This document shows positions 1 through 64,000 of a stretch of DNA of 64,000 nucleotides, piece by piece. The translations under genes were made by a program, and so were the position numbers. Each line of letters begins with the position of its first letter. Positions within the stretch are counted from its first letter, which is position 1. The notes beneath the pieces are model-generated. The model worked only from the letters and a program-made list of their open reading frames with translations. It was not told the DNA's origin and did not search any database. Source of the stretch: Richelia sinica FACHB-800 (GTDB taxonomy: Bacteria > Cyanobacteriota > Cyanobacteriia > Cyanobacteriales > Nostocaceae); NCBI RefSeq assembly GCF_014698825.1, contig NZ_JACJTT010000030.1:1-64000 (forward strand), read 5' to 3'.

Positions 1-221
1 AGGAAGTTACATCCTTCTAGGTAGGATGAGGCTAGTCCGTGGGTGTACCAGGAGGTGACGAAGGTTGTCCCTGTGAGCCAACCGCCTAGTGCTAGGAAGG
101 CGCAGGGAAATAATAACACCCCTGACCATCCTATGAATACGAAGCGATCGCGCTTCAACCAGTCGTCTAGTACGTCAAACCACCCTCTGCTACTTGTGGG
201 GCGGCCTACTGCGATGGTCAT
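1..221 (-). CDS. psbD: Photosystem II D2 reaction-centre protein (5' end only)
   Basis: D2 is one half of the photosystem II core heterodimer that holds the chlorophylls, pheophytin and quinone QA in the thylakoid membrane. Reading the minus strand from the ATG at 221 gives 73 complete codons starting [20 protein letters not shown] and continuing through [12 protein letters not shown] to the window edge. This is the typical D2 N-terminus leading into the first transmembrane helix ([18 protein letters not shown]). The 3' part lies outside the window. A GGAG about 10 bases before the ATG fits as ribosome binding site. The plus-strand open frame over the same DNA (43-297) is an antisense shadow. 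In cyanobacteria psbC usually overlaps the psbD end; this cannot be checked here. Confidence 0.95.
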
Positions 222-384
222 TAGAGAAAATCTCCAAATGTTTATAAGTACGGTTTTTAAAGATGTTAGAGATGACAATATTGCAGTCTTCGGCTAACCA
301 GAAAGTAAGTAGATTGTCAATTTACTTAACAATTATTTACTCTCTCTCATCATAATAAGTGTAAATCTCTAATTTTTCCAGTGC

Positions 385-416
385 TTGAGGAGATAAAATT
401 TAATCTTGGCTATAAT
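385..416 (+). promoter_or_regulatory. Candidate promoter of the UPF0367-ABC operon
   Basis: A perfect -10 hexamer TATAAT lies at 411-416, about 94 bases before the ATG at 510. The best -35 is TTGAGG at 385-390, with a longer than ideal spacing of 20 bases. It lies in the divergent spacer between psbD and the plus-strand operon. Start-site mapping is lacking, so only the -10 is convincing. Confidence 0.4.
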
Positions 417-509
417 TCACTGATCAACAAGCAACTGGTAACTAGCGACTACTAGCCACCAACTAATAACGCTAGAATGAGTCCTACAGTGCAAATTTAT
501 TAATCCTAA

Positions 510-782
510 ATGTTTACCATTGACTTAAGCATCAAAAATACAGCGTTTCCGATATCAGTACAACGTAAGTCAGCCGAAGACGCTGAAGCTGTCTATCAGC
601 TGATTTTGGCGGCGATGCGCTCTGGTAACCCTGATATTGTGGAGTTAAAGTGCGAAGGCAAGACCGAGAAAAAAATTGCTGTTCGCGCTAGTGAAATTTC
701 CGGGGTACAGATTGTACAGAAAGATGGTGCTGCTACCAGTAGTGGTAGGGCACCAGGATTTTTTGCCTTAGCTGCTGAGTAA
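510..782 (+). CDS. UPF0367 family conserved cyanobacterial protein
   Basis: A 90-residue protein matching the cyanobacterial UPF0367 family, whose function is unknown to me. The recognisable features are the MFTIDLSIKN start, the middle segment AEDAEAVYQLILAAMRSGNP, and the ISGVQI strand before a short Gly/Ser tail ending FFALAAE. There is no signal peptide, membrane segment or metal motif. The gene ends 13 bases before the ABC ATPase at 796, so the two are probably one transcript. The family length is about 90 residues, so the gene looks complete. Confidence 0.85.
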   Translation: MFTIDLSIKNTAFPISVQRKSAEDAEAVYQLILAAMRSGNPDIVELKCEGKTEKKIAVRASEISGVQIVQKDGAATSSGRAPGFFALAAE

Positions 783-795
783 CTAAGGTAAATAC

Positions 796-1473
796 ATGAC
801 GGTAGCGGGCATCGAAGTTAAAAATTTAAACTTCTTTTGGCCTAATGGGGAGCAAGTAATCAAATCTTGCTCTCTCCAAGTACCCAAGGGCGAATTTTGG
901 ATGCTTTTGGGTACTAATGGTAGTGGCAAATCAACTTTACTGAGATTGATAGCTGGTTTACTAGCTCCCCAAAGTGGAGAAATCGGGGTTTTACCTCCCA
1001 TTGGCTTTGTGTTCCAAAATCCTGATCATCAACTGGTAATGCCTACAGTTGGTGCTGATGTGGCTTTTGGCTTGGTATCTGAAAAGTTGGCTCCTGCTCA
1101 GGTAAAAGCAAGGGTGGAAGAGGCCTTGGGGGCAGTTAATTTGCTGTCTTTACAACGTAGACCGATTTATGCGTTGTCTGGTGGACAAAAACAGCGTGTG
1201 GCTATTGCTGGTGCGATCGCTCGCCACTGCGAAGTTTTATTATTAGATGAACCGACTGCTTTACTAGATCCAGATAGTCAACTGGATTTAGTAGCTAGTG
1301 TGCGTCGTCTGGTCAAAAGTCGCGGTATAACTGCTTTATGGGTTACTCATCGCTTAGATGAATTAAATTATTGTGATGGTGCTTTCTTACTTGAAAAAGG
1401 CATATTAGTTGATACTGGTGATGCCGAACGTCTCAAACAGCGTCTAATGACTGTGGAAAATGAGGTTGTTTGA
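796..1473 (+). CDS. ABC transporter ATP-binding protein, CbiO/ECF-like
   Basis: A single nucleotide-binding domain of 225 residues with every motif present: Walker A GTNGSGKST (39-47), Q-loop Q74, signature LSGGQKQR (127-134), Walker B VLLLDEPTA (147-155) and a switch histidine in VTHRLDE. The sequence is closest in style to the ATPase subunit of energy-coupling-factor (cobalt/nickel/vitamin) transporters and to chloroplast ABCI-type ATPases. It would energise a membrane transporter from the cytoplasmic side. No permease or substrate-binding gene is nearby, so the substrate cannot be inferred. It sits 13 bases after the UPF0367 gene and is followed by a terminator hairpin. Confidence 0.85.
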   Translation: MTVAGIEVKNLNFFWPNGEQVIKSCSLQVPKGEFWMLLGTNGSGKSTLLRLIAGLLAPQSGEIGVLPPIGFVFQNPDHQLVMPTVGADVAFGLVSEKLAPAQVKARVEEALGAVNLLSLQRRPIYALSGGQKQRVAIAGAIARHCEVLLLDEPTALLDPDSQLDLVASVRRLVKSRGITALWVTHRLDELNYCDGAFLLEKGILVDTGDAERLKQRLMTVENEVV

Positions 1474-1517
1474 TTAGCAGTATTTGCTTGTGCTCAAAAT
1501 TATTATCAACTCATACT

Positions 1518-1550
1518 CACCAGATTTCCAGTCTATGGGTCTGGTGTTTT
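1518..1550 (+). terminator. Rho-independent terminator after the ABC ATPase
   Basis: CACCAGA (1518-1524) pairs with TCTGGTG (1540-1546), followed directly by TTTT and then AGTTT. The 15-base loop contains a further CCA/TGG pairing. It lies 45 bases past the stop codon of the ABC gene. Confidence 0.7.
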
Positions 1551-1834
1551 AGTTTGATGATGCTCAGAAGAGACTAGGGAAGAAGAAAGCAAGAAAATCT
1601 ATTCATCTTTCACAGATGCAATAATTATTAACTTTACTGCACCCATATCACAATCATCTTTATACATTCGTATAAAAAACAACAAAATAATTCATTAAAT
1701 AATATTCAAACATTTTAATAATTGGTTACATATCTGCTAAAAATGGGGAAAATCAGGATTTTTAGCAGCAATTTCCAAATTGGTGCTTCTATCTTCAGGT
1801 CTATATTTGCCGTACTTGGATACTTTTTATCCTA

Positions 1835-1874
1835 TGTAACATAGTGTTACAAGGGATGCTTCAACTACTATAAA
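1835..1874 (+). promoter_or_regulatory. Palindromic operator candidate overlapping a promoter
   Basis: TGTAACA-TAG-TGTTACA at 1835-1851 is a perfect 7-bp inverted repeat. Its right half overlaps a -35-like GTTACA (1846-1851), which stands 17 bases before TATAAA (1869-1874). The start of the NYN gene is 48 bases further on. The layout suggests a dimeric regulator acting on this promoter. The half-sites GTA and TAC are 9 bases apart, one more than the NtcA consensus GTAN8TAC. Confidence 0.4.
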
Positions 1875-1921
1875 ACTTATGAATGATTTTTGTTAACTCT
1901 AGAAAATTGTGATTAAAAACC

Positions 1922-2473
1922 ATGCTCCGTTCCATCGTCCCGGCCGTTTTACTAGTAGACGGCTACAATATTATAGGCGCTTGGCCTTGCTTGAAGAAAA
2001 CTCGTGATCAAGCTGGACTTGAAGCTGCACGAGGGGAATTAGTGGAAGCAATGACTAGTTATAGCTCTTTTCAGGGTTATGCAACTCAAATTGTTTTTGA
2101 TGCCCAATATCAAAATGCTTCCAGTAATAGGGAAATTATTACCGAATTGGTCTCTGTTCATTACACCGACTTTGGGCAGACCGCAGATACTTATATTGAA
2201 AAAGCTTGTGCCGGATTACGAGAACAAGTCACACAATCTTTGATTTCGCGCTTCATTGTTGCGACTTCAGACCGAGCGCAACAATTAATGGTGCAGGGGT
2301 ATGGTGCCGAATGGTTGTCAGCACAACAACTATGCGGTGAAGTTGAAGCAACTGTGTGTCGAATGCGGCACAAATATAATCCGCGTAAACAATCAAAAAG
2401 CCGCTTTTTAGCTCATGCTATTGATGCTAAAGCTAGACAGCGTTTGACTGAGTTGCGGATGGGATGGAAATAA
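1922..2473 (+). CDS. NYN domain (YacP/Rae1-like) RNA endonuclease
   Basis: A 183-residue cytoplasmic protein of the YacP-type NYN (PIN-like) family. In Bacillus the homologue Rae1 cleaves mRNA on the ribosome; here the role is inferred from family only. The signature start LLVDGYNIIGAWP (about 10-22) carries the first catalytic Asp. Further conserved acidic positions lie in QIVFDAQ and DTYIEKAC, and FIVATSDRAQQ carries the late acidic residue. A basic C-terminus (RHKYNPRKQSKSR) could bind RNA. The gene stands alone, with a 448-base spacer upstream and tRNA-Asn downstream on the same strand. Confidence 0.85.
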   Translation: MLRSIVPAVLLVDGYNIIGAWPCLKKTRDQAGLEAARGELVEAMTSYSSFQGYATQIVFDAQYQNASSNREIITELVSVHYTDFGQTADTYIEKACAGLREQVTQSLISRFIVATSDRAQQLMVQGYGAEWLSAQQLCGEVEATVCRMRHKYNPRKQSKSRFLAHAIDAKARQRLTELRMGWK

Positions 2474-2579
2474 CGCCTCTATCCTGTCCTGGATGGCACT
2501 TTTGGATCTGTTTTTGGCTAGGTAAATTCAGTGCTTGAGCCGATTTTCCAAAAAAATCCAAAAATTTTTCCAAAAGCAC

Positions 2580-2608
2580 TTGCCATATTCTGAAACTGGC
2601 GCTATGAT
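2580..2608 (+). promoter_or_regulatory. Promoter of tRNA-Asn
   Basis: TTGCCA (2580-2585) and TATGAT (2603-2608) are separated by 17 bases, the optimal sigma-70 spacing. The expected start near 2615 is about 12 bases before the mature tRNA 5' end. Confidence 0.6.
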
Positions 2609-2626
2609 AATAAACGTTGTGAGCGT

Positions 2627-2698
<72 letters not shown>

Positions 2699-2721
2699 TT
2701 AAGTAAATTCTCAGATTATTT

Positions 2722-2752
2722 GCAAGGTGTGAATCTTAATTCACACCTTTGC
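2722..2752 (+). terminator. Hairpin terminator after tRNA-Asn
   Basis: AAGGTGTGAAT (2724-2734) and ATTCACACCTT (2739-2749) form an 11-bp perfect stem with a CTTA loop. Two more pairs (GC/GC) lie outside a one-base bulge. There is no long T run, so termination efficiency is uncertain, but position and stem strength fit a tRNA 3' terminator. Confidence 0.6.
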
Positions 2753-2779
2753 TATTTGGTACATCTGCTACTTAAGTCT

Positions 2780-2885
2780 GTGACTGACAGGGTACAGGGA
2801 ACAGGTGACAGAAAGAGAGGGGGATAAAAAAGAAGATATTCCTCCTTGTCTCCCTTGTCCTCTGTTTCCCCCCCCTGCCTTGTGC
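2780..2885. repeat. Purine/pyrimidine tract related to the repeat at 39.8 kb
   Basis: This non-coding stretch contains GGTGACAGAAAGAGAGGGGG, then AAAAAAGAAGATATTC and TCCTTGTCTCCCTTGTCC. The same order of blocks occurs, inverted, inside the repeat at 39817-39973. It is therefore a diverged copy of that variant's interior. The TATAGC ends of the family are not visible here. Confidence 0.55.
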
Positions 2886-2933
2886 CTCCTGCCCTCTATT
2901 GAAACTGATCCCATATTTAATTTTTACTATCAC

Positions 2934-3554
2934 CTAGCTTTTTGACGCACGCCAGTTACAGCGATTCCATTCGTAAATGCCTTGAATTTCGTATTCGGTG
3001 CCGTTGAGGAAGCGAATTAGACAGGTGGTTAAGGATTCATTCCCATTGTTGATTTCATTGACCTCTATGACGATACAGGGAAACCATTCCCGTTGACAGG
3101 GGCCGTTATCTTGTACCCATTCCCACAAAGCGTTGGAAACTTCGATGCGATCGCCTACTTTCAGTTTGATAGAATCTCTAGTATCAGCATATTTGTCAAA
3201 GTGATGTAATTGCACGCGATTTAACCACTGTAAACCATAGCGATCGCGGATAAACTGTACTCTACCTGAATCTTTTGCCTGCAACCAATCATTGAGCAAC
3301 TGCACTTTCCAAAATCGGTTTTGCTCTTGTTCTGTTGTGACAAACTCCAACAAAGCTGTTACCTCTTCTGAAGTCAGTTCGTCTAAAGGATTATCGGCAT
3401 CTGATAACGTGGTAGAATTGCCCTGAAATTGCTCAACTATTTGCAGTAATATTTGTTTTTGTTGCTCAGAAAGAGGACAGCCAGATGCACAGCATTGGTT
3501 AAAGGCCATTTGCAATGCTGTATCAATTTCATCTGGAGTCATAGTGAATAGCAA
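2934..3554 (-). CDS. Conserved cyanobacterial hypothetical protein
   Basis: A 206-residue protein of unknown function without signal peptide or membrane helix. The N-terminal half is helical and acidic; it contains CCASGCPLSEQQK, with cysteines at about 21, 22 and 25 that could form a redox or metal site. The C-terminal half (about 120-206) looks like a small beta-barrel: KVGDRIEVSNALWEWV, WFPCIVIEVNEI and CLIRFLNGTEYEI. This resembles SH3-like folds but is not identified. An internal ATG at 3542 (MTPDEID) is an alternative start. The gene stands between non-coding repeats and is probably monocistronic. Confidence 0.7.
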   Translation of the reverse strand: MLFTMTPDEIDTALQMAFNQCCASGCPLSEQQKQILLQIVEQFQGNSTTLSDADNPLDELTSEEVTALLEFVTTEQEQNRFWKVQLLNDWLQAKDSGRVQFIRDRYGLQWLNRVQLHHFDKYADTRDSIKLKVGDRIEVSNALWEWVQDNGPCQREWFPCIVIEVNEINNGNESLTTCLIRFLNGTEYEIQGIYEWNRCNWRASKS

Positions 3555-3566
3555 TTTAAGGTTATT

Positions 3567-3671
3567 TATAGCAGGTGACAGGTGACAGGTGACAGGTGAC
3601 AGTGCTAAAAGCCTTTCAGTATTCAGGTTTTAGTTGTGGTTCATGTCCTAACCATCTTGTCTACGGCTATA
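3567..3671 (+). repeat. MITE-like dispersed element, copy 1
   Basis: A 105-bp member of the family with ends TATAGC...GCTATA. The left end runs TATAGCAGGTGACAGG with the heptamer AGGTGAC repeated four times. The body reads GTGCTAAAAGCCTTT...TTTTAG...ATGTCCTAACC, and the right end CTTGTCTACGGCTATA is an imperfect inverted copy of the left end. Five other copies lie at 21424, 25455, 29379, 39817 and 52623. It has no coding capacity. Confidence 0.8.
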
Positions 3672-3824
3672 TATAATTATTGCAAAGGTTAAATTAAAGT
3701 TTATAATCCCTGCATTGTAAAATTTCTGTAAGGTGATGTGGGACACAGTTCTCGGAAATCAATGCTGAAGCGATAATTGACAACGCAGTATAGTTAAAAC
3801 TTATTGTGATTATTTGTTTGAGAT

Positions 3825-4331
3825 ATGGAAAGGAACAACAGCCGCTTATTACCAATTTTTCTAGCTGTCGGGGTAGAGGCTTACTTAAAAATCAAAACTC
3901 AGTTATCAAAATTGCTTAAGTTGAGCTATCTTGCTGCGGTCATGTTTTTAATTTTGGGGGTATTTGTACCTTCAGCATTGGCACTCACCCAAATTAAATT
4001 ATCAGACCTAACCTACAAAGATTGTCCTCCTGAACTAGCGCAAGGTGCTGTCACTAGTAACGGTTCTGGTGCTGCCAATTGTTTTATCGTCACTGGCAAG
4101 GCTGAAAATGGTACTTATAAAACCGTTTATGATGCAGACATCTATGGACGCATTTACGACGCTAACAATGACCCTATTTTGCAAAATCGTACTCGTCTAG
4201 GTTCAATTCCTGAAGTGCCACCAGGTGTGAGTGATTTTGAATTAAGAATTTCTGTACCTGTGAACCAGCCAACACCTTTGAAGTTAAAGCAGTTTAAAGC
4301 GTCTGGTTTTACCGCCCCAGTCAGGAAGTAG
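3825..4331 (+). CDS. Secreted conserved cyanobacterial protein
   Basis: A 168-residue protein with a long basic N-region and a clear hydrophobic core, YLAAVMFLILGVFVPSALA, followed by a likely signal-peptidase site after about residue 53 (SALA|LTQ). The mature part is about 115 residues and contains two cysteines (DCPPEL and ANCFIV) that could form a disulfide. It carries beta-strand segments such as GRIYDANNDPIL. It would act in the periplasm or thylakoid lumen. The family function is unknown to me. It is followed by a palindromic hairpin that may end transcription. Confidence 0.7.
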   Translation: MERNNSRLLPIFLAVGVEAYLKIKTQLSKLLKLSYLAAVMFLILGVFVPSALALTQIKLSDLTYKDCPPELAQGAVTSNGSGAANCFIVTGKAENGTYKTVYDADIYGRIYDANNDPILQNRTRLGSIPEVPPGVSDFELRISVPVNQPTPLKLKQFKASGFTAPVRK

Positions 4332-4346
4332 GATAGCCACAAAAAC

Positions 4347-4381
4347 TTGTAGAGACGGTGAGAAAGGGAACGTCTCTACAA
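4347..4381. repeat. GTAGAGACG palindrome, possible terminator
   Basis: TGTAGAGACG (4348-4357) and CGTCTCTACA (4371-4380) form a 10-bp perfect stem, extended by T4347-A4381, with a 13-base loop. The same GTAGAGACGTT/AACGTCTCTAC theme recurs at 35068-35092 and 39764-39793, so this is a dispersed palindrome. It lies between convergent genes and could terminate both. Confidence 0.7.
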
Positions 4382-4433
4382 ACATCAATGATGCTATTAG
4401 CGAAATCCAGTACAAGCATTCAGGCTGGGGTGA

Positions 4434-4685
4434 TTAAAATGCTGTCAATAGACTTCCCAGGAAATTGAGTGCCAAAATGGCCAGCACGGGGGAAAAGTCC
4501 ATTCCACCTAATGGGGGAATAATTGAGCGAAACAGATTTAGATAAGGGTCTGTGATTTGGCTCAAAGCAGCAAATGGTTGGTTGTACCAGTTGATGGTGG
4601 GAAACCAGGTCAATAACACTCGAATAATCAACAAAGAACTATAGAGGGTAATGAAGCTGGCTAGGGTAGGAATAAGTAAACTCAT
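4434..4685 (-). CDS. YggT/Ycf19 family membrane protein
   Basis: An 83-residue integral membrane protein. Helix 1 (about 5-27) holds TLASFITLYSSLLIIRVLLTW and helix 2 (about 65-82) holds SPVLAILALNFLGSLL. Between them are the family hallmarks WFPTINWYNQP and ITDPYLNLFRSIIPP. YggT/Ycf19 proteins occur in bacteria and plastids; chloroplast relatives take part in cytochrome b6 haem attachment and nucleoid distribution. The exact role here is not known. The length matches the family, so the gene looks complete. Confidence 0.85.
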   Translation of the reverse strand: MSLLIPTLASFITLYSSLLIIRVLLTWFPTINWYNQPFAALSQITDPYLNLFRSIIPPLGGMDFSPVLAILALNFLGSLLTAF

Positions 4686-4822
4686 GGTTAGATAGGTTTC
4701 CTGCTCAAGGTTGAGATATGATTTCTGGATTGATTTTAATTTAGCTTATGTCATTGTGTCTGTAGATATTTGGGGTCTGTATCTACGAAAATAGACATTT
4801 TTTGCTCAAAAATCACAACTTT

Positions 4823-5170
4823 TTACACATCTTGGGAAAGGGAACGCTCATTCACTGTCTGGGATGAATTACCATTGACGTTGCCTAACTGCTTTCGCAC
4901 ATCATCAATTGTGGCATTCAATTGGGCAATTTTATCTTCCAGCGATCGCCTGGCCGCATCCATTTCTATACTTTCATTAGTAGTGGCCCGCATCTGCCTT
5001 CTTCTGGGGAGAACTTCAGCGTCGCTCAGATTATTGTCGCTCAGAACATTGTCATCTGCTAATAATTCACCTTCACGACGGGAAGCCAGAACTGCACCTA
5101 AGATTCCTCCCACTAAACCACCAACAAAGGCTCCAGCTAAAAAACCACTGGTAAAACCATCTCTACTCAT
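4823..5170 (-). CDS. Small membrane protein with glycine-zipper segment
   Basis: A 115-residue protein. The N-terminus SGFLAGAFVGGLVGGILGAV (about 8-27) is one glycine-rich transmembrane segment of the YtxH/glycine-zipper kind. An acidic linker follows, then a predicted coiled coil (about 70-100, RRSLEDKIAQLNATIDDVRK). It is probably anchored in the inner or thylakoid membrane with a cytoplasmic tail. Function is unknown. It lies 74 bases downstream of upp on the same strand and may share its transcript. The longer plus-strand frame over it (4770-5213) is antisense and rejected. Confidence 0.7.
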   Translation of the reverse strand: MSRDGFTSGFLAGAFVGGLVGGILGAVLASRREGELLADDNVLSDNNLSDAEVLPRRRQMRATTNESIEMDAARRSLEDKIAQLNATIDDVRKQLGNVNGNSSQTVNERSLSQDV

Positions 5171-5244
5171 ATTTTTACCACCTTCAACAAACCTGCAACT
5201 GTCACATAATTGAAGCTATTGTCCCGCTCTAGGTGCATCCTAGC

Positions 5245-5895
5245 TTAAGTTCCAAAGATGCGATCGCCAGCATCACCCAATCCCGGTACAATAAATCCTC
5301 GATCATTCACCGTTTCGTCAATAGTAGCAGCGTAAACGGTTAAACCAGGATATTCAGCACTGAGCTTCTGTAAGGCTGGGGGTGCTGCTACTACACAAAT
5401 AATTCTCGTTAAGGCTGGATCGACACCTCTGTGCGTCAATTCTGCCATCGCTGTCATTATAGACCCTCCCGTTGCCAGCATCGGATCAGTAATCAAAACT
5501 CGTGTTTGTGGGTCAAACTTCTCTGGCAGTTTATTCAAATAACAGGAAGGTTCCAAAGTCTCCTCATTTCGCACCAAACCCAGATGGTAAATTGACGCTA
5601 AAGGTAATAAAGTCTGCGCTCCTTCCAACAATCCTAATCCCGCCCGTAAAATTGGTACAACCGCCACAGGAACTTGTGGGTCAACAAAAGTAGCTGGACA
5701 TGCTGCTAAAGGGGTTTGCACCGTCGTATCTTGGGTTGGTAGCCAGTCTCGTGCTGCTTCATAGGTCAGCCATCGTCCTAACTCTGTAATGGCGCTGCGA
5801 AATAATACCGAAGGTGTAGCTACATCACGGACTACGCCTAGCCAATGTTTGATGAGGGGATGGGGTGGGACATAAACAAGCAATCTTTGCGTCAT
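5245..5895 (-). CDS. upp: Uracil phosphoribosyltransferase
   Basis: This enzyme salvages uracil by converting uracil plus PRPP to UMP and pyrophosphate in the cytoplasm. The 216 residues match the family length. Visible motifs are VPILRAGLGLLEG (about 79-91), the PRPP-binding loop VLITDPMLATGGSI (about 133-146) and the uracil-binding C-terminal GLGDAGDRIFGT. It is transcribed away from the candidate small RNA and crtH. The glycine-rich membrane protein gene follows downstream. Confidence 0.95.
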   Translation of the reverse strand: MTQRLLVYVPPHPLIKHWLGVVRDVATPSVLFRSAITELGRWLTYEAARDWLPTQDTTVQTPLAACPATFVDPQVPVAVVPILRAGLGLLEGAQTLLPLASIYHLGLVRNEETLEPSCYLNKLPEKFDPQTRVLITDPMLATGGSIMTAMAELTHRGVDPALTRIICVVAAPPALQKLSAEYPGLTVYAATIDETVNDRGFIVPGLGDAGDRIFGT

Positions 5896-6048
5896 AGCTA
5901 GAAACGGGTAGCTTTCGATTTAGATGAGAACTGAAACACAATCATACCAAGTTTGGATTTTGGATTGAGAATATTCACGGCTAGGCATTTTCATTCCCTC
6001 ACTCCAGCCATAGCACCCCAGATTATTGAAAATATTTTGCATTAACAG

Positions 6049-6078
6049 TTGACAGCCATTCTCAATCAAGGCTATATT
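6049..6078 (+). promoter_or_regulatory. Sigma-70 promoter of a candidate small RNA
   Basis: A perfect -35 hexamer TTGACA (6049-6054) and -10 TATATT (6073-6078) are separated by 18 bases. This predicts a start at about 6085. It points along the plus strand into a 70-base segment that ends in an intrinsic terminator. Confidence 0.65.
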
Positions 6079-6085
6079 GTTATAC

Positions 6086-6155
6086 AGTGTTCTCCTCTCT
6101 TTAAAGGATCGGCAGACGGGATGAGCCGGCGGTAGCAGGCTTCTCCCTCTTTTTT
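6086..6155 (+). ncRNA. Candidate small RNA or attenuated leader
   Basis: Between the promoter at 6049-6078 and the terminator ending at 6155 lies a transcript unit of about 70 bases with no open frame. Its 5' part is a single-stranded C/U-rich stretch (GTTCTCCTCTC), complementary to Shine-Dalgarno sequences, followed by the palindrome CTTTAAAG. The 3' part is the terminator hairpin. An exposed anti-SD stretch before a terminator is typical of trans-acting sRNAs; cyanobacterial PsrR1 is one possible relative, which I cannot confirm. Alternatively it is an attenuated leader of crtH, which begins 156 bases beyond the T run. Confidence 0.6.
6118..6155 (+). terminator. Intrinsic terminator of the candidate small RNA
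   Basis: GGGATGAGCC (6118-6127) pairs with GGCTTCTCCC (6138-6147) in a 10-position stem with one T-C mismatch and one wobble. The loop is GGCGGTAGCA and the tail is TCTTTTTT (6148-6155). No coding gene ends upstream on this strand. Confidence 0.75.
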
Positions 6156-6310
6156 ATGTCTAGAGACTATTTAAACAACCAAAAAATATCTAAATTGCCT
6201 ATTTCATCAACAGATTCCTGGCGTGGTATTATCTTACATATGTTTTGAAAAATACAAAAATTGAAACTCCTATCACTATCCCTAGAGTTATTTTTAATTT
6301 TTAATTGTCT

Positions 6311-7813
6311 ATGTCCCCTGATTCCACTTTTGATGTCATTGTGATTGGTTCTGGTATTGGTGGTTTAGTTACAGCCACCCAATTAGCAGCAAAAGGGGCA
6401 AAAGTATTAGTTTTAGAACGTTATCTTATTCCTGGTGGTAGTGCAGGTTATTTTGAACGCCAAGGTTATAAATTTGATGTTGGTGCTTCCATGATTTTTG
6501 GTTTAGGTAATCAGGGGACAACAAACTTACTAACTCGTGCCTTAGCTGCCGTGAATGTACATATTCACAGCATTCCTGATCCAATACAGATTCACTACCA
6601 TCTACCTAATGAATTAGATATCAAAGTAGACAGATTGTATGAAAAGTTTTTGCAAAACCTGACGGATTATTTCCCCCATGAAGCAATGGGTATTCGTCGT
6701 TTTTATGATGAATGCCAAAAAGTTTTTAACTGCCTTAATAATATTGAGTTGCTATCTTTAGAAGAACCTAAGTATTTATTGCGTGTATTTTTTCAACATC
6801 CCTTAGCTTGTTTAGGATTACTTAAGTATTTACCTCTAAATGCCGGCGATATTGCTCGAAAATATATTACAGATCCACTATTATTAAAATTTATCGATAT
6901 AGAATGCTATTGCTGGTCAGTAGTACCAGCAGATATGACACCAATGATTAATGCGGGGATGGTGTTTTCTGATCGACATTATGGTGGTGTAAATTATCCT
7001 CAAGGTGGAGTGGGAGTAATTGCCCAAAAGTTGGTTGAAGGCTTGAAACAAGCAGGTGGTGAGATTAAATACCAAGCCAGAGTAACGAAAATCATCACCG
7101 AAAAAGGACAGGCTGTAGGTGTACGACTAGCCAATGGTACAGAATTTTATGGTAAAAAAATAGTATCCAATAGCACACGTTGGGATACTTTTACAAAATT
7201 ACTTCCCCAAGAACACCTGCCTAATAATGAGAAAAAATGGCAACAAGCCTATGAAAAATCACCCAGCTTCTTGAGTTTACATATGGGTGTGAAGGCAGAA
7301 GTTTTACCTACGGCAACAGCATGTCATCATATCATCTTGGAAGACTGGCAGCAGATGACAGCATCAATGGGGACTCTGTTTGTTTCCATTCCCACCTTAC
7401 TAGACCCAAATTTAGCGCCTCCAGGACATCATATTATCCACGCCTTTACACCAGACTGGATTGTTCATTGGCAAGGACTTTCAGCAACGGAATACAGAGA
7501 AAAGAAAGGGCTAGTGGCAGGAAAAATCATTGAACGCTTAGAAAAGGTTTTCCCTGGCTTAAATGCAGGATTAGATTATTTAGAAGTAGGGACACCACGC
7601 ACCCATCGTCGCTTTTTGGGAAGAATGGATGGAACTTACGGCCCCATACCCAGACGGAAATTGTGGGGGTTATTGTCAATGCCGTTTAATCGCACCGCTA
7701 TTCCTGGTCTGTATTGTGTGGGAGATAGTACCTTCCCTGGTCAGGGTTTGAATGCAGTGGCTTTTTCTGGTTTTGCGTGTGCTCATCGTATTGCTGAAGA
7801 TTTGCGACTTTGA
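6311..7813 (+). CDS. crtH: Prolycopene (carotenoid) isomerase CrtH/CRTISO
   Basis: A FAD-dependent phytoene-desaturase-like enzyme of 500 residues. It isomerises poly-cis-lycopene to all-trans-lycopene, needed when carotenoids are made in the dark. The Rossmann dinucleotide fold [20 protein letters not shown] is near residues 9-28. It is followed by [20 protein letters not shown] and the family-typical [10 protein letters not shown]. Near the C-terminus are [20 protein letters not shown] and the second FAD motif [18 protein letters not shown]. The frame extends upstream to a TTG at 6305, but the ATG at 6311 is the better start. The beta-lactamase-like gene follows 88 bases later. Confidence 0.9.
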
Positions 7814-7901
7814 GATGTTGATATTTTCGGCATCCAAATTTTTCAGCTTGTGTTTTAATCAAACGAATGCTTCGTGTTTCCACATCGGTTATTGTTCATT
7901 C

Positions 7902-8903
7902 ATGCAACTCACACACAAAACTCATATTTTCAAAGCCAGTTTGCTGCTATCTGGTGTTTTTAGTGCTTTTCTCTGGGGTGCAACAGTCAAAGCTGCTATT
8001 CCCAGTAGTCAACCGGTACAGGAAAATATTCCCCAGGTGACTAATGGCAATCAATTTGCTGGTGTGGTGCCTTTGAATTCTCCTATGCAGGAATTAGAAC
8101 CACAGATTAAAGCATTGATGCACCGCTATAGCTTTCTAGATACGGGAATGTTTTTCCTAGATTTGGAGACTGGCAATTATTTGGATATAGGAGGCGATCG
8201 CGTTTTTCCCGCAGCCAGTACAATTAAATTGCCAATTCTTGTGGCTTTCTTTCAAGATTTAGATGCTGGTAAGGTCAGTCTGGATGAAAAGTTAACCATG
8301 CGGAGTGACTTGGTAACTGGTGGTTCTGGAGAAATGCAATATCAGCGGGTTGGCAAAAAGTACACGGCCTTAGAAACCGTGACCAAAATGATTGTCATCA
8401 GCGACAATACTGCAACCAACATGATTATTGATCGTTTGGGTGGAATTGCCAAACTGAATCAGCGTTTTCGCAGTTGGGGACTGCAAGATACAGTCATTCG
8501 TCATCTGTTAGCTGACTTGCGGGGAACCAATACCAGCAGTTCGGAGGATATGGCACGGGTATTAGCTTTATTGGTGAATGATAAACTCGTTTCTAGCTCC
8601 AGCAAAGAACAAGTATTAGATATTCTCCGTCATACAAAAACCCGCACATTACTTCCCGCAGGTTTAGGGAAAGGTGCGGTTATTGCTCACAAAACCGGCG
8701 ATATTGGTTTTCTCATCGGCAATGCTGGGTTTGTCACTATGCCCAATGGAAAGCATTATTTGGCAGCAATTTATGTTAAACGCCCTTACAAAGACTCTAG
8801 AGGTAGGGACTTCATTCGCCAAGTTTCCCATCTAGTTTATGATTACCTCAGCCACCCTCACCCTGTGGCATCAGTGAATTCTTCTCATAGTTTTACTAGA
8901 TAG
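7902..8903 (+). CDS. Class A beta-lactamase-like serine hydrolase
   Basis: A 334-residue exported protein. The signal peptide covers about 1-32 (KASLLLSGVFSAFLWGATVKA). Active-site elements of the penicilloyl-serine fold are present: S106-T-I-K109, S167-D-N169 and K264-T-G266. In the omega-loop region (about 200-215, HLLADLRGTNTSSS) I see no clear counterpart of the class A general base E166. It may therefore be a DD-peptidase- or esterase-like relative rather than an antibiotic-hydrolysing enzyme. I chose the ATG at 7902 because it directly precedes the signal peptide; the frame extends upstream into crtH. Confidence 0.8.
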   Translation: MQLTHKTHIFKASLLLSGVFSAFLWGATVKAAIPSSQPVQENIPQVTNGNQFAGVVPLNSPMQELEPQIKALMHRYSFLDTGMFFLDLETGNYLDIGGDRVFPAASTIKLPILVAFFQDLDAGKVSLDEKLTMRSDLVTGGSGEMQYQRVGKKYTALETVTKMIVISDNTATNMIIDRLGGIAKLNQRFRSWGLQDTVIRHLLADLRGTNTSSSEDMARVLALLVNDKLVSSSSKEQVLDILRHTKTRTLLPAGLGKGAVIAHKTGDIGFLIGNAGFVTMPNGKHYLAAIYVKRPYKDSRGRDFIRQVSHLVYDYLSHPHPVASVNSSHSFTR

Positions 8904-8912
8904 AATGTGTTG

Positions 8913-8940
8913 AGTAGTGAGTAGTTAATTACTCACTACT
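8913..8940. terminator. Hairpin between convergent genes
   Basis: AGTAGTGAGTA (8913-8923) and TACTCACTACT (8930-8940) form an 11-bp perfect stem with a GTTAAT loop. A T6 run follows about 11 bases later. It sits 9 bases after the beta-lactamase-like stop and before the convergent purT, so it may terminate both. It could also be a small dispersed palindrome. Confidence 0.5.
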
Positions 8941-8970
8941 ACATGGGATTTTTTGCGTAAATGTTTTTTG

Positions 8971-9060
8971 TTTCGCGCTTCGCGTTCACGTAGTGTGCCG
9001 TAGGCATTCCCGTTCACGTTAGCGTCTCCGAAGGAGAAGGGTAGGCGCAAAGAAGAACGC
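8971..9060. repeat. Nostoc-type short repeat cluster
   Basis: This segment contains TTTCGCGCTTCGCGTTCACG, then AGTGTGCCGTAGGCAT, CGTTAGCGTCTCCGAAGGAG and GGCGCAAAGAAG. The core GTTC.CGTAG.GTGCCGT.AGGCAT recurs in the element at 48757-48880. These short GC-rich blocks are typical of small dispersed repeats in Nostoc genomes. No gene is present. Confidence 0.65.
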
Positions 9061-9072
9061 AAGAGGTCTTCT

Positions 9073-10242
9073 CTAAACTAGTTTCACTTTACTTGCTGCT
9101 TTGGTGGCTTTTTCCCTAGCTGCTTGCACATTGTCACCTTTAGCTAAAGCTACTCCCATGCGTCGATAAGGATGAGCAGCAGGTTTACCAAATAATCTAA
9201 TATCTACATCTTTTTCTGCTAAGGCTTCTGCCACCCCTGTAAAAGCAATATAATCTGATTTTTCTGAGGCTAAAATCACTGCACTGGCAGCAGGGCCTAG
9301 TTGTTCAATGTGGGGAATTGGTAAACCTAAAACAGCGCGGAGATGCAATTCAAATTCATTCAAATTTTGAGAGATTAAAGTTACCATTCCCGTATCATGG
9401 GGACGGGGAGAAAGTTCTGAGAAAATTACTTCATCTTTGGTGATAAAAAACTCTACTCCAAATATACCTGCACCACCTAAAGCATCAGTAACTTTTTTCG
9501 CTATTTCTTCGGCTGCGAGGATTTTATCTTCAGAAATATTTGCAGGTTGCCAAGATTCTTGATAATCACCTCTTTCTTGACGGTGGCCGATGGGAGAACA
9601 GAAAATTGTCGGTGCATCCCACTGTTTAATGGTGAGTAAAGTAATCTCAATTTCAAAATTAATAAACTCTTCAACTATTACTTTTTGACTGTCACCACGA
9701 GAATTAGCGATCGCATAATTCCAAGCCTGTTCTACTTCACCTCGATTTTGCACCACAGATTGACCTTTACCAGAGGATGACATCACTGGTTTCACCACAT
9801 TAGGAAAGCCAATTTCTGCGGATACTGCTATTAATTCTCCTAAGGTGACAGCATAACCATATTTAGCTGTTCTCACTCCCAATTCTCGATGTGCTAATTC
9901 CCGAATTCTATCCCGGTTCATGGTGTAATTAGTCGCAGCGGCAGTGGGAATTACTGTAATTCCCCTTTGTTCAAATTCTAATAACTTTTCAGTTCTAATT
10001 GCTTCAATTTCGGGAATAATCAAATCTGGCTGATGCTTACTGACCACTGCTTCTAAATCTTCTGCACTCAGCATGGAAATTACTTCAGCACAGTCGGCCA
10101 CTTGCATTGCAGGAGCATTAGCATATCTATCAACCGCAATGACATAATTACCCAAACGTTGGGCAGCAATGACAAATTCTTTACCAAGTTCTCCTGAACC
10201 TAGCAGCATCAATTTTTGGGGAAGTTTTAGCACCTTGTTCAT
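9073..10242 (-). CDS. purT: Formate-dependent GAR transformylase (PurT)
   Basis: An ATP-grasp enzyme that makes formyl-GAR from glycinamide ribonucleotide, formate and ATP, step 3 of purine synthesis. About 389 residues from the ATG at 10242 (MNKVLKLPQKLMLLGSGELG); an ATG four codons upstream is the alternative. Visible are the N-terminal GSGELGKEF nucleotide-binding fold, ATP-grasp motifs VVKPVMSSSGKGQSVV and VIVEEFINFEIEITLL, and the Mg-binding GIFGVEFF and FSELSPRPHDTG. The length matches the family. The folate-dependent enzyme purN is also in the window (41.5 kb), so the genome has both routes. Confidence 0.95.
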   Translation of the reverse strand: MNKVLKLPQKLMLLGSGELGKEFVIAAQRLGNYVIAVDRYANAPAMQVADCAEVISMLSAEDLEAVVSKHQPDLIIPEIEAIRTEKLLEFEQRGITVIPTAAATNYTMNRDRIRELAHRELGVRTAKYGYAVTLGELIAVSAEIGFPNVVKPVMSSSGKGQSVVQNRGEVEQAWNYAIANSRGDSQKVIVEEFINFEIEITLLTIKQWDAPTIFCSPIGHRQERGDYQESWQPANISEDKILAAEEIAKKVTDALGGAGIFGVEFFITKDEVIFSELSPRPHDTGMVTLISQNLNEFELHLRAVLGLPIPHIEQLGPAASAVILASEKSDYIAFTGVAEALAEKDVDIRLFGKPAAHPYRRMGVALAKGDNVQAAREKATKAASKVKLV

Positions 10243-10277
10243 GAATTTATGCAATAAATAGTCACAATCTTTTCATG

Positions 10278-10766
10278 TTAATCATCATCTGAACTATTGA
10301 ATAAAGCACCACGCATTTGTAAATCTTTACGTTGTTTATCTGTTAATCCAATCCCTGCACCAAATTGACATCCTACTACTAAAGTATCGTTCCACATAGT
10401 TTCATTTAATGTAGCATCAGTTAAATTAGCATTGCTCAAATCAGCTTGAGTGAAATTAACAAATAGCAAATCAGCATGAATTAAACTACTACCTTGAAGA
10501 TTGGCACCACATAGGTTACCTCTAATCAGATTCACGTAATCTAAATTGAGATTTGACAAATCTGCTCCCACTAAATTAGGAAATTTTAAAGATTTTGGCT
10601 GATATAAAAATTTTATTATACAATTAATATTGGCTTCATTTAAAGCTAACTTAGCTAAATAATCATAACGAGCAATTCCTAATTTTTCAAGAATAGATAA
10701 ACGCTGTTGATAATCTTGGTTCAGAAAATTCACAGCATTATCTCTCGGATTTTGATAATCAAGCAT
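10278..10766 (-). CDS. Pentapeptide repeat protein
   Basis: A 162-residue protein. The central part (about 60-130) is built of A(D/N)LXX pentapeptides, for example [20 protein letters not shown] and [20 protein letters not shown]. These fold into a right-handed quadrilateral beta-helix. The N-terminal 55 residues are helical. There is no signal peptide. Such proteins are abundant in cyanobacteria and mostly of unknown function. It lies 23 bases upstream of purT on the same strand and could be co-transcribed. Confidence 0.8.
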
Positions 10767-10852
10767 CTTGGGTTCTAATCAGATTGACAATTAATCAATT
10801 TATTTTCACTATTTTTCCATAGCAAACTACCCTAATGGCTATTTAGCAAAGC

Positions 10853-13456
10853 CTATTTTATCCTCTGCTTAGGATAGGCAATGCGTTTGTGGTGGAATTG
10901 TTGCCATACTTCGACAAAAATTTGAGCAATTTGCGTCATCTCTTCCCTTTTTAATCCTGACTCTGCCAATTGCCCATCTTGCCACCTAGCGCGGAGAATA
11001 TTGTTTAACATATTTATTGCTTGTTCTGGTGTGCCATCCTTTAAACTCCGCAAGGCAGCTTCACTGGAATCTGCTAACATCACAATTCCCGTTTCTCTTG
11101 ATTGGGGAATTGGCCCATCGTAACGAAAATCAGCTTCATTAACTTCAATGTTGGGTTGTTCTTTAGCTATTTGTTGTGCTTGGTGATAGAAATAGGCAAT
11201 GGTCATTGTTCCCTGGTGTTCGGGAATAAACGCTTGAATTGCTGTTGGTAAACTGTGTTTTTTTGCCATGACCAACCCTTCGGTCACGTGCTTTTTAATA
11301 ATTGCGGCACTTTGCCAAGGGTCTTTAATTTCTGTTTCATGTTTATTGGGGCCTGCCATTTGATTTTCGATAAATCCTTGGGGGTCGTGCATTTTCCCAA
11401 TATCGTGATACAGTGTACCAGCCCTAACTAGTTCCACGTTACATCCCAATTCTTTAGCAGCAGCTTCTGCTAAGGTAGCAACTAGTAAAGTATGTTGAAA
11501 AGTGCCTGGTGTTTCTGTCGCGAGTCGCTGTAACAAAGGTCGATTGGGATTTGCTAGTTCTGCTAACCGAATGGGGGTTATTAAATCAAATATTTTTTCG
11601 AGATAGGGACTGATACCTAAAGCCACCACACTCCAAGCTAAACCAGAGACAGCAAATAAACCTGTTTCTTGGAGGACAAAATACCAACTGGAACCAAAAA
11701 CTGCACCGGTGAAGATTTTGAAAATCAGGTAAATACTGCCTTGAATCACAGCAATCACTATACCTAATAATGCTAACTCTTCACGCGATCGCAATTTGGG
11801 TGCAACAACACTGCTAAATACTCCCCCTACCAACCCTGCAACTAAGCCAATTTTACTAGCATCTAAGCCGATGGGAAGGATGAATGATAGTAACCCAACT
11901 ACGGTGACACCCAAGGTAGAACCATAGAAGCTACCTAGTAATAAACCCATGCCACTCCAGGTAGTATAAGGCAATCCCAAAGCTAACACACCCGGTGTAC
12001 TTAAGGTTAGCAATAAAATCAACAAGCGATCGCGTTGTCGTAATTGACTTTTACTGAGCTTTTCTACCCAAACAAATATTCCCACAGCCGCAGTTACTAC
12101 CCCAGTTAAAACCGTCAACTGCAACCAATTCACCCTGATGCCAACTAAATGATAGTGCTTTAAAACCTCTAGTTTCCACTCAGTAATTATCTCGCCTTTT
12201 TTGACAATTACTTCTCCTTGTTTAACTTTCACCATCACAGGTGTAACATTATCAGCAGCTTGTTGTGCTTGTTGTTTAGTTTTATCTGCATCTGGTTTTA
12301 AATTTGCTTCTAATACGGACAATAATATTTTGCTAGCTAAAGATTCTGCTTCATTAGGTACAGTACCTTGGATTTGTAATTTCACTGCTTCACTTAAAAG
12401 CTCATCTGGCAATCCTACTGCTATACCTTGGGTGAGGATTTTTTCTACACTTTGATGAATTGCCGCTTGGGTTGTAGACCAATCATCATCAGATAATTCC
12501 AACAACACAGTTTCGTTATATATATTTTCTTGTGCTGCTAATTTATTTTTTGCTGCGTTATATTTTTTTCTCGCTTGATTAATTGGATAAATAATACTAG
12601 ACAAATTTTTGTTGGCATTGGTAGCAAGATAAGTTTCTAATTCCTTGAAAGCACGATTTAATTCTACGTTGTCGATTTGTTTGATTTCTGATTGAGGCAA
12701 ATTTTCGGGTTCTAATATTGGTAGGGAGACAACTGACCCGTGGGGCTTGAGAACTGGATTAGCTTGAAACCGTTTTTGATCACGATTTTGGAGAATCAAT
12801 TGTAATTGTTGCCATTCTGATTCAGAACAGGAACGCAGATAACGTTGGCTAGCAATCGATAAAAATGAAATATCAAAGAAAGGAAAAGCACCAGCCACAT
12901 TTCTCAATTCTTTGCCAGTAGTAATTATTTGTTGGAGATTTTGGTTAATTTTTTGATTAATTTCCTGGTCAATCATTAAAATAGGCAGTGCTTGTATTTT
13001 CGCTGCCTTGCGGTTCATTTCTGTTTTTTCTTTATCTTCCACTTCATCTGTAGAGGGAGCAATGAAGGTTTGATTAGCTGGTATTCCTACCTTTAATTTT
13101 GGTTGTCTATATAAATCTTTACCTACTACACCTGTGAGAGAAATAATCGATATAACCAACAACACAGAAGAACGTTTTTTATGCACAAAACTCAACATCA
13201 CTGTTTCCATTCTGCCTGGTGATGTAGTTAATTGGGCCGATTTTCTACGTTTTTGTTGTCCACCCTGTTTACTTCCCGGTGATAAATACAAAAGTAAATC
13301 TTTGAGAATTTTTTGGTGTAATTTTGGGTTTCCCTGTTGTCCCATTTGAGTAATTACTAAATCTAACCATGTAGTTTTAGGGGATAACAGTTGGTGCTGT
13401 TGCTGCCATTCCCTTAACCGCTGGCTCAAGGATTGCCAAAATTCCTTGGTGTTCAT
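10853..13456 (-). CDS. 7TM-HD domain phosphohydrolase (PgpH-like c-di-AMP phosphodiesterase)
   Basis: An 867-residue membrane protein with 7TMR-HD architecture. A cytoplasmic N-terminal extension (about 1-92) leads into a first helix (about 93-112, SSVLLVISIISLTGVVG) and a large extracytoplasmic domain (about 120-435). A block of about seven helices follows (about 440-630), then a C-terminal cytoplasmic HD domain (about 650-860). The HD signature is seen in FQHTLLVATLAEAAA, LYHDIGKMHDP and PEHQGT. Listeria PgpH with this layout hydrolyses c-di-AMP; that activity is inferred here. It would link a membrane signal to second-messenger breakdown. It stands alone on the minus strand. Confidence 0.85.
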   Translation of the reverse strand: MNTKEFWQSLSQRLREWQQQHQLLSPKTTWLDLVITQMGQQGNPKLHQKILKDLLLYLSPGSKQGGQQKRRKSAQLTTSPGRMETVMLSFVHKKRSSVLLVISIISLTGVVGKDLYRQPKLKVGIPANQTFIAPSTDEVEDKEKTEMNRKAAKIQALPILMIDQEINQKINQNLQQIITTGKELRNVAGAFPFFDISFLSIASQRYLRSCSESEWQQLQLILQNRDQKRFQANPVLKPHGSVVSLPILEPENLPQSEIKQIDNVELNRAFKELETYLATNANKNLSSIIYPINQARKKYNAAKNKLAAQENIYNETVLLELSDDDWSTTQAAIHQSVEKILTQGIAVGLPDELLSEAVKLQIQGTVPNEAESLASKILLSVLEANLKPDADKTKQQAQQAADNVTPVMVKVKQGEVIVKKGEIITEWKLEVLKHYHLVGIRVNWLQLTVLTGVVTAAVGIFVWVEKLSKSQLRQRDRLLILLLTLSTPGVLALGLPYTTWSGMGLLLGSFYGSTLGVTVVGLLSFILPIGLDASKIGLVAGLVGGVFSSVVAPKLRSREELALLGIVIAVIQGSIYLIFKIFTGAVFGSSWYFVLQETGLFAVSGLAWSVVALGISPYLEKIFDLITPIRLAELANPNRPLLQRLATETPGTFQHTLLVATLAEAAAKELGCNVELVRAGTLYHDIGKMHDPQGFIENQMAGPNKHETEIKDPWQSAAIIKKHVTEGLVMAKKHSLPTAIQAFIPEHQGTMTIAYFYHQAQQIAKEQPNIEVNEADFRYDGPIPQSRETGIVMLADSSEAALRSLKDGTPEQAINMLNNILRARWQDGQLAESGLKREEMTQIAQIFVEVWQQFHHKRIAYPKQRIK

Positions 13457-13517
13457 TACGCTGATTTATGTGTTACTCAATAGAGATAGGAAAATCATGG
13501 AAATTACTTGACTAAAT

Positions 13518-14429
13518 TTATCTTGGGCGAATAATATGAGGAGCTGCAAAGATAGACAAGGGAGTGAATCCTAAGGATATGCTATCTTCTGTTGGGGCGA
13601 TCGCACTATTTTCTGGAGCAAGATTATACACCCCTGACCACACTGCCACAAGTTTATCGGCTAATTCTAACATTTCCACAAAATTGCTCAATCCCCATGT
13701 GGGTAACTCCGTCGCTGCGGCTAAAATCTGCCAATTAATGGGTATGCCTAAACTACTGTTATAAGCCCCGGATAAAGCCCCTGCCAGAATGCCTCTGACA
13801 TCCTGCTGTTTTAAGCTTAAATGAGTTGCTCTGCCTATGGTGAGTGGAAAGTCTTCTAAGGTGGTAAGAAAACAATACAGGGCAATAGCTAGGCTTTGAA
13901 TTAGTGGTTCTTCCTTAGCCAATAAAGCCTCTACCTGTGCTAGTGCTTTTCCTTGTTGGACAAATATATTGACTTTTTCTAAAATTTGTGGTAATTGGGT
14001 GTCAGTTTGATGGAGAAATTCTACAGTTGAAGGGATAAAAGTTTGATGATCTAACTTCTCATTCAAAGACTGAGCGATCGCATATCCTAATATTAAAGTT
14101 GTATCTTTGACCACTGGGTCATCTGGCCAGAGATTTTGGAGTTGAAGTAAACCTGATCTGAGTTTGGCAGGACTTTCGTGGAAAAAAATTGCTAGTGGTA
14201 TGGTGGTGAAAAGAATTTTGTCCCAACTCTGGTGATTTTCTGCACCCACAGATAATTGATTTTGCAGCTTTAACCAATGCTCTAGGTCAAATCTCCCCAA
14301 AGAGATTAAACTTTTTGTGCCCACAACAGCCATTTCCCCCAAATGACTGATATGTTGGTCAGCTAATCTGGCTCCCAGAAAAGCCCCTAAAAAAGTTCCC
14401 CTTACCCGATTTACCAGAGAATAACGCAT
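13518..14429 (-). CDS. ADP-ribosylglycohydrolase-like protein, probably degenerate
   Basis: About 303 residues from the ATG at 14429 (MRYSLVNRVRG); an upstream ATG at 14474 would add 15 residues. The start VRGTFLGAFLGARLADQ and the C-terminal RGILAGALSGAYNSSLGIP resemble the two glycine-rich ends of the ADP-ribosylglycohydrolase (DraG/ARH) fold. The metal-binding TDDT-type motif expected after the first segment is not visible. It may therefore not hydrolyse ADP-ribose. No DraT-like partner is nearby. It follows aroQ on the same strand and is followed by the HD protein gene. Confidence 0.6.
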   Translation of the reverse strand: MRYSLVNRVRGTFLGAFLGARLADQHISHLGEMAVVGTKSLISLGRFDLEHWLKLQNQLSVGAENHQSWDKILFTTIPLAIFFHESPAKLRSGLLQLQNLWPDDPVVKDTTLILGYAIAQSLNEKLDHQTFIPSTVEFLHQTDTQLPQILEKVNIFVQQGKALAQVEALLAKEEPLIQSLAIALYCFLTTLEDFPLTIGRATHLSLKQQDVRGILAGALSGAYNSSLGIPINWQILAAATELPTWGLSNFVEMLELADKLVAVWSGVYNLAPENSAIAPTEDSISLGFTPLSIFAAPHIIRPR

Positions 14430-14520
14430 AAAATTGGATATTTTAAATTTTAGACTTTGGATAAATCTCACCAAAATCTAAATAAGGGTGATTACCATCA
14501 GATAATCAACCCCAAGACAG

Positions 14521-14979
14521 TTAAACGGATTTTTCTCGCAAATGGTGAACTAGTGCTTGTAAACCCAATACATAACTTTGAGCGCCAAAGCCACTGATTT
14601 GGCCAATTGCCACTGGTGCTATGTAAGAATGATGACGAAATTCTTCTCGACGATATATATTACTAAGGTGTACTTCTACTGTAGGCAAATTTACCCCAGC
14701 GATCGCATCACGTAATGCCACACTAGTATGGGTATATGCTCCAGCATTAATCAAAATTCCCTGATAATCACCCAAAGCGCTGTGAATTTTATCTACTAAA
14801 ACCCCTTCGTGATTGGATTGCACAGGAAATACCCCCACTTGCAGTTTAGTAGCTTCTAACTCCAGCAACCGATTAATATCTGCCAAACTTAAAGAACCGT
14901 AAATACCAGGCTCCCGTTGTCCTAGCAAATTTAAATTCGGCCCATGTACTACCAAAATACTTATAGGTGGCAACGTCAA
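14521..14979 (-). CDS. aroQ: 3-dehydroquinate dehydratase, type II
   Basis: Catalyses 3-dehydroquinate to 3-dehydroshikimate in the shikimate pathway; cytoplasmic dodecamer in known members. The 152 residues are the normal length. The motif [19 protein letters not shown] carries N15 and the catalytic Y27. QSNHEG provides the active-site loop, and [16 protein letters not shown] and [19 protein letters not shown] carry further family residues including the catalytic His. It lies 14 bases downstream of the 44-codon gene, so the two are probably translated from one mRNA. Confidence 0.95.
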
Positions 14980-14993
14980 CTCCCTTCAGGACT

Positions 14994-15128
14994 TTAGCGA
15001 CGACGCGGTTCATTTACAGGAATCGGAATCAGTTCCGGTTCAGCCTCAGCCTCTGGCCCTAGCAGGGCTTCAATTAGCTTACGTGCTAATTCTTTAAGCT
15101 TTTCCAGTACCTTTTCTATATAATCCAT
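14994..15128 (-). CDS. Small amphipathic-helix protein upstream of aroQ
   Basis: The frame extends to 15251, but I place the start at the ATG at 15128, giving 44 residues (MDYIEKVLEKLKELARKLIE...). A Shine-Dalgarno AGGAG lies 11 bases before this ATG, and the sequence upstream does not look like protein. The product is one strongly amphipathic Lys/Glu/Leu helix (about 2-22) followed by an acidic-proline tail (GPEAEAEPELIPIPVNEPRRR). Function is unknown. It lies 14 bases from aroQ, in an apparent operon. Confidence 0.6.
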   Translation of the reverse strand: MDYIEKVLEKLKELARKLIEALLGPEAEAEPELIPIPVNEPRRR

Positions 15129-15409
15129 TGAACTGACCGCTCCTGAGTAATACCTCAATATTAATTTATTGGTTCGCAGAAACTGGTGTATTGTTGCACC
15201 GCAGGCCTCGAATCTGGCTGACACTTTCATGCAAAGTTGCTGATTAGGCAATGAAAAAATCCAGTTTTGTGTCTTGCCTTACTTCTTAGAGTATCACATT
15301 CATTTAAATAGGTGGGGAAGGAGTTGAGAAGTCCAGAATTACCTAGCTCTGCAACTAGCTGTTAAAAGAGTCACCTATCTAGAATCTCTCCCTCCTCCCT
15401 GTACCCTGC

Positions 15410-18052
15410 CTATTTCTTCTTCGTACTCGTTGTCGAAGATTTAGCTGTTGATTTAGTAGTTGATTTAGTGGTTTTGGTAGTCGTTGATTTAGTAGTTTTG
15501 CGCTTGGTTGATGATTTTGCTGCTAGTAACTCCAAAGCCATCTCTAGAGTCACATCTTCTACTGTCTTACCTTCAGGAATTCCCACATTAGTTTTGTTGT
15601 ACTTAATGTAGGGCCCATAGGGGCCGTCGTAGATATTAATCGGTGAATCATCTTCTGGATGTAAGCCTAGTTCGCGCAAAGCTGCTTTTGACTTGCTGCT
15701 GCTAGCCCGTCCTTTTTTCGGTTCTGCCAATAACTGTAATGCCCGTGCCAAGGTGACTGTTAAAACATCATCTCCAGCTTTTAAAGAGCGATAGTCTTTA
15801 CCATCCTTGCCTTGGTCATGAACCACATAGGGGCCAAAACGTCCTAAACTCGCTTGAATTTTGCCACCAGTTTCTGGATGTACTCCCAATGTACGAGGTA
15901 GGGCCAATAAACCCACAGCCATATCTAAGGTGATATTTTCGGCTGTGACTCCTTTGGGTAGGGAAGCTTGTTTTGGCTTGGGGTTTTCCTCTGTTTTGTC
16001 TCCTAACTGCACATAGGGGCCATAGGTGCCAATTTTCATATAAATTGGTTCACCTGTTTCTGGATGGCGACCTAATTCATCTGGACCCGTGGTTTTTTGT
16101 TTGAGAATCACCTCTACTTGTTTGGGGTCGAGGTCTGCGGGGGTGAGGTCTTTGGGAATGGATGCAGTAACTACGCTTTCGCCATTGTCCACTTCAATAT
16201 ACGGGCCGTATTTACCAATGCGAACTTTGGCATCTAAATTTTCTAGTTCTACAGTTCTAGCTTTATTAGCATCTATTTGGCTTTCTTGTTCCTTGACAAG
16301 AGTTTCTAAGCCTTTTTCCCCTAAATAAAACTCTCGCAGATAGGGCAACCAGTTGACTTCTCCTTCGGCAATGTCATCTAGAGTTTGCTCCATTTTGGAA
16401 GTAAAACTGGGGTCAACAATATCTGGGAAATGCTTTTCCAGCAGGTCTGTGACGGCGAAGGCGGTAAAAGTAGGAATTAGAGCGTTACTTACTAATTGGG
16501 CGTATCCTTTATCCAGGATAGTGCCAATAATACTGGCGTAGGTACTAGGACGGCCAATACCTTCACTTTCTAGGGTTTTAACTAAGGTAGCTTCAGTATA
16601 ACGGGCTGGGGGCTGGGTTTCATGTCCTACTGCTGCCAGTTCGGTACAATCGGGATGATCCCCTACTTTCAAGGCTGGTAAAATTACTTCTTGGTCTTCT
16701 AATGCCGCTTCGGGATCATCGGAACCTTCAACGTAAGCGCGTAAATAGCCGGGGAAGTCAATGCGTTTACCAGAGGAACGAAAGCCAGCGTCTTCTACTT
16801 GCAGTTGAACAGTAATTTGTGTTTGGCGAGAGTCTGCCATTTGACAGGCAACGGTACGCTTCCAAATCAAATCATAAACCGCTAGTTCTCGACCGCTTAA
16901 GCCGGTTTCCTGGGGTGTGCGGAAACTACTACCTGCTGGGCGGATAGCTTCGTGGGCTTCCTGTGCGCCTTTGGATTTGGTGGTGTATTGTCGAGGTTGG
17001 GGACTAAGGTACTGTTTACCGTACAATTGTTCCACACAGCTACGAGCAGCAGCGATAGCTTGTTCTGACAAATGCACCGAGTCTGTCCGCATATAGGTAA
17101 TATACCCTTGCTCGTACAGATTTTGAGCAATACGCATGGTGTCCCTAGCGGACAAGCGGAGTTTACGGTTAGATTCCTGTTGCAGTGTCGATGTAGTAAA
17201 GGGTGGTGCAGGTTTGCGGGTGACTGGTCTTTCTTCAATATCAGTCACCTGCCAGATTTTGCCTGTTAACCTTTCTTTCAAGGCTTCTGCTTGCTCTTCA
17301 TTTAACAACACCACATTGCGCCCTGGGGCAATTTGGCCGGTGGCTGGGTCAAAATCACTACCTGTAGCAACTTTTGTGCCACCAACTGTCACCAACTGGG
17401 AGGTAAAGGGGGTTTTTTCCTGTAATAAGCTGGCTTTTAAATCCCAATAACTGCCAGCATGAAAAGCCCGTCTTTGTCGTTCCTTATTGACCAACAGCCG
17501 CACCGCTACAGACTGGACTCGTCCAGCAGATAAACCCCAGGCAATTTTTTTCCATAACAATGGAGATAGGGTATATCCTACCAACCGATCTAAAATCCGT
17601 CTGGTTTCTTGGGCACGAACTAATTGCTCATCGATGTTACGGCAATTTTTCAAAGCTTTTTGGATAGCGTCTTTGGTGATTTCGTGAAACACCATCCGCT
17701 TGGTTGGCACTTTTGGTTTTAATAATTGGTACAAATGCCAACTAATGCTTTCACCTTCACGGTCTTCGTCAGTTGCCAAAATCAACTGGTCTACATCTTT
17801 TAAGGCATCTTTGAGTTGGGTAACAACTTTCTTTTTGTCTTTGGGGACAACATACACCGGTTCAAAGTCGGAGTCTATATTCACCCCAAGCTGTGCCCAT
17901 TTTTCCCCTTTGACGGCCGCGGGAATTTCGCTAGACGACTGGGGTAGGTCACGTACATGACCCATCGAAGCCTCTACCCGATAGTCTTTGGGCAGGTAGT
18001 TACGAATGGTACGAGCTTTGGTCGGAGATTCGACGATGACGAGAGTTGACAT
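15410..18052 (-). CDS. topA: DNA topoisomerase I (type IA)
   Basis: Relaxes negatively supercoiled DNA. The protein is 880 residues. It has an N-terminal Toprim domain ([25 protein letters not shown] near 95-105) and the catalytic tyrosine in [13 protein letters not shown] (about residue 320). The central gate has [12 protein letters not shown]. The C-terminus has no CxxC zinc fingers. Instead it carries repeats centred on [23 protein letters not shown] and YGPYIKYN, as in cyanobacterial TopA. The last 30 residues are a Lys/Ser/Thr-rich tail that would bind DNA. The start at 18052 fits the Toprim motif position. Confidence 0.95.
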
Positions 18053-18899
18053 GGAAATTTTAAAAAAAGAATAGCTGTGAAGCTAAACAGTCAAGTTGAG
18101 ATAATTTCGACGAAATGTCAAGATGCTCTCCTTCGCTAGAGGATGAAGTGAGGCATTTGGATTGAACTAGTAAACCCCCTAGCTGAAAGCAGCACCTATA
18201 ATTTCATCCACCAAAGTGTGACGGTTACAGGACACTGTTAGGAGTATTTTCTCCTTTATCCTTTATAGTTCATCTGACTTGGGGGCTAATATCGCTTTAG
18301 TGATTTCATCCTTACACAAACTGTCTGATAGAGCAAAGGAATTATATTTTTGATCTATTTTCTTTGATCTACTTTTGCCCTGATGATGAATGAAATCTCT
18401 GGCGTTCTACTTTATTAATGTTTAACTGATGTCATCCATAACTGGCGAATTAGGTGTTTAAAATACCCCTTGCAGTTTCATCCTGCCATAGGTTACGGTT
18501 TTGAGAACTGGGAAAAATGCGTAATCTCAAGATTAAATTTACCTAACGTTTTTCATTCCCCACACTCTCCTCTTCAGCTTGTGCCACAATTCAACCATAC
18601 TGGAGTGAAAAAGCAAAGTCAGGTGTTGAAGAAGGTGGATAAAAGAGCGATCGCACAACAGAGAAGATTAAATTATACATGCTTCCCTAGTATTCAAGTT
18701 GACGATCTCCACAGACAATCGGATGGTGAAGGAACATGGTCGGTATCGTCACTCCCTGCCAATATAATATTGTTCACATTGGCTACCCCAGATTGCAGAA
18801 AATTAGGAAAATAATGTTATTGTACTACTAGTGCAGGTTGCTGTACCTGTTGTAACTGTTCATAACCATCCCCAGCCTCGAAAATCTCCTACTTGCGCC
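18053..18899. other. Long spacer between topA and rbp, no supported gene
   Basis: About 850 bases. It holds the minus-strand leader and promoter region of topA and HIP1 (at about 18647). A frame of 114 codons at 18470-18814 on the plus strand has no domain, no convincing ribosome binding site and low-complexity composition, and I do not call it. A weak hairpin (AGGAG/CTCCT near 18240) is the only local structure noted. Confidence 0.5.
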
Positions 18900-18929
18900 T
18901 TGCACCACAGGCAATTGTGCTAGTATATA
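18900..18929 (+). promoter_or_regulatory. Promoter of the RRM protein gene with about 95-base leader
   Basis: TTGCAC (18900-18905) and TATATA (18924-18929) are 18 bases apart. The predicted start near 18936 leaves a 5' leader of about 95 bases before the ATG at 19032. Cyanobacterial rbp genes are known to be cold-regulated and often have long leaders. This layout is compatible with that but does not prove it. Confidence 0.45.
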
Positions 18930-19031
18930 TATGGAGAAGTAAGTTCGGCGGTACTGTATCTTGGTTTTAGCAATAATTTCAAGCGGCTCTCCGAATAAAC
19001 ATCTCTGCATCAATGGATTCTGGAGAGTTTC

Positions 19032-19340
19032 ATGTCAATTTACGTAGGTAACCTATCCTACAGCGTCACTGAGGATGACCTATCTAAAGTATTTTCTGAG
19101 TATGGTTCTGTAACACGTGTACAGTTGCCCACAGATCGAGAAACTGGCCGCGCACGCGGTTTTGGCTTTGTGGAAATGGAATCATCAGCTGCTGAAGAAG
19201 CAGCCATTCAAGCTCTTGATGGTGCTGAATGGATGGGTCGCGTGATGAAAGTGAATAAAGCTAGACCACGGGAAGAAAAAGGTACTCGTTCTGGTGGTTG
19301 GGGAAAAAATAATTCTGGATACTCACGAGGCGGTTATTAA
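19032..19340 (+). CDS. RRM-type RNA-binding protein (cyanobacterial Rbp)
   Basis: A 102-residue cytoplasmic protein with one RNA-recognition motif. RNP2 is IYVGNLSY (about 3-10) and RNP1 is RGFGFVEM (about 42-49), with the aromatic residues that stack on RNA. A short Gly/Ser/Arg-rich tail (TRSGGWGKNNSGYSRGGY) follows, as in the Rbp proteins of Anabaena, several of which are induced by cold. GGAG stands 8 bases before the ATG. A hairpin terminator follows. Anabaena has several rbp paralogues, and I cannot say which this is. Confidence 0.92.
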   Translation: MSIYVGNLSYSVTEDDLSKVFSEYGSVTRVQLPTDRETGRARGFGFVEMESSAAEEAAIQALDGAEWMGRVMKVNKARPREEKGTRSGGWGKNNSGYSRGGY

Positions 19341-19406
19341 GTCTTGATCTAGTTCCCCTTAATAAAAGCTAATTCAGCTTTTTCAACTAAATCATCCCAA
19401 AGTCAG

Positions 19407-19438
19407 CAGTTCAGTCATTTACTGGACTGTTTATTTTG
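19407..19438 (+). terminator. Terminator after the RRM gene
   Basis: CAGTTCAGT (19407-19415) pairs with ACTGGACTG (19421-19429) with one wobble and loop CATTT. It is followed by TTTATTTT. It lies about 65 bases past the rbp stop codon. Confidence 0.7.
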
Positions 19439-19798
19439 TGCTGGGCAAGAAGATATGGGAAGAAATTAATGTATAAATTCTGATTGGGCAAAGCGGTGTC
19501 AGCCTTACTTCTGTTCACCATAGCTCCACTCACTGTGCGAAGCACTCCTAAACTCCTTTCAATTTAAACATAATTTAATCTGATAGTTAGTATAGTATCT
19601 AGACTAGGGAAAAGCTGCACAATTGACTGGAAATATCTGATATTTAATTACGGAATAGAGGCTGATTCTGTATGATTTGTGTTCTTTGACTAAAAACTCA
19701 GAAAAAACAGAGAAAGATAAATGCAATTTTGGTCAAGAACTATAGATAGAATGAACTCAGTTAGCCTTGATGTCTAATCGCCAAAACCTATACATATC
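19439..19798. other. Spacer upstream of ndhB
   Basis: A 360-base AT-rich stretch without an open frame. It must contain the ndhB promoter and leader. Several -10-like hexamers are present, but I could not single one out. No repeat or RNA structure was recognised. Confidence 0.4.
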
Positions 19799-21361
19799 AT
19801 GGATTTTGCTAATCTTGCATCTCAGTTGAATGCTGGCACTATTTTGCCGGAGGGAATTGTCATTATCACCCTGTTGGGGGTTTTGATTGTTGATTTGATT
19901 TTAGGGCGTACATCTTCTCGCTGGATTGGATATCTAGCGATCGCAGGTTTACTAGCCTCGATTGCTGCCCTGTGTTTACAATGGGATGCTATCAATCCCA
20001 TTGCCTTTAGCGGTGGCTTTAATGGCGATGATTTAAGTATTGTGTTTCGCGGTATTGTCGCTTTATCTGCTGCCGTGACAATCTTAATGTCAATTCGCTA
20101 CGTTGAGCAGAGTGGTACTGCTTTAGCAGAATTCATCGCGATTTTATTAACTGCTACTCTGGGCGGAATGTTTGTTTCTGGGTCCAGTGAATTAGTGATG
20201 ATTTTCATCTCCCTAGAAACCTTGAGTATTTCCTCTTACTTATTGACAGGTTATACAAAGCGTGACCCCCGTTCCAATGAAGCAGCACTGAAATACCTGT
20301 TAATTGGTGCTTCTAGCACAGCAGTATTTTTGTATGGTGCGTCGCTGTTGTACGGTTTATCTGGTGGACAGACAGAACTAAGTGCGATCGCTAATGGTAT
20401 TGCGACAGCTAACGTAGGTCAATCTCTAGGTTTAGTGATTGCCCTCGTGTTTGTGATTGCAGGTATTGGGTTTAAAATCTCTGCTGCACCCTTCCACCAA
20501 TGGACACCAGACGTGTATGAAGGTGCACCCACCCCAGTCATTGCCTTTTTATCCGTTGGTTCTAAAGCCGCAGGTTTTGCTCTAGCTATTCGGTTGTTAA
20601 CCACTGTTTTCCCCCTTGTCGCGGAAGAATGGAGATTTGTGTTTACAGCCCTAGCGGTACTGAGTATGATTTTGGGTAACGTGGTAGCCCTGGCTCAAAC
20701 CAGCATGAAACGGATGTTAGCCTATTCTTCCATTGCCCAAGCTGGCTTTGTGATGATTGGTTTAATTGCTGGAACTGATGCCGGCTATGCCAGCATGATT
20801 TTCTACTTGCTGGTTTACCTGTTCATGAACCTGTGCGGTTTCACCTGTGTGATTCTCTTCTCTCTTCGCACCGGTACCGACCAAATCAACGATTACTCTG
20901 GCTTGTATCAAAAAGACCCCTTGTTAACACTCGGTTTAAGCATTTCTTTGCTCTCCTTGGGTGGTATTCCTCCTCTCGCTGGATTTTTTGGCAAGATTTA
21001 CTTATTCTGGGCAGGTTGGCAAGCTGGTTTATATTGGCTAGTCTTACTAGGCTTAGTTACCAGCGTTGTTTCTATTTACTACTACATTCGTGTCATCAAG
21101 ATGATGGTGGTCAAAGAACCACAGGAAATGTCGGATGTAGTCAGAAATTATCCAGAAGTACGTTGGAATTTGCCTGGATTTAGACCTTTACAAGTTGGTT
21201 TGATTGTCACTTTAATTGCTACTTCCATTGCTGGTATTTTGTCAAATCCCCTCTTTACTTTGGCAAATAATTCAGTAACTCATACTGCCATTTTGCAAGC
21301 AGCAACTATTGTGCATACACAAGCCAGTGCAATCACTACTAATCAAGCAGAGGATTTGTAA
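19799..21361 (+). CDS. ndhB: NAD(P)H-quinone oxidoreductase subunit 2 (NdhB)
   Basis: A membrane-arm, antiporter-like subunit of the photosynthetic NDH-1 complex, which feeds electrons from ferredoxin to plastoquinone and supports cyclic electron flow, respiration and CO2 uptake. The 520 residues match the family and are almost entirely transmembrane helices. Family landmarks are [19 protein letters not shown], the proton-path region [34 protein letters not shown] and [18 protein letters not shown]. It is monocistronic here. Other ndh genes are not in the window, as usual in cyanobacteria, where ndhB is separate. Confidence 0.97.
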
Positions 21362-21423
21362 TTGATTGGTTATGGTTAGTGGGTATTGGGTGATGAAGTT
21401 TTCTTCTCCCCAATTCCCATTTA

Positions 21424-21585
21424 TATAGCAGGTGACAGGTAACAGGTGACAGGTAAGCCAGCGCGGTCTTGGGGGTTTCCCCCATGAGCGACTGGTGCAC
21501 CCCGAAGGGGTGACAGTGCTAAAAGCCTTTGTTTGTCTCTGTTTTAGCTGTAGTTAATGTCCTAACTTCCTTGTCTACGGCTATA
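21424..21585 (+). repeat. MITE-like element, copy 2, with an internal insertion
   Basis: 162 bp from TATAGCAGGTGACAGG to GTCTACGGCTATA. The two arms match copy 1, but between the AGGTGAC repeats and GTGCTAAAAGCC a block of about 60 bp is inserted. It starts GTAAGCCAGCGCGGTCTTGG, continues with GGGTTTCCCCCATGAGCGAC, and ends at CACCCCGAAGGGGTGACAG. The insert contains its own palindromes (GGGGGTTTCCCCC and CACCCCGAAGGGGTG). The same insert is found in the copy at 52623. Confidence 0.8.
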
Positions 21586-21784
21586 GATGGCAGAAAGTAG
21601 AATTTTAAGCTAGTTAAATTAGTACACCAATAAGATAAAAAATTGATTTTAGAACGTATACAGTAATTAACTGTAGGAATTCTATTTTGATGTTTGAAAA
21701 AAGCTTTTAAATTTTGATTTCTTCTTTTCTATTCCCTGTTTCTAAACCAAGGTGTGGGAACAGTAATCACACAGGTTGACCATA

Positions 21785-23770
21785 TCACCTATTCCTATTG
21801 CCTGTTACTTGCTTTATCTGCAAGCATATTTGCTGCACAGAAGGTGGTAGTTGACTACAAGTCTTCTCAAAGGAACGAGGATATAGATAAGACCAAGCAA
21901 ATAAGCCTATACCTGTACTTCCTAGTAGCACTACCAATAATCCTCCCAGAAGTACGAGTTTTTTGCTGCGACGTTTGGGTAGTATCTCTGGGTCAGGGAT
22001 AGGTTCTGCTGCCATTTCTGTATCTGTCTCAGGAGATTCAGGTTCTGGTTCAGGTTGCGGTTCAGGTTCTGGGACTGCCGCTGCTGGTGGTTCAGGTTCT
22101 GGGATGTCTGGGGTCTCTAGGGCAGAAGCATCTATTTCTGGTAAAGGTAGGGGTACATCTTCCTGTAAGGATGGGGGCGACACTTGGCAAACAGTCATCA
22201 CTACAGAAGTGTTGTCATGACCATTTTTTTCATTGGCTAAGTTAATCCAACTACTGACGGCATCTCCTACAGACATTTGACCATTCAAGACCGGGATGGC
22301 AAATTGTCGCCAAGATTTTTCTACCCAGTGGCGATCGCTTAGTCCATCAGAACACAATAATAAAATGCCATCTTCTTCCAAAATTAAGCGTTGAATCTCG
22401 AAGTGCAAGTGATCCGCTTCTCTAATTCCCAAGGCTTGGGTTAAGGCATTTGCCTCTGGCTTTTGTAGTGCTTGACGGTACAAACCCCGTCCCAGTCGCA
22501 CTTCCCTTGTAGCCATATCATCGTCAATGGTGAGTAGTTGGCAATAGTTCCGAGTTATCCAATAAGCGCGGCTATCACCTATATGGGATATGTACAGTTC
22601 ATGGGCATTTTCTAACTGTCGGTCATCCCAGGTTGTTACTTTTTGGGGTATTTGTACAGCCATCACCAAAGTAGTTGCCATCCTTTCCCTACCTTGGCGT
22701 TGTTGTTCTTCATTCCGTGCCCAAATTAAATTATTGACCACCCGCAAACTAGCTTCTAGCTGCTGTTGCAATAAATCAGGTGGTACAATTTGTGTTTCTT
22801 GTTGTACTTCCGTCAGCAAAGCACGGATTTGTAATTTTAAAGACTGTACTGCTAATTGACTAGCTACTTCTCCACCTTCATGGCCACCTATACCATCACA
22901 CACAATTGATAAGCGGGGCAGTAAAAACTCATCTCCAGAGTCTAAGCCATGGGGATAGCAATTGTCCTCATTATGCTTCATCCTGGGGCCTGTATCCGTT
23001 GCCCCTGCCACTGCCAATGTCAGAGGCAAATCTGCGGCTAATGTGAGTAAGAGTTGATTGAGTTGATGACTAATGGCAAGTAAATCAACTTCAGGTGCAT
23101 ACATCTGTTGGATGATATGAGCCAAGTCTGGGGTAATGGTAGTATTACCCCCAGCCACCCAAGACTGCCATACAGTGGCTAAATCTTTTACAGTCAGCGG
23201 TTCTTCACTCTGGTGCAGTTCTAATAAGCGTACACACCAACCTTGAACACGGATATTGTCCGGGAAAGTTAAACTTTTGGCTACCCCCAAGGTAGACAAA
23301 GGCAACCACAATTGAAGAATTTGCCATAGCCAGTATACTTGTCTAACTGTGGTTGCCTGATCCCAAGCTTCTGTAATGGTGGGATAAAGATTGCCCATTT
23401 CATCTATGGGTGCATTTTCTAAGAGGAGAATATTACCAACCGCTGAAGAAGTAACTATTCCATAAGCTTGGGGAATATGCAATTGATATGGATATAAGCG
23501 TAGATAGGGGATAACCTGGGTTGGTAATTCTGGGGGAATATCTGGTGTGAGTGCTGGTTGGGTATCTAGCCAAATCCGCTGTGTAATGACTTCATACCTA
23601 TCTATAACTTTTGTACCAACGGCAAATTCGGTGGCTACAGGGCCTACTGCCCAAAGATATCGATAAACCAGGGGTGTCTGACAATGACCACACACACTAT
23701 ATCCTATGGGGTTAATGGGGCGATCGCACTCTGGATTAGAACAATGAATAATTCTTTCGGTAGAAATCAT
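21785..23770 (-). CDS. Membrane-anchored PP2C-type protein phosphatase with zinc ribbon
   Basis: A 661-residue protein. The N-terminal zinc ribbon (CSNPECDRPINPIGYSVCGHC, about 9-31) is followed by a region of unknown fold (about 40-250), then a PP2C Ser/Thr phosphatase domain (about 255-500). The domain carries its metal-binding acidic motifs: DTGPRMKHNEDN, IVCDGIGGHEGGE, ISHIGDSRAY, LCSDGLSD and KNGHDNTSVV. An acidic proline-rich spacer (about 530-600, PEPEPQPEPEPESPE) leads to a single C-terminal transmembrane helix (KLVLLGGLLVVLLGSTGIGL). The catalytic domain probably faces the cytoplasm. It would oppose Ser/Thr kinases; no kinase gene is adjacent. Confidence 0.9.
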   Translation of the reverse strand: MISTERIIHCSNPECDRPINPIGYSVCGHCQTPLVYRYLWAVGPVATEFAVGTKVIDRYEVITQRIWLDTQPALTPDIPPELPTQVIPYLRLYPYQLHIPQAYGIVTSSAVGNILLLENAPIDEMGNLYPTITEAWDQATTVRQVYWLWQILQLWLPLSTLGVAKSLTFPDNIRVQGWCVRLLELHQSEEPLTVKDLATVWQSWVAGGNTTITPDLAHIIQQMYAPEVDLLAISHQLNQLLLTLAADLPLTLAVAGATDTGPRMKHNEDNCYPHGLDSGDEFLLPRLSIVCDGIGGHEGGEVASQLAVQSLKLQIRALLTEVQQETQIVPPDLLQQQLEASLRVVNNLIWARNEEQQRQGRERMATTLVMAVQIPQKVTTWDDRQLENAHELYISHIGDSRAYWITRNYCQLLTIDDDMATREVRLGRGLYRQALQKPEANALTQALGIREADHLHFEIQRLILEEDGILLLCSDGLSDRHWVEKSWRQFAIPVLNGQMSVGDAVSSWINLANEKNGHDNTSVVMTVCQVSPPSLQEDVPLPLPEIDASALETPDIPEPEPPAAAVPEPEPQPEPEPESPETDTEMAAEPIPDPEILPKRRSKKLVLLGGLLVVLLGSTGIGLFAWSYLYPRSFEKTCSQLPPSVQQICLQIKQVTGNRNR

Positions 23771-23986
23771 GAAAGTTTATATCTTAAAAAAAATTAACTC
23801 GTAAATTTCAATTAACTTTGGCGGTCACTGCACAGAAGGGCGGAATAGACTGGATTTTATATACCTGTAACTTTAAATTTTGACCTTATGCCATCAGAAT
23901 CAATTTATTTTTTGTAAATCAAAAGAGTCTAATTGTATCTAATCGTAGAAATGCCTTCATGTAAATGTAGTGTCTAAGGTGACGCT

Positions 23987-24421
23987 ATGCCAAGTTATAC
24001 CTCTATTTGGCTTCTGGCAGGTTCAGTTCTGTGTTTAATGGAACTTTTCTTCCCCTCGGCTTTTGTGGCTTTCATGATGGGGATTAGTGCCTTTGTGATT
24101 GCTGTACTGTCCATGGTGGGTTTAGTCAATACCTGGTGGCAGGTATTGCTATGGCTATTGCTTTCTTCCCTATTGGTTGTGTTGTCTCGACGCTTTCTGC
24201 AACCGCGACGGCGTAAATCCAAGATTCAGGATGCAGTTATGGCGGAAACTTTAACGGAAATTCCCACAGGACAAGTTGGTCGAGTTTTATACGAAGGAAA
24301 TTCTTGGCGGGCAAAATGTGATGATGACAAACTCAGCTTACCCGCAAATCAAAGAGTGTATGTGGTGAGAAGGGAGGGAACCACTTTAATTGTCATGCCA
24401 GAAAATTTACTGCATAGCTAA
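23987..24421 (+). CDS. NfeD-like membrane protein
   Basis: A 144-residue short-type NfeD protein. It has two to three transmembrane helices in the first 70 residues (IWLLAGSVLCLMELFFPSAF, then the ISAFVIAVLSMVGLV and WWQVLLWLLLSSLLVVLSRRF segments). A C-terminal OB-fold domain (about 95-140, GQVGRVLYEGNSWRAKCD...VYVVRREGTTLIV) follows. NfeD proteins work with stomatin-like proteins, and such a gene follows 46 bases downstream, the classic pair. They are thought to organise membrane microdomains and protein quality control. Confidence 0.85.
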   Translation: MPSYTSIWLLAGSVLCLMELFFPSAFVAFMMGISAFVIAVLSMVGLVNTWWQVLLWLLLSSLLVVLSRRFLQPRRRKSKIQDAVMAETLTEIPTGQVGRVLYEGNSWRAKCDDDKLSLPANQRVYVVRREGTTLIVMPENLLHS

Positions 24422-24467
24422 GTAATATCAACAAGAAAAACTGGAAGATTTTCAGGAAAATAAATAT

Positions 24468-25454
24468 ATGGAACAGTTTTTATTACTAGTGTTTTTAGCC
24501 TTGGGTGGTTCTGCCGTAGCTGGTTCTGTCCGGGTTGTTAATCAAGGGAACGAAGCCTTGGTGGAACGATTGGGGAGTTATAACCAAAAGTTAGTTCCTG
24601 GTCTCAATTTTGTCTTCCCTTTCATTGATAAGGTGGTATATCAAGAGACGATTCGGGAAAAGGTGTTAGATATTCCGCCCCAAAAGTGCATTACCCGTGA
24701 CAATGTGGGAATTGAAGTGGATGCGGTCGTTTATTGGCGGATTGTGGATATGGAGAAGGCTTGGTATAAAGTTGAAAATCTCCAATCAGCAATGGTAAAT
24801 TTGGTTTTGACTCAAATTCGCTCGGAAATGGGTCAATTAGAGTTAGATGAAACCTTTACTGCCCGGGCCCAAATCAATGAATTGTTGTTGCGAGATTTAG
24901 ATATTGCTACTGACCCTTGGGGTGTAAAAGTAACCAGAGTGGAGTTACGGGATATTATTCCTTCTCAAGCGGTGCGGGAGTCGATGGAGTTGCAAATGTC
25001 TGCTGAAAGACGCAGAAGGGCAGCGATTTTGACTTCAGAGGGCGATCGCGAAGCTGCGGTAAATAGTGCCAAGGGTAAGGCTGATGCTCAAGTTTTGGAA
25101 GCGGAAGCGAGACAAAAATCTTTAATTTTGCAAGCGGAAGCAGAACAAAAAGCCATTGTCATGAAAGCCCAAGCTGAACGTCAGCAACAGGTTTTGAAAG
25201 CACAGGCTATTGCTGAGTCAGCGGAGATTATTGCCCAAAGAATGAAGGCCAACCCAGAGGCACACAAAGCTTTAGAAGTGCTGTTTGCGTTGGGTTATCT
25301 GGATATGGGGGCAACAATTGGTAGGAGTGATAGTAGCAAGGTGATGTTTATCGATCCACGCAGCATTCCCGCTACTCTAGAGGGTATCCGTTCTATTGTC
25401 TCTGATGCACCTACAGATTCTCACCCTCTTTTTCAAAAAGACATTTCTAGCTGA
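24468..25454 (+). CDS. Stomatin/slipin (SPFH, band 7) membrane protein
   Basis: A 328-residue SPFH protein paired with NfeD. The N-terminal membrane hairpin (about 1-20) leads to the band-7 domain (about 22-200) with [34 protein letters not shown] and the [15 protein letters not shown] strand. A long Ala/Glu/Gln-rich coiled coil (about 175-260) follows and drives oligomerisation. The length and order match QmcA/slipin proteins. It would form ring scaffolds in the plasma or thylakoid membrane. It is the last gene of the pair, followed at once by a MITE-like element. Confidence 0.9.
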
Positions 25455-25553
25455 TATGGCAGGTAACAGGTGACGGGTGACAGTGCCAAAAGCCTTTGGC
25501 TGTCTAATGTTTTAGTGTTAGTTAATGTCCTCACCACTCTGTCCATTGCTATA
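25455..25553 (+). repeat. MITE-like element, copy 3
   Basis: 99 bp beginning TATGGCAGGTAACAGGTGAC, one base off at the TATAGC end, and ending CTCTGTCCATTGCTATA. The body GTGCCAAAAGCCTTTGGCTG and TTTTAGTGTTAGTTAATGTC matches the copy at 52623. It begins directly at the stop codon of the stomatin gene and ends 7 bases before the convergent fur gene stop, so it may contribute the 3' ends of both mRNAs. Confidence 0.8.
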
Positions 25554-25559
25554 TTCTCC

Positions 25560-25958
25560 CTACTGATTCACTTCTTGATGAAGTTGACATGTGTTACACA
25601 GTCCAAAAAATTCGAGGGTGTGGTAGAACACTTTAAATTTGTGGGTAGATTCTAATTGGTGTTCTAGATCATGGACAGGACATTGATTAATGGGGATGGA
25701 AAGTCCACATTGGAGGCATGTGAGGTGATGTTTATCTTGCTGTGCTAGGCTATAGAGGGCTTCACCATTGGCCAAAGTCCGCATTTGTACCATACCTTCG
25801 AGTTTTAGGGCTTCTAGGGAGCGATAAACTGTGGCTAAACCCATGCTTTGATTGCGACTACGTAGTTCTACATAAATATCCTGGGCAGAAATGCCTTGCT
25901 TGAGGTTTTTCAATAAAGTTAAAATTCGCTCTTGACTGCGGGTACGTATGGCTCTCAT
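25560..25958 (-). CDS. Fur-family transcriptional regulator, probably Zur (FurB)
   Basis: A 132-residue metal-sensing repressor. The N-terminal winged helix includes GISAQDIYVELRSRNQSMGL and ATVYRSLEALKLEGMV, the DNA-reading helix of Fur proteins. The dimerisation domain has the HHLTCLQCG and FFGLCNTCQ cysteine pairs of the structural zinc site. The pattern and wording resemble Anabaena FurB (Zur), which represses zinc-uptake genes. FurA or PerR assignments are less likely but cannot be excluded from sequence memory. It is divergent from purS across 118 bases. I did not find a clear Zur box in that spacer. Confidence 0.8.
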   Translation of the reverse strand: MRAIRTRSQERILTLLKNLKQGISAQDIYVELRSRNQSMGLATVYRSLEALKLEGMVQMRTLANGEALYSLAQQDKHHLTCLQCGLSIPINQCPVHDLEHQLESTHKFKVFYHTLEFFGLCNTCQLHQEVNQ

Positions 25959-26076
25959 AGACTGTTTTTGTTAAATTGGCATATTTTCGGGGCAGATATA
26001 GCTGCTCTGTGATCATATTTTCACTCAGTTGGAACAGAAAGTTATAGTATAGCGATCGCAGCATTCAGCAAAAGCC

Positions 26077-26355
26077 GTGCAAAGGAAGTATCTAGCCAAA
26101 ATTTTCGTCACCCTCCGTCCTTCAGTTTTAGACCCTGCTGGTGTGGCTGTCCAATCTGGCCTCAAACAAATGGGTTATGGTAACGTTGAGCAAGTGAGAA
26201 TCGGGAAGTACATGGAATTAACTCTCACTGCACCTGACGAGACAAAAGCCCGTAATGATTTGAATCAAATATGTGACCAAATGTTAGCAAATCCAGTGAT
26301 TGAAAATTATCGCTTTGATTTGATTGAGGTGGAAACCCAAACGGGGGTGTTCTGA
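26077..26355 (+). CDS. purS: Phosphoribosylformylglycinamidine synthase subunit PurS
   Basis: A small 92-residue subunit of the three-part FGAM synthase (PurS-PurQ-PurL), which converts FGAR plus glutamine to FGAM in purine synthesis. PurS bridges the glutaminase and synthase. The start is a GTG (MQRKYLAKIFVTLRPSVLDP). The family pattern DPAGVAVQSGLKQMGYGNVE and KYMELTL is clear. purQ follows 132 bases downstream; purL is not in the window. Confidence 0.93.
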   Translation: MQRKYLAKIFVTLRPSVLDPAGVAVQSGLKQMGYGNVEQVRIGKYMELTLTAPDETKARNDLNQICDQMLANPVIENYRFDLIEVETQTGVF

Positions 26356-26487
26356 AGTAGGTAATTGATGATTGATGATTGGTAATGGGGGTAAAGAAGG
26401 GAAAAGGGTTAATTCCAGTTTCTTTCTCACCCTCTCTCTTTCATCACATAGCACTGACAATGACAACTGACAATTGACAAACAAACA

Positions 26488-27162
26488 ATGAAATTTGGGG
26501 TTTTAGTTTTTCCTGGCTCTAATTGCGATCGCGACGTTGCTTATGTCACCAGAGATTTACTCTCACAGCCAACCCGGATGGTTTGGCATCAGGACACGGA
26601 CATTAGCGATATTGACGTGGTAATTATTCCTGGTGGGTTTAGTTATGGGGATTATTTGCGTTGTGGAGCGATCGCTCGCTTTTCTCCTGTGATGCGTGAG
26701 GTGATTGCCCATGCCCAACGGGGTAAGTTGGTTCTCGGTATTTGCAATGGTTTTCAGGTACTAACGGAAGCTGGTTTGTTACCGGGAATCTTGGCTAGAA
26801 ATCAAAATTTGCACTTTATTTGCGATCGCGTCCCCCTCAAGGTTGAGCGTAATAATTTACCTTGGACTCAAGGATACACAGTCGGGGAAATTATCACCTT
26901 ACCTATTGCCCACGGAGAGGGCCGATTTTATACTGATAAATCGACTTTAGCACAACTTGAAGATAACGGGCAAGTTTTATTCCGTTACCAAGGTGAAAAC
27001 CCCAATGGTTCCCTCAATTATATTGCCGGAATTTGTAACATTCAGGGCAATGTTTTAGGCATGATGCCACATCCAGAAAGAGCTGCAGACAGTGCTTTAG
27101 GTAATAGTGATGGTTTAAGATTATTCAAGGGAATATTAGAGCAAGTACCAGCCTTAGCTTAA
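26488..27162 (+). CDS. purQ: Phosphoribosylformylglycinamidine synthase subunit PurQ
   Basis: The class I glutamine amidotransferase subunit of FGAM synthase; it releases ammonia from glutamine and channels it to PurL. The 224 residues are the usual length. The catalytic triad elements are visible: the nucleophile in [10 protein letters not shown] and the His/Glu pair in [11 protein letters not shown]. The start [16 protein letters not shown] is typical. It is the downstream partner of purS. A strong intrinsic terminator follows 54 bases past the stop. Confidence 0.96.
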
Positions 27163-27215
27163 TAGTAAATCGGCTTTTTTAGCATTGTAAATCACAAACA
27201 ATAACTAATTTCTCT

Positions 27216-27242
27216 AGTCCGCCTATGCGGACTTTGTTTTTA
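27216..27242 (+). terminator. Rho-independent terminator of purSQ
   Basis: AGTCCGC (27216-27222) and GCGGACT (27227-27233) form a perfect 7-bp stem with a CTAT loop, followed by TTGTTTTTATT. Confidence 0.85.
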
Positions 27243-27382
27243 TTGATGATATTAGTCGCAATTTCTCGTCCAGAGCGTAGTAATAACTACGATAAAGTTT
27301 CTATAGATTTGTTATTTTCTCAATAGAATATACCAATAGCGAGAGAATTTGTAATAGCTGCGGTCATGAGATTAATCAGCAA

Positions 27383-29317
27383 ATGTCAAATGTATATAAA
27401 TTGAAAGAATTTCGTCACTGGATACAAGCATTTGAATATTGGCTATTACAGAACGAAAATGATGTTAAAGACTTGTTGATATTGCCACTTTTTCAATATT
27501 TAGGATATCCAGATCGTTGTCGGCGTGAAAATTACCGATCACAGTTTAATATAGACGAATATTTACAAGATACAGAAATAGAATATATTTATTTCAATAC
27601 TAATGATATCGCTTATCAAAATGAAAATAGTTCTTTAGTGATTGTTGCCACGGAACATCCGAACAATCAGAGATTTAATGCGGCTATAGAAAAGTCTCAA
27701 GTTTATCTTACTAGTATAAAGCCATTGTTTTTGATGATGACTAATGGCTACCATCTCAAAGTTTTTCAATGCTTGAGATATCGACGGGAAGAGTTAATTT
27801 TTGATTTAACCATAGAGTCATTCCGCAACAGTGAAATAGCGGCTGATTTTTACGATAAATTAAATTTTTCATCAATTAAAAACATTAAGAAAAATGCCGA
27901 CAATAATTTTAATCATCCAAATTATATTTTTTTGGAAAAATCTCTGCGACGATATCCCAAACTACAATCATTGTTAGAAACAAGTGATTTTAAACCTACA
28001 ACCTGGCAAGAAGACAACCGTCTCGTCGTGATTAAGCCCAAGGTATTAATTGATTGTCAATTACCTCAAGCCTTTGGTGAAGGTAATTGTGTGATTGAGT
28101 TTAGTAGTAATATTTTACGGGGATTAAAAATTCATTTAAGCCACGAAGAGATTTTAAGTAGTTTAATGGTTGGCTTAAAAACCAGACCGGAATGGGGATG
28201 TCGTTATTTTATTCAGCCTCTCGATGAGAATACGTTTGCAGCTACTTTAGGACAAACAAGTTTAGTTATTTCTGAGTTGGAAGCGACGGATTTATGTTTA
28301 TGTGTTGATGCTATTTGTCATCAATATCAAAAATCGATGATTGAAGCTGAGAATAGCTTAGAAACATGGGCTTTTCCATTGATGAAATTCGATCATGTTC
28401 GTGGCTTACATCTTTTTTCTATTGAGCAACGTTTATGGGAATTAATGCAAAATTTCGCCCATGAATTTAATTATGCTCAAGGTAAATCAGAATGGCATAT
28501 TTTTAATGAAGAAGGACATTCTATTCGGATTAGTCGAGGCATTCACGATCATGCGTTTATCTTACCAAAAGCTAGCAGCAGTTTATCTTTATTACCCCAT
28601 AGCCGCATTCATATTTTATATGCCATCAATGATGTGCATCTAAAATCTTTAGAACGAGGTAAAGTCAATTCATGGCAACAAAATATCGGGTCTAGAGGGA
28701 CTTGGACAGCTAAATATACTCAACATTGGTTATTAGAGAAATTTATTCCCTATGTTGTGAATTACTATTCTCAGCAGCTACAAGTGTCGGAGGTGGAATT
28801 ACTGGCAAAAATTATCAATTTGCATGTTGAGCGACAACCAATCACAAACATTGATCAAATTAGAGATTTTTTACCGTATTTACGAGATATTCAAGATTGG
28901 TTAAACCATTCTCGGAAAAATATCGCCTCTTTTCTTTTACGAGGATATTATCAAGCATTTATCGAATTGGTAAGAAATACTGATGCGTCAATCCTGGGTA
29001 TAGATTATATTAACGGCATTTTACAAACTATAGCCTGGAACAACATACAAGTACCAGGAGTAATAGTTGACAGTAATTTTCAGCCTGGTAATTTTAAAGA
29101 TGCTTGGAATTATTTACACGCGCAATTTATAAAAATCAAAAATTACCAATATGAAAGTAGCTATCAAGCCGATTTAATGACGCGCATATTTATCTGGTTA
29201 ATTGACTATGGAAAAATAAATTATTCCCAGGTGCAACTGAATCATGCTAAACAAGCACTACTGCCATTATGGGAATTAAGTAGGTTTGAAATGCGTCATG
29301 TTTATTCATATCGATGA
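27383..29317 (+). CDS. Unrecognised 644-residue protein with HsdR_N-like N-terminus
   Basis: I do not recognise the full protein. Residues about 15-160 follow the order of the type I restriction HsdR N-terminal nuclease domain: an early helix with NENDVKDLLILPLFQYLGYP, then YRSQFNIDEYL, a core strand SSLVIVATEHPN, the AIEKSQVYLTS helix and the FLMMTNGYHLKVFQ strand. The catalytic E-x-K of that fold (usually VVEAK) is replaced by VATEH, so nuclease activity is doubtful. The remaining 480 residues contain no helicase or P-loop motif. The gene is AT-rich. It stands alone after the purSQ terminator and before a MITE-like element. It could be an accessory or defence gene, but there is no partner to support that. 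Confidence 0.55.
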   Translation: MSNVYKLKEFRHWIQAFEYWLLQNENDVKDLLILPLFQYLGYPDRCRRENYRSQFNIDEYLQDTEIEYIYFNTNDIAYQNENSSLVIVATEHPNNQRFNAAIEKSQVYLTSIKPLFLMMTNGYHLKVFQCLRYRREELIFDLTIESFRNSEIAADFYDKLNFSSIKNIKKNADNNFNHPNYIFLEKSLRRYPKLQSLLETSDFKPTTWQEDNRLVVIKPKVLIDCQLPQAFGEGNCVIEFSSNILRGLKIHLSHEEILSSLMVGLKTRPEWGCRYFIQPLDENTFAATLGQTSLVISELEATDLCLCVDAICHQYQKSMIEAENSLETWAFPLMKFDHVRGLHLFSIEQRLWELMQNFAHEFNYAQGKSEWHIFNEEGHSIRISRGIHDHAFILPKASSSLSLLPHSRIHILYAINDVHLKSLERGKVNSWQQNIGSRGTWTAKYTQHWLLEKFIPYVVNYYSQQLQVSEVELLAKIINLHVERQPITNIDQIRDFLPYLRDIQDWLNHSRKNIASFLLRGYYQAFIELVRNTDASILGIDYINGILQTIAWNNIQVPGVIVDSNFQPGNFKDAWNYLHAQFIKIKNYQYESSYQADLMTRIFIWLIDYGKINYSQVQLNHAKQALLPLWELSRFEMRHVYSYR

Positions 29318-29378
29318 TGAATATGGGTCAGTAATTTCTATCATCATCTCTAATAATCTGGTGTTAAAATTTCCTAAA

Positions 29379-29476
29379 TATAGTAATGGACAGAGCAGTT
29401 AGGACATTAACTAAGGCTAAAACTTAGACAAACAAAAGCTTTTAGAACTGTCACCTGTTAACTGTCACCTGCTATA
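29379..29476 (-). repeat. MITE-like element, copy 4 (inverted)
   Basis: 98 bp in the opposite orientation to copies 1-3: TATAGTAATGGACAGAGCAG at the left and CTGTCACCTGCTATA at the right. The internal GTTAGGACATTAACT and AAAAGCTTTTAG correspond to the reversed body of the family. It follows the 644-residue gene. Confidence 0.8.
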
Positions 29477-29522
29477 GATGGTGATATGTCTATTTAAAAA
29501 TTTTGTTTTTCTTGATGTATAA

Positions 29523-31046
29523 ATGTCTAATCATCAAATCAGTTCTCCCAAAGCCGATATTTTAGTTATTGATGATACACCTGAAAATCTGAATTTACTA
29601 GCAGCAATGCTGAAAACCCAAGGCTATAAGGTGCGGAGTGTAACTAAAGGTTCTACCGGTTTAAGGGGTGCTTTAGCTGCACCTCCTGATTTGATTTTAT
29701 TAGATGTGAATATGCCAGAAATGAATGGTTATGAAGTCTGTCAGCAGTTGAAAAATTATGACCAAACTCGTGAAATTCCGGTGATTTTTATTAGTGCTTT
29801 GGGTGATGTCCTAGATAAGGTCAAAGCATTTGCCATGGGAGGTGTGGACTACATCACCAAACCTTTTCAGGTGGAGGAAGTGTTAGCAAGGATTGAAAAC
29901 CACCTGACAATTCGCAGATTACAACAACAGTTACAAAACCAAAATCTCCTGTTACAGCAGGAAATCTATGAACGGTCTAAGGCAGAAGAAAAGTTTACTA
30001 AAGTTTTTCGTTCTAGTCCTAATCCCATCATCATTATTACTTTACAGGAAGGACGAATTATAGACATTAATCCTAGTTTTCTCAAAATGAGTGGTTATAG
30101 ATTAGAGGATTTGATTGGACACCAAGCTTTAGAGTTAAATTGGGGGAAGGATTCACAAACTATTGCTCACGCTATTTCTAGCTTGCCAGAAGTTGGCTCT
30201 ATATACAATCAAGAATTTGAATTTTTGACGAAATATGGTGATATCAAAATTATTTTGCTTTCTATAGAATTAATTGAATTATCAGGATTGGTGTGTGGTT
30301 TATTAATTGCCAATGACATTACAGAAAGAAAACGTTTAGAAAATGAATTTATTTCTCTAGTGAGTCATGAACTGCGTACACCTCTGACCTCAATTATGGG
30401 GGCAATGGATTTGTTAGAAACTCAACAATTGGGAACTCTAACAGAACAGGGAAAAAAGGTGATGAAAATTGCCAGTAGCAATACGGAAAGACTGATTAGA
30501 CTGGTGAATGATATTCTCGATTTAGAGCGGATGAAAGCGGGAAAAATTGTGATGCGTAAGGTCAAGTATAATGCCGCTGATCTAATGATCAACGCGACAG
30601 ATGCTATGCAAGCAATGGCAGATCAGTTACAAATCAAGTTAGTTGTTCATCCTCTCCCTGTAACTCTGTGGTGTGACCCAGACAGATTGTTACAAACTTT
30701 AATTAATTTACTCAATAACGCAATTAAATTTTCCCAACCTGGTGATCAGATTTGGTTGAGTGCAACTTTAACAGCACAACCAGATGAAACTTTATCTCAC
30801 ACATCTTCTCAATCCCTACTACTAACTATTCAAGACCAAGGTCGAGGTATTCCAGAGGATAAACTACAGACTATTTTTGAGCCTTTTCAACAGGTGGATG
30901 CTTCTGATTCCCGGCAAAAAGGAGGGACAGGTTTGGGGTTAGCCATTTGTCGTAATATTGTGCAGCAACATCAGGGAAAAATTTGGGTGCAGAGCAAATT
31001 GGGTGAAGGTAGTATTTTTTATGTGCTTTTACCTTTAATTAAGTAA
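29523..31046 (+). CDS. Hybrid sensor histidine kinase (REC-PAS-HisKA-HATPase)
   Basis: A 507-residue soluble signalling protein. The N-terminal receiver (about 12-128) has phosphoacceptor D61 (LILLDVNMPEMNG) and K113 (ITKPF). A coiled-coil linker follows, then a PAS domain (about 155-265, PNPIIIITLQEGRIIDINPS). The HisKA domain has H282 in SLVSHELRTPL. The HATPase domain has the N box LINLLNNAIKFSQ and the G boxes DQGRGIPE and GGTGLGLAICRNIV. It has no membrane segment. It is followed 214 bases later by a stand-alone receiver that may be its output. Confidence 0.9.
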   Translation: MSNHQISSPKADILVIDDTPENLNLLAAMLKTQGYKVRSVTKGSTGLRGALAAPPDLILLDVNMPEMNGYEVCQQLKNYDQTREIPVIFISALGDVLDKVKAFAMGGVDYITKPFQVEEVLARIENHLTIRRLQQQLQNQNLLLQQEIYERSKAEEKFTKVFRSSPNPIIIITLQEGRIIDINPSFLKMSGYRLEDLIGHQALELNWGKDSQTIAHAISSLPEVGSIYNQEFEFLTKYGDIKIILLSIELIELSGLVCGLLIANDITERKRLENEFISLVSHELRTPLTSIMGAMDLLETQQLGTLTEQGKKVMKIASSNTERLIRLVNDILDLERMKAGKIVMRKVKYNAADLMINATDAMQAMADQLQIKLVVHPLPVTLWCDPDRLLQTLINLLNNAIKFSQPGDQIWLSATLTAQPDETLSHTSSQSLLLTIQDQGRGIPEDKLQTIFEPFQQVDASDSRQKGGTGLGLAICRNIVQQHQGKIWVQSKLGEGSIFYVLLPLIK

Positions 31047-31260
31047 TATTATATGATTTGATATGATTTTTACTGATTAAAGTCATTCATGACTTGCTGT
31101 TGATCAGTTGTTATATCTCCCCTAGTTCTCCCCTTTTGTTTTTTATAATTTTTCAAATTTATATGTAATGTTATGTTTGGTCAATTTTGAGGAGGAGATT
31201 AAATCCATACTCTTGCTGAACTGTTAACAAGTTTAAAATGTGAATTTTAATTGAGGTATC

Positions 31261-31638
31261 ATGAGCCGAACTATTTTGATCGTAGATGATGAAGAGGATG
31301 TGCGAGCGATCGCTACATTGGGGATAGAAATGAGTTCTGGATGGGAAGTATTGACCGCTAGTTCTGGTCAGGAAGCTGTGGATGAAGCAACTCAACATCG
31401 ACCAGATATCATTTTGCTAGATATGATGATGCCTGATATGGATGGACGGGAAACTCTCCAGCAGTTAAAGGCTAATCCCGTGACTGAACAAATTCCTGTG
31501 ATTTTAGTCACTGCTAAATTCCAGCAATCTGATCAAGATGTTTTTACTAATTTACCAGTTGCGGCTATTTTATCTAAACCCTTCCGTCCGTTAAAACTAG
31601 CTGAACAAATCCGATCTATCTTAGGTTGGGTGCCTTAA
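31261..31638 (+). CDS. Stand-alone CheY-like response regulator
   Basis: A 125-residue single receiver domain. The acidic pocket is in ILIVDDEED and phosphoacceptor D54 is in ILLDMMMPDMDG. The conserved Thr/Lys pair is seen in VILVTAK and LSKPF. It has no output domain. Its position just after the hybrid kinase on the same strand suggests a shared phosphorelay. Confidence 0.88.
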   Translation: MSRTILIVDDEEDVRAIATLGIEMSSGWEVLTASSGQEAVDEATQHRPDIILLDMMMPDMDGRETLQQLKANPVTEQIPVILVTAKFQQSDQDVFTNLPVAAILSKPFRPLKLAEQIRSILGWVP

Positions 31639-31660
31639 GAGCGGAATCTTGGTAATCTCC

Positions 31661-32404
31661 TCACTGAATCAGTGTTTGAAATCTTTCGTTCTTACGAACC
31701 TTGTCAAAATCTGGATCAGTTTTGGCCAGTTGACGATATTTATCGGGAAAGATTTCAATAGCTTTTTGCAGATTTTCTAGAGTTAATTCAATGTTGTTTT
31801 GCAAAGCATAATTACAGGCTTTGTTGTAGTATGCCTGATGCAAATTTGGTTTAATGCTGATGGCTTGATTATAGGAAGCTAGAGCTTCTTTATAGCGCTG
31901 TAATTTGGTGAGAGCGATACCACGATTAATCCAAGCTTCAAACTTGTCAGACTGAATAGCTATAGCTTCGTCATAGGCTTTGACAGCTTCCTCATAGCGA
32001 CGCAAAGCAGTGAGAACATTACCCCGATTATACCAAGCTTCATCTTTGTTGGGGCGCAGAGCGATCGCTTTATCATAGGACGCTAAGGCTTCTTCGTATC
32101 TTTGTAACCCAGTTAAGGCGTTACCACGATTGACCCAAATTTCTTCCGTATCAGCTTTGAGGGTAATGGCTTGATCATACGCAGCCAAAGCTTCTAAATA
32201 ACGCTGAGAATCTAATAAATTATTGCCTTGTAATAATAAACTTTCCGCTTTCTGCTTATCTTGAACTTCTGTTAATAGTTGAGAAACGTTACTTTCTTGT
32301 ACTACTTGCTTGGCGTTTTCTGTTGACGAATTGGCCAAGCCACCACACCCGAAGGAAAATACAGCAATAAAGCCAGAAACAATCAAGCAGCGCCAAACAA
32401 CCAT
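31661..32404 (-). CDS. TPR-repeat lipoprotein
   Basis: A 247-residue protein. The N-terminus LIVSGFIAVFSFGCGG has a lipobox-like cysteine at about residue 20, so it is probably a lipoprotein. About five TPR units follow from residue 50 to 225, each with the pattern LQRYEEALASYDKAIALRPN and ..AWYNRG. TPRs mediate protein contacts, so it may be a periplasmic or outer-membrane assembly factor. It is convergent with the response regulator, with 23 bases between stops. Confidence 0.85.
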   Translation of the reverse strand: MVVWRCLIVSGFIAVFSFGCGGLANSSTENAKQVVQESNVSQLLTEVQDKQKAESLLLQGNNLLDSQRYLEALAAYDQAITLKADTEEIWVNRGNALTGLQRYEEALASYDKAIALRPNKDEAWYNRGNVLTALRRYEEAVKAYDEAIAIQSDKFEAWINRGIALTKLQRYKEALASYNQAISIKPNLHQAYYNKACNYALQNNIELTLENLQKAIEIFPDKYRQLAKTDPDFDKVRKNERFQTLIQ

Positions 32405-32598
32405 GCTGCACCTACAAAACTCATACTGATGATGCTAAAACTGATTGAGGTTAAAAAAGCGTATCCAAATCAACGAATTGCTGGGAATAGTGTTTATTTT
32501 TGCAGAAATAATTTTTTTAATTTTGGGAATTATACCATAATTTGTTGCCATTGAAAATGCCCATTTGGGAGGGTGCGTGAGTAACGCACCATTGGGGT

Positions 32599-33630
32599 TT
32601 AAACTGGGATGATTTTTCTTGCGTCCCAGGTATATAAGCCTATTTGGTCAGGAACTCTAGAGAATCTGCCAATGCGATGACCTCTAGATAGTTCATTCAA
32701 AACTTTGTTTTTGACTTCTCTGAGATCCTCAGCATCTAGTTCACCATAGATACCATTTACGACTTGGTTAACGCTGAAAACTTGCCCCTGATGCTGTTCT
32801 AAAAAAGAGGTGATGGCATCAATTAAAAACAGTCCATCAAACTGTCTGACCATGGGTACTACCCTAGTTTTTAGGGGTAGGAAGGCTTTTTTCTTTTTCG
32901 GTTGAATACTTTTAGGTACTCTGGTAGTGGATGGTGCTAATAAGCTTAAATCCAGGGTATAACAACCCGGTTCATTGGGAATAGCAGACCAATAACCTCT
33001 TTCTCGTCCCTGAGTCAAGGATGACTGGACTCTACCTTTGACAATTTTGAACAGGGTAGATTCTAGTTCACCATAGAGCGATCGCACAATAAAATCTATA
33101 TGGCAAACTGTACCCGTATATTCTTGCAATAGTCTTCTAATGGCATCCATCCTCCGCAAGGCTTGATACTGGGGTAGCATAGGGACTTCGGCCCCTTTAA
33201 TGAAAGGATGATGAATCTCTCTGTCTGGGGAGGGAGTAGAGATAGCAACTACCGCTGCTGTGTCATTTTGGTCTTCATCAGCGGGTGCTAGTTGCTGGGA
33301 ATTTGCAAGTTCCAACTCTGAAGACTCCAACAACTCAAAGTCAGAATCATCATGACCCAACTCAGAACCGTCATCAGACGAAAGAAAAAAGAGTGAATCT
33401 TGTTGTCTAGCACCGATAGTTTGATTAGTAGTGTGAAGAGGTGAAAGCTGATTATCCTCGTTAGCAAAAGACCAAGTTGATAATAAAGCTTCTACATGAT
33501 CTAGTTGCGATCGCGCTTCAATGAATAAACGTTGATACTCTTGAGTTAGACCTGCATAATAGTCTCTTAATTCCAACAAAGGCGTAATAAATACGTCCGG
33601 GGGGGGTTTGAGTTGTCCGTTAGCATTCAT
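32599..33630 (-). CDS. Cyanobacterial protein with two tandem winged-helix-like repeats
   Basis: A 343-residue protein of unknown function. An N-terminal coiled-coil-like segment (about 15-55, ELRDYYAGLTQEYQRLFIEA) and an acidic low-complexity linker lead to two related blocks. The first, about 150-235, has MDAIRRLLQEYTG...IVRSLYGELE...VKGRVQSSLTQGRERGYWS. The second, about 265-343, has IDAITSFLEQHQG...VVNGIYGELD...VKNKVLNELSRGHRIGRFS. The spacing of helices and the final turn resemble winged helices. It lies 10 bases downstream of the zinc-ribbon gene at 33641, so they form an operon. Confidence 0.7.
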   Translation of the reverse strand: MNANGQLKPPPDVFITPLLELRDYYAGLTQEYQRLFIEARSQLDHVEALLSTWSFANEDNQLSPLHTTNQTIGARQQDSLFFLSSDDGSELGHDDSDFELLESSELELANSQQLAPADEDQNDTAAVVAISTPSPDREIHHPFIKGAEVPMLPQYQALRRMDAIRRLLQEYTGTVCHIDFIVRSLYGELESTLFKIVKGRVQSSLTQGRERGYWSAIPNEPGCYTLDLSLLAPSTTRVPKSIQPKKKKAFLPLKTRVVPMVRQFDGLFLIDAITSFLEQHQGQVFSVNQVVNGIYGELDAEDLREVKNKVLNELSRGHRIGRFSRVPDQIGLYTWDARKIIPV

Positions 33631-33640
33631 GGCAGTTAAA

Positions 33641-33886
33641 TTAACCTAAATCAGAATCACTTTTGTAAGTCATTGGTCGGGGTTTTGCCTTACTAGATCC
33701 TTGTGTCGATTTCTTTGGTGGTTGGGGTGGACGACAGCTTTCGCAATACAACGGTCGAGGCCCGAAAGTTTCACGTTTAGTTGCTTGATTACACTCTTTA
33801 CAGACAAAATTGAAAACACGAGTGTGAATCAGTCGTTGATGCGCTCTTACAGTATATTCCCGAACATCAATTAGTTTTGTGGCCAT
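33641..33886 (-). CDS. Small zinc-ribbon protein
   Basis: An 81-residue protein. The two cysteine pairs CKEC (about 29-32) and CESC (about 48-51) enclose a short loop, forming a zinc ribbon. A basic proline- and lysine-rich tail ([20 protein letters not shown]) follows. It could bind nucleic acid. Function is unknown. It is the first gene of a two-gene unit with the 343-residue protein. Confidence 0.7.
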
Positions 33887-34288
33887 AGTTTAGGAATGAT
33901 AATTTCTGTTTTCTTAATATAGCTATTCAAGCAAATGAAACTGTATCAGTGTATGTTTTAGTGCAAATTTTCTGAAAATTCTGAGCCAGAATCTTTCAGA
34001 TAAGTTGACAGCGATAGCTTTGGAGACACTTTTGTTTTACTTGCTGAAAGTAGAAAATTTGATCACAAGATTCTCTATAAACTCATGTTCAACCTATAGC
34101 TTGTGATCCGCTTTTGTCAGCATCTATCTGTAGGATTATTCATCTGATTCAATACATTATCTTAGGAGTATTTTTTTACATTCTGCACTTGGACAGAGTG
34201 GATGTTGATTAATAGTTATACCATTAAGGCTTTGTGATGTGATAGGGAGACTATTGCCCGCAAATTCTGATACATATTACCTTCTCTC

Positions 34289-34312
34289 AGGGTTGAGCAT
34301 TGCTCAAACCCT
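34289..34312. repeat. Near-perfect palindrome
   Basis: AGGGTTGAGCA is followed by TGCTCAAACCCT, its reverse complement apart from one extra base. It would form a stem of about 11 bp with a single bulge. No T run follows on either strand. It may be a dispersed palindrome remnant. Confidence 0.5.
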
Positions 34313-34905
34313 ACTACAGTATTCGTATCATCATGACAGTGAAACGGTATGAAGTTGAATCACAGCTGTTCCTATCTCAATTCTCTCCATCCTGGTATCC
34401 CCATGATTGACCAAATTGCTATTCTGAATATGTATGTGCAAATATGACAAATAAGTGTCGCATTTTTACATATATTCCGATAGTGACCAAGTTGTGCTCA
34501 ATAATAAGCAGCAAAGCCATCAAATCATAGGATAGCTTTGCCCCTATATTGTATTTTCTCTCTGATGGGGTATGATGTTCAATTTGGTCTTTTTGCTTAT
34601 TCATCACCTGGAACAACAAGAGACCTAGCAGAGGACTTTTAATTTTTGCTATTTATCTTGTGAAATTGCGCCTATTCATCTCTCTGTTGATAGTCTTCTT
34701 CGCTAAAAATTACCATATCAACAAGAGTAGCTTTTTCTTCGCATTTTCTGATACCAAAAATCTTGATGTCACCGCACATTTGTTAAAAACATTACACCAT
34801 TTTTTATGTAATAAGAGTAGATAATAGTGGTCAAGATTCCCACCCTACAAGATTTTTACCATTTATATCTGTACGTCATTTTCTGGCACTATGCTGTATC
34901 ATATT

Positions 34906-34987
34906 TGTAGATTGGGTTAAGGAAAAAATCCAAAATTTACATTTTCTCAGGTTGTTTTGGGTTTCCCTTAGTTCAACCCAATCTACA
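34906..34987. repeat. MITE-like element with 13-bp terminal inverted repeats
   Basis: TGTAGATTGGGTT (34906-34918) and AACCCAATCTACA (34975-34987) are perfect inverted ends. They are extended imperfectly by AAGG and CCTTAGTTC. The interior of about 56 bp is non-coding. It differs from the TATAGC family. Confidence 0.65.
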
Positions 34988-35067
34988 GGGATAAATTTTA
35001 TGGTCAGTCATCACCCGAACTTGATGTTAGAGGTTGAATAACTTTGATTTATTCCCCTATTAGTGTT

Positions 35068-35092
35068 AGAGACGTTCTATCAGAACGTCTCT
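35068..35092. terminator. Hairpin terminator at the hspA 3' side
   Basis: AGAGACGTTCT (35068-35078) and AGAACGTCTCT (35082-35092) form an 11-bp perfect stem with an ATC loop, followed on the plus strand by GAAAAATT. It lies 61 bases beyond the hspA stop (minus strand) and shares the GAGACGTT theme with the repeats at 4347 and 39764. Confidence 0.55.
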
Positions 35093-35152
35093 GAAAAATT
35101 ATTCATTCAACAACCAGCAATACAAGTTACTACTGACTTGTGATACCCATAA

Positions 35153-35617
35153 CTAGCCAATATTCACCTTGATTGCTTTCCGTCTTTCTGCTTCGGCTTT
35201 TGGTAGAGTGAGAGTCAAAATTCCGTCTTTGTATTCAGCTTGTACCTGCTCATTTTGAACTTCTACAGGTAAAGGAATTACTCGTTGAAATCTACCATAA
35301 CGAAATTCTGACCGAGTGTAACCATCTTGTTCAGTTTTAGTTTCTGATTTCCGTTCACCACTGATGGAAACTGAGTCAGTTGTGACTTCAACATTAATAT
35401 CTTTAGGTTCTAAACCAGGAATTTCCAATCTCAAATGGAGTTCATGATCAGTTTCTGCCAATTCAGCAGCAGGAACGAAACTAAATTTTTCGCTGTCCCC
35501 ATTCGGTGGTATTAATCTACCAAAAAGACGATTCATTTGTCTTTGCAGATTATCCATTTCAGCAAATGGTTCTAAGCGTTCAATGTCCCGGAATGGTTCC
35601 CAACGAATGAGTGCCAT
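35153..35617 (-). CDS. hspA: Small heat-shock protein Hsp20 (HspA)
   Basis: A 154-residue alpha-crystallin chaperone that binds unfolding proteins and membranes during heat stress. The alpha-crystallin domain spans about 48-150. It has strands ELHLRLEIPGLEPKDINVEV and SVSISGERK, the loop SEFRYGRFQRVIPLPVEV, and the conserved A-x-x-x-n-G-I-L signature in AEYKDGILTLTLPKAE. The N-terminus MALIRWEPFRDIERLEPF is typical of cyanobacterial HspA/Hsp17. GGAG lies 8 bases before the ATG and can be sequestered by a leader hairpin. It is monocistronic. Confidence 0.94.
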   Translation of the reverse strand: MALIRWEPFRDIERLEPFAEMDNLQRQMNRLFGRLIPPNGDSEKFSFVPAAELAETDHELHLRLEIPGLEPKDINVEVTTDSVSISGERKSETKTEQDGYTRSEFRYGRFQRVIPLPVEVQNEQVQAEYKDGILTLTLPKAEAERRKAIKVNIG

Positions 35618-35655
35618 AACTATCTCCTTCTCAATGGGGAATTGAGTTTGGGGAT
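35618..35655 (-). promoter_or_regulatory. Candidate RNA thermometer in the hspA leader
   Basis: On the mRNA the leader can fold into a two-tier hairpin. The inner stem CUCAAU/AUUGAG (35641-35646 with 35630-35635) has a UCCCC loop. The outer stem AUCCCC/GGAGAU (35650-35655 with 35622-35627, one C-A mismatch) covers the Shine-Dalgarno GGAG. An AAA/AA asymmetric internal loop separates the two. Short thermometers of this design are established for cyanobacterial hsp17/hspA genes. The weak mismatched outer stem is what heat would open. Folding is by eye only. Confidence 0.65.
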
Positions 35656-35948
35656 GCTCAATCTTAAGCTTCTATTCTGTCAAGCGACATGACGCTTGCT
35701 ATATTCAATCTTTATTCATTTGAAGCTTAATCTTTAGCTTCCTAATTATAAAATAACATTCACTTTAGGTAGTAGTAGGTTCGGTTTGATGAATCAGAAC
35801 ATCGCAATAGCCGTACCTCCTATCCAAACTGTTTCAGTGTCTATTTTTATTTCCTCATCAGGGAGGAAATGTGGAAAATTTATCAATCAGAGTATCAGTG
35901 AAGGATGAAAATCCTCCACTAATTACAATACTCAAGGTGAATGATGAT

Positions 35949-37001
35949 TCAATCTTTCTTAAGTGCGAATTGACGTTGTACTTGTTTGACAACTTGATAA
36001 ATTTCTGGCAATCGATTGTGGATTGCCGCTATTTTCAGATAAAGTTTGTAAGGAATAGCTGGACTACCAGAAACAATCTCTCCCGGTGCAACATCGCTGT
36101 GAATTCCAGTTTGAGCAGATGCGATCGCACCATCCCCAATTTTCACCTGATTAGCAATACCTGTCTGTCCAGCTAAAGTGACTCGATTGCCAACTTTCAC
36201 CCCTCCGGCCATTCCTGCTTGACCGGCAATTACACAACCCGAACCAATTTGACACCCGTGGCCGATTTGCACTAAATTATCGATTTTCGTATTACTTCCC
36301 ACTCTGGTTTCTCCCACTGCGGGACGGTCGATAGCACTATTACAACCAACTTCTACCCCATCTTCTAACACGGTGTACCCTGATTGCTCCATTTTTAGCC
36401 ATCCCGTACGGGTAGGAACAAAACCAAAACCTTCTGCACCAATCACAGCACCACTGTGTACGACGCAATCTGCACCAATGCGGCTACGTTCATGAATTGT
36501 GCAGTTAGAGTGTAAGGTAGTGCGATCGCCTATTTTAGCTTCTGGATAAATTACGACATTGGGATGAATAATGGCACCATCACCAATTTCTACATTTTGT
36601 TGAACCACTACATGGGGGCCAATATAAACATCACTCCCAACCTTAGCTGTGGGATGAATTACCGCACTGGGATGAATTTCTGGGGAAGGACGATAGGGTT
36701 GATAAAATAGAGCGATCGCTTTGGCAAATACTAATCTTGGTTCTGGGGTCGCTAACCACACTATCCCTCTTTGCGTGGCCAGACTCTGTAGTTGCTCATC
36801 TGCTGGTAAAATCAAAGCACTTGCAGCCGTAGAATTCACCATAGCTGCAAATTTTGACCCTTCAATATAACTAATTTCACCACGTCCCGCTTCATCGATG
36901 GCTGCAACTCCAGTGATGTCTGGATCTAATCCTGGGTTAGTGGTGAGACTATGAACTTTAGCTGCATCACCTAATTTATTAACAATTTCGCTGAATAGCA
37001 T
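35949..37001 (-). CDS. lpxD: UDP-3-O-acylglucosamine N-acyltransferase
   Basis: The third enzyme of lipid A synthesis; it adds the second acyl chain from acyl-ACP. The 350 residues are the family length. An N-terminal uridine-binding domain (about 1-100) precedes a left-handed beta-helix of hexapeptide repeats (about 105-310), for example VIHPTAKVGSDVYIGPHV and GSNTKIDNLVQIGHGCQIGS. The catalytic His is in the DNLVQIGHG turn. The C-terminal helices (KLYLKIAAIHNRLPEIYQVV) close the trimer. Other lpx genes are not in the window, so lpxD is isolated here. Confidence 0.92.
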   Translation of the reverse strand: MLFSEIVNKLGDAAKVHSLTTNPGLDPDITGVAAIDEAGRGEISYIEGSKFAAMVNSTAASALILPADEQLQSLATQRGIVWLATPEPRLVFAKAIALFYQPYRPSPEIHPSAVIHPTAKVGSDVYIGPHVVVQQNVEIGDGAIIHPNVVIYPEAKIGDRTTLHSNCTIHERSRIGADCVVHSGAVIGAEGFGFVPTRTGWLKMEQSGYTVLEDGVEVGCNSAIDRPAVGETRVGSNTKIDNLVQIGHGCQIGSGCVIAGQAGMAGGVKVGNRVTLAGQTGIANQVKIGDGAIASAQTGIHSDVAPGEIVSGSPAIPYKLYLKIAAIHNRLPEIYQVVKQVQRQFALKKD

Positions 37002-37117
37002 GATTGAGTTTTGAGCATCAGATGTTGATGACCATTATCATGCCTCATACCAATTAAAAATGAAAAACTGTAGCAGCATAAATATTTTTGGCGTTGCTGA
37101 TGAATGGGATGATTTTT

Positions 37118-37146
37118 GTTTCGCGCAAAGTCGCAAAGTCGCAAAG
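37118..37146. repeat. CGCAAAG heptamer repeats
   Basis: TTTCGCGCAAAGTCGCAAAG followed by TCGCAAAG contains three near-tandem CGCAAAG units, a short tandem repeat of the Nostoc STRR type. The surrounding 270 bases between lpxD and the flavoprotein gene hold no supported gene. Confidence 0.6.
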
Positions 37147-37271
37147 AATCTAGGTGTACCTTTGGCTAATAATCTCAATTCATCCCGTATTTTTTGTTGC
37201 ACGCAGAGAAGAAAACACAAACAAGGGCTTTCAAGTCAAATTTGCCTGATTATTTATGCACATGAATATTA

Positions 37272-38504
37272 CTACTTGCCCAGATCCTGCCCTGCTAAAT
37301 AGGCTGTAGTCCAAGCACTTTGGAAGTTAAAGCCCCCGGTAATGCCATCAATATCTAATACTTCTCCAGCAAAGTATAAGCCAGGGACTAAGCGACTGGC
37401 CATGGTTTTAAAGTTGACTTCTTTGAGCTTAATTCCTCCACAGGTGACAAATTCTTCTTTAAATACACCTTTGCCGGAGATGAGATATTGACCTTGGATG
37501 ATTTCTTGATGGAGAAGATGCAAGGCTTTGTTAGAAATTTCTGCCCAATGGGTATCTGGTGGGATATCTGCACGATTGACCAAATATTGCCACAGACGAT
37601 GGGGTAAGTTCACACCACGATGTAAGGCGATCGCTTTTTTGCCCCATTCTTGTTTTACACTTAAAAGGTTTTGTTTGACTTCCTCTTGTTGCAGATTTGG
37701 CAACCAATTTATGTATAGTTTGCACTGATAATGATTTTCTCGCAGCATTCTCGCACCCCAAGCAGAAAGCTTCAACACTGCTGGGCCGCTTACACCCCAA
37801 TGGGTAATTAACAAAGGGCCTGTTTGTTGTAATTGTGGCTGATTAGGAATAGATAATCGTAAATAAACAGGATCTACACTAATTCCTGCCAGAGATCGCA
37901 ATTGTGGTTCTGCAATATTAAAAGTAAATAGAGAGGGAACAGGAGTTTCTATTTGATGCCCTAATTCCTGAGCAATTTTATAACCGATCGCACTACTACC
38001 TGTGGCAAGAAGGAGGCGATCGCATTCTATGGTTTCTCCTGATTTGAGAAAGATTGCAAATCCTGGTGCTGTGGATTGTCGCTTAACTGCAACTACTGGG
38101 TTACCAATTCGCACATCTACCCCTGCTTGGGATGCAGCTTTAATTAAACATTCGACGATAGTTTCCGACCTGTCTGTAATCGGGAACATCCGACCGTCAG
38201 CTTCAGTTTTTAACTTCACTCCACGGGATGCAAACCAAGCAACTGTGTCCTGGGGTTGAAAGCGAGTAAAAGCCCCTCTGAGTGCTTTGCCACCTCTGGG
38301 ATAATTTTGGACTAATTCTTCTGGAGAAAAACAAGCATGGGTGACATTACAGCGTCCACCACCAGAAATGAGAACTTTTGCTAGGGGTTGGCGACTGGCT
38401 TCGATTAAGGTAACTTGGGCTTGGGGATTAGCTTCTGCACAGGATATCGCCCCAAAGAATCCTGCGGCCCCTCCACCAATAACAACTACTGTAATTTGTG
38501 GCAA
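37272..38504 (-). CDS. HI0933/BaiN-family FAD-dependent oxidoreductase
   Basis: A 410-residue flavoprotein. The FAD Rossmann motif VVVIGGGAAGFFGAISCAEA is at about 4-23. The family-specific VLISGGGRCNVTHACFSPEE is near 44-63, RLLLATGSSAIGY is a second nucleotide-binding strand, and GLYFAGEVLDIDGITGGFNF is the C-terminal FAD motif. Homologues include YhiN and BaiN; the physiological substrate in cyanobacteria is unknown. The length is typical. It stands between lpxD and rubredoxin on the same strand. Confidence 0.88.
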   Translation of the reverse strand: MPQITVVVIGGGAAGFFGAISCAEANPQAQVTLIEASRQPLAKVLISGGGRCNVTHACFSPEELVQNYPRGGKALRGAFTRFQPQDTVAWFASRGVKLKTEADGRMFPITDRSETIVECLIKAASQAGVDVRIGNPVVAVKRQSTAPGFAIFLKSGETIECDRLLLATGSSAIGYKIAQELGHQIETPVPSLFTFNIAEPQLRSLAGISVDPVYLRLSIPNQPQLQQTGPLLITHWGVSGPAVLKLSAWGARMLRENHYQCKLYINWLPNLQQEEVKQNLLSVKQEWGKKAIALHRGVNLPHRLWQYLVNRADIPPDTHWAEISNKALHLLHQEIIQGQYLISGKGVFKEEFVTCGGIKLKEVNFKTMASRLVPGLYFAGEVLDIDGITGGFNFQSAWTTAYLAGQDLGK

Positions 38505-38642
38505 TTTGAATCTTGTTTAAATAATAGGTAGATGATGTAATCAACAATAGTTTTGTCTGCTCACTTGTGAAAGCAAGGAAAAGATTGAACCTGAAAACTT
38601 TGATGAAATAATACTTTGCCAATCTGTAATTTTGAATTAGTA

Positions 38643-38807
38643 TTAGCTTTCTTCTAGTTCAAATTCATCTTTTGTTGCCCCACAAACTGGACAAAACCAA
38701 CTTTCGGGAATATCTTCAAAGGCTGTTCCTGGTTCAATATTATTTTCTGGGTCTCCTTGTTCTGGGTCGTATTCATAACCACAAATAGTACATATATATT
38801 TTTCCAT
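38643..38807 (-). CDS. Rubredoxin
   Basis: A 54-residue one-iron electron carrier. Read from the ATG at 38807, it begins [20 protein letters not shown] and ends [20 protein letters not shown] plus LEES. The four iron-ligand cysteines are in CTICG (C6, C9) and CPVCG (C39, C42). The aromatic core residues Y4, Y11 and W37 are in place. It is a soluble stand-alone type without the membrane anchor of the photosystem-related RubA. The electron partner is unknown; the neighbouring flavoprotein is only a positional candidate. The small membrane protein gene upstream ends 26 bases before it. Confidence 0.93.
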
Positions 38808-38832
38808 ATCTTGCCCCTGGTAATCAATTCAA

Positions 38833-39027
38833 CTACAGTCGCCACCAAGTCCTTTGAGCATAGCTAATCATGGCCAGTGCGATCGCCCCCAAGAATAATA
38901 ATAAAATTATGCCTCCAGGTATAAAAGTTAAAATTTCCAAGCCTCTCATAATGAAGATGGCTATAGCTATACCTAGCAGCATTCCAAAAATTTGAGTTAT
39001 CTTACGATTGAGGGAGGACTGACTCAC
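38833..39027 (-). CDS. Small two-helix membrane protein upstream of rubredoxin
   Basis: A 64-residue protein. Two hydrophobic segments are visible: about 12-28 (IFGMLLGIAIAIFIMRG) and about 35-54 (FIPGGIILLLFLGAIALAMI). The ends are basic (MSQSSLNRKI, YAQRTWWRL). Function is unknown. Spacing to rubredoxin (25 bases) supports one operon. Confidence 0.65.
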   Translation of the reverse strand: MSQSSLNRKITQIFGMLLGIAIAIFIMRGLEILTFIPGGIILLLFLGAIALAMISYAQRTWWRL

Positions 39028-39087
39028 AATTATTTTCCTCTTAGCTAGACAAAGGGTATGGGCAGCAAGGGCTAATTAACACCCCAA

Positions 39088-39675
39088 TCATAGCTCTAAA
39101 ATTTTGATTAATCGAGGTACTAAATCTTTCAAAGCCTTACCGCGATGACTGATGGATTTCTTTTCACTTGGTGTCATCTCTGCAAAGGTCAATTGCTTCT
39201 CTGGGACATAAAACACAGGGTCATAACCAAAACCCCCTTCTCCACGAGGGGCATCCAAAATTTCCCCGCGACAAATACCCTCAGATTGAATGATTATCTC
39301 ACCTTGGGGATTGGCTACAGCGATCGCACAGACAAATTGTGCTTGACGATTTTCTGAAGTTCCCAGTTCTTTTAATAACCTAGCAATGCGTTCAGCATCA
39401 CTATTGCCGTAACGGGCAGAATAGACACCAGGGGCACCATTTAGTTCATCTACCCCTAAACCAGAATCATCAGCGATCGCCCAATTCCCTGTAGCTTTTG
39501 CCACCTGAGAAGCCTTTAAAGCCGCATTTTCCGCAAAGGTTATTCCTGTTTCTTCCACATCTAAATCTTCTGGCTTCAAGGTTAATTCCCACCCTGAATC
39601 AGCTAGATAAGCTTGCATTTCTCGCAACTTACCGGGATTACCTGTAGCAACTACTAGTAATTTGGTCATAGTCAA
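39088..39675 (-). CDS. rdgB: dITP/XTP pyrophosphatase (RdgB/HAM1)
   Basis: Removes non-canonical purine nucleotides (ITP, dITP, XTP) by hydrolysing them to monophosphates, which protects DNA and RNA. The 195 residues match the family. Landmarks are the LLVVATGNPGKLREMQAYL start (about 5-23), ADDSGLGVDELNGAPGVYSA with the catalytic Asp and metal ligands (about 68-87), GEGGFGYDPVF (about 145-155) and EKKSISHRGKAL (about 169-180). An ATG two codons downstream is an equal start. Confidence 0.93.
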   Translation of the reverse strand: MTMTKLLVVATGNPGKLREMQAYLADSGWELTLKPEDLDVEETGITFAENAALKASQVAKATGNWAIADDSGLGVDELNGAPGVYSARYGNSDAERIARLLKELGTSENRQAQFVCAIAVANPQGEIIIQSEGICRGEILDAPRGEGGFGYDPVFYVPEKQLTFAEMTPSEKKSISHRGKALKDLVPRLIKILEL

Positions 39676-39763
39676 TTAAAATTTACTCAAAATTTGGATT
39701 GTTTAGTGGCAAGCGTGAGGAAAGAAACCCAACATCATCAATGCTTTGGTTGGGTCATGGTCT

Positions 39764-39793
39764 TGTAGAGACGTTCCATCAAACATCTCTACA
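39764..39793. repeat. GTAGAGACG palindrome remnant
   Basis: TGTAGAGA (39764-39771) and TCTCTACA (39786-39793) form an 8-bp stem with CGTTCCATCAAACA between. It is related to the repeats at 4347 and 35068. A second inverted repeat, ACCCAAC with GTTGGGT, lies just before it (about 39728-39755). Confidence 0.55.
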
Positions 39794-39816
39794 TTGTTTA
39801 GTGGATAAGTTGATGA

Positions 39817-39973
39817 TATAGCAACGGACAGGGCGGTTAGGACAAGGGAAGGGGGACAAGGAAGACAAGGACGAATATCTTCTTTTTTCTCCTCTACTCC
39901 CCCCTCTCCTCTACTCCCCCCTCTCCTCTACTCCCCCTCTATTTCTGTCACCTGTCACCTGTCACCTGCTATA
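39817..39973 (-). repeat. MITE-like element, copy 5, with polypurine interior and 17-bp tandem repeat
   Basis: 157 bp, inverted: TATAGCAACGGACAGGGCGG at the left and GTCACCTGTCACCTGCTATA at the right. The normal interior is replaced by a CT/GA-rich tract related to the one at 2780-2885. Within it TCTCCTCTACTCCCCCC is repeated three times in tandem (39888-39937; the third unit lacks one C). Confidence 0.75.
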
Positions 39974-39983
39974 CTTCTTCCTC

Positions 39984-41426
39984 CTAGTTTGCCTCTGCCC
40001 AAGTTTTAGCCCAAGCCAGAGTTTCATGTACTTGTTCTATGGTGGGTGCTTCACAGTAGAGTCGTAATACTGGTTCAGTGCCACTAAACCGAATCATTAA
40101 CCAACTTTGATCAGCGAGGCGGAATTTGTAACCATCTATGGTCTGACAATCAATAACGGCTTTTCCGGCAATTTCTTGTAAAGGTTGACTTTGCAGTTGT
40201 GCTAATAGTTTTCCCCTGACTTCCATACTAGCTAGGGGTAAATCTATGCGATCGTAGGAAGAGATAAAGTTGGTTTGTTGTTGTAGGTAGCGATAATAAT
40301 CACCTAAATCAAGACCTGATTCCACAATGGCTTCTAATACGTACAGTGCCGAGAGGAGGGCATCCCGTTCGGGAATATGGCTACCATAGCCAATACCGCC
40401 AGATTCTTCTCCACCCAGTAATACTTCTGTAGCTAACATGCGGTCAGCAATATATTTGTAACCAACTGCGGTTTCATGCACTGCTAGATGATGTAAGGCA
40501 GCTACAAGGGGTATCAAGTCGGAACCACTCACTGTTTTGACTATTTCACCTTGGAAGTTACGACGACGGGTGAGGTGGTCAATTAAGATGGGAATGAGAA
40601 TTTGAGAACTGAGGAAATTAGCATCTTGGTCTACAGCCGCAATGCGATCGCAGTCCCCATCAAATACTAATCCGACTGTTAAATCTGATTGACTAGTTTG
40701 GCGATGATTTTTAATAACTGCAAATAACTGGGATAGATACTTGGGTAGAGGTTCCGGCGCACCACCACCAAATAAAGGGTCGCGATCGCTATTAATTTCT
40801 TTAACTTGTTCGCCTAATAATCTCCCTAAACCGCTAGCTGCCGCACCGTGCATCACATCTACAAATAAGGTGAGTCTACCAGAGGCGATCGCTTGCTGAA
40901 TTTTGCTAATATCAACTTTTCCTTCCAAAGCACGGCAATAACTCGGCCAAGGATCGAATTTCTCTACTTTTCCGGGGGTTGGGGCGGGTGCAACTCCTGT
41001 GGCTAATAATGTTTCAATTTCTTTGGTTACTTCTGGAGGCACAGAACCACCAAAGGCACTCTTGACTTTTAACCCCAAATATGAACCAGGATTATGACTG
41101 GCAGTAATCACTAAAGCACCCAAGGCATTGAGTTCTTTAGCTGCCCAACTATAAGCGGGAGTGGGGGCAAAAGTTTCGCTAAATAGTACATCAAACCCAA
41201 CAGCCGTGACAGCATCTGCGACCACGCGGGCAAACTCTTCTGCCATAAAGCGGCGATCGTAACCGACAATAATGGTACGGCTACCCACCGTAGGGAAATA
41301 GGTATTGTGTAATACTTGGGCTGCTACTGGCGCTACTAGGGCTAGGCGTTCAAAGGTGAAGTCATCACCAATGACACCCCGCCAGCCATCTGTACCAAAC
41401 TTGATCGGGTTAGCTACAACTGGCAT
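39984..41426 (-). CDS. Phosphoglucomutase/phosphomannomutase family protein
   Basis: A 480-residue alpha-D-phosphohexomutase, which moves phosphate between C1 and C6 of a hexose through a phosphoserine. The four site motifs are visible: the phosphoserine loop TASHNP, the metal loop DGDCDRIAA, the sugar loop GGEESGGIG and the phosphate-binding RFSGTEPVLR. The start KFGTDGWRGVIGD is typical. The length is nearer to bacterial PMM/PGM than to Pgm (about 550). Which sugar it prefers cannot be read from the sequence. It lies 72 bases upstream of purN on the same strand. Confidence 0.9.
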   Translation of the reverse strand: MPVVANPIKFGTDGWRGVIGDDFTFERLALVAPVAAQVLHNTYFPTVGSRTIIVGYDRRFMAEEFARVVADAVTAVGFDVLFSETFAPTPAYSWAAKELNALGALVITASHNPGSYLGLKVKSAFGGSVPPEVTKEIETLLATGVAPAPTPGKVEKFDPWPSYCRALEGKVDISKIQQAIASGRLTLFVDVMHGAAASGLGRLLGEQVKEINSDRDPLFGGGAPEPLPKYLSQLFAVIKNHRQTSQSDLTVGLVFDGDCDRIAAVDQDANFLSSQILIPILIDHLTRRRNFQGEIVKTVSGSDLIPLVAALHHLAVHETAVGYKYIADRMLATEVLLGGEESGGIGYGSHIPERDALLSALYVLEAIVESGLDLGDYYRYLQQQTNFISSYDRIDLPLASMEVRGKLLAQLQSQPLQEIAGKAVIDCQTIDGYKFRLADQSWLMIRFSGTEPVLRLYCEAPTIEQVHETLAWAKTWAEAN

Positions 41427-41498
41427 GGAGATATCCTAAAATTTCTAACTGTGGATTTTAGCATTGATGCAAAATCATACAATGATTTCATTATCTAT

Positions 41499-42143
41499 TT
41501 ATTTCTGTGCAGCGAGAGCGATCGCTAAAGGTAAAATCCGGTGTTCCTGCACCTGAATTCTCCCATGCAATGTTTCTGGTGTATCATCTGGCAAAACTGG
41601 TACAGCCGCTTGCATCAAAATCGGGCCACTATCCATTTCTAGACACAATAGATGCACCGTACAACCAGTGATTTTGACTCCCGCTTCTAAGGCTTGTTCT
41701 ACAGCCCGCACACCTTTAAAACTAGGCAATAAACTAGGGTGAATATTAATCATTTTGTTGGGAAAAGCATCAATCAGTACCTGGGACACCAACCGCATCC
41801 ACCCTGCCATAATTACCCATTCCACCTCGTATTGATGTAATGTCTGCACAATTTGGCGGTCAAATTCTTCCCGACTTGGATAATCACGGTGATTTAACAA
41901 CACAGACTCAACACCACGATTTTTTGCTCTTACCGCCGCCTTAGCCGAAGGATTATTGTAGATTAAAACTTGGATTTGGGCATTGAGTTTACCATCCTCA
42001 ATTGCTTGGGCCACAACTTCAAAATTACTACCATTACCAGAAGCCATAATCCCCAATTTCACAGGTGCCCTTGATGAAGCATCAACCAGGGAAATGTGAG
42101 GAGAAATTAAACTAGCCGTATTAATTAGGGAATCTTCACTCAT
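41499..42143 (-). CDS. purN: Folate-dependent GAR transformylase (PurN)
   Basis: Transfers a formyl group from 10-formyl-THF to glycinamide ribonucleotide in purine synthesis. The catalytic domain starts at VKLGIMASGNGSNFE. It contains MINIHPSLLPSFKG, with the catalytic His of the N-H-D triad, and the Asp loop DSGPILMQAAVPV. I take the ATG at 42143 (about 214 residues), since the longer frame to 42185 would overlap the upstream gene by 31 bases; an ATG at 42149 is also possible. purT at 9 kb performs the same step from formate. Confidence 0.92.
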   Translation of the reverse strand: MSEDSLINTASLISPHISLVDASSRAPVKLGIMASGNGSNFEVVAQAIEDGKLNAQIQVLIYNNPSAKAAVRAKNRGVESVLLNHRDYPSREEFDRQIVQTLHQYEVEWVIMAGWMRLVSQVLIDAFPNKMINIHPSLLPSFKGVRAVEQALEAGVKITGCTVHLLCLEMDSGPILMQAAVPVLPDDTPETLHGRIQVQEHRILPLAIALAAQK

Positions 42144-42154
42144 AAACATCACAA

Positions 42155-43087
42155 TTACTTTAACAAAATCGAACCAGCCGGACATTTAATTTGCTGTGCA
42201 GCCGTTTTGGGTATCTTTGGTGGTGCTGGTGCTTTAGTTGCAGGTTTAACAGTTTCACAAATATTCGTTTGTGTCAGGAGTTCTCCTTGATTATTCTGCA
42301 CAAACACAATGCCTGTATAACTTTTCATGCCTGGTTTTTTCGCCGTTGCTGTATGAATCACACTACGAGTTCTTCTGCCTATAGAGATGCGATAACGGTA
42401 ATTTTCATCTTCTGATTTCATCTCCATTTCTAATTGGTCAATAGTGCGAGCAAATTTATTAAATTTTAAATAGTGGGATTGTTGAGCGCGATTCATTGCC
42501 TCAATCTTTTCTTGACCTATACTGACTGATTTACTAGATTGACTGGCAGTTTTAGCATCATATAAATTCACATTAGTAGGTAATTTAGCTTCATCAGAAA
42601 TTTTTTTGAATAGAGAAGCTTGAGCAGAAAAATCTTTTGGTCTAGCATTACCAGGGTCAGTACCATCAATTTGTAACTTCAGTTGACCATCTGCCGTAAA
42701 AGCAAAAATAGTCTGGACAGGTTGGGCATAATCAGGCACAGTCACATCAATTTGCATAGGTTGAGTTTGAGTATCAATCCGATATTCAAATGGCACTGCT
42801 AACGAACTTTCTTTTTCATCAACAATTAAAAACATTTTCCCTTCAGGAGCAAAAATTAAATTCATTTTCACAGGTAATGAAGGGTCTTGAATTTGCCACT
42901 GACCAAGCAACTTTTGTTGAACCGTCTCCACTGAAGAAACAGCAGGTTGAGATACAGTAGATGTTGGTGCTGTATCTGGTTGAGCAAAGACGTAGGGATT
43001 CATCGCTAAAGGCATTGCTAAAACTAAACTAGCAGTTAGCAACTTAGCGCAACGTAGTTTGTCAAAACAAGGTAAAATTTGCATCAT
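42155..43087 (-). CDS. Exported type IV pilin-like G/H family protein
   Basis: About 310 residues from the tandem ATGs at 43087 and 43084 (the frame extends to 43153). A signal or anchor segment (CAKLLTASLVLAMPLAM) is followed by AQPD. A beta-rich middle (about 65-180, LLGQWQIQDPSLPVKMNLIF) precedes the recognisable C-terminal region (about 205-275). That region has AMNRAQQSHYLKFNKFARTI and ENYRYRISIGRRTRS, as in cyanobacterial proteins annotated type IV pilin-like G/H. Those carry the soluble pilin pattern but here without the usual N-terminal prepilin helix. Its role in pili is unproven. It is divergent from the permease gene at 43162. Confidence 0.65.
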   Translation of the reverse strand: MMQILPCFDKLRCAKLLTASLVLAMPLAMNPYVFAQPDTAPTSTVSQPAVSSVETVQQKLLGQWQIQDPSLPVKMNLIFAPEGKMFLIVDEKESSLAVPFEYRIDTQTQPMQIDVTVPDYAQPVQTIFAFTADGQLKLQIDGTDPGNARPKDFSAQASLFKKISDEAKLPTNVNLYDAKTASQSSKSVSIGQEKIEAMNRAQQSHYLKFNKFARTIDQLEMEMKSEDENYRYRISIGRRTRSVIHTATAKKPGMKSYTGIVFVQNNQGELLTQTNICETVKPATKAPAPPKIPKTAAQQIKCPAGSILLK

Positions 43088-43161
43088 GTAGCGATTCCAT
43101 TCTATTAACAGCATCTTAGCAGTACCTAATACTAAAGCTACATTCCAGTACAAACAATTTT

Positions 43162-44049
43162 ATGAAAAAAACTCACGATTTTCATTGGCAATGGTTAGAT
43201 GATGATAGCTTTGCAGCTTGGATTTTTCTCACTCCAGCAGCGATTTTGTTAGGCTTATTTGTTATTTGGCCAATCACCTATTTGTTTTATCTGAGTTTCA
43301 CCGCAGGTAGTTTTACTTCTACAGGTACTCATTGGGTCGGTTTAAAAAATTACTGGCGGTTGCTCGTCAATGCGGATTTTTGGCAAGTCTTATTCAATAC
43401 TATTTACTTTACGCTGGGAAGTATCATCCCCAGTTTAGTTATACCCTTGGGATTAGCAGTTTTATTGAATCGTTCCCTAGCTTTCCGGGGAGTTTTACGT
43501 AGTGCCTATTTTCTTCCTTCTATTATCTCCCTTGTGGCTGCCGGTTTAGGATTTCGCTGGTTATTTCAAACTACTGGGCCAGTGAATGGTTTGTTAAGTT
43601 TCTTGACTATTCCTCCTATTCCTTGGTTAGGAGATACTTTCTGGGCCATGCCAGTTCTAATTTTATTTAGTATTTGGAAACAAATCGGCTTCAACATGGT
43701 TGTATTTCTGGCTGGGTTACAAGCCATTTCTCCCAGTCGTTACGAAGCTGCGGAATTAGATGGTGCCAATTCTTGGCAACAATTTCGCCATATCACCATC
43801 CCAGGACTAAAACCTACTTTAATCTTTGCCACGGTCACCACAGCTATATTTACATTGAGAAGCTTTGAGCCTGTGTATATTATCACTGGTGGCGGCCCCT
43901 TGAATGCTACTAATTTATTGGTTTATTACACTTACCAAGAAGCCTTTAGTCAATTTGATTTTGGCTATGCTGCCGCAGTTGCTAGCGTACTCTTGGTTGT
44001 GACTTTGCTATTAGTTTATTTACAATTAAGAACTTGGGGAGAGGAGTAA
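43162..44049 (+). CDS. ABC sugar transporter permease (MalF/UgpA type)
   Basis: A 295-residue inner-membrane permease with six predicted helices, starting FAAWIFLTPAAILLGLFVIW. The EAA loop that contacts the ATPase is clear: EAAELDGANSWQQFRHITIP (about 195-214). This is a carbohydrate-uptake-1 family component. The partner permease, binding protein and ATPase are not next to it, as is common in cyanobacteria, so the substrate is unknown. Its stop is 14 bases from the convergent fraE stop. Confidence 0.88.
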   Translation: MKKTHDFHWQWLDDDSFAAWIFLTPAAILLGLFVIWPITYLFYLSFTAGSFTSTGTHWVGLKNYWRLLVNADFWQVLFNTIYFTLGSIIPSLVIPLGLAVLLNRSLAFRGVLRSAYFLPSIISLVAAGLGFRWLFQTTGPVNGLLSFLTIPPIPWLGDTFWAMPVLILFSIWKQIGFNMVVFLAGLQAISPSRYEAAELDGANSWQQFRHITIPGLKPTLIFATVTTAIFTLRSFEPVYIITGGGPLNATNLLVYYTYQEAFSQFDFGYAAAVASVLLVVTLLLVYLQLRTWGEE

Positions 44050-44063
44050 TATGGGAGATTAAT

Positions 44064-44843
44064 TTAAAACTCCCGACGTAAAAATAAAATCACAGCAATC
44101 GCTAACAACAGGAAACTATACAGCAAACCATAACCAGCATTATTCATCAATATTGTTGGTGTTGGTAGTGCTTGGAGTCCATATACAGCATCATTTTTCA
44201 AGTCTAAACGCGATAAATCTGGTAAAATAAGGTATAAACCCTGTGTCAATTTTTCTATGCCGGGGTTGCGACTTAAACGACCCAGTTGTACTAAATCTTG
44301 GGTGATATTTCCCATTAAATAAACAGCAAAGGTTAAGGCTGTGGCAATGAGAGAACTGGTAAAGACTCCTAAGGTAATGGCTACAGCTGTAATCAAACTT
44401 AATTGCAAAAATAAGAAACCCACAGCAATGAGAATACTGGTAGGTGAATAGGACATTTTGGCAAATTGCAAAAATCCTAAATATATCAGCGTCATGGCTG
44501 CCAGTAATACGCCTAATACCGCAGATAAACCCAAGTATTTACTCGTGATAAATTCGCTGCGACTGATGGGTTTAGCTATAAGCACCAAAATAGTGCGTTT
44601 TTCAATTTCTTTGTTGACTAGTCCAGTGCCAACAAAAACAGCCACTATTAAGCCAATGATATTCATCACGGCTAAACCCACGTCTAAAAATATTTTGTCA
44701 GCACTAACAGCCGCAAATTCAGGAATAGCGCGAAAAGCCACAGCGATAATCAGGGCGTAAAAACCGATAATATAGAGGATGCGATCGCGTATCACTTCCT
44801 GAAAGACATTTTTTGCTAAAACTAAGGTTCTACCAATATTCAT
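44064..44843 (-). CDS. fraE: FraE, ABC-2 type permease for filament integrity
   Basis: A 259-residue protein with six or so helices of the ABC-2 permease fold (RILYIIGFYALIIAVAFRAI, GLVNKEIEKRTILVLIAKPI, VFTSSLIATALTFAVYLMGN). It is the third gene of a minus-strand trio fraC-fraD-fraE, the order and sizes (about 179, 343 and about 260 residues) known from Anabaena. In Anabaena, mutants of these genes fragment filaments and are impaired in cell-cell communication and heterocyst maturation. It lies 26 bases downstream of fraD. No ATPase gene is adjacent. Confidence 0.88.
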   Translation of the reverse strand: MNIGRTLVLAKNVFQEVIRDRILYIIGFYALIIAVAFRAIPEFAAVSADKIFLDVGLAVMNIIGLIVAVFVGTGLVNKEIEKRTILVLIAKPISRSEFITSKYLGLSAVLGVLLAAMTLIYLGFLQFAKMSYSPTSILIAVGFLFLQLSLITAVAITLGVFTSSLIATALTFAVYLMGNITQDLVQLGRLSRNPGIEKLTQGLYLILPDLSRLDLKNDAVYGLQALPTPTILMNNAGYGLLYSFLLLAIAVILFLRREF

Positions 44844-44869
44844 AGCTGATTCTAAATTTATGCTCCCTG

Positions 44870-45874
44870 TTACTGTTGTGGTGGAGGTGCACCTTTAATT
44901 AATCTCGTCTTGTCACAAAAAATTTCTGCTTTGGCGTTTTTCACATCGGGTTTGGTGGTATCACCCACAGGTTTAATTGTGCAGGATTTTTTCAGATAGT
45001 AACCTCTAGGATCTGCACTCGGCCCATTCCAAATAGTCAAAATATCTAATCTATATCCTGATTTGACATTCACTACTCTTGGTTCTACTCGCCATAAATC
45101 TTGCTCTTTAACCTTCGCTAATTTCTCAATCAAGACATCTTGACTGATATTATCTAGTCTTTCGTTAGATTTTAATAGCCATTTCTCGACTTCTGACCAA
45201 GGCTTATTCTCAATTTGTGACTCAATTAACGGTTGGATTTTATTTAAAATTAAGCTACCATTTTTCGGCTGTTTATTATTTGGCTCAATGCCAATGACGA
45301 AAGCACTTTTTTGGAAGTTTTCTGTTAATAGGCTAGGATATTCCTTCACCCATTTATCAATGACGAAATAAAATTGTAGCCAACAACTGAGCAGCATACA
45401 CCAAGCCAGTAAAACGATGATTTTTTGCCTTTCTTCCACCTTCGGTAATTTGGCTGTGGTCGTGGTGCCATTACCTTCAAAAAAACTTGGTACTGCTGTA
45501 ATAAATGCTGCCAGAGTGGGCCAAATAACTATGGTTTTTGGTGTGACTACATTAACTTGATGACCAAAGGCAAAGACGCTGACCAAAAATCCGGTAATTA
45601 ATGCACCCACCGGCATGAAAGTGCCAGGCACTCTCGCTGGGTCATCTGTGGTATACCAAGAAGTTCCAGCAATTAAAAATATCCAACCGCCAAAGGCGAT
45701 AATATCTTTGACCAAACCAGTTGCGAAATAAGATAAGGCCCAAGAAAACAGACTTAAATAAATAAAGGTTTGCCAAGAATAGGCTTTAGGAGGAGTGATG
45801 AGTTTTTGGACACCTACCAATAATTCTTGGAAAAAATTAAATAAGCTGAATAAATCTTTAAATAAAGATTGCAT
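44870..45874 (-). CDS. fraD: FraD, septal-junction protein
   Basis: A 334-residue membrane protein. Five or so helices fill the first 175 residues (TFIYLSLFSWALSYFATGLV, GGWIFLIAG, VGALITGFLVSVFAFGH, KTIVIWPTLAAFITAVPS, IIVLLAWCMLLSCWLQFYFV). A hydrophilic C-terminal domain (about 180-330) is predicted to lie in the periplasm. It contains WRVEPRVVNVKSGYRLDILT and three cysteines. Anabaena FraD is part of the plug module of septal junctions that connect cells in the filament. Position between fraC and fraE supports the assignment. The last residues are proline-rich (APPPQQ). Confidence 0.88.
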   Translation of the reverse strand: MQSLFKDLFSLFNFFQELLVGVQKLITPPKAYSWQTFIYLSLFSWALSYFATGLVKDIIAFGGWIFLIAGTSWYTTDDPARVPGTFMPVGALITGFLVSVFAFGHQVNVVTPKTIVIWPTLAAFITAVPSFFEGNGTTTTAKLPKVEERQKIIVLLAWCMLLSCWLQFYFVIDKWVKEYPSLLTENFQKSAFVIGIEPNNKQPKNGSLILNKIQPLIESQIENKPWSEVEKWLLKSNERLDNISQDVLIEKLAKVKEQDLWRVEPRVVNVKSGYRLDILTIWNGPSADPRGYYLKKSCTIKPVGDTTKPDVKNAKAEIFCDKTRLIKGAPPPQQ

Positions 45875-45907
45875 AATTGCCTCTCAAAAACTTTGGTAAT
45901 TCCTTGA

Positions 45908-46441
45908 TTAACGAGCACGAATTAATAAGATAAAAGTTATGGCAGTATAACTCAAGGAATTAGCGATAAGTGTTGTAGTTACTAAATTCGTATTTTGTAA
46001 CTTATATCTATTAAATTGTATTCCTCGTTGGCGGGTATTTAAAACGGGTTCTGTTTTTCTAACACTGGTGTCTAGAGCAATAATTAAGAATTTTAAAATC
46101 AAAAATTTGACGATAAATGTGCCAAAAAATATCACAAATGCCGTCAAAATAATTAATGAATGGGTATTAGCTAATTTCAAGTTATTGAAGAATATATAAC
46201 TCATCAATTCTGATTTGATGCCCACAGGCAGAATTGGTTCTAGGAAAAAAAAGACATTCCAGCCAATCACACTAGAAAAAACATTCATAGAAATGGCATA
46301 GAAAATACTGGTCTTTTTGTCAAATTTTAACCATCGATTGAGTATATATGCTTCTATGGGAATAGTAATCAGTAAAAAGAGAACTTGAAAGAAAAAAGTC
46401 GTAATTGGTAATACTCTGGGTAATGTTAAATCTTCAGGCAT
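45908..46441 (-). CDS. fraC: FraC, filament integrity protein
   Basis: A 177-residue membrane protein with four or so helices (FFFQVLFLLITIPIEAYIL, IFYAISMNVFSSVIGWNVFF, SLIILTAFVIFFGTFIVKFL and the C-terminal LIANSLSYTAITFILLI). It is the first gene of fraCDE. In Anabaena FraC is needed for long filaments and for septal junctions together with FraD. The promoter should lie in the 238-base divergent spacer to 46680. The gene marks the organism as filamentous. Confidence 0.88.
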   Translation of the reverse strand: MPEDLTLPRVLPITTFFFQVLFLLITIPIEAYILNRWLKFDKKTSIFYAISMNVFSSVIGWNVFFFLEPILPVGIKSELMSYIFFNNLKLANTHSLIILTAFVIFFGTFIVKFLILKFLIIALDTSVRKTEPVLNTRQRGIQFNRYKLQNTNLVTTTLIANSLSYTAITFILLIRAR

Positions 46442-46679
46442 ATTCGGTTAACAGTCAGGGTTAACTCTAGAGAGTATAACTGAGATAAGACAGGTGATGG
46501 GGGAATTATCTCATGGTTTTTCTTGTTGGCAAGTTTAGTGATATAGTATACACAAATATTTATAATTAATACATAAATTTATCTTTCAATCACTGAGCTA
46601 CCAAAGAAAAATTGCCTCTACCTCATCAGGGCCGAGGTTCGATAAGATTAGAGACTGCCAAGTTACAGTTTTTGTAGAA

Positions 46680-47816
46680 ATGACAAGGAACGGCATTGGT
46701 ATTCGTACAGCGCAAGTACGTTCAGAGCGACTTACTGGTCAAATTCACGTCTATGATGGAGCGGGTAAAGGTAAGTCCCAAGCTGCTTTAGGCGTAGTAT
46801 TACGTTCTATTGGTTTGGGGATAAATACGTCCAATAATTCCCACCGCGTCCTATTATTGCGCTTTCTGAAAGGGCCAGAACGGGATTATGATGAGGATGG
46901 AGCGATCGCTGCTCTCCAACGTGGCTTTCCCCATTTGATTGACCAAGTTCGGACAGGAAGAGCCGAGTTTTTTGGCCCCGATGAAATCACAGCCTTTGAC
47001 CGTGAGGAGGCTTTGCGGGGATGGGATGTAGCCAAAGGAGCGATCGCTTCTGGTTTATATTCTGTAGTAGTATTAGACGAAATTAACCCAGTTTTAGACT
47101 TGGGTTTACTGCCTGTAGATGAAGTGGTGCGGACATTAAAAGCCAAACCCCAAGAACTGGAAATCATCGCTACTGGCCGTGCTGCACCTGCCAAGTTACT
47201 TGATATTGCCGATTTACATTCAGAAATGAAACCCCAGCACCATCCCACTGCGGAAACACTGCTGATTGAAGGCATAGAAATTTATACAGGTGCGGGTAAA
47301 GGAAAATCCACCAGTGCCTTAGGAAAAGCTCTAAAAGCCATTGGTCGCGGCATTAATCATCCTGGTTCCACCCGTGTATTTATTATGCAGTGGCTCAAAG
47401 GTGGCAGCGGTTATACTGAAGATGCAGCGATCGCTGCCTTACAACAATCCTATCCAGAAGTTGTAGATCATCAACGTTGTGGCCGGGATGCCATTGTTTG
47501 GCGTAACTCCCGTCAAGAGCTAGACTATGTAGAAGCAGAAAGAGGCTGGGAAATTGCCAAAACTGCGATCGCTTCCGGTATTTATAAAACTATCATCCTG
47601 GACGAACTCAACCCCACCGTTGATTTAGAGCTACTCCCCGTCGAACCTATTGTTCAAGCCTTACTACGTAAACCCCGTGACACAGAAATTATCATCACTG
47701 GACGTTGTCAAAATCAACCAGCTTATTTTGACCTAGCCAGCATTCACTCTGAAGTTTATTGTCACAAACACTATGCTAATCAAGGCGTAGAACTTAAACG
47801 AGGTGTAGATTTTTAA
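46680..47816 (+). CDS. Tandem-duplicated CobO/BtuR-like ATP:corrinoid adenosyltransferase
   Basis: A 378-residue protein made of two full CobO-like P-loop domains. Domain 1 (about 20-190) has VYDGAGKGKSQAALG (P-loop GAGKGKS at 27-33) and VVLDEINPVLDLGLLP. Domain 2 (about 197-370) has IYTGAGKGKSTSALG (P-loop at 204-210) and IILDELNPTVDLELLP. Single-domain CobO is about 180-200 residues and works as a dimer, so this is a fused dimer. CobO converts cob(I)alamin to adenosylcobalamin. Whether both halves are active is open. No cobalamin genes are adjacent. It is divergent from fraC. Confidence 0.85.
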   Translation: MTRNGIGIRTAQVRSERLTGQIHVYDGAGKGKSQAALGVVLRSIGLGINTSNNSHRVLLLRFLKGPERDYDEDGAIAALQRGFPHLIDQVRTGRAEFFGPDEITAFDREEALRGWDVAKGAIASGLYSVVVLDEINPVLDLGLLPVDEVVRTLKAKPQELEIIATGRAAPAKLLDIADLHSEMKPQHHPTAETLLIEGIEIYTGAGKGKSTSALGKALKAIGRGINHPGSTRVFIMQWLKGGSGYTEDAAIAALQQSYPEVVDHQRCGRDAIVWRNSRQELDYVEAERGWEIAKTAIASGIYKTIILDELNPTVDLELLPVEPIVQALLRKPRDTEIIITGRCQNQPAYFDLASIHSEVYCHKHYANQGVELKRGVDF

Positions 47817-47853
47817 ACCAGCAGATAATGAAAATTCACAACATAATTAATGG

Positions 47854-48420
47854 TCAATTCCTAATAGTTAAAGCTAACCAAGTTCGCTGTCCTACTACAC
47901 CATCAACTGATAAACGTCGTTGATTTTGAAAAGCTCTAACTGCTGTTTCTGTTAAAGGGCCAAATCTGCCATCCACACCAATACCATAGCCATTAGATAT
48001 GAGTAACTTTTGCAATACTCTCACCGCTACACCAGAGCTACCAAAACTGAGAATAGGCATCGGTTGACGATTAAATTTTTGATACCTAGCTAATAACTTC
48101 ACATCTTCCTTACTTGTTCGCGGCTGGTCTTGAGCATTAGCCGCTTTTAAAGAAATTTGTGATAACTGTTTTTGTTTAACTGTTCTAGCTATTTTGTCTC
48201 TTCTCAGTGCCAGTGCTATTTTTGTAGATTGATAATTAGCCTCTGCACTCATAAATTCAGGTGGCGTAATTTGAGCAGCAATAACTAACCTATTTGGCTG
48301 ACTTTTAATTAACTTTTGTTCCCCATCTTCCCACTGAAATGGTTGCTGCTGCGGTAAATGGGGTAAATTTGGTTGTATGCTGCCTAACACGCCCGTCATT
48401 AGCAGACCTATTTCAGTCAT
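47854..48420 (-). CDS. Peptidoglycan-binding (PG_binding_1) domain protein
   Basis: A 188-residue protein. The C-terminal 65 residues form a peptidoglycan-binding domain: SSGVAVRVLQKLLISNGYGI, DGRFGPLTETAVRAFQNQ and VDGVVGQRTWLAL. The N-terminal 120 residues are low-complexity and basic. The short hydrophobic start (MTEIGLLMTGVLGSI) is not a convincing signal peptide, so its export route is unclear. No catalytic domain is visible. The gene is convergent with the CobO-like gene. Confidence 0.8.
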   Translation of the reverse strand: MTEIGLLMTGVLGSIQPNLPHLPQQQPFQWEDGEQKLIKSQPNRLVIAAQITPPEFMSAEANYQSTKIALALRRDKIARTVKQKQLSQISLKAANAQDQPRTSKEDVKLLARYQKFNRQPMPILSFGSSGVAVRVLQKLLISNGYGIGVDGRFGPLTETAVRAFQNQRRLSVDGVVGQRTWLALTIRN

Positions 48421-48756
48421 TGTGGTTCATGTTACTAAAATCTATATTCCTTTTGACAGACAAAATTTTCATCTTCCGGAAAGGAGCATAATCATTTGCA
48501 TAAAATCATCATGAATTTTCACTAGAGCACATCCCAATATATATTTCACCCTAGTTATTCTCATCTTCCTTGAGTATTATCAAAGTCGTATTATTAACAA
48601 GTTTTTGTATATGATTAAATACCTAGATGAATTCTGTTACAACAAGTTTTTTAAAGTTTTATCAAAGCTGAATAAAATATCTGGAAATTGGCAATGTTGG
48701 CATGAATTAAAAAATAAAAAAGTTAGAATAATGGATTTATTTATCTAAATAAGGTT

Positions 48757-48880
48757 TTCTGTTCGCGTAGCGTGCCGTCAGGCATAAAAGTTAGCTGTGA
48801 GGGCTTAGAGTATGGCCACGCTTCGCGAACGGAAGTTGCAGAAGTATGGCTGATGCTTCCAGCACGCTACGCGAACAGAA
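48757..48880. repeat. 124-bp element with 19-bp perfect terminal inverted repeats
   Basis: TTCTGTTCGCGTAGCGTGC (48757-48775) is repeated inverted at 48862-48880. The interior holds CCGTCAGGCAT, GGCCACGCTTCGCGAACGGA and ATGGCTGATGCTTCC, blocks that also occur in the repeat at 8971 and in the insert at 52623. It has no coding capacity. It lies in a 555-base gene-free spacer (48421-48975). Confidence 0.75.
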
Positions 48881-48975
48881 GTTTAAAAATGCAATAATTC
48901 AGCCGTCATGGCATGAATAATTCTGTAACTCCTGCAACTCCTGTAACTTCTGATTATGTATCTGTGTAATTTATT

Positions 48976-49623
48976 CTACAAGCCACCATTCAAGGAATTG
49001 ACCGCATCAACTAATTCACTGGGATGTTGAATCAAAATATCTGGATTACATCTAGCTAATGCCTCTGTAGAATTAAATCCCCAACTCACAGCAATGACTT
49101 TAATATTTGCTTTTTTAGAAGCTTCTATATCTCTTGTTTCATCTCCAACATAAACTACCATTTGGGGTTGGATTTGCTTTTGACGTAAAACATTATTAAT
49201 AATGGTAGTCTTACCAAAAATTGTGACTCCTGTATAGACAAAATCAAACAGATAATCTAAATCATGATTATTTAGAAAAAGGCTGACGTTTTCTTGAGAA
49301 TTAGAAGTAATGATACCGAGATGATATCCTTGATTATTTAATTGTTCTAAAGCCATTTCTATTCCTGAAATAGGTTGCAATTCAGAAATTTGATTTTTTA
49401 ATTCTGCTTTTACCTTTTTAATTAAAAAAGGAGCTTTAAATAAAGGAAAGCCGGAATATTTGAGAATTTCTCTAGCTGTTAAGTTTTTCAGTTTCAAAAG
49501 CTCACTGGGAGTAATTGGTATGTAACCAAACTCTAGAGCAAAGCGATTAGCAATGCTGACCACGGCATCTAATGTATCAGCGATAGTTCCATCAAAATCA
49601 AAAATTATTACTTTCTTGGTCAT
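48976..49623 (-). CDS. HAD-superfamily hydrolase (phosphoglycolate phosphatase-like)
   Basis: A 215-residue soluble phosphatase. Motif I is FDFDGTIADT (about 8-17), motif II is IITSNSQ, motif III is the Lys in FGKTT, and motif IV is VYVGDETRDIEAS. The helical cap sits between motifs I and II (about 18-85), as in Gph/PGP-type enzymes. The substrate cannot be deduced. The start overlaps the 3' end of queG by 26 bases, implying translational coupling. Confidence 0.88.
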   Translation of the reverse strand: MTKKVIIFDFDGTIADTLDAVVSIANRFALEFGYIPITPSELLKLKNLTAREILKYSGFPLFKAPFLIKKVKAELKNQISELQPISGIEMALEQLNNQGYHLGIITSNSQENVSLFLNNHDLDYLFDFVYTGVTIFGKTTIINNVLRQKQIQPQMVVYVGDETRDIEASKKANIKVIAVSWGFNSTEALARCNPDILIQHPSELVDAVNSLNGGL

Positions 49624-50572
49624 TCTTTTGACTAGATGCCTCTAAATTTGCACGAGCATTGCGTCGTAACATTTCTGGTTTAATTCGCCTTAGGGCTGAA
49701 GCAGTAAAATGTTTATCCCACTCTTCATGGGAAATTTGCGCTAATTCTACCAGTTTCGGAGCCAAATTCCCAGGATAAGGTTGAAAATCTGTGACATTAC
49801 TACTTTGTGAAAATCGCTGATTCCAAGGACAAACATCTTGACAAATATCGCAACCAGCAACCCAACCTTGCAGATGAGATTTAATTTCCTGAGGCAATTC
49901 TTCAGCCCGATTTTCAATGGTATGGTAAGCAATACAGCGATTAGCATCTACCACAAATGGTTTTGTAATTGCCCTGGTGGGACAAGCTTGCAAACATCGA
50001 GTGCAAGTTCCACAATGTTGAGTAGCAGGGCGATCGCTCTCTAACTCTAAATTAGTTAAGACCTCACCCAAAAATACCCAAGATCCATACTCTCTGGTAA
50101 TCACATTCCCGTTTTTAGCAATCCAACCAATACCTGCTCTTTGTGCCCAAACTTTATCCTGTACTGGCCCCGTATCCGCGTAATAACGGGCTTTAATACC
50201 GTCGCCACAGGACTCTAACCAGGTACTCAATTGCTTGAGTTTTTTGTACATCACCTTATGGTAATCCCGTCCCCAAGCGTAGCGAGATATCTTCCCATAC
50301 TCTTCCCCTTCTGGACGTTCATGGGGTGTGTAGTAATTTAATGCCACGCAAACGAGCGATCGCACATCTGGCATCACTAGCTTAATATCCTGGCGCTTCA
50401 TATTCTCCATCCACGCCATATCAGCTTGATAGCCCAACTTTAACCAAGTTTGCAGTCTATCCCCCTCACCATCATCTAACCCATCTACAGCTGCAATCCC
50501 AACTTGATTAAAACCTAACTCTTTGGCTTTCACTTTAATGACCATACTGGTAATTAAGCCATGCTGATTCAT
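49598..50572 (-). CDS. queG: Epoxyqueuosine reductase QueG
   Basis: Performs the last step of queuosine tRNA modification, reducing epoxyqueuosine to queuosine with cobalamin and two 4Fe-4S clusters. The 324 residues have the cobalamin/active-site part with YYADTGPVQDKVWAQRAGIG (conserved Asp). The ferredoxin-like clusters have CGTCTRCLQACPTRAI and CDICQDVCPWN, with all eight cysteines present. The C-terminus is short (no HEAT-repeat extension). It is cotranscribed with the overlapping HAD gene. Confidence 0.94.
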   Translation of the reverse strand: MNQHGLITSMVIKVKAKELGFNQVGIAAVDGLDDGEGDRLQTWLKLGYQADMAWMENMKRQDIKLVMPDVRSLVCVALNYYTPHERPEGEEYGKISRYAWGRDYHKVMYKKLKQLSTWLESCGDGIKARYYADTGPVQDKVWAQRAGIGWIAKNGNVITREYGSWVFLGEVLTNLELESDRPATQHCGTCTRCLQACPTRAITKPFVVDANRCIAYHTIENRAEELPQEIKSHLQGWVAGCDICQDVCPWNQRFSQSSNVTDFQPYPGNLAPKLVELAQISHEEWDKHFTASALRRIKPEMLRRNARANLEASSQKNDQESNNF

Positions 50573-50784
50573 ATTGCTGATGCCTGGGTGTTCAAAATCT
50601 TGCGGCAGCGATTATACACTTCAGTTTTGAATTTAACATTTAATTTTCTTACTCTCTCTATATGTAAACTTTATTTGCATTTTATTAAGAAATAATGCAA
50701 TATAGATAACAAGAGGTTAAACAACGCACAGTTATGCCTCTAACAAATTCACAGATTACTTAGTTAATCGACTGTGGAGAAATC

Positions 50785-51306
50785 ATGACATTCACTTCTG
50801 ATTCAGCTTTAACCCCTTCTTCTGGTGCTTTCAACTACAGCACTCAGCAAACCGATGCTGTTGCTTCTACCACTGCTGTACTCAAAGCTCTCAGCGTGGA
50901 TGATCAGCTAGCTGTACTGTGGTATGCCTACACGGAAATGGGACGTTCTATTACTCCCGCAGCTACCGGCGCTGCCCGTCTACAACTAGCAGAGGGTCTG
51001 TTGAATCAAATTAAACAGATGTCCCATGCAGAACAACTAGAAGTAATGCGGGACTTAGTCGCTCAAAGAAACACTCAATTCTCTCGTGCTTACGGTCTTC
51101 TGAGCAACAATACCAAACTCGCCTTTTGGTACGAATTAGCTGAATTGATGGCTAAAGGCTTTGTAGTTCCAGTACCTCCTGGCTATCAAATTTCCCGTGA
51201 TGGCGCTCAAGTATTAGAAACACTCAAAGAACTAGATTTTGGTCAGCAAATTACTGTTTTGAGAAAAGTCGCTTCAGACATGGGCGTTGACCCACTAGCT
51301 GATTAA
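50785..51306 (+). CDS. Helical carotenoid protein (HCP, OCP N-terminal domain homologue)
   Basis: A 173-residue all-helical carotenoid-binding protein, homologous to the N-terminal domain of the orange carotenoid protein. It has LSVDDQLAVLWYAYTEMGRS (about 36-55) and NTKLAFWYELAELMAKGFVV (about 110-130), and the two four-helix bundles of the fold. HCPs quench singlet oxygen or, for some paralogues, phycobilisome energy. The CTDH gene follows directly on the same strand; the Anabaena pair HCP4-CTDH has this order. The regulatory C-terminal domain is absent by design. Confidence 0.92.
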   Translation: MTFTSDSALTPSSGAFNYSTQQTDAVASTTAVLKALSVDDQLAVLWYAYTEMGRSITPAATGAARLQLAEGLLNQIKQMSHAEQLEVMRDLVAQRNTQFSRAYGLLSNNTKLAFWYELAELMAKGFVVPVPPGYQISRDGAQVLETLKELDFGQQITVLRKVASDMGVDPLAD

Positions 51307-51399
51307 GTAAGCTACAGGTGATAGTAACCATTCATAACTAGCCGCTGCTAATTAAGAATTTTTGATATCTTTCCAACCTCAATGTTTTGCCAATAAATA

Positions 51400-51423
51400 G
51401 TTCTCAGGTTCAAACCTGGGAAC
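51400..51423 (+). terminator. Intercistronic hairpin between HCP and CTDH
   Basis: GTTCTCAGG (51400-51408) and CCTGGGAAC (51415-51423) form a 9-bp stem with one wobble and loop TTCAAA, followed by TATTCTTAC. It may attenuate transcription or stop the HCP mRNA, giving more HCP than CTDH. It stands 10 bases before the upstream ATG candidate of CTDH. Confidence 0.5.
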
Positions 51424-51478
51424 TATTCTTACTATGGACATAACCAATACTATTAAAGTAGTAATTGAAAATTTCTTT

Positions 51479-51901
51479 ATGAATAATACGGACTGTTTAC
51501 AATACTCAACATTTGACCTTGAAGGGATTACAGCCACATCAGTGATAGATTATTTTATCACTCTCAACGCTGGACAATTTCAAGATACAGCAGCCTTATT
51601 TGCAGAACATGGTGTTATGTATCCACCTTTTGAGTCTGGCATTATTGGACCTGAAGCTATATCTAACTATTTATACAAAGAAGCCCAAGACCTAAAAGCC
51701 GAACCGCACCAGGGCATAACTGAAGATTTACCAAATCAGCAAATCCAAATTCAAGTCACAGGTAAAGCACACACCTCGTGGTGCAGTGTCAATGTTCTTT
51801 GGCTATTCCTTCTTAATCAGCAACAGCAAATAATGGAAGCTAAAATCAAGCTTTTAGCATCACCTCAAGAATTATTGGCTTTGCGTCCTCCCAATCAATA
51901 G
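51479..51901 (+). CDS. CTDH, OCP C-terminal domain homologue (carotenoid carrier)
   Basis: An NTF2-like fold protein that dimerises, binds carotenoid and delivers it to HCP/OCP. Homology to the OCP C-terminal domain is clear: SVIDYFITLNAGQFQDTAAL, GVMYPPFESGIIGPEAISNY, ITEDLPNQQIQIQVTGKAHT and KLLASPQELLALR. From the ATG at 51479 it has 140 residues and its cysteine falls at about 102, close to the Cys103 reported for Anabaena CTDH. An ATG at 51434 would add 15 residues but lies right behind the hairpin. The pair with HCP is conserved in Nostocales. Confidence 0.88.
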   Translation: MNNTDCLQYSTFDLEGITATSVIDYFITLNAGQFQDTAALFAEHGVMYPPFESGIIGPEAISNYLYKEAQDLKAEPHQGITEDLPNQQIQIQVTGKAHTSWCSVNVLWLFLLNQQQQIMEAKIKLLASPQELLALRPPNQ

Positions 51902-51957
51902 CTTTTATCTGGAAAGACCGAATATTCAAACAGAAATGACAGCTAATGCAATTGTAC

Positions 51958-52398
51958 TTAACCTTTGCTGGCAGTAGTTTGTTGCAAGGAACGCATCAGC
52001 AGTTTTCTCCCTAATTCAACATCTGATGCTGCACATTGCCAATCTGGATGGGCTGTAATTAGCAGGCTATCTAAACTTTCCTGGTCAAATAAATGCCACA
52101 CAGGAGCATTGTTGACTTCTGACTCTACCGCGTAGCAATTGTTAGAAACACAATAAATTGTGCAGCTACTGGCAATTCTCTCTAAAGTCATTGTCTGTCC
52201 TGGTTGTAGAGAGCGGAATTGGCGAATAAATTGTTTAAATTCTTCAAACGAGCCAACAATTAACCCAGGCAAAGCTACTGTGAGATTTTGCTCCCCATTT
52301 ACCGCCATCCAATAGTGGCGACTAGGATCGATTCCTTCTAGCCAACGGGATTCATCATCAAGACGATAGCGTGGTGATAAGCAAAATAAAGTTTTCAT
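51958..52398 (-). CDS. Conserved cyanobacterial hypothetical protein
   Basis: A 146-residue protein without signal peptide or membrane helix. Short stretches (MKTLFCLSPRYRLDDESRWL, FEEFKQFIRQFRSLQPGQTM, CTIYCVSNNCYAVESEV) are rich in aromatic residues and cysteines; there are five cysteines. I do not recognise a domain. It is convergent with CTDH (about 55 bases between stops). Confidence 0.6.
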   Translation of the reverse strand: MKTLFCLSPRYRLDDESRWLEGIDPSRHYWMAVNGEQNLTVALPGLIVGSFEEFKQFIRQFRSLQPGQTMTLERIASSCTIYCVSNNCYAVESEVNNAPVWHLFDQESLDSLLITAHPDWQCAASDVELGRKLLMRSLQQTTASKG

Positions 52399-52622
52399 AG
52401 GTGCAATTACAAATTAACCTCTATTCTGCGGTTTTTCTGTTACCCAGCAGGGTTTTACAGACTGTGCCACAGTAGCCTTTGTTTAAGTATTTGATAAGTA
52501 GCGCCTATAAATCAAATAAAGTTAGCAAAAGTTATTAAACTACTTAATATTTCTTAAAGTATCCAGTTTATCTATATTTAACCAACAGAAATGGCTGTCC
52601 TGAGATGACATCAGATTGCAAG

Positions 52623-52799
52623 TATAGCAGGTGACAGGTGACAGGTAAGCCAGCGCGGTCTTGGGGTTTCCCCCATGAGCGACTGGCGCACCCCTATGGC
52701 TAACGCCACGCTCCGCGAACGGGGTGACAGTGCTAAAAGCCTTTGGCTGTCTAAGTTTTAGTGTTAGTTAATGTCCTAACTGCTCTGTCCATTGCTATA
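52623..52799 (+). repeat. MITE-like element, copy 6, with nested insertions
   Basis: 177 bp: TATAGCAGGTGACAGGTGAC to TCTGTCCATTGCTATA. It carries the same inserted block as copy 2 (GTAAGCCAGCGCGGTCTTGG, then GTTTCCCCCATGAGCGACTG). In this copy the palindromic tail CACCCC...GGGGTG is itself split by TATGGCTAACGCCACGCTCC plus GCGAAC. This gives three nested repeat layers. It lies in a 484-base gene-free spacer. Confidence 0.8.
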
Positions 52800-52882
52800 A
52801 ATTGCCATCAATTAGCTATATAGTGACCCAGAAATATATTTATATTTACACTCTAGAGGGAAAATTATAATTACTTTTATTT

Positions 52883-53329
52883 CTATTCGATGGTGTTAGA
52901 TTGTTCAAGAATGAATTCCGGCAAGGTAGCTTCAAGCTTGAGACAGTTACCACCATTAACTTGTAGTTGATATTCTACTTTGTCCATTAACCGATTCATG
53001 ATTAACCAACCATAACCACCTTCTTGTTTATCATCCGGTTGGGGGGCATTGTAATTGGCAATATCGTACCCTTGACCATAATCCCAAATTTCCAGGGATA
53101 AGTCCCGATTTTTTAATTCTAAGCGCAGTAAAACTGGTGAATTGGGCGTATCTTTGTGGGCATGACGCACAACATTAGAATAGGCTTCCACCAGTGCTAA
53201 ACGCAACCGCACTGATTGCCGTGACCAATCCACAGATTCCCCTAATTGGAGTTTTAAGCATCCCAGCAACCATTCTTCAACGATATTTAAAAAACTCAAG
53301 TCACTTGGTACTTGAAGTTCACTTTTCAT
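52883..53329 (-). CDS. RsbW-like anti-sigma/serine-kinase ATPase
   Basis: A 148-residue GHKL ATPase of the anti-sigma regulatory factor family. N box is RLALVEAYSNVVRHAHKD, G1 is EIWDYGQGYD and G2 is EGGYGWLIMNRLMDKVEY. Such kinases phosphorylate an STAS-domain antagonist and bind a sigma factor or other partner. It follows the REC-PP2C gene by 3 bases, so kinase and phosphatase are co-translated. This is the partner-switching arrangement. Confidence 0.88.
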   Translation of the reverse strand: MKSELQVPSDLSFLNIVEEWLLGCLKLQLGESVDWSRQSVRLRLALVEAYSNVVRHAHKDTPNSPVLLRLELKNRDLSLEIWDYGQGYDIANYNAPQPDDKQEGGYGWLIMNRLMDKVEYQLQVNGGNCLKLEATLPEFILEQSNTIE

Positions 53330-53332
53330 TAG

Positions 53333-55003
53333 TTAAAAAACCTCCAGAGAAAGTATTGTTTGGTCGTCTTCTTGGATTTGGTTATCTGCTTGGATCAGGG
53401 TAAGTAAGTTTTGAAGTGACAGTGGTTGAGGCTGCTGTTGTATCAGTTGCCACAGTCCTTCTTGATTTAACATAGAATACTCAATTGCATTAGTATCATT
53501 TTCATTTATTTTATGCTTAACTTTTGTAGATATTTTTGCTTCCGTAATGCCATCGCTGGTGAAGAGTAAGGTATCACCTGCGTCCAGGGTTAAACGACCT
53601 GCTTCAGCTTGCCAATGGGGCAAAATTCCTAAAGGTATACTGCGGACTTTGAGGTATTTTGGCGGGACAGATATAGTGTCTTGACATGACCACAGTAGTG
53701 GATAAATGTGACCAGCATTAGCATAAGTGAGTTCCCTAGTAGTAGGGTTATAACATGCTATTACCAAAGTGATGAAGCAATTGTTACTAATTAAATCATC
53801 TCCCAAGGCATGGTTAAGATTTTGCATGAGTAAATTTGGTTCTGCTGGTGCTTCTTGAGATAGTTCCCTACGTAATAAGGAAATTGCACTAGCCATGAAC
53901 AAAGCTGCTGGTACACCTTTACCGGAAACATCACCAACTGCTAGCCACAAGTTACCTTTGGAATGGACAAATACTTCAAAAAAATCCCCTCCTACTTCCC
54001 GTGCAGGGTAACAGCAAGCTTGTACTTTTACACCTGCAATTTCTGGTAAGGTTTGGCGAAGTAGATTATTTTGAATTTGCCGAGCTACTTCTAATTCAGC
54101 CCGTATTTGCTGTTGTTTTTCTTGTAAGCTTTGGTAAAGTTTGGCTTGAGAAAGTGCTAAAGATGCCTGTTCAGCGACACTGTTAATGAGTTGAATTTCT
54201 TGGTCTTGCCAAAGTTGTTGCTGATCTGAATGATAGAGAGCTAGTACAGCTAGGAGATGCTGTTGATAAACTAAGGGAACGACTAAATATTGTCCCGCAT
54301 TGCTATTGTAGAGAGCCGCTGTTAGTTGATGTTTTTGACTCTGAAATACTTTTTCGATTAATGGTTGAGGAGCAAAGGTAGAATGCGAATTGGCTGAGGG
54401 CAGTGTGTGATAGAAAAACTGTTTATCAGTGAGGCGATCGCTCTCAACAATTCTCAGTAGCCCATCAGTAGCCGAAAATGCCTGTCCCAAGGTATCGACC
54501 ACCTTTTGCAACATGCTGTCATATTCTACAGACTCTTGAATTGCCCTGGTGACAGCATTAAATAAAGATTCCCTTTGTAAAGCCTGACGTAGCTCCCAAG
54601 TGCGTTTTTTGACTAGCCGATAAGTATCACAGGCTTGCTCAACTAATCCTCTGAGCCGTTCTGGATTCCAAGGTTTAGTAATATATTTAAATACTTGTCC
54701 AGAGTTAATTGCATCAACTAAATCTTCAACATCAGTAAAACCTGTCAGTAAAATCCGAATTGTGTCAGGAAAACGGTCTACCGTCCGACTCAACAATTCT
54801 GTGCCATTCATGCCCGGCATTCTTTGATCGGAGATAATGACTGCCATTTCTCCTTCTTGATCTAAAATTTTCAAGGCTTCAATGGCATTTTTAGCTCTAA
54901 ATACTTTAAAGTCTCTTCTAAAGGAGCGGTAGAGTAAATCTAAATTATCTGGTTCATCATCTACCACCATCAGCTTGAGCTTGTCTAACTCTTTTTCACC
55001 CAT
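53333..55003 (-). CDS. Response-regulator PP2C phosphatase (RsbU-like)
   Basis: A 556-residue protein. The receiver (about 8-125) has the phosphoacceptor Asp in VIISDQRMPGMNG and K in ITKPW. The middle (about 140-295) resembles a GAF-like sensory domain (DTLGQAFSATDGLLRIV...YLVVPLVYQQHLLAVLALYH). A coiled coil (about 295-320) precedes the SpoIIE-type PP2C domain, which has CCYPAREVGGDFFEVF, LAVGDVSGKGVPAALFMA and TLLFTSDGITEA. It would dephosphorylate the STAS partner of the kinase encoded 3 bases downstream, in response to phosphorylation by a histidine kinase not in this operon. Confidence 0.9.
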   Translation of the reverse strand: MGEKELDKLKLMVVDDEPDNLDLLYRSFRRDFKVFRAKNAIEALKILDQEGEMAVIISDQRMPGMNGTELLSRTVDRFPDTIRILLTGFTDVEDLVDAINSGQVFKYITKPWNPERLRGLVEQACDTYRLVKKRTWELRQALQRESLFNAVTRAIQESVEYDSMLQKVVDTLGQAFSATDGLLRIVESDRLTDKQFFYHTLPSANSHSTFAPQPLIEKVFQSQKHQLTAALYNSNAGQYLVVPLVYQQHLLAVLALYHSDQQQLWQDQEIQLINSVAEQASLALSQAKLYQSLQEKQQQIRAELEVARQIQNNLLRQTLPEIAGVKVQACCYPAREVGGDFFEVFVHSKGNLWLAVGDVSGKGVPAALFMASAISLLRRELSQEAPAEPNLLMQNLNHALGDDLISNNCFITLVIACYNPTTRELTYANAGHIYPLLWSCQDTISVPPKYLKVRSIPLGILPHWQAEAGRLTLDAGDTLLFTSDGITEAKISTKVKHKINENDTNAIEYSMLNQEGLWQLIQQQPQPLSLQNLLTLIQADNQIQEDDQTILSLEVF

Positions 55004-55144
55004 ATCTGAATATATTATTGGTAGTGAAACAGCAACATATCCCTAAGTTGTATTCTCTAGTGAGAAGCTATTAACCAGTTGTTAGCCTTTCAAAACCCAG
55101 GACCAAGCACTTTTTGCTGCAACCATCGGGCTAACTTAATCAAT

Positions 55145-55846
55145 CTAGCCTACTAAGCCAGAACGTAAAGCCCGAACTGCTGCTTGAGTCCGGTCATCAG
55201 CAGACAACTTATTAAGAATGTTGCGAACGTGAGTTTTGACTGTGCCAATTGTGATATACAGCCTTTCGGCAATAATTGCATTGCTACATCCTTCTACTAT
55301 TAATTGTAACACTTCTAATTCTCTTTCTGTCAGGGTGGTTGTATCAACAGGCTGTGGATTTTCCCCTAAGTCTGATTTACTTGATGATGGCGAAGCATCT
55401 GATGGTAGAGGGTTTTGCTGTGCCTGTTGTAAAACAATGCGAGCGATCGCTGGATCTATCCAAGCATTACCATTATGAGTGACTCGCACAGCCTCTAGTA
55501 AGTTATCTAACTTTGTATCCTTCATACAATAGGAGTCCGCACCTGCTGCAAAAGCGGCTAACACAGATTCTTTATTATCTTGCAAAGTCAGAATTACTAC
55601 TTTTGGAGTAGTATCTTCACTGTCTGTAGCTTTTACCTCTCTGGTCAATTCAATGCCATCTTTATCTGGTAAACCAATATCAACAATTGCAATATCTGGT
55701 TGTAAATTTTGCAACATTCTCAATCCATCGGTAGCGTTGGCAGCTTCCCCCACTACTTCTATTTCTGCTTTTTGTAGTAATGCTGTACGAATACCCACAC
55801 GAGTCAAGTCGTGGTCTTCAATTAAAGCAATACGAATTTTATTCAT
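55145..55846 (-). CDS. NarL/LuxR-family response regulator
   Basis: A 233-residue DNA-binding response regulator. The receiver (about 4-122) has the phosphoacceptor in IAIVDIGLPDKDG and the acidic pair in IEDHDLT. The LuxR-type HTH (about 165-230) has LTERELEVLQLIVEGCSNAI and the recognition helix ITIGTVKTHVRNILNKL. It lies 141 bases upstream of the REC-PP2C gene on the same strand and may belong to the same pathway. Its targets are unknown. Confidence 0.9.
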   Translation of the reverse strand: MNKIRIALIEDHDLTRVGIRTALLQKAEIEVVGEAANATDGLRMLQNLQPDIAIVDIGLPDKDGIELTREVKATDSEDTTPKVVILTLQDNKESVLAAFAAGADSYCMKDTKLDNLLEAVRVTHNGNAWIDPAIARIVLQQAQQNPLPSDASPSSSKSDLGENPQPVDTTTLTERELEVLQLIVEGCSNAIIAERLYITIGTVKTHVRNILNKLSADDRTQAAVRALRSGLVG

Positions 55847-56090
55847 AAGAAAATCTGTTTTTTACCACACTGTAACATTGAGTTGACAATATAGTTCACC
55901 ATGAGCGAAAACCAAGTATCAAAGTTTGACAGGACAAAAAATGCAAAAGAAGTCAAAATTTATTTTTTACTGATGTGATTCCCAAAAATCAACAGAGTTT
56001 TTGCTGAATACCTGATGAAAAAGAATCTGTCTAGAAAAAAATTTGATAAACTAACCTTCGAGATTATCTGGTGTCAATCTCATTTAACTT

Positions 56091-56855
56091 ATGTATAAAT
56101 CGCCTAAATCATTTTCAGTGTTGGGGTTGCCAGTTCATGTCATGACCAATTATCCCAACTGGCTACTAGAATGCCTATACCAAGGTAGGGGAACTCATGT
56201 GGTAACGCTCAATGCAGAAATGACCATGCAGGCAGAGCGGAATACTTCTTTAGCTGAAGTAATTCATCAAGCTGAGTTAGTTATTCCCGATGGAGCCGGA
56301 GTAGTTTTGTATTTGCAGTTGCTGTTAGGACAAAATGTGCAACGTTGTCCAGGAATTGAATTAGCAGAAAAACTCTTCACAGAAATCGGACAAAAACAAA
56401 CTGCAACTCAAGTATTTTTCTATGGAGGTGCACCAGGAGTAGCAGCCAAAGCAGCAGCTAGTTGGCAACAAAAAATTCCCCAGTTACAGATAGTAGGTAC
56501 TCATTCTGGCTATCACTCCCCAGAAGAAGAAGCAAAATTACTAGCAACCTTGGCAGATTTACAACCGCAGATAATTTTGGTGGGATTGGGAGTACCACGT
56601 CAAGAATTATGGATTGCCCAAAACCGTCATTTATGTCCCCATGCTGTGTGGATTGGTGTGGGTGGTAGCTTTGATATTTGGTCAGGCAGTAAAACCCGCG
56701 CTCCTGGTTGGTTAGCTAATAACAACTTAGAGTGGTTGTATCGTCTGTATAAAGAGCCTTGGCGGTGGCAGAGAATGCTAGCTTTGCCTGAGTTTGCCCT
56801 CAAAGCACTAGTTTATCGTTTGAGTGGCAAATCAGTGAATAGTGCTGAGTGTTGA
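56091..56855 (+). CDS. WecG/TagA/CpsF family glycosyltransferase
   Basis: A 254-residue GT26-family enzyme, which in other bacteria transfers a sugar (ManNAcA or ManNAc) to a lipid-linked acceptor for polysaccharide synthesis. The signature strands are visible: HVVTLNAEMTMQA, the active-site ELVIPDGAGVVLYLQLL, VFFYGGAPGVA, ILVGLGVPRQELWIAQNR and WIGVGGSFDIWSGS. The C-terminal helix (LEWLYRLYKEPWRWQRML) is basic and amphipathic, likely membrane-associating. The ATG at 56091 fits the fold start. No other polysaccharide gene is adjacent. Confidence 0.9.
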   Translation: MYKSPKSFSVLGLPVHVMTNYPNWLLECLYQGRGTHVVTLNAEMTMQAERNTSLAEVIHQAELVIPDGAGVVLYLQLLLGQNVQRCPGIELAEKLFTEIGQKQTATQVFFYGGAPGVAAKAAASWQQKIPQLQIVGTHSGYHSPEEEAKLLATLADLQPQIILVGLGVPRQELWIAQNRHLCPHAVWIGVGGSFDIWSGSKTRAPGWLANNNLEWLYRLYKEPWRWQRMLALPEFALKALVYRLSGKSVNSAEC

Positions 56856-56874
56856 TCATTGAAAAATTTATTCT

Positions 56875-56891
56875 CCCAGGGTTGCCCTGGG
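56875..56891. terminator. Short GC-rich hairpin after the glycosyltransferase
   Basis: CCCAGGG (56875-56881) and CCCTGGG (56885-56891) form a 7-bp stem with a TTG loop, 20 bases past the stop. It lacks a T run, so it may be a weak terminator or a processing hairpin before the next gene. Confidence 0.4.
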
Positions 56892-56942
56892 TTATGAATA
56901 TTCTGATCAGCTTGTGGTTTTGGCTCTGGTGGGTGAGGTTAA

Positions 56943-57698
56943 GTGGAAGTTATGCCAATATTAACAACTCAAAATAATCAGGAAGAATCTTTACTAGATA
57001 CAGATAAAAGTAATTCACAACCCAAAAGTCAGGTTGGGACTATGGTAGAGTTACACTCTGTCACCAAAATTTATCCTAATGGTTATCATGCCTTGGTGGA
57101 TGCGAGCATTAAAATTAATAAGGGTGAGTTTCTATTTATTACTGGTCCCAGTGGTTCTGGTAAATCGACTTTTTTGAAGTTGTTATATGGCGCAGAATTG
57201 CCCACCCAAGGGGAAGTAATTGTTGATAATTTGAATTTAACTGGTTTGCGGGGCGATCGCTTATCATTGTTCCGTCGTCGCATTGGTATTGTCTTTCAAG
57301 ACTACAAACTCATTCACCAACGCACAGTCGCAGAAAATGTATCATTTGTACTACAGGCTCAAGGGTACACTCGCAAAGAAATTCAACGTCGCTTAGAACC
57401 AACTTTAAAATTAGTGGGTTTATCATCCAAAGCCAATTGTTTCCCAGATCAGTTATCTGGAGGAGAACAGCAGCGGGTAAGTATTGCACGGGCAATTGTT
57501 GGTACACCACCCCTACTATTAGCTGATGAACCGACAGGTAATCTAGACCCGGATAATTCCTGGCAAGTTATACAGGTGTTGCAAAAATTAAATTCTTTTG
57601 GTGCCACCGTCATTGTCACAACCCATGACGAACAACTAGTAAGGCGTTGCAATCAGCCAGTTGTACAAGTTAAAAATGGCAGGCTTTACAGGGCATAA
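56943..57698 (+). CDS. FtsE-like ABC ATPase
   Basis: A 251-residue ATPase of the FtsE/MacB/LolD clade. Walker A is GPSGSGKST (68-76), the signature is [15 protein letters not shown] and Walker B is [13 protein letters not shown], followed by the switch His in VTTHDE. The core starts at [14 protein letters not shown] (about 34). The preceding residues are a hydrophilic extension not seen in E. coli FtsE. The start is a GTG at 56943 or an ATG at 56952. FtsE works with the membrane protein FtsX in division, but no ftsX lies next to it. LolD-like or MacB-like roles are therefore possible. Confidence 0.82.
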
Positions 57699-57841
57699 TT
57701 TCTGCATTACACCTACACCACGCTATCAGAACTCATACATACTGTCTATTTAACCTGAGTTCGGGACAAGGAAAGGGACAGGGAGCAAGTGAAAGTTTGC
57801 TAATATCCTCACTTCCCTGATAATTGCTATACTTCTAACCT

Positions 57842-59596
57842 TTAAGATGCTAATAACTCTGGCTGTTGAATCAAACCTTGTAAAGCTTGACGGATTTTGT
57901 TGATCGTTTGCTCTTGATTATTGGTAAGTTCTTGAATTTGCAACATTGACTCAGTTAAACCTTGTAATTGAGCTTGCAAACTATCTAAGTTATCTTGAAT
58001 AGGCTGTAGTATTTCTTGATAGAAATTTACTTTTGTTGAATGTTCCGTAGCAGAAATACGCATTGTCACTAAATTTTCTTCTATAATTGCTATTTCTTGT
58101 TTTTTCACTTCTAATTCTTGACTTTGACTAGATATTAAACTTTGAATTTTTTCAATCACACCATCTATTTCTTTAATCTCCTGTTCTAGTTTTCCCAATT
58201 CAGAGGTTTTCTGTTGTTTTTGATTTTCTATTTGTACCAAGAGAGGATGTAAGTCTACACCTGAATCCCCTGGATCAGAAGTTTCACTCTGACCTGAGCG
58301 ACGCTGGAGAATTGCTTGGTGCTGTTTGAGAAGTCTGGTTCTTTCTAATAAGTTACGACGTTGTCCTACTAAGGTTTCATTCAACATCTGATAGAGGTCT
58401 TGTTCCTCAGCTAATTCTGATTCTAAATGAGTCCTCTCATCTCCTGATGCTGATTGAAGTTTACTTTTTAACTCATCTATAGTTTGTTGCTTGTACTTCA
58501 ACTCTTGTTCTTGATCTTGAACAAAGCTAGAGTGGTTACCTAAATTTTCCTGCAAGTCATGAACAATTTTCTGTAGTTCTTCTAAGGAGATTTTTTCCAA
58601 AGCTTCTACATCAATTTGCGGGTTACTTGCTTTGTTAGGATTAGCCAAACACTGAAGTTGCTGGTATAAATCTTCTTCTGCTTTTAATTGTTCTGTAATA
58701 ATGCGAATACAATCTTGCTTGCTACTCCGCAAGGATGTATTGATTTGCAGATCAGAATTTTGCTGCTCCAAGCTTGATTGTAGCTGTTGATAAAGATGTT
58801 GTGTATCACGCAAGGTTTGACCCATCCGCTCAACTTCTTCTTGCTTTTGAGTAGCTAAGTGGCGTTGGATATCTAATTGCTGCCAATTTTGATTAAGATT
58901 CCCTTGCTGTTTTTCTAATAATTCCCAAGCAACATTTAAATTTGCTTGTAATGTTTCTGTAGGTACGGCTCCACTGGATAAATGATTAAGTAATTCCCGC
59001 AACTCGTGACATTGTTCATCGTTGAGAACTTCACCTTGGGGGGAACTCCTCGCCAATTCTTCTAACCGCCGCTGTTCACCTCGCAAATGCTCCCAAGCAC
59101 CTTCTAAATCTTGGCGATTACGTTCTACTTCTGCACGTAACCTTTGCATTTCCGATTTAGCTTGTTCAGCTTCTTTTTTTTGCTCCTCCAGTCTATGGAA
59201 ATCTTCTTCTATTTGCTTTACTTGTTCAAAGCGAGCTTCCATATCCATTTCTCGACGATTCAGTTCTTGTACCTGAATCATCAGAGATTGTTTCCATTGG
59301 TCGATCTCTTCTTCCTTAACCTTAAATTTTTCCACTTGTCGGGAAAAATTCTGCAAAATGTTGACAAGAGGACGACCTGCTTCTTGAATGCGCTGGACTT
59401 GACGATTTGGACTCAATTCTACTAGTACCAGTGCGCCATCATTTAATTTGCTCGCTTCTTCAGCCACAATCATTTCGTCCGACACAGGAGTCCAATTCTG
59501 GTCGTTACGTTGACAAGCAATCAGTTTCAGTTCAGTTTTACCACCGCCACTGAGTAGACCGCCCTTTTGCTTTTGTACTTCTGCTAAATACAGCAC
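57842..59596 (-). CDS. hmpF: HmpF-like coiled-coil protein (pilus motility)
   Basis: A 584-residue protein. A conserved globular N-terminus (about 1-95, MLYLAEVQKQKGGLLSGGGK, WTPVSDEMIVAEE, GALVLVELSPNRQVQRI) is followed by almost continuous coiled coil to the end. In Nostoc punctiforme HmpF lies upstream of and divergent from hmpA-E, is polar in hormogonia and activates type IV pili. The same gene order is seen here. The assignment rests on synteny and overall build. It could also act in other filaments for which pili matter. Confidence 0.82.
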   Translation of the reverse strand: MLYLAEVQKQKGGLLSGGGKTELKLIACQRNDQNWTPVSDEMIVAEEASKLNDGALVLVELSPNRQVQRIQEAGRPLVNILQNFSRQVEKFKVKEEEIDQWKQSLMIQVQELNRREMDMEARFEQVKQIEEDFHRLEEQKKEAEQAKSEMQRLRAEVERNRQDLEGAWEHLRGEQRRLEELARSSPQGEVLNDEQCHELRELLNHLSSGAVPTETLQANLNVAWELLEKQQGNLNQNWQQLDIQRHLATQKQEEVERMGQTLRDTQHLYQQLQSSLEQQNSDLQINTSLRSSKQDCIRIITEQLKAEEDLYQQLQCLANPNKASNPQIDVEALEKISLEELQKIVHDLQENLGNHSSFVQDQEQELKYKQQTIDELKSKLQSASGDERTHLESELAEEQDLYQMLNETLVGQRRNLLERTRLLKQHQAILQRRSGQSETSDPGDSGVDLHPLLVQIENQKQQKTSELGKLEQEIKEIDGVIEKIQSLISSQSQELEVKKQEIAIIEENLVTMRISATEHSTKVNFYQEILQPIQDNLDSLQAQLQGLTESMLQIQELTNNQEQTINKIRQALQGLIQQPELLAS

Positions 59597-60092
59597 ACCG
59601 TTAATCCTTTTGATGCACTTTATGTCCGTGTTTTGAGATATACCAGAGAAGATTTTGTTAAATTGTCTTATTTATCCTCAGTTTAGCAGCACTCGCCAGA
59701 TAAAACTATTTATGTAAGCTAGATTTTACGTCTTTATAGTAGATGAAATAGTATCCAGACCCCAAATTGCGCCTTTATATTCTCTAACAAGGAGTTGAGA
59801 AATGACTTCAGTGTAATTACTAAGTTGATGAGCATAAATTACAAAAGCTTAATCTTTATAGGGTAATATTGCGCTTTCTTACTGAATAGGATACAGAATA
59901 CTGTTGTCAGTAGCACGTCTTTCAGAATAAGTAACTAGTAGCAATCTAGATGAACTAGACTATACCACTAGCCAATGAGGAAGGCTGATTGGCTCAATCT
60001 CTCTAATGGATGTACTTGAAACTGAGAAAAGCATAAGGTCACAATTAATCAAGGTAATATCAAGAACATGGTCAGGAGTAATGTGTAAATAA
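59597..60092. promoter_or_regulatory. Divergent hmpF-hmpA control region
   Basis: A 496-base gene-free spacer that must hold the promoters of both units. An inverted repeat AGCCAAT...ATTGGCT (59970-59994, 11-base centre) is the only clear operator-like element, about 100 bases before hmpA. No HIP1 or MITE-like repeat was seen. In N. punctiforme hmp genes are induced in hormogonia by alternative sigma factors; I could not assign those sites. Confidence 0.4.
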
Positions 60093-61304
60093 ATGCAAGG
60101 AAATTTAAACGAAATCGATATTTGTAGTATCCTCCAACTGATTGAGTTGGGACAAAGGACTGGACAGTTGTGGGTGGAAGCTCATAACTCACATCAAAAT
60201 CACAAATTGGGTGGAGAAGATTCACTGAATCTTCATCAGGTGGGGAACGGAAAGCCCCAATCATGGTTTGTATTTTTTCTCAATGGTCAAATTGTTTATT
60301 GCCAAGCAGGTGACAGTAGCCTATCGCGAATTGATGATTACTTGCGTCATTATAAGTTGCAAAAACGACCAGATAACCAACTGCTAACGACCCTAGCGTC
60401 AACTAATTCACCGGAGTACGCTTATATTTGGATACTATTAGAGCAAAATATCATTAGTCCCAAGATAGCACGGAGTATTATTCATAGCTTGGTGCATGAA
60501 ACATTATTTGATCTGTTGAGTTTGCATCAAGGTAGTTTTATTTTTGATTTGGGTAAGGCCCTTGTCCCCCAGTTAACAACCTTAGAAATTACTCCCTTAG
60601 TCACAAGGATTACAAAGCAATTACAAGAATGGAAGCAGTTATATCCGCATATTCAATCGCCAGAACAGTTACCAGTTTTGGCAGATGTGGGGAGATTGAG
60701 TGCATCTTTACCAGAGGCTACAGTCAATAAGTTACAAAGCTGGGCTGATGGTCAAAAATCCTTAAGGCAGCTATCCCGGTATCTGAACCGCGATATATTA
60801 ACAGTGGCTAAGGCTATATATCCTTACGTGCAACAAGGTTGGCTACAATTAGTATATTCCAACACGTCTAAATCGAATACAACAACACAAAACTACGAGC
60901 AGGTAGACAAGAGTAAGGGGCGAATAGTATGTATTGAGGATGCGATCGCTATCTGTGAGACTATAGAGTCAATCTTAAAACTAAATGGTTATGAAGCAGT
61001 TTCCATCTCTAATCCATTAGAAGCTCTGAGTTTAGTATTTCAACTCAAGCCAGATTTAATATTATGCGACATTGCCATGCCAGAACTGGATGGTTACGAA
61101 ATTTGTTCTATGCTGCGGCATTCCACAATATTTCGCTTCGTACCCATTATTATGCTGACAGGAAAAGACGGATTTATTGATCGGGTAAGAGCAAGTATGG
61201 TAGGAGCGACTGACTATTTAACTAAACCTTTTACTGGTAAAGAATTGCTAATGCTGGTAGAACAATATCTCAACTCAGATTATGGAGCAGGTGTACAAAC
61301 ATGA
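60093..61304 (+). CDS. hmpA: HmpA, PatA-like response regulator
   Basis: A 403-residue protein. The N-terminal PATAN domain (about 1-170, MQGNLNEIDICSILQLIELGQRTGQLW) belongs to the PatA/PixG family. A middle helical part (about 195-255, ATVNKLQSWADGQKSLRQLSR) is followed by a receiver (about 280-395). The receiver has the phosphoacceptor in LILCDIAMPELDGYE and the Lys in YLTKPFTGKE. It corresponds to PilG/PixG of cyanobacterial pilus-chemotaxis systems and would control pilus motility. It is the first gene of hmpA-B-C-D; GGAG lies about 25 bases before the ATG. Confidence 0.85.
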   Translation: MQGNLNEIDICSILQLIELGQRTGQLWVEAHNSHQNHKLGGEDSLNLHQVGNGKPQSWFVFFLNGQIVYCQAGDSSLSRIDDYLRHYKLQKRPDNQLLTTLASTNSPEYAYIWILLEQNIISPKIARSIIHSLVHETLFDLLSLHQGSFIFDLGKALVPQLTTLEITPLVTRITKQLQEWKQLYPHIQSPEQLPVLADVGRLSASLPEATVNKLQSWADGQKSLRQLSRYLNRDILTVAKAIYPYVQQGWLQLVYSNTSKSNTTTQNYEQVDKSKGRIVCIEDAIAICETIESILKLNGYEAVSISNPLEALSLVFQLKPDLILCDIAMPELDGYEICSMLRHSTIFRFVPIIMLTGKDGFIDRVRASMVGATDYLTKPFTGKELLMLVEQYLNSDYGAGVQT

Positions 61305-61480
61305 CCACAATACTTGTGGATTGGCTCAAAGATAGGGTAAAAAATGATATCACATAAATCTGAGCGTACCTGTAAAACTTCCATATACAGTAAATTAAGG
61401 AAACTATAGAATTAATTTATACAATTAAGCACCATGGTTAACAAGAGAAGTGATCTCAATTGGGAGGTAGAGAGGCATTT

Positions 61481-61846
61481 ATGAGTACCGTTTTGATTGT
61501 CGAAGACAGTCTGGCACAAAGGGAGATGATCACAGACCTCCTCAAGGCAAGCGGCTTAAAAGTCACCCATGCTGGTGATGGAGTCGAAGCTTTGGAAGCC
61601 ATTCAGCAAGCCCCTCCTGATTTAGTAGTTTTAGATATAGTTATGCCTCGAATGAATGGCTATGAACTGTGCCGCAGACTCAAATCTGATCCCAAAACCC
61701 AAAATGTCCCTGTAGTCATGTGTTCTTCCAAAGGAGAAGAATTTGACCGCTACTGGGGGATGAAACAAGGGGCTGATGCTTACATTGCCAAACCGTTTCA
61801 ACCGACTGAGTTGGTAGGAACCGTCAAACAACTGTTGCGTGGATAA
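61481..61846 (+). CDS. hmpB: HmpB, CheY-like response regulator
   Basis: A 121-residue single receiver. I choose the ATG at 61481 (MSTVLIVEDSLAQREMI); the frame runs upstream to a TTG at 61460, but GGGAGG and GAGAGG stand just before the ATG. The phosphoacceptor Asp is in LVVLDIVMPRMNGYE and the Lys in YIAKPFQPTE. It is the PilH/PixH-type partner of HmpA. It overlaps nothing once the hmpC start is set at 61860 (13-base gap). Confidence 0.87.
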   Translation: MSTVLIVEDSLAQREMITDLLKASGLKVTHAGDGVEALEAIQQAPPDLVVLDIVMPRMNGYELCRRLKSDPKTQNVPVVMCSSKGEEFDRYWGMKQGADAYIAKPFQPTELVGTVKQLLRG

Positions 61847-61859
61847 GGAGAAGGAGAAT

Positions 61860-62384
61860 ATGGTGAGCAAACCAGACTTCTTAACCGGTGCTGGACAAGA
61901 CCAGTTTCGTCCAGAATTACAACTAGAAAGTCCAGAAGGTGAGCTACACTTACGGTTTTATATCTCCTCGCATCAGGAATTTGCCCTGCAAGCCACTGGT
62001 ATTCGTGAGGTGATCGAACTCAGTCCTGATCGAATTACCCCAATTCCGAATGCTTCTCCATTACTTTTGGGTACTCTTAATTTACGAGGTCGATTAATTT
62101 GGGTAGCAGATTTAGGTCAATTTTTGGGAGAACCCATCAGTCTAAATACTGACCGCTCAGAAATATCAGTGATTGCTGTAGAAGACCAAGACACAGTTGT
62201 AGGTCTAGGAGTAGAAGAAATATGTGGTATGGACTGGCTTGATGTACAGTATCTGATGCCACCAAATAATGTACCAGATAGTATGGCTCCATTTTTGCGT
62301 GGTGAGTGGATCTTAGATCACAATAAGTCTTTAAGATTGCTCGATCAGACAGCAATTTTGCGGAGTGCTAGGTGGGCAGGATGA
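61860..62384 (+). CDS. hmpC: HmpC, CheW-like adaptor
   Basis: A 174-residue CheW-domain protein that couples the chemoreceptor to the CheA-type kinase. The CheW core runs from about 28 to 165: HLRFYISSHQEFALQATGIR, PDRITPIPNASPLLLGTLNL, GRLIWVADLGQFL and VVGLGVEEICGMDWLDV. I choose the ATG at 61860, preceded by AAGGAGAAGGAG; the frame also runs upstream to a GTG inside hmpB. The HmpD gene follows 16 bases later. Confidence 0.87.
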   Translation: MVSKPDFLTGAGQDQFRPELQLESPEGELHLRFYISSHQEFALQATGIREVIELSPDRITPIPNASPLLLGTLNLRGRLIWVADLGQFLGEPISLNTDRSEISVIAVEDQDTVVGLGVEEICGMDWLDVQYLMPPNNVPDSMAPFLRGEWILDHNKSLRLLDQTAILRSARWAG

Positions 62385-62400
62385 ACTAGGGAGGGAGGTT

Positions 62401-64000
62401 ATGGCATTAAGTTTAAATGATTACGATTCTACTTATGAGCAGGCACGGACAGCCTATGTACAACAGGACTATGAAACTGCCGCTAATTTAATTGACCAAG
62501 CAGTACAAAACGTACCTGACGACCCCAATTCTCGATTATTGCGGGGTCATATTTACTATGTTTTGCAACAGTACGATATAGCAAAAGAAGAATATCAAAA
62601 TGTTCTGTATCTGACTGATGATCCAGAAATAGTGAGTTTTGCTCATAATGGGTTAGATAATATCAATCAAAACTTAGGCTTTGTTGAAGCAGAAGATAAT
62701 TTCACAACAGAAGATTATCACCAGTCCAACGGATTAGTCACAGGGGAAACAGAATCACTACACTTCGGTGCTAGTGACCAATCAGCAGATGAAGATTTTG
62801 AATTGCCCTCTTTCGGGGATTATGTGCCATCTGTAGAGGATGATGAGCATTTACCAACCACTAATCCTTTTGCTGACTCTATAGAAAATTTCGATAATGT
62901 AGCCCATACCAACAATGGATCAGCGATGGTAGATGATCCTTTTGCTTTTACTGACAATGAACAAAATCATAAAAGCAATAGTAATGGAGAAATATCCACA
63001 ATAGAATTGCCGCCTTTTTGGCAAGAGGAAGAGTCTTTAGAAGAGATGGCTGGAGTCTCTGACAATCCCTTTGGTGAGCATGATCTAGATCATAATTCTG
63101 GGACAATGGATTTCTCTCCTTTTGGAGAACTGGACTTATCCACGCAAAATGGTCAAGTCCATGAGTCAGACCTATTTACTGAACCACAATCCTCATACTC
63201 AAATCTCCATGAGTCAGCTTGGAAAAACAATAGTGGAGAAGATGATATGTATCCAAGTTTAGAAGCCAAAGACGTTAATCATGTGGCATCTATCGACCAA
63301 GAAGAGTGGTTAGAGCAGAATGCCGCAGGTGGCATAGAGCCATTAGTGATGGACGAAGAAATGCCATCGGCAGTTCATAACTTTATTCCCCCAGAGGAGC
63401 GAGTCAATACCAGCCGCAACTTCGATAGTAGTAACTTTGATGATGATAGTTTTGATTTAGAAGCCTTTGAATCAGCTTTTGGCTCAGATACCTTCTCCTC
63501 CTTTGAAGACAATAGTGCCTTTGGTAGTCATGAAAACTCGAAAAGTAACATTGAGTTTTTAAATGACTTTGATGAATTTGATGACCTGGGTGATATTCCT
63601 GGTTTTGATGTGACAGGTGCAGCTAAAGTTAGTGCAGATTCATTCAGTACCGGGGACAGTTCCTTCACTAGTGGTTCTATTGATAGTGCTGACTTATCTG
63701 GCCAGTTTACTGATTCTGGCCCCATTACCACAGGCGATCGCGATGAAGAACTATTCACCATTACTGGCGCGCAAGAAGTAGTACCAGTATTTACCCAGCC
63801 AGATGTGGCCAAATTAGAGCCAAACGTCAGCAACGAACAAGGCTGGTTTGCCTTCTTTGAAAACGCCTCCTTAGATAAAAAACCTTGGTACATTGCCACA
63901 GGAGTTGGTTTAGCATCAGCAGTGCTTGTCGCCATAGTTAGCTCCGCAGTGACAACTATTTCTCCACCCCAACAACGGGTGTCCGTGCGGAATACTGGTT
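62401..64000 (+). CDS. hmpD: HmpD, methyl-accepting chemotaxis-like receptor (5' part)
   Basis: The frame stays open to the window end, giving 533 residues so far. The start ATG at 62401 is preceded by AGGGAGGTT. Residues 1-95 form TPR-like helices (YEQARTAYVQQDYETAANLI, LLRGHIYYVLQQYDIAKEEY). Residues about 100-480 are a long acidic Ser/Asp/Glu-rich linker with repeated P-F motifs. A basic-edged helix at about 496-520 (WYIATGVGLASAVLVAIVSS) is the first transmembrane segment. In PixJ/PilJ/HmpD receptors a ligand-binding or HAMP region and the signalling domain follow downstream; they are outside the window. hmpE (CheA) is expected next. Confidence 0.85.
   Translation, partial: MALSLNDYDSTYEQARTAYVQQDYETAANLIDQAVQNVPDDPNSRLLRGHIYYVLQQYDIAKEEYQNVLYLTDDPEIVSFAHNGLDNINQNLGFVEAEDNFTTEDYHQSNGLVTGETESLHFGASDQSADEDFELPSFGDYVPSVEDDEHLPTTNPFADSIENFDNVAHTNNGSAMVDDPFAFTDNEQNHKSNSNGEISTIELPPFWQEEESLEEMAGVSDNPFGEHDLDHNSGTMDFSPFGELDLSTQNGQVHESDLFTEPQSSYSNLHESAWKNNSGEDDMYPSLEAKDVNHVASIDQEEWLEQNAAGGIEPLVMDEEMPSAVHNFIPPEERVNTSRNFDSSNFDDDSFDLEAFESAFGSDTFSSFEDNSAFGSHENSKSNIEFLNDFDEFDDLGDIPGFDVTGAAKVSADSFSTGDSSFTSGSIDSADLSGQFTDSGPITTGDRDEELFTITGAQEVVPVFTQPDVAKLEPNVSNEQGWFAFFENASLDKKPWYIATGVGLASAVLVAIVSSAVTTISPPQQRVSVRNTG

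Follow-up and report, generated by a model that had tools for sequence, protein, structure and literature searches.

The Fur-repressed sRNA RyhB of enterobacteria turns off iron-using proteins, including sodB. In cyanobacteria the sRNA IsaR1, reportedly described in Synechocystis PCC 6803 by Georg et al. 2017, has so far been studied mainly in this unicellular genus; nitrogen fixation makes heterocyst-forming cyanobacteria especially iron-hungry. In PCC 6803 IsaR1 has a length of 68 nt and its start at position 3,164,320; it is conserved among cyanobacteria (PMC6202907). Two further sRNAs are relevant here: PsrR1, which is 131 nt long in Synechocystis and S. elongatus and is controlled by RpaB, and Yfr1, whose motif is CACUCCUCACACC.

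We analyzed a window of 64,000 nt, a single contiguous stretch of the Richelia sinica FACHB-800 genome. Within it lies a gene that very probably encodes the Nostocaceae IsaR1, a trans-acting RNA that Fur would release under low iron and that would block translation of iron proteins; this identity is drawn from a convergence of features.

The small-RNA gene between upp and crtH

The locus comprises the following elements:

5245..5895, minus strand: upp, uracil phosphoribosyltransferase (NF001097/TIGR01091), the divergent neighbor
6027..6041: AT-rich semi-palindrome TGAAAATATTTTGCA directly upstream of the -35 box, candidate second Fur half-box
6049..6054, plus strand: -35 box TTGACA, read from the sequence and the promoter scan, conserved in the homologue alignment
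6058..6066, strand unassigned: Fur-box-like core ATTCTCAAT within the promoter spacer, equal to the core of the FurA consensus published for Anabaena
6073..6078, plus strand: -10 box TATATT from the promoter scan, TATATT or TATAGT in most homologues
6086..6155, plus strand: small RNA of ~70 nt, very probably an IsaR1 homologue; covariance model R1 matches 6086-6156
6087..6099, plus strand: invariant seed GUGUUCUCCUCUC from the homologue alignment, with predicted pairing to sodB, petF, sufB, sufC and acnB leaders
6114..6155, plus strand: intrinsic terminator, a covarying hairpin plus T6, from the sequence, the consensus fold and covariation
6311..7813, plus strand: crtH, carotenoid isomerase (TIGR02730, E 9.7e-283), a conserved neighbor

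The signals that an earlier note on this DNA had described, TTGACA, TATATT at a spacing of 18 nt and a hairpin followed by T6, are all seen in the sequence where it placed them, and the T-run is indeed followed after 156 nt by the crtH ATG at 6311. The promoter is the top site of the region in the promoter scan (11/12), a region that holds five promoter-like sites with 4.9 expected by shuffling. The GC-rich hairpin spans ~6114-6150 and the T6 run 6150-6155; a simple terminator scan did not report this hairpin. The length of ~70 nt stands, and the start is likely A6086, judged from the onset of conservation and the distance to the -10 box, and not 6085 as proposed before. A frame opening at an invariant GTG within the RNA runs for five codons (GTG TTC TCC TCT CTT) up to a TAA, and indels after it disrupt any longer frame among homologues.

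A BLAST search with positions 6030-6175 against 193 Nostocaceae genomes (E<=0.01) found the sRNA and its promoter in 189 of them, as a rule in single copy, with ~81-92% identity to the Richelia sinica element among the matches listed. The 13-mer GTGTTCTCCTCTC is identical in 90 of 90 aligned loci with a recognized element, part of this invariance arising by construction since the loci were chosen by this motif after BLAST. It is followed by a variable linker and then by an almost invariant AAGGAUCGGCAGACGGGA. More distant homologues carry single changes in the 13-mer, for example GTGTTCTCTTCTC in Synechocystis. Nearly all homologues are 63-76 nt long, the Richelia sinica RNA measuring 70 nt. 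At E<=0.05, a threshold at which the weakest matches are unreliable, a covariance model, R1, built from the aligned Nostocaceae sRNAs, had matches in 174 of the 390 genomes searched within the class. Thus the covariance search that the earlier note had suggested places the RNA, like IsaR1, widely among cyanobacteria. The Rfam search yielded no family at the gathering score (best chance match E 0.69, nothing relevant up to E 5), and annotation pipelines relying on Rfam would therefore miss the element; a phage collection gave no match to it either.

The consensus fold has two elements, the terminator helix and, 5' of it, a weak hairpin. Two-sided changes occur at 6 of the 9 pairs of the terminator helix, versus 1.9 expected from shuffles for the whole structure; the whole consensus structure has 18 two-sided change cells versus 2.4 in shuffles, and sliding the pairing partners abolishes the pairing. 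The hairpin and the C/U stretch are thus conserved in relatives, as the earlier note had anticipated. The weak 5' hairpin, which lacks compensatory changes, involves part of the C/U stretch. In most homologues the UCCU of the seed can form weak pairs with an AGGA farther downstream, leaving the C/U stretch exposed only in part; of the exposed, Shine-Dalgarno-complementary 5' stretch proposed before, the complementarity holds and the full exposure does not. Two computations of the fold energy gave unremarkable z values of -1.25 and -0.99. Comparison across genomes, and not fold energy alone, leads us to conclude that 6049-6155 is a real small-RNA gene, whose transcription we infer.

Several lineages depart from the common form. 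The four Nostocaceae genomes in which BLAST found no sRNA are G027, G081, G125 and G144; three of these, of genus g28, have no R1 match either, while other members of g28 are positive, and the sRNA has apparently been lost in a lineage. A tandem duplication of the 5' seed (GTGTTCTCCTCTCTCGTGTTCTTCTCT-) in genome G492 and in the group of Microseira, Argonema and their relatives leaves the RNA with two seeds (loci L062 ~1236, L067 ~1212, L069 ~1155, L080 ~1165 and L167 ~2001) and makes it longer, ~86 nt in the Microseira/Argonema group. Genome G113 has an intact copy at C1:4009084 and, beside a crtH fragment (L156 2001-2060; G113:C1:1410806-1410865), a second one that keeps the terminator half and has lost the 5' seed, probably a decayed duplicate.

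Predicted targets and probable iron control

To the target set belonged literature IsaR1 targets or iron-requiring genes, plus one control, Mn-SOD. Pairing energies were computed with RNAduplex, accessibility left out, and 221 other gene starts served as background (mean -8.1 kcal/mol). The pairing region of the sRNA consists of the seed GUGUUCUCCUCUC and the following UUUAAA, an anti-Shine-Dalgarno sequence. In Nostocaceae, leaders of sodB (Fe-SOD) read UAAAGAGAGGAUUUCAC-N-AUGGC or similar, and UAAAGAGAGGA, the exact complement of UCCUCUCUUUA in the sRNA, or a close variant covers their Shine-Dalgarno sequence. The mean over 19 sodB genes is -19.6 kcal/mol, a value reached by 1 of 221 background starts. 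Means of -16.2 for sufB and -16.0 for petF were each reached by 3 of 221, and that of -14.9 for acnB by 8 of 221; sufC, at -17.6 kcal/mol, surfaced within the background set. Many leaders share recognizable sites: those of petF (ferredoxin) often read AAAAGAGAGGAUUACU, those of sufC often AGAGAGAACAUG, and many of acnB GGAGAACA or GGAGAACAC, and the sufB leaders have one block AAAGAGA, complementary to UCUCUUU of the sRNA, and another, GAACAC, complementary to GUGUUC. The Mn-SOD control, an enzyme of the same function as Fe-SOD that needs no iron and whose start codons are uncertain, gave a mean of -7.1 kcal/mol, reached by 129 of 221 background starts. The target prediction with the C/U-rich seed that had been proposed earlier thus returned conserved pairing at sodB, petF, sufB, sufC and acnB.

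Part of the pairing strength is mere complementarity to strong Shine-Dalgarno sequences. Of 300 shuffled seeds, 3 reached the observed mean for sodB, 2 for sufB, 14 for petF and none for acnB, which together with the background indicates that the pairing exceeds a generic Shine-Dalgarno match, least clearly for petF. The sites in petF, sufB and acnB vary from genome to genome, and pairing is poor in a few acnB orthologues. The identities of sodB and petF in Richelia sinica were confirmed with NCBIfam and Pfam. A search of the same genome for the exact 10-mer GAGGAGARCA gave 13 matches versus 7 for the reversed control; none of the 13 lies clearly at a gene start, and hence long perfect complements are not the basis of target choice here.

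The two sufB blocks (L241-L270) pair with adjacent parts of the sRNA, leaving an mRNA bulge of variable length, and their spacing varies widely among genomes. In a small Nostocaceae genome (G013, C1:3164625-3170483, RNA in L155) the sRNA lies ~2 kb past a sufD-like match and so adjoins the suf operon, its predicted repression target.

Between the -35 and -10 boxes, promoters are as a rule free to vary in sequence. The spacer of this promoter holds ATTCTCAAT, which matches exactly the core of AAATAAATTCTCAATAAAT, the FurA consensus of Anabaena (PMC4005646). Among 90 homologous promoters, ATTCTCAA is exact in 64 and ATTNTCAA in 76, and such conservation within a normally unconstrained spacer suggests an operator. 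The AT-rich stretch TGAAAATATTTTGCA upstream of the -35 box has a recognizable form in many Nostocaceae and may, tentatively, be the second Fur half-box. The exact match to the FurA core covers 9 nt, and the Richelia promoter by itself matches the consensus at 13 of 19 positions, which 34 of 500 shuffles also reach; an exact 13-mer of the FurA core has 7 matches across the genome, none at a recognizable iron gene. Weighing the conserved spacer sequence against this modest likeness of the single promoter and the uninformative genome matches, we regard Fur control as likely.

In the mechanism we propose, iron-loaded Fur would occupy the box inside the promoter and block transcription when iron is sufficient; when iron is scarce, Fur would leave the promoter and the sRNA would be made. 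Conserved pairing is predicted between its 5' region GUGUUCUCCUCUCUUU and the Shine-Dalgarno regions of several transcripts: those encoding the iron-rich proteins Fe superoxide dismutase, ferredoxin and aconitase B, and that of the operon for Suf Fe-S assembly. By analogy with the known behavior of IsaR1, this pairing would block translation and spare iron.

Synechocystis homologues and identity of the RNA

R1 finds the sRNA in all five Synechocystis genomes examined, with one credible copy in each; PCC 6714 carries it once, at G559:C1:1933976-1934038. In these genomes, PCC 6714 included, the RNA begins with AGUGUUCUCUUCUC, its promoter contains a Fur-like sequence of the TTGACAATTATTTTCATTAA type, and it lies directly upstream of crtH in the loci with crtH within reach. 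Synechocystis sufB has GGAGAACACU shortly upstream of the AUG, and its pairing reaches -21.8 in three of five genomes and -18.8 and -20.8 in the other two, that of sodB being -19 to -21. Both the sRNA and the sufB and sodB leaders have changed yet are still predicted to pair, which is what one would expect of a real regulator.

We take crtH of PCC 6803 to be sll0033. In that strain sps (sll0045) lies at 3,142,651 (PMC4632739), and the published positions put the IsaR1 start 22 kb from it. The gene order is rearranged among relatives, sps being ~41 kb away in PCC 7338 and elsewhere in PCC 6714. The IsaR1 position in PCC 6803 agrees with the sll0033 neighborhood and is compatible with adjacency to crtH.

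A different, undescribed Fur-controlled trans-acting sRNA, which acts like IsaR1 and is not its orthologue, is improbable. It draws on the identification by features and not by direct sequence comparison, and on the lack of a matching Rfam family. However, each Synechocystis genome holds one credible copy, of the right length and predicted to pair with published IsaR1 targets; the IsaR1 start at 3,164,320 fits the sll0033 neighborhood; and a second phylum-wide iron sRNA of ~68 nt with the same targets would have to have gone unnoticed.

Relation to crtH and to known sRNAs

In homologous loci upp is usually divergent and crtH lies downstream of the sRNA. Of 126 distinct loci, 111 have crtH downstream in the same orientation, a biased sample since many loci were fetched through crtH; the other 15 show the sRNA without crtH in the stretch fetched, and as these stretches are short crtH may lie farther off in some of them. 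This preferred order is what speaks for the alternative offered by the earlier note, a crtH leader attenuator in which conditional termination at 6155 sets crtH transcription. We consider it very improbable. The sRNA end and crtH are separated by anything from 34 to ~420 nt (993 in one case), some lineages retain the RNA in loci without nearby crtH, the consensus fold offers no antiterminator alternative, and conservation is strongest in the 5' seed, for which we found no pairing at the start of crtH (mean -6.5 versus -8.1 kcal/mol for background). Thus we found neither a fixed cis relation to crtH nor an antiterminator fold, and the variable distance together with the lineages lacking crtH nearby argues for a stand-alone RNA, the other option of the earlier note.

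The isaR1-crtH order, conserved over a long time, may still be functional in itself if read-through from the iron-controlled promoter feeds crtH mRNA under iron starvation, an idea to which we give a small chance. If true, one Fur switch would silence iron-rich proteins and support carotenoid synthesis.

The weakest reading, a PsrR1 homologue acting as a high-light sRNA on photosynthesis mRNAs, which the earlier note had brought up along with light regulation and for which the C/U-rich anti-Shine-Dalgarno stretch speaks, merits practically no credence: PsrR1 is 131 nt long and RpaB-controlled, whereas the terminator ends this RNA at ~70 nt, a size that excludes PsrR1, and most homologues are 63-76 nt long with a Fur-like box and predicted iron-protein targets.

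If the IsaR1 reading holds, heterocyst-forming cyanobacteria have a master iron-sparing RNA too, and its exact locus, putative operator and conserved predicted target sites are now defined. As nitrogen fixers are iron-hungry, the predicted sites at sodB, petF, suf and acnB are directly testable links.

Among known systems, Yfr1 is likewise short and conserved in cyanobacteria and has a C/U-rich motif that stays unpaired, but that motif is CACUCCUCACACC and not the GUGUUCUCCUCUC found here, and our sRNA has no Rfam match. PsrR1/SyR1 resembles it as a cyanobacterial trans-acting sRNA working at ribosome-binding sites, and differs in its RpaB/high-light control and photosynthesis targets. RyhB is similar in outline to the proposed role but is of another size and Hfq-dependent in enterobacteria, a likeness in action. 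The closest system is IsaR1, with 68 nt versus ~70 nt here and a wide distribution in cyanobacteria for both. They also share the targets sodB, sufB/sufC, petF and acnB, here predicted at the Shine-Dalgarno sequence with Mn-SOD as negative control, as well as a Fur-like operator in the promoter, here putative, and generally one copy per genome. Compared with the Synechocystis relatives, the Nostocaceae RNA has CUCCUC instead of CUCUUC in the seed and an extra UUUAA after it that lengthens the predicted sodB pairing. On our best reading, IsaR1 is known as a type of sRNA, and the present locus adds its Nostocaceae member with conserved predicted iron-economy targets.
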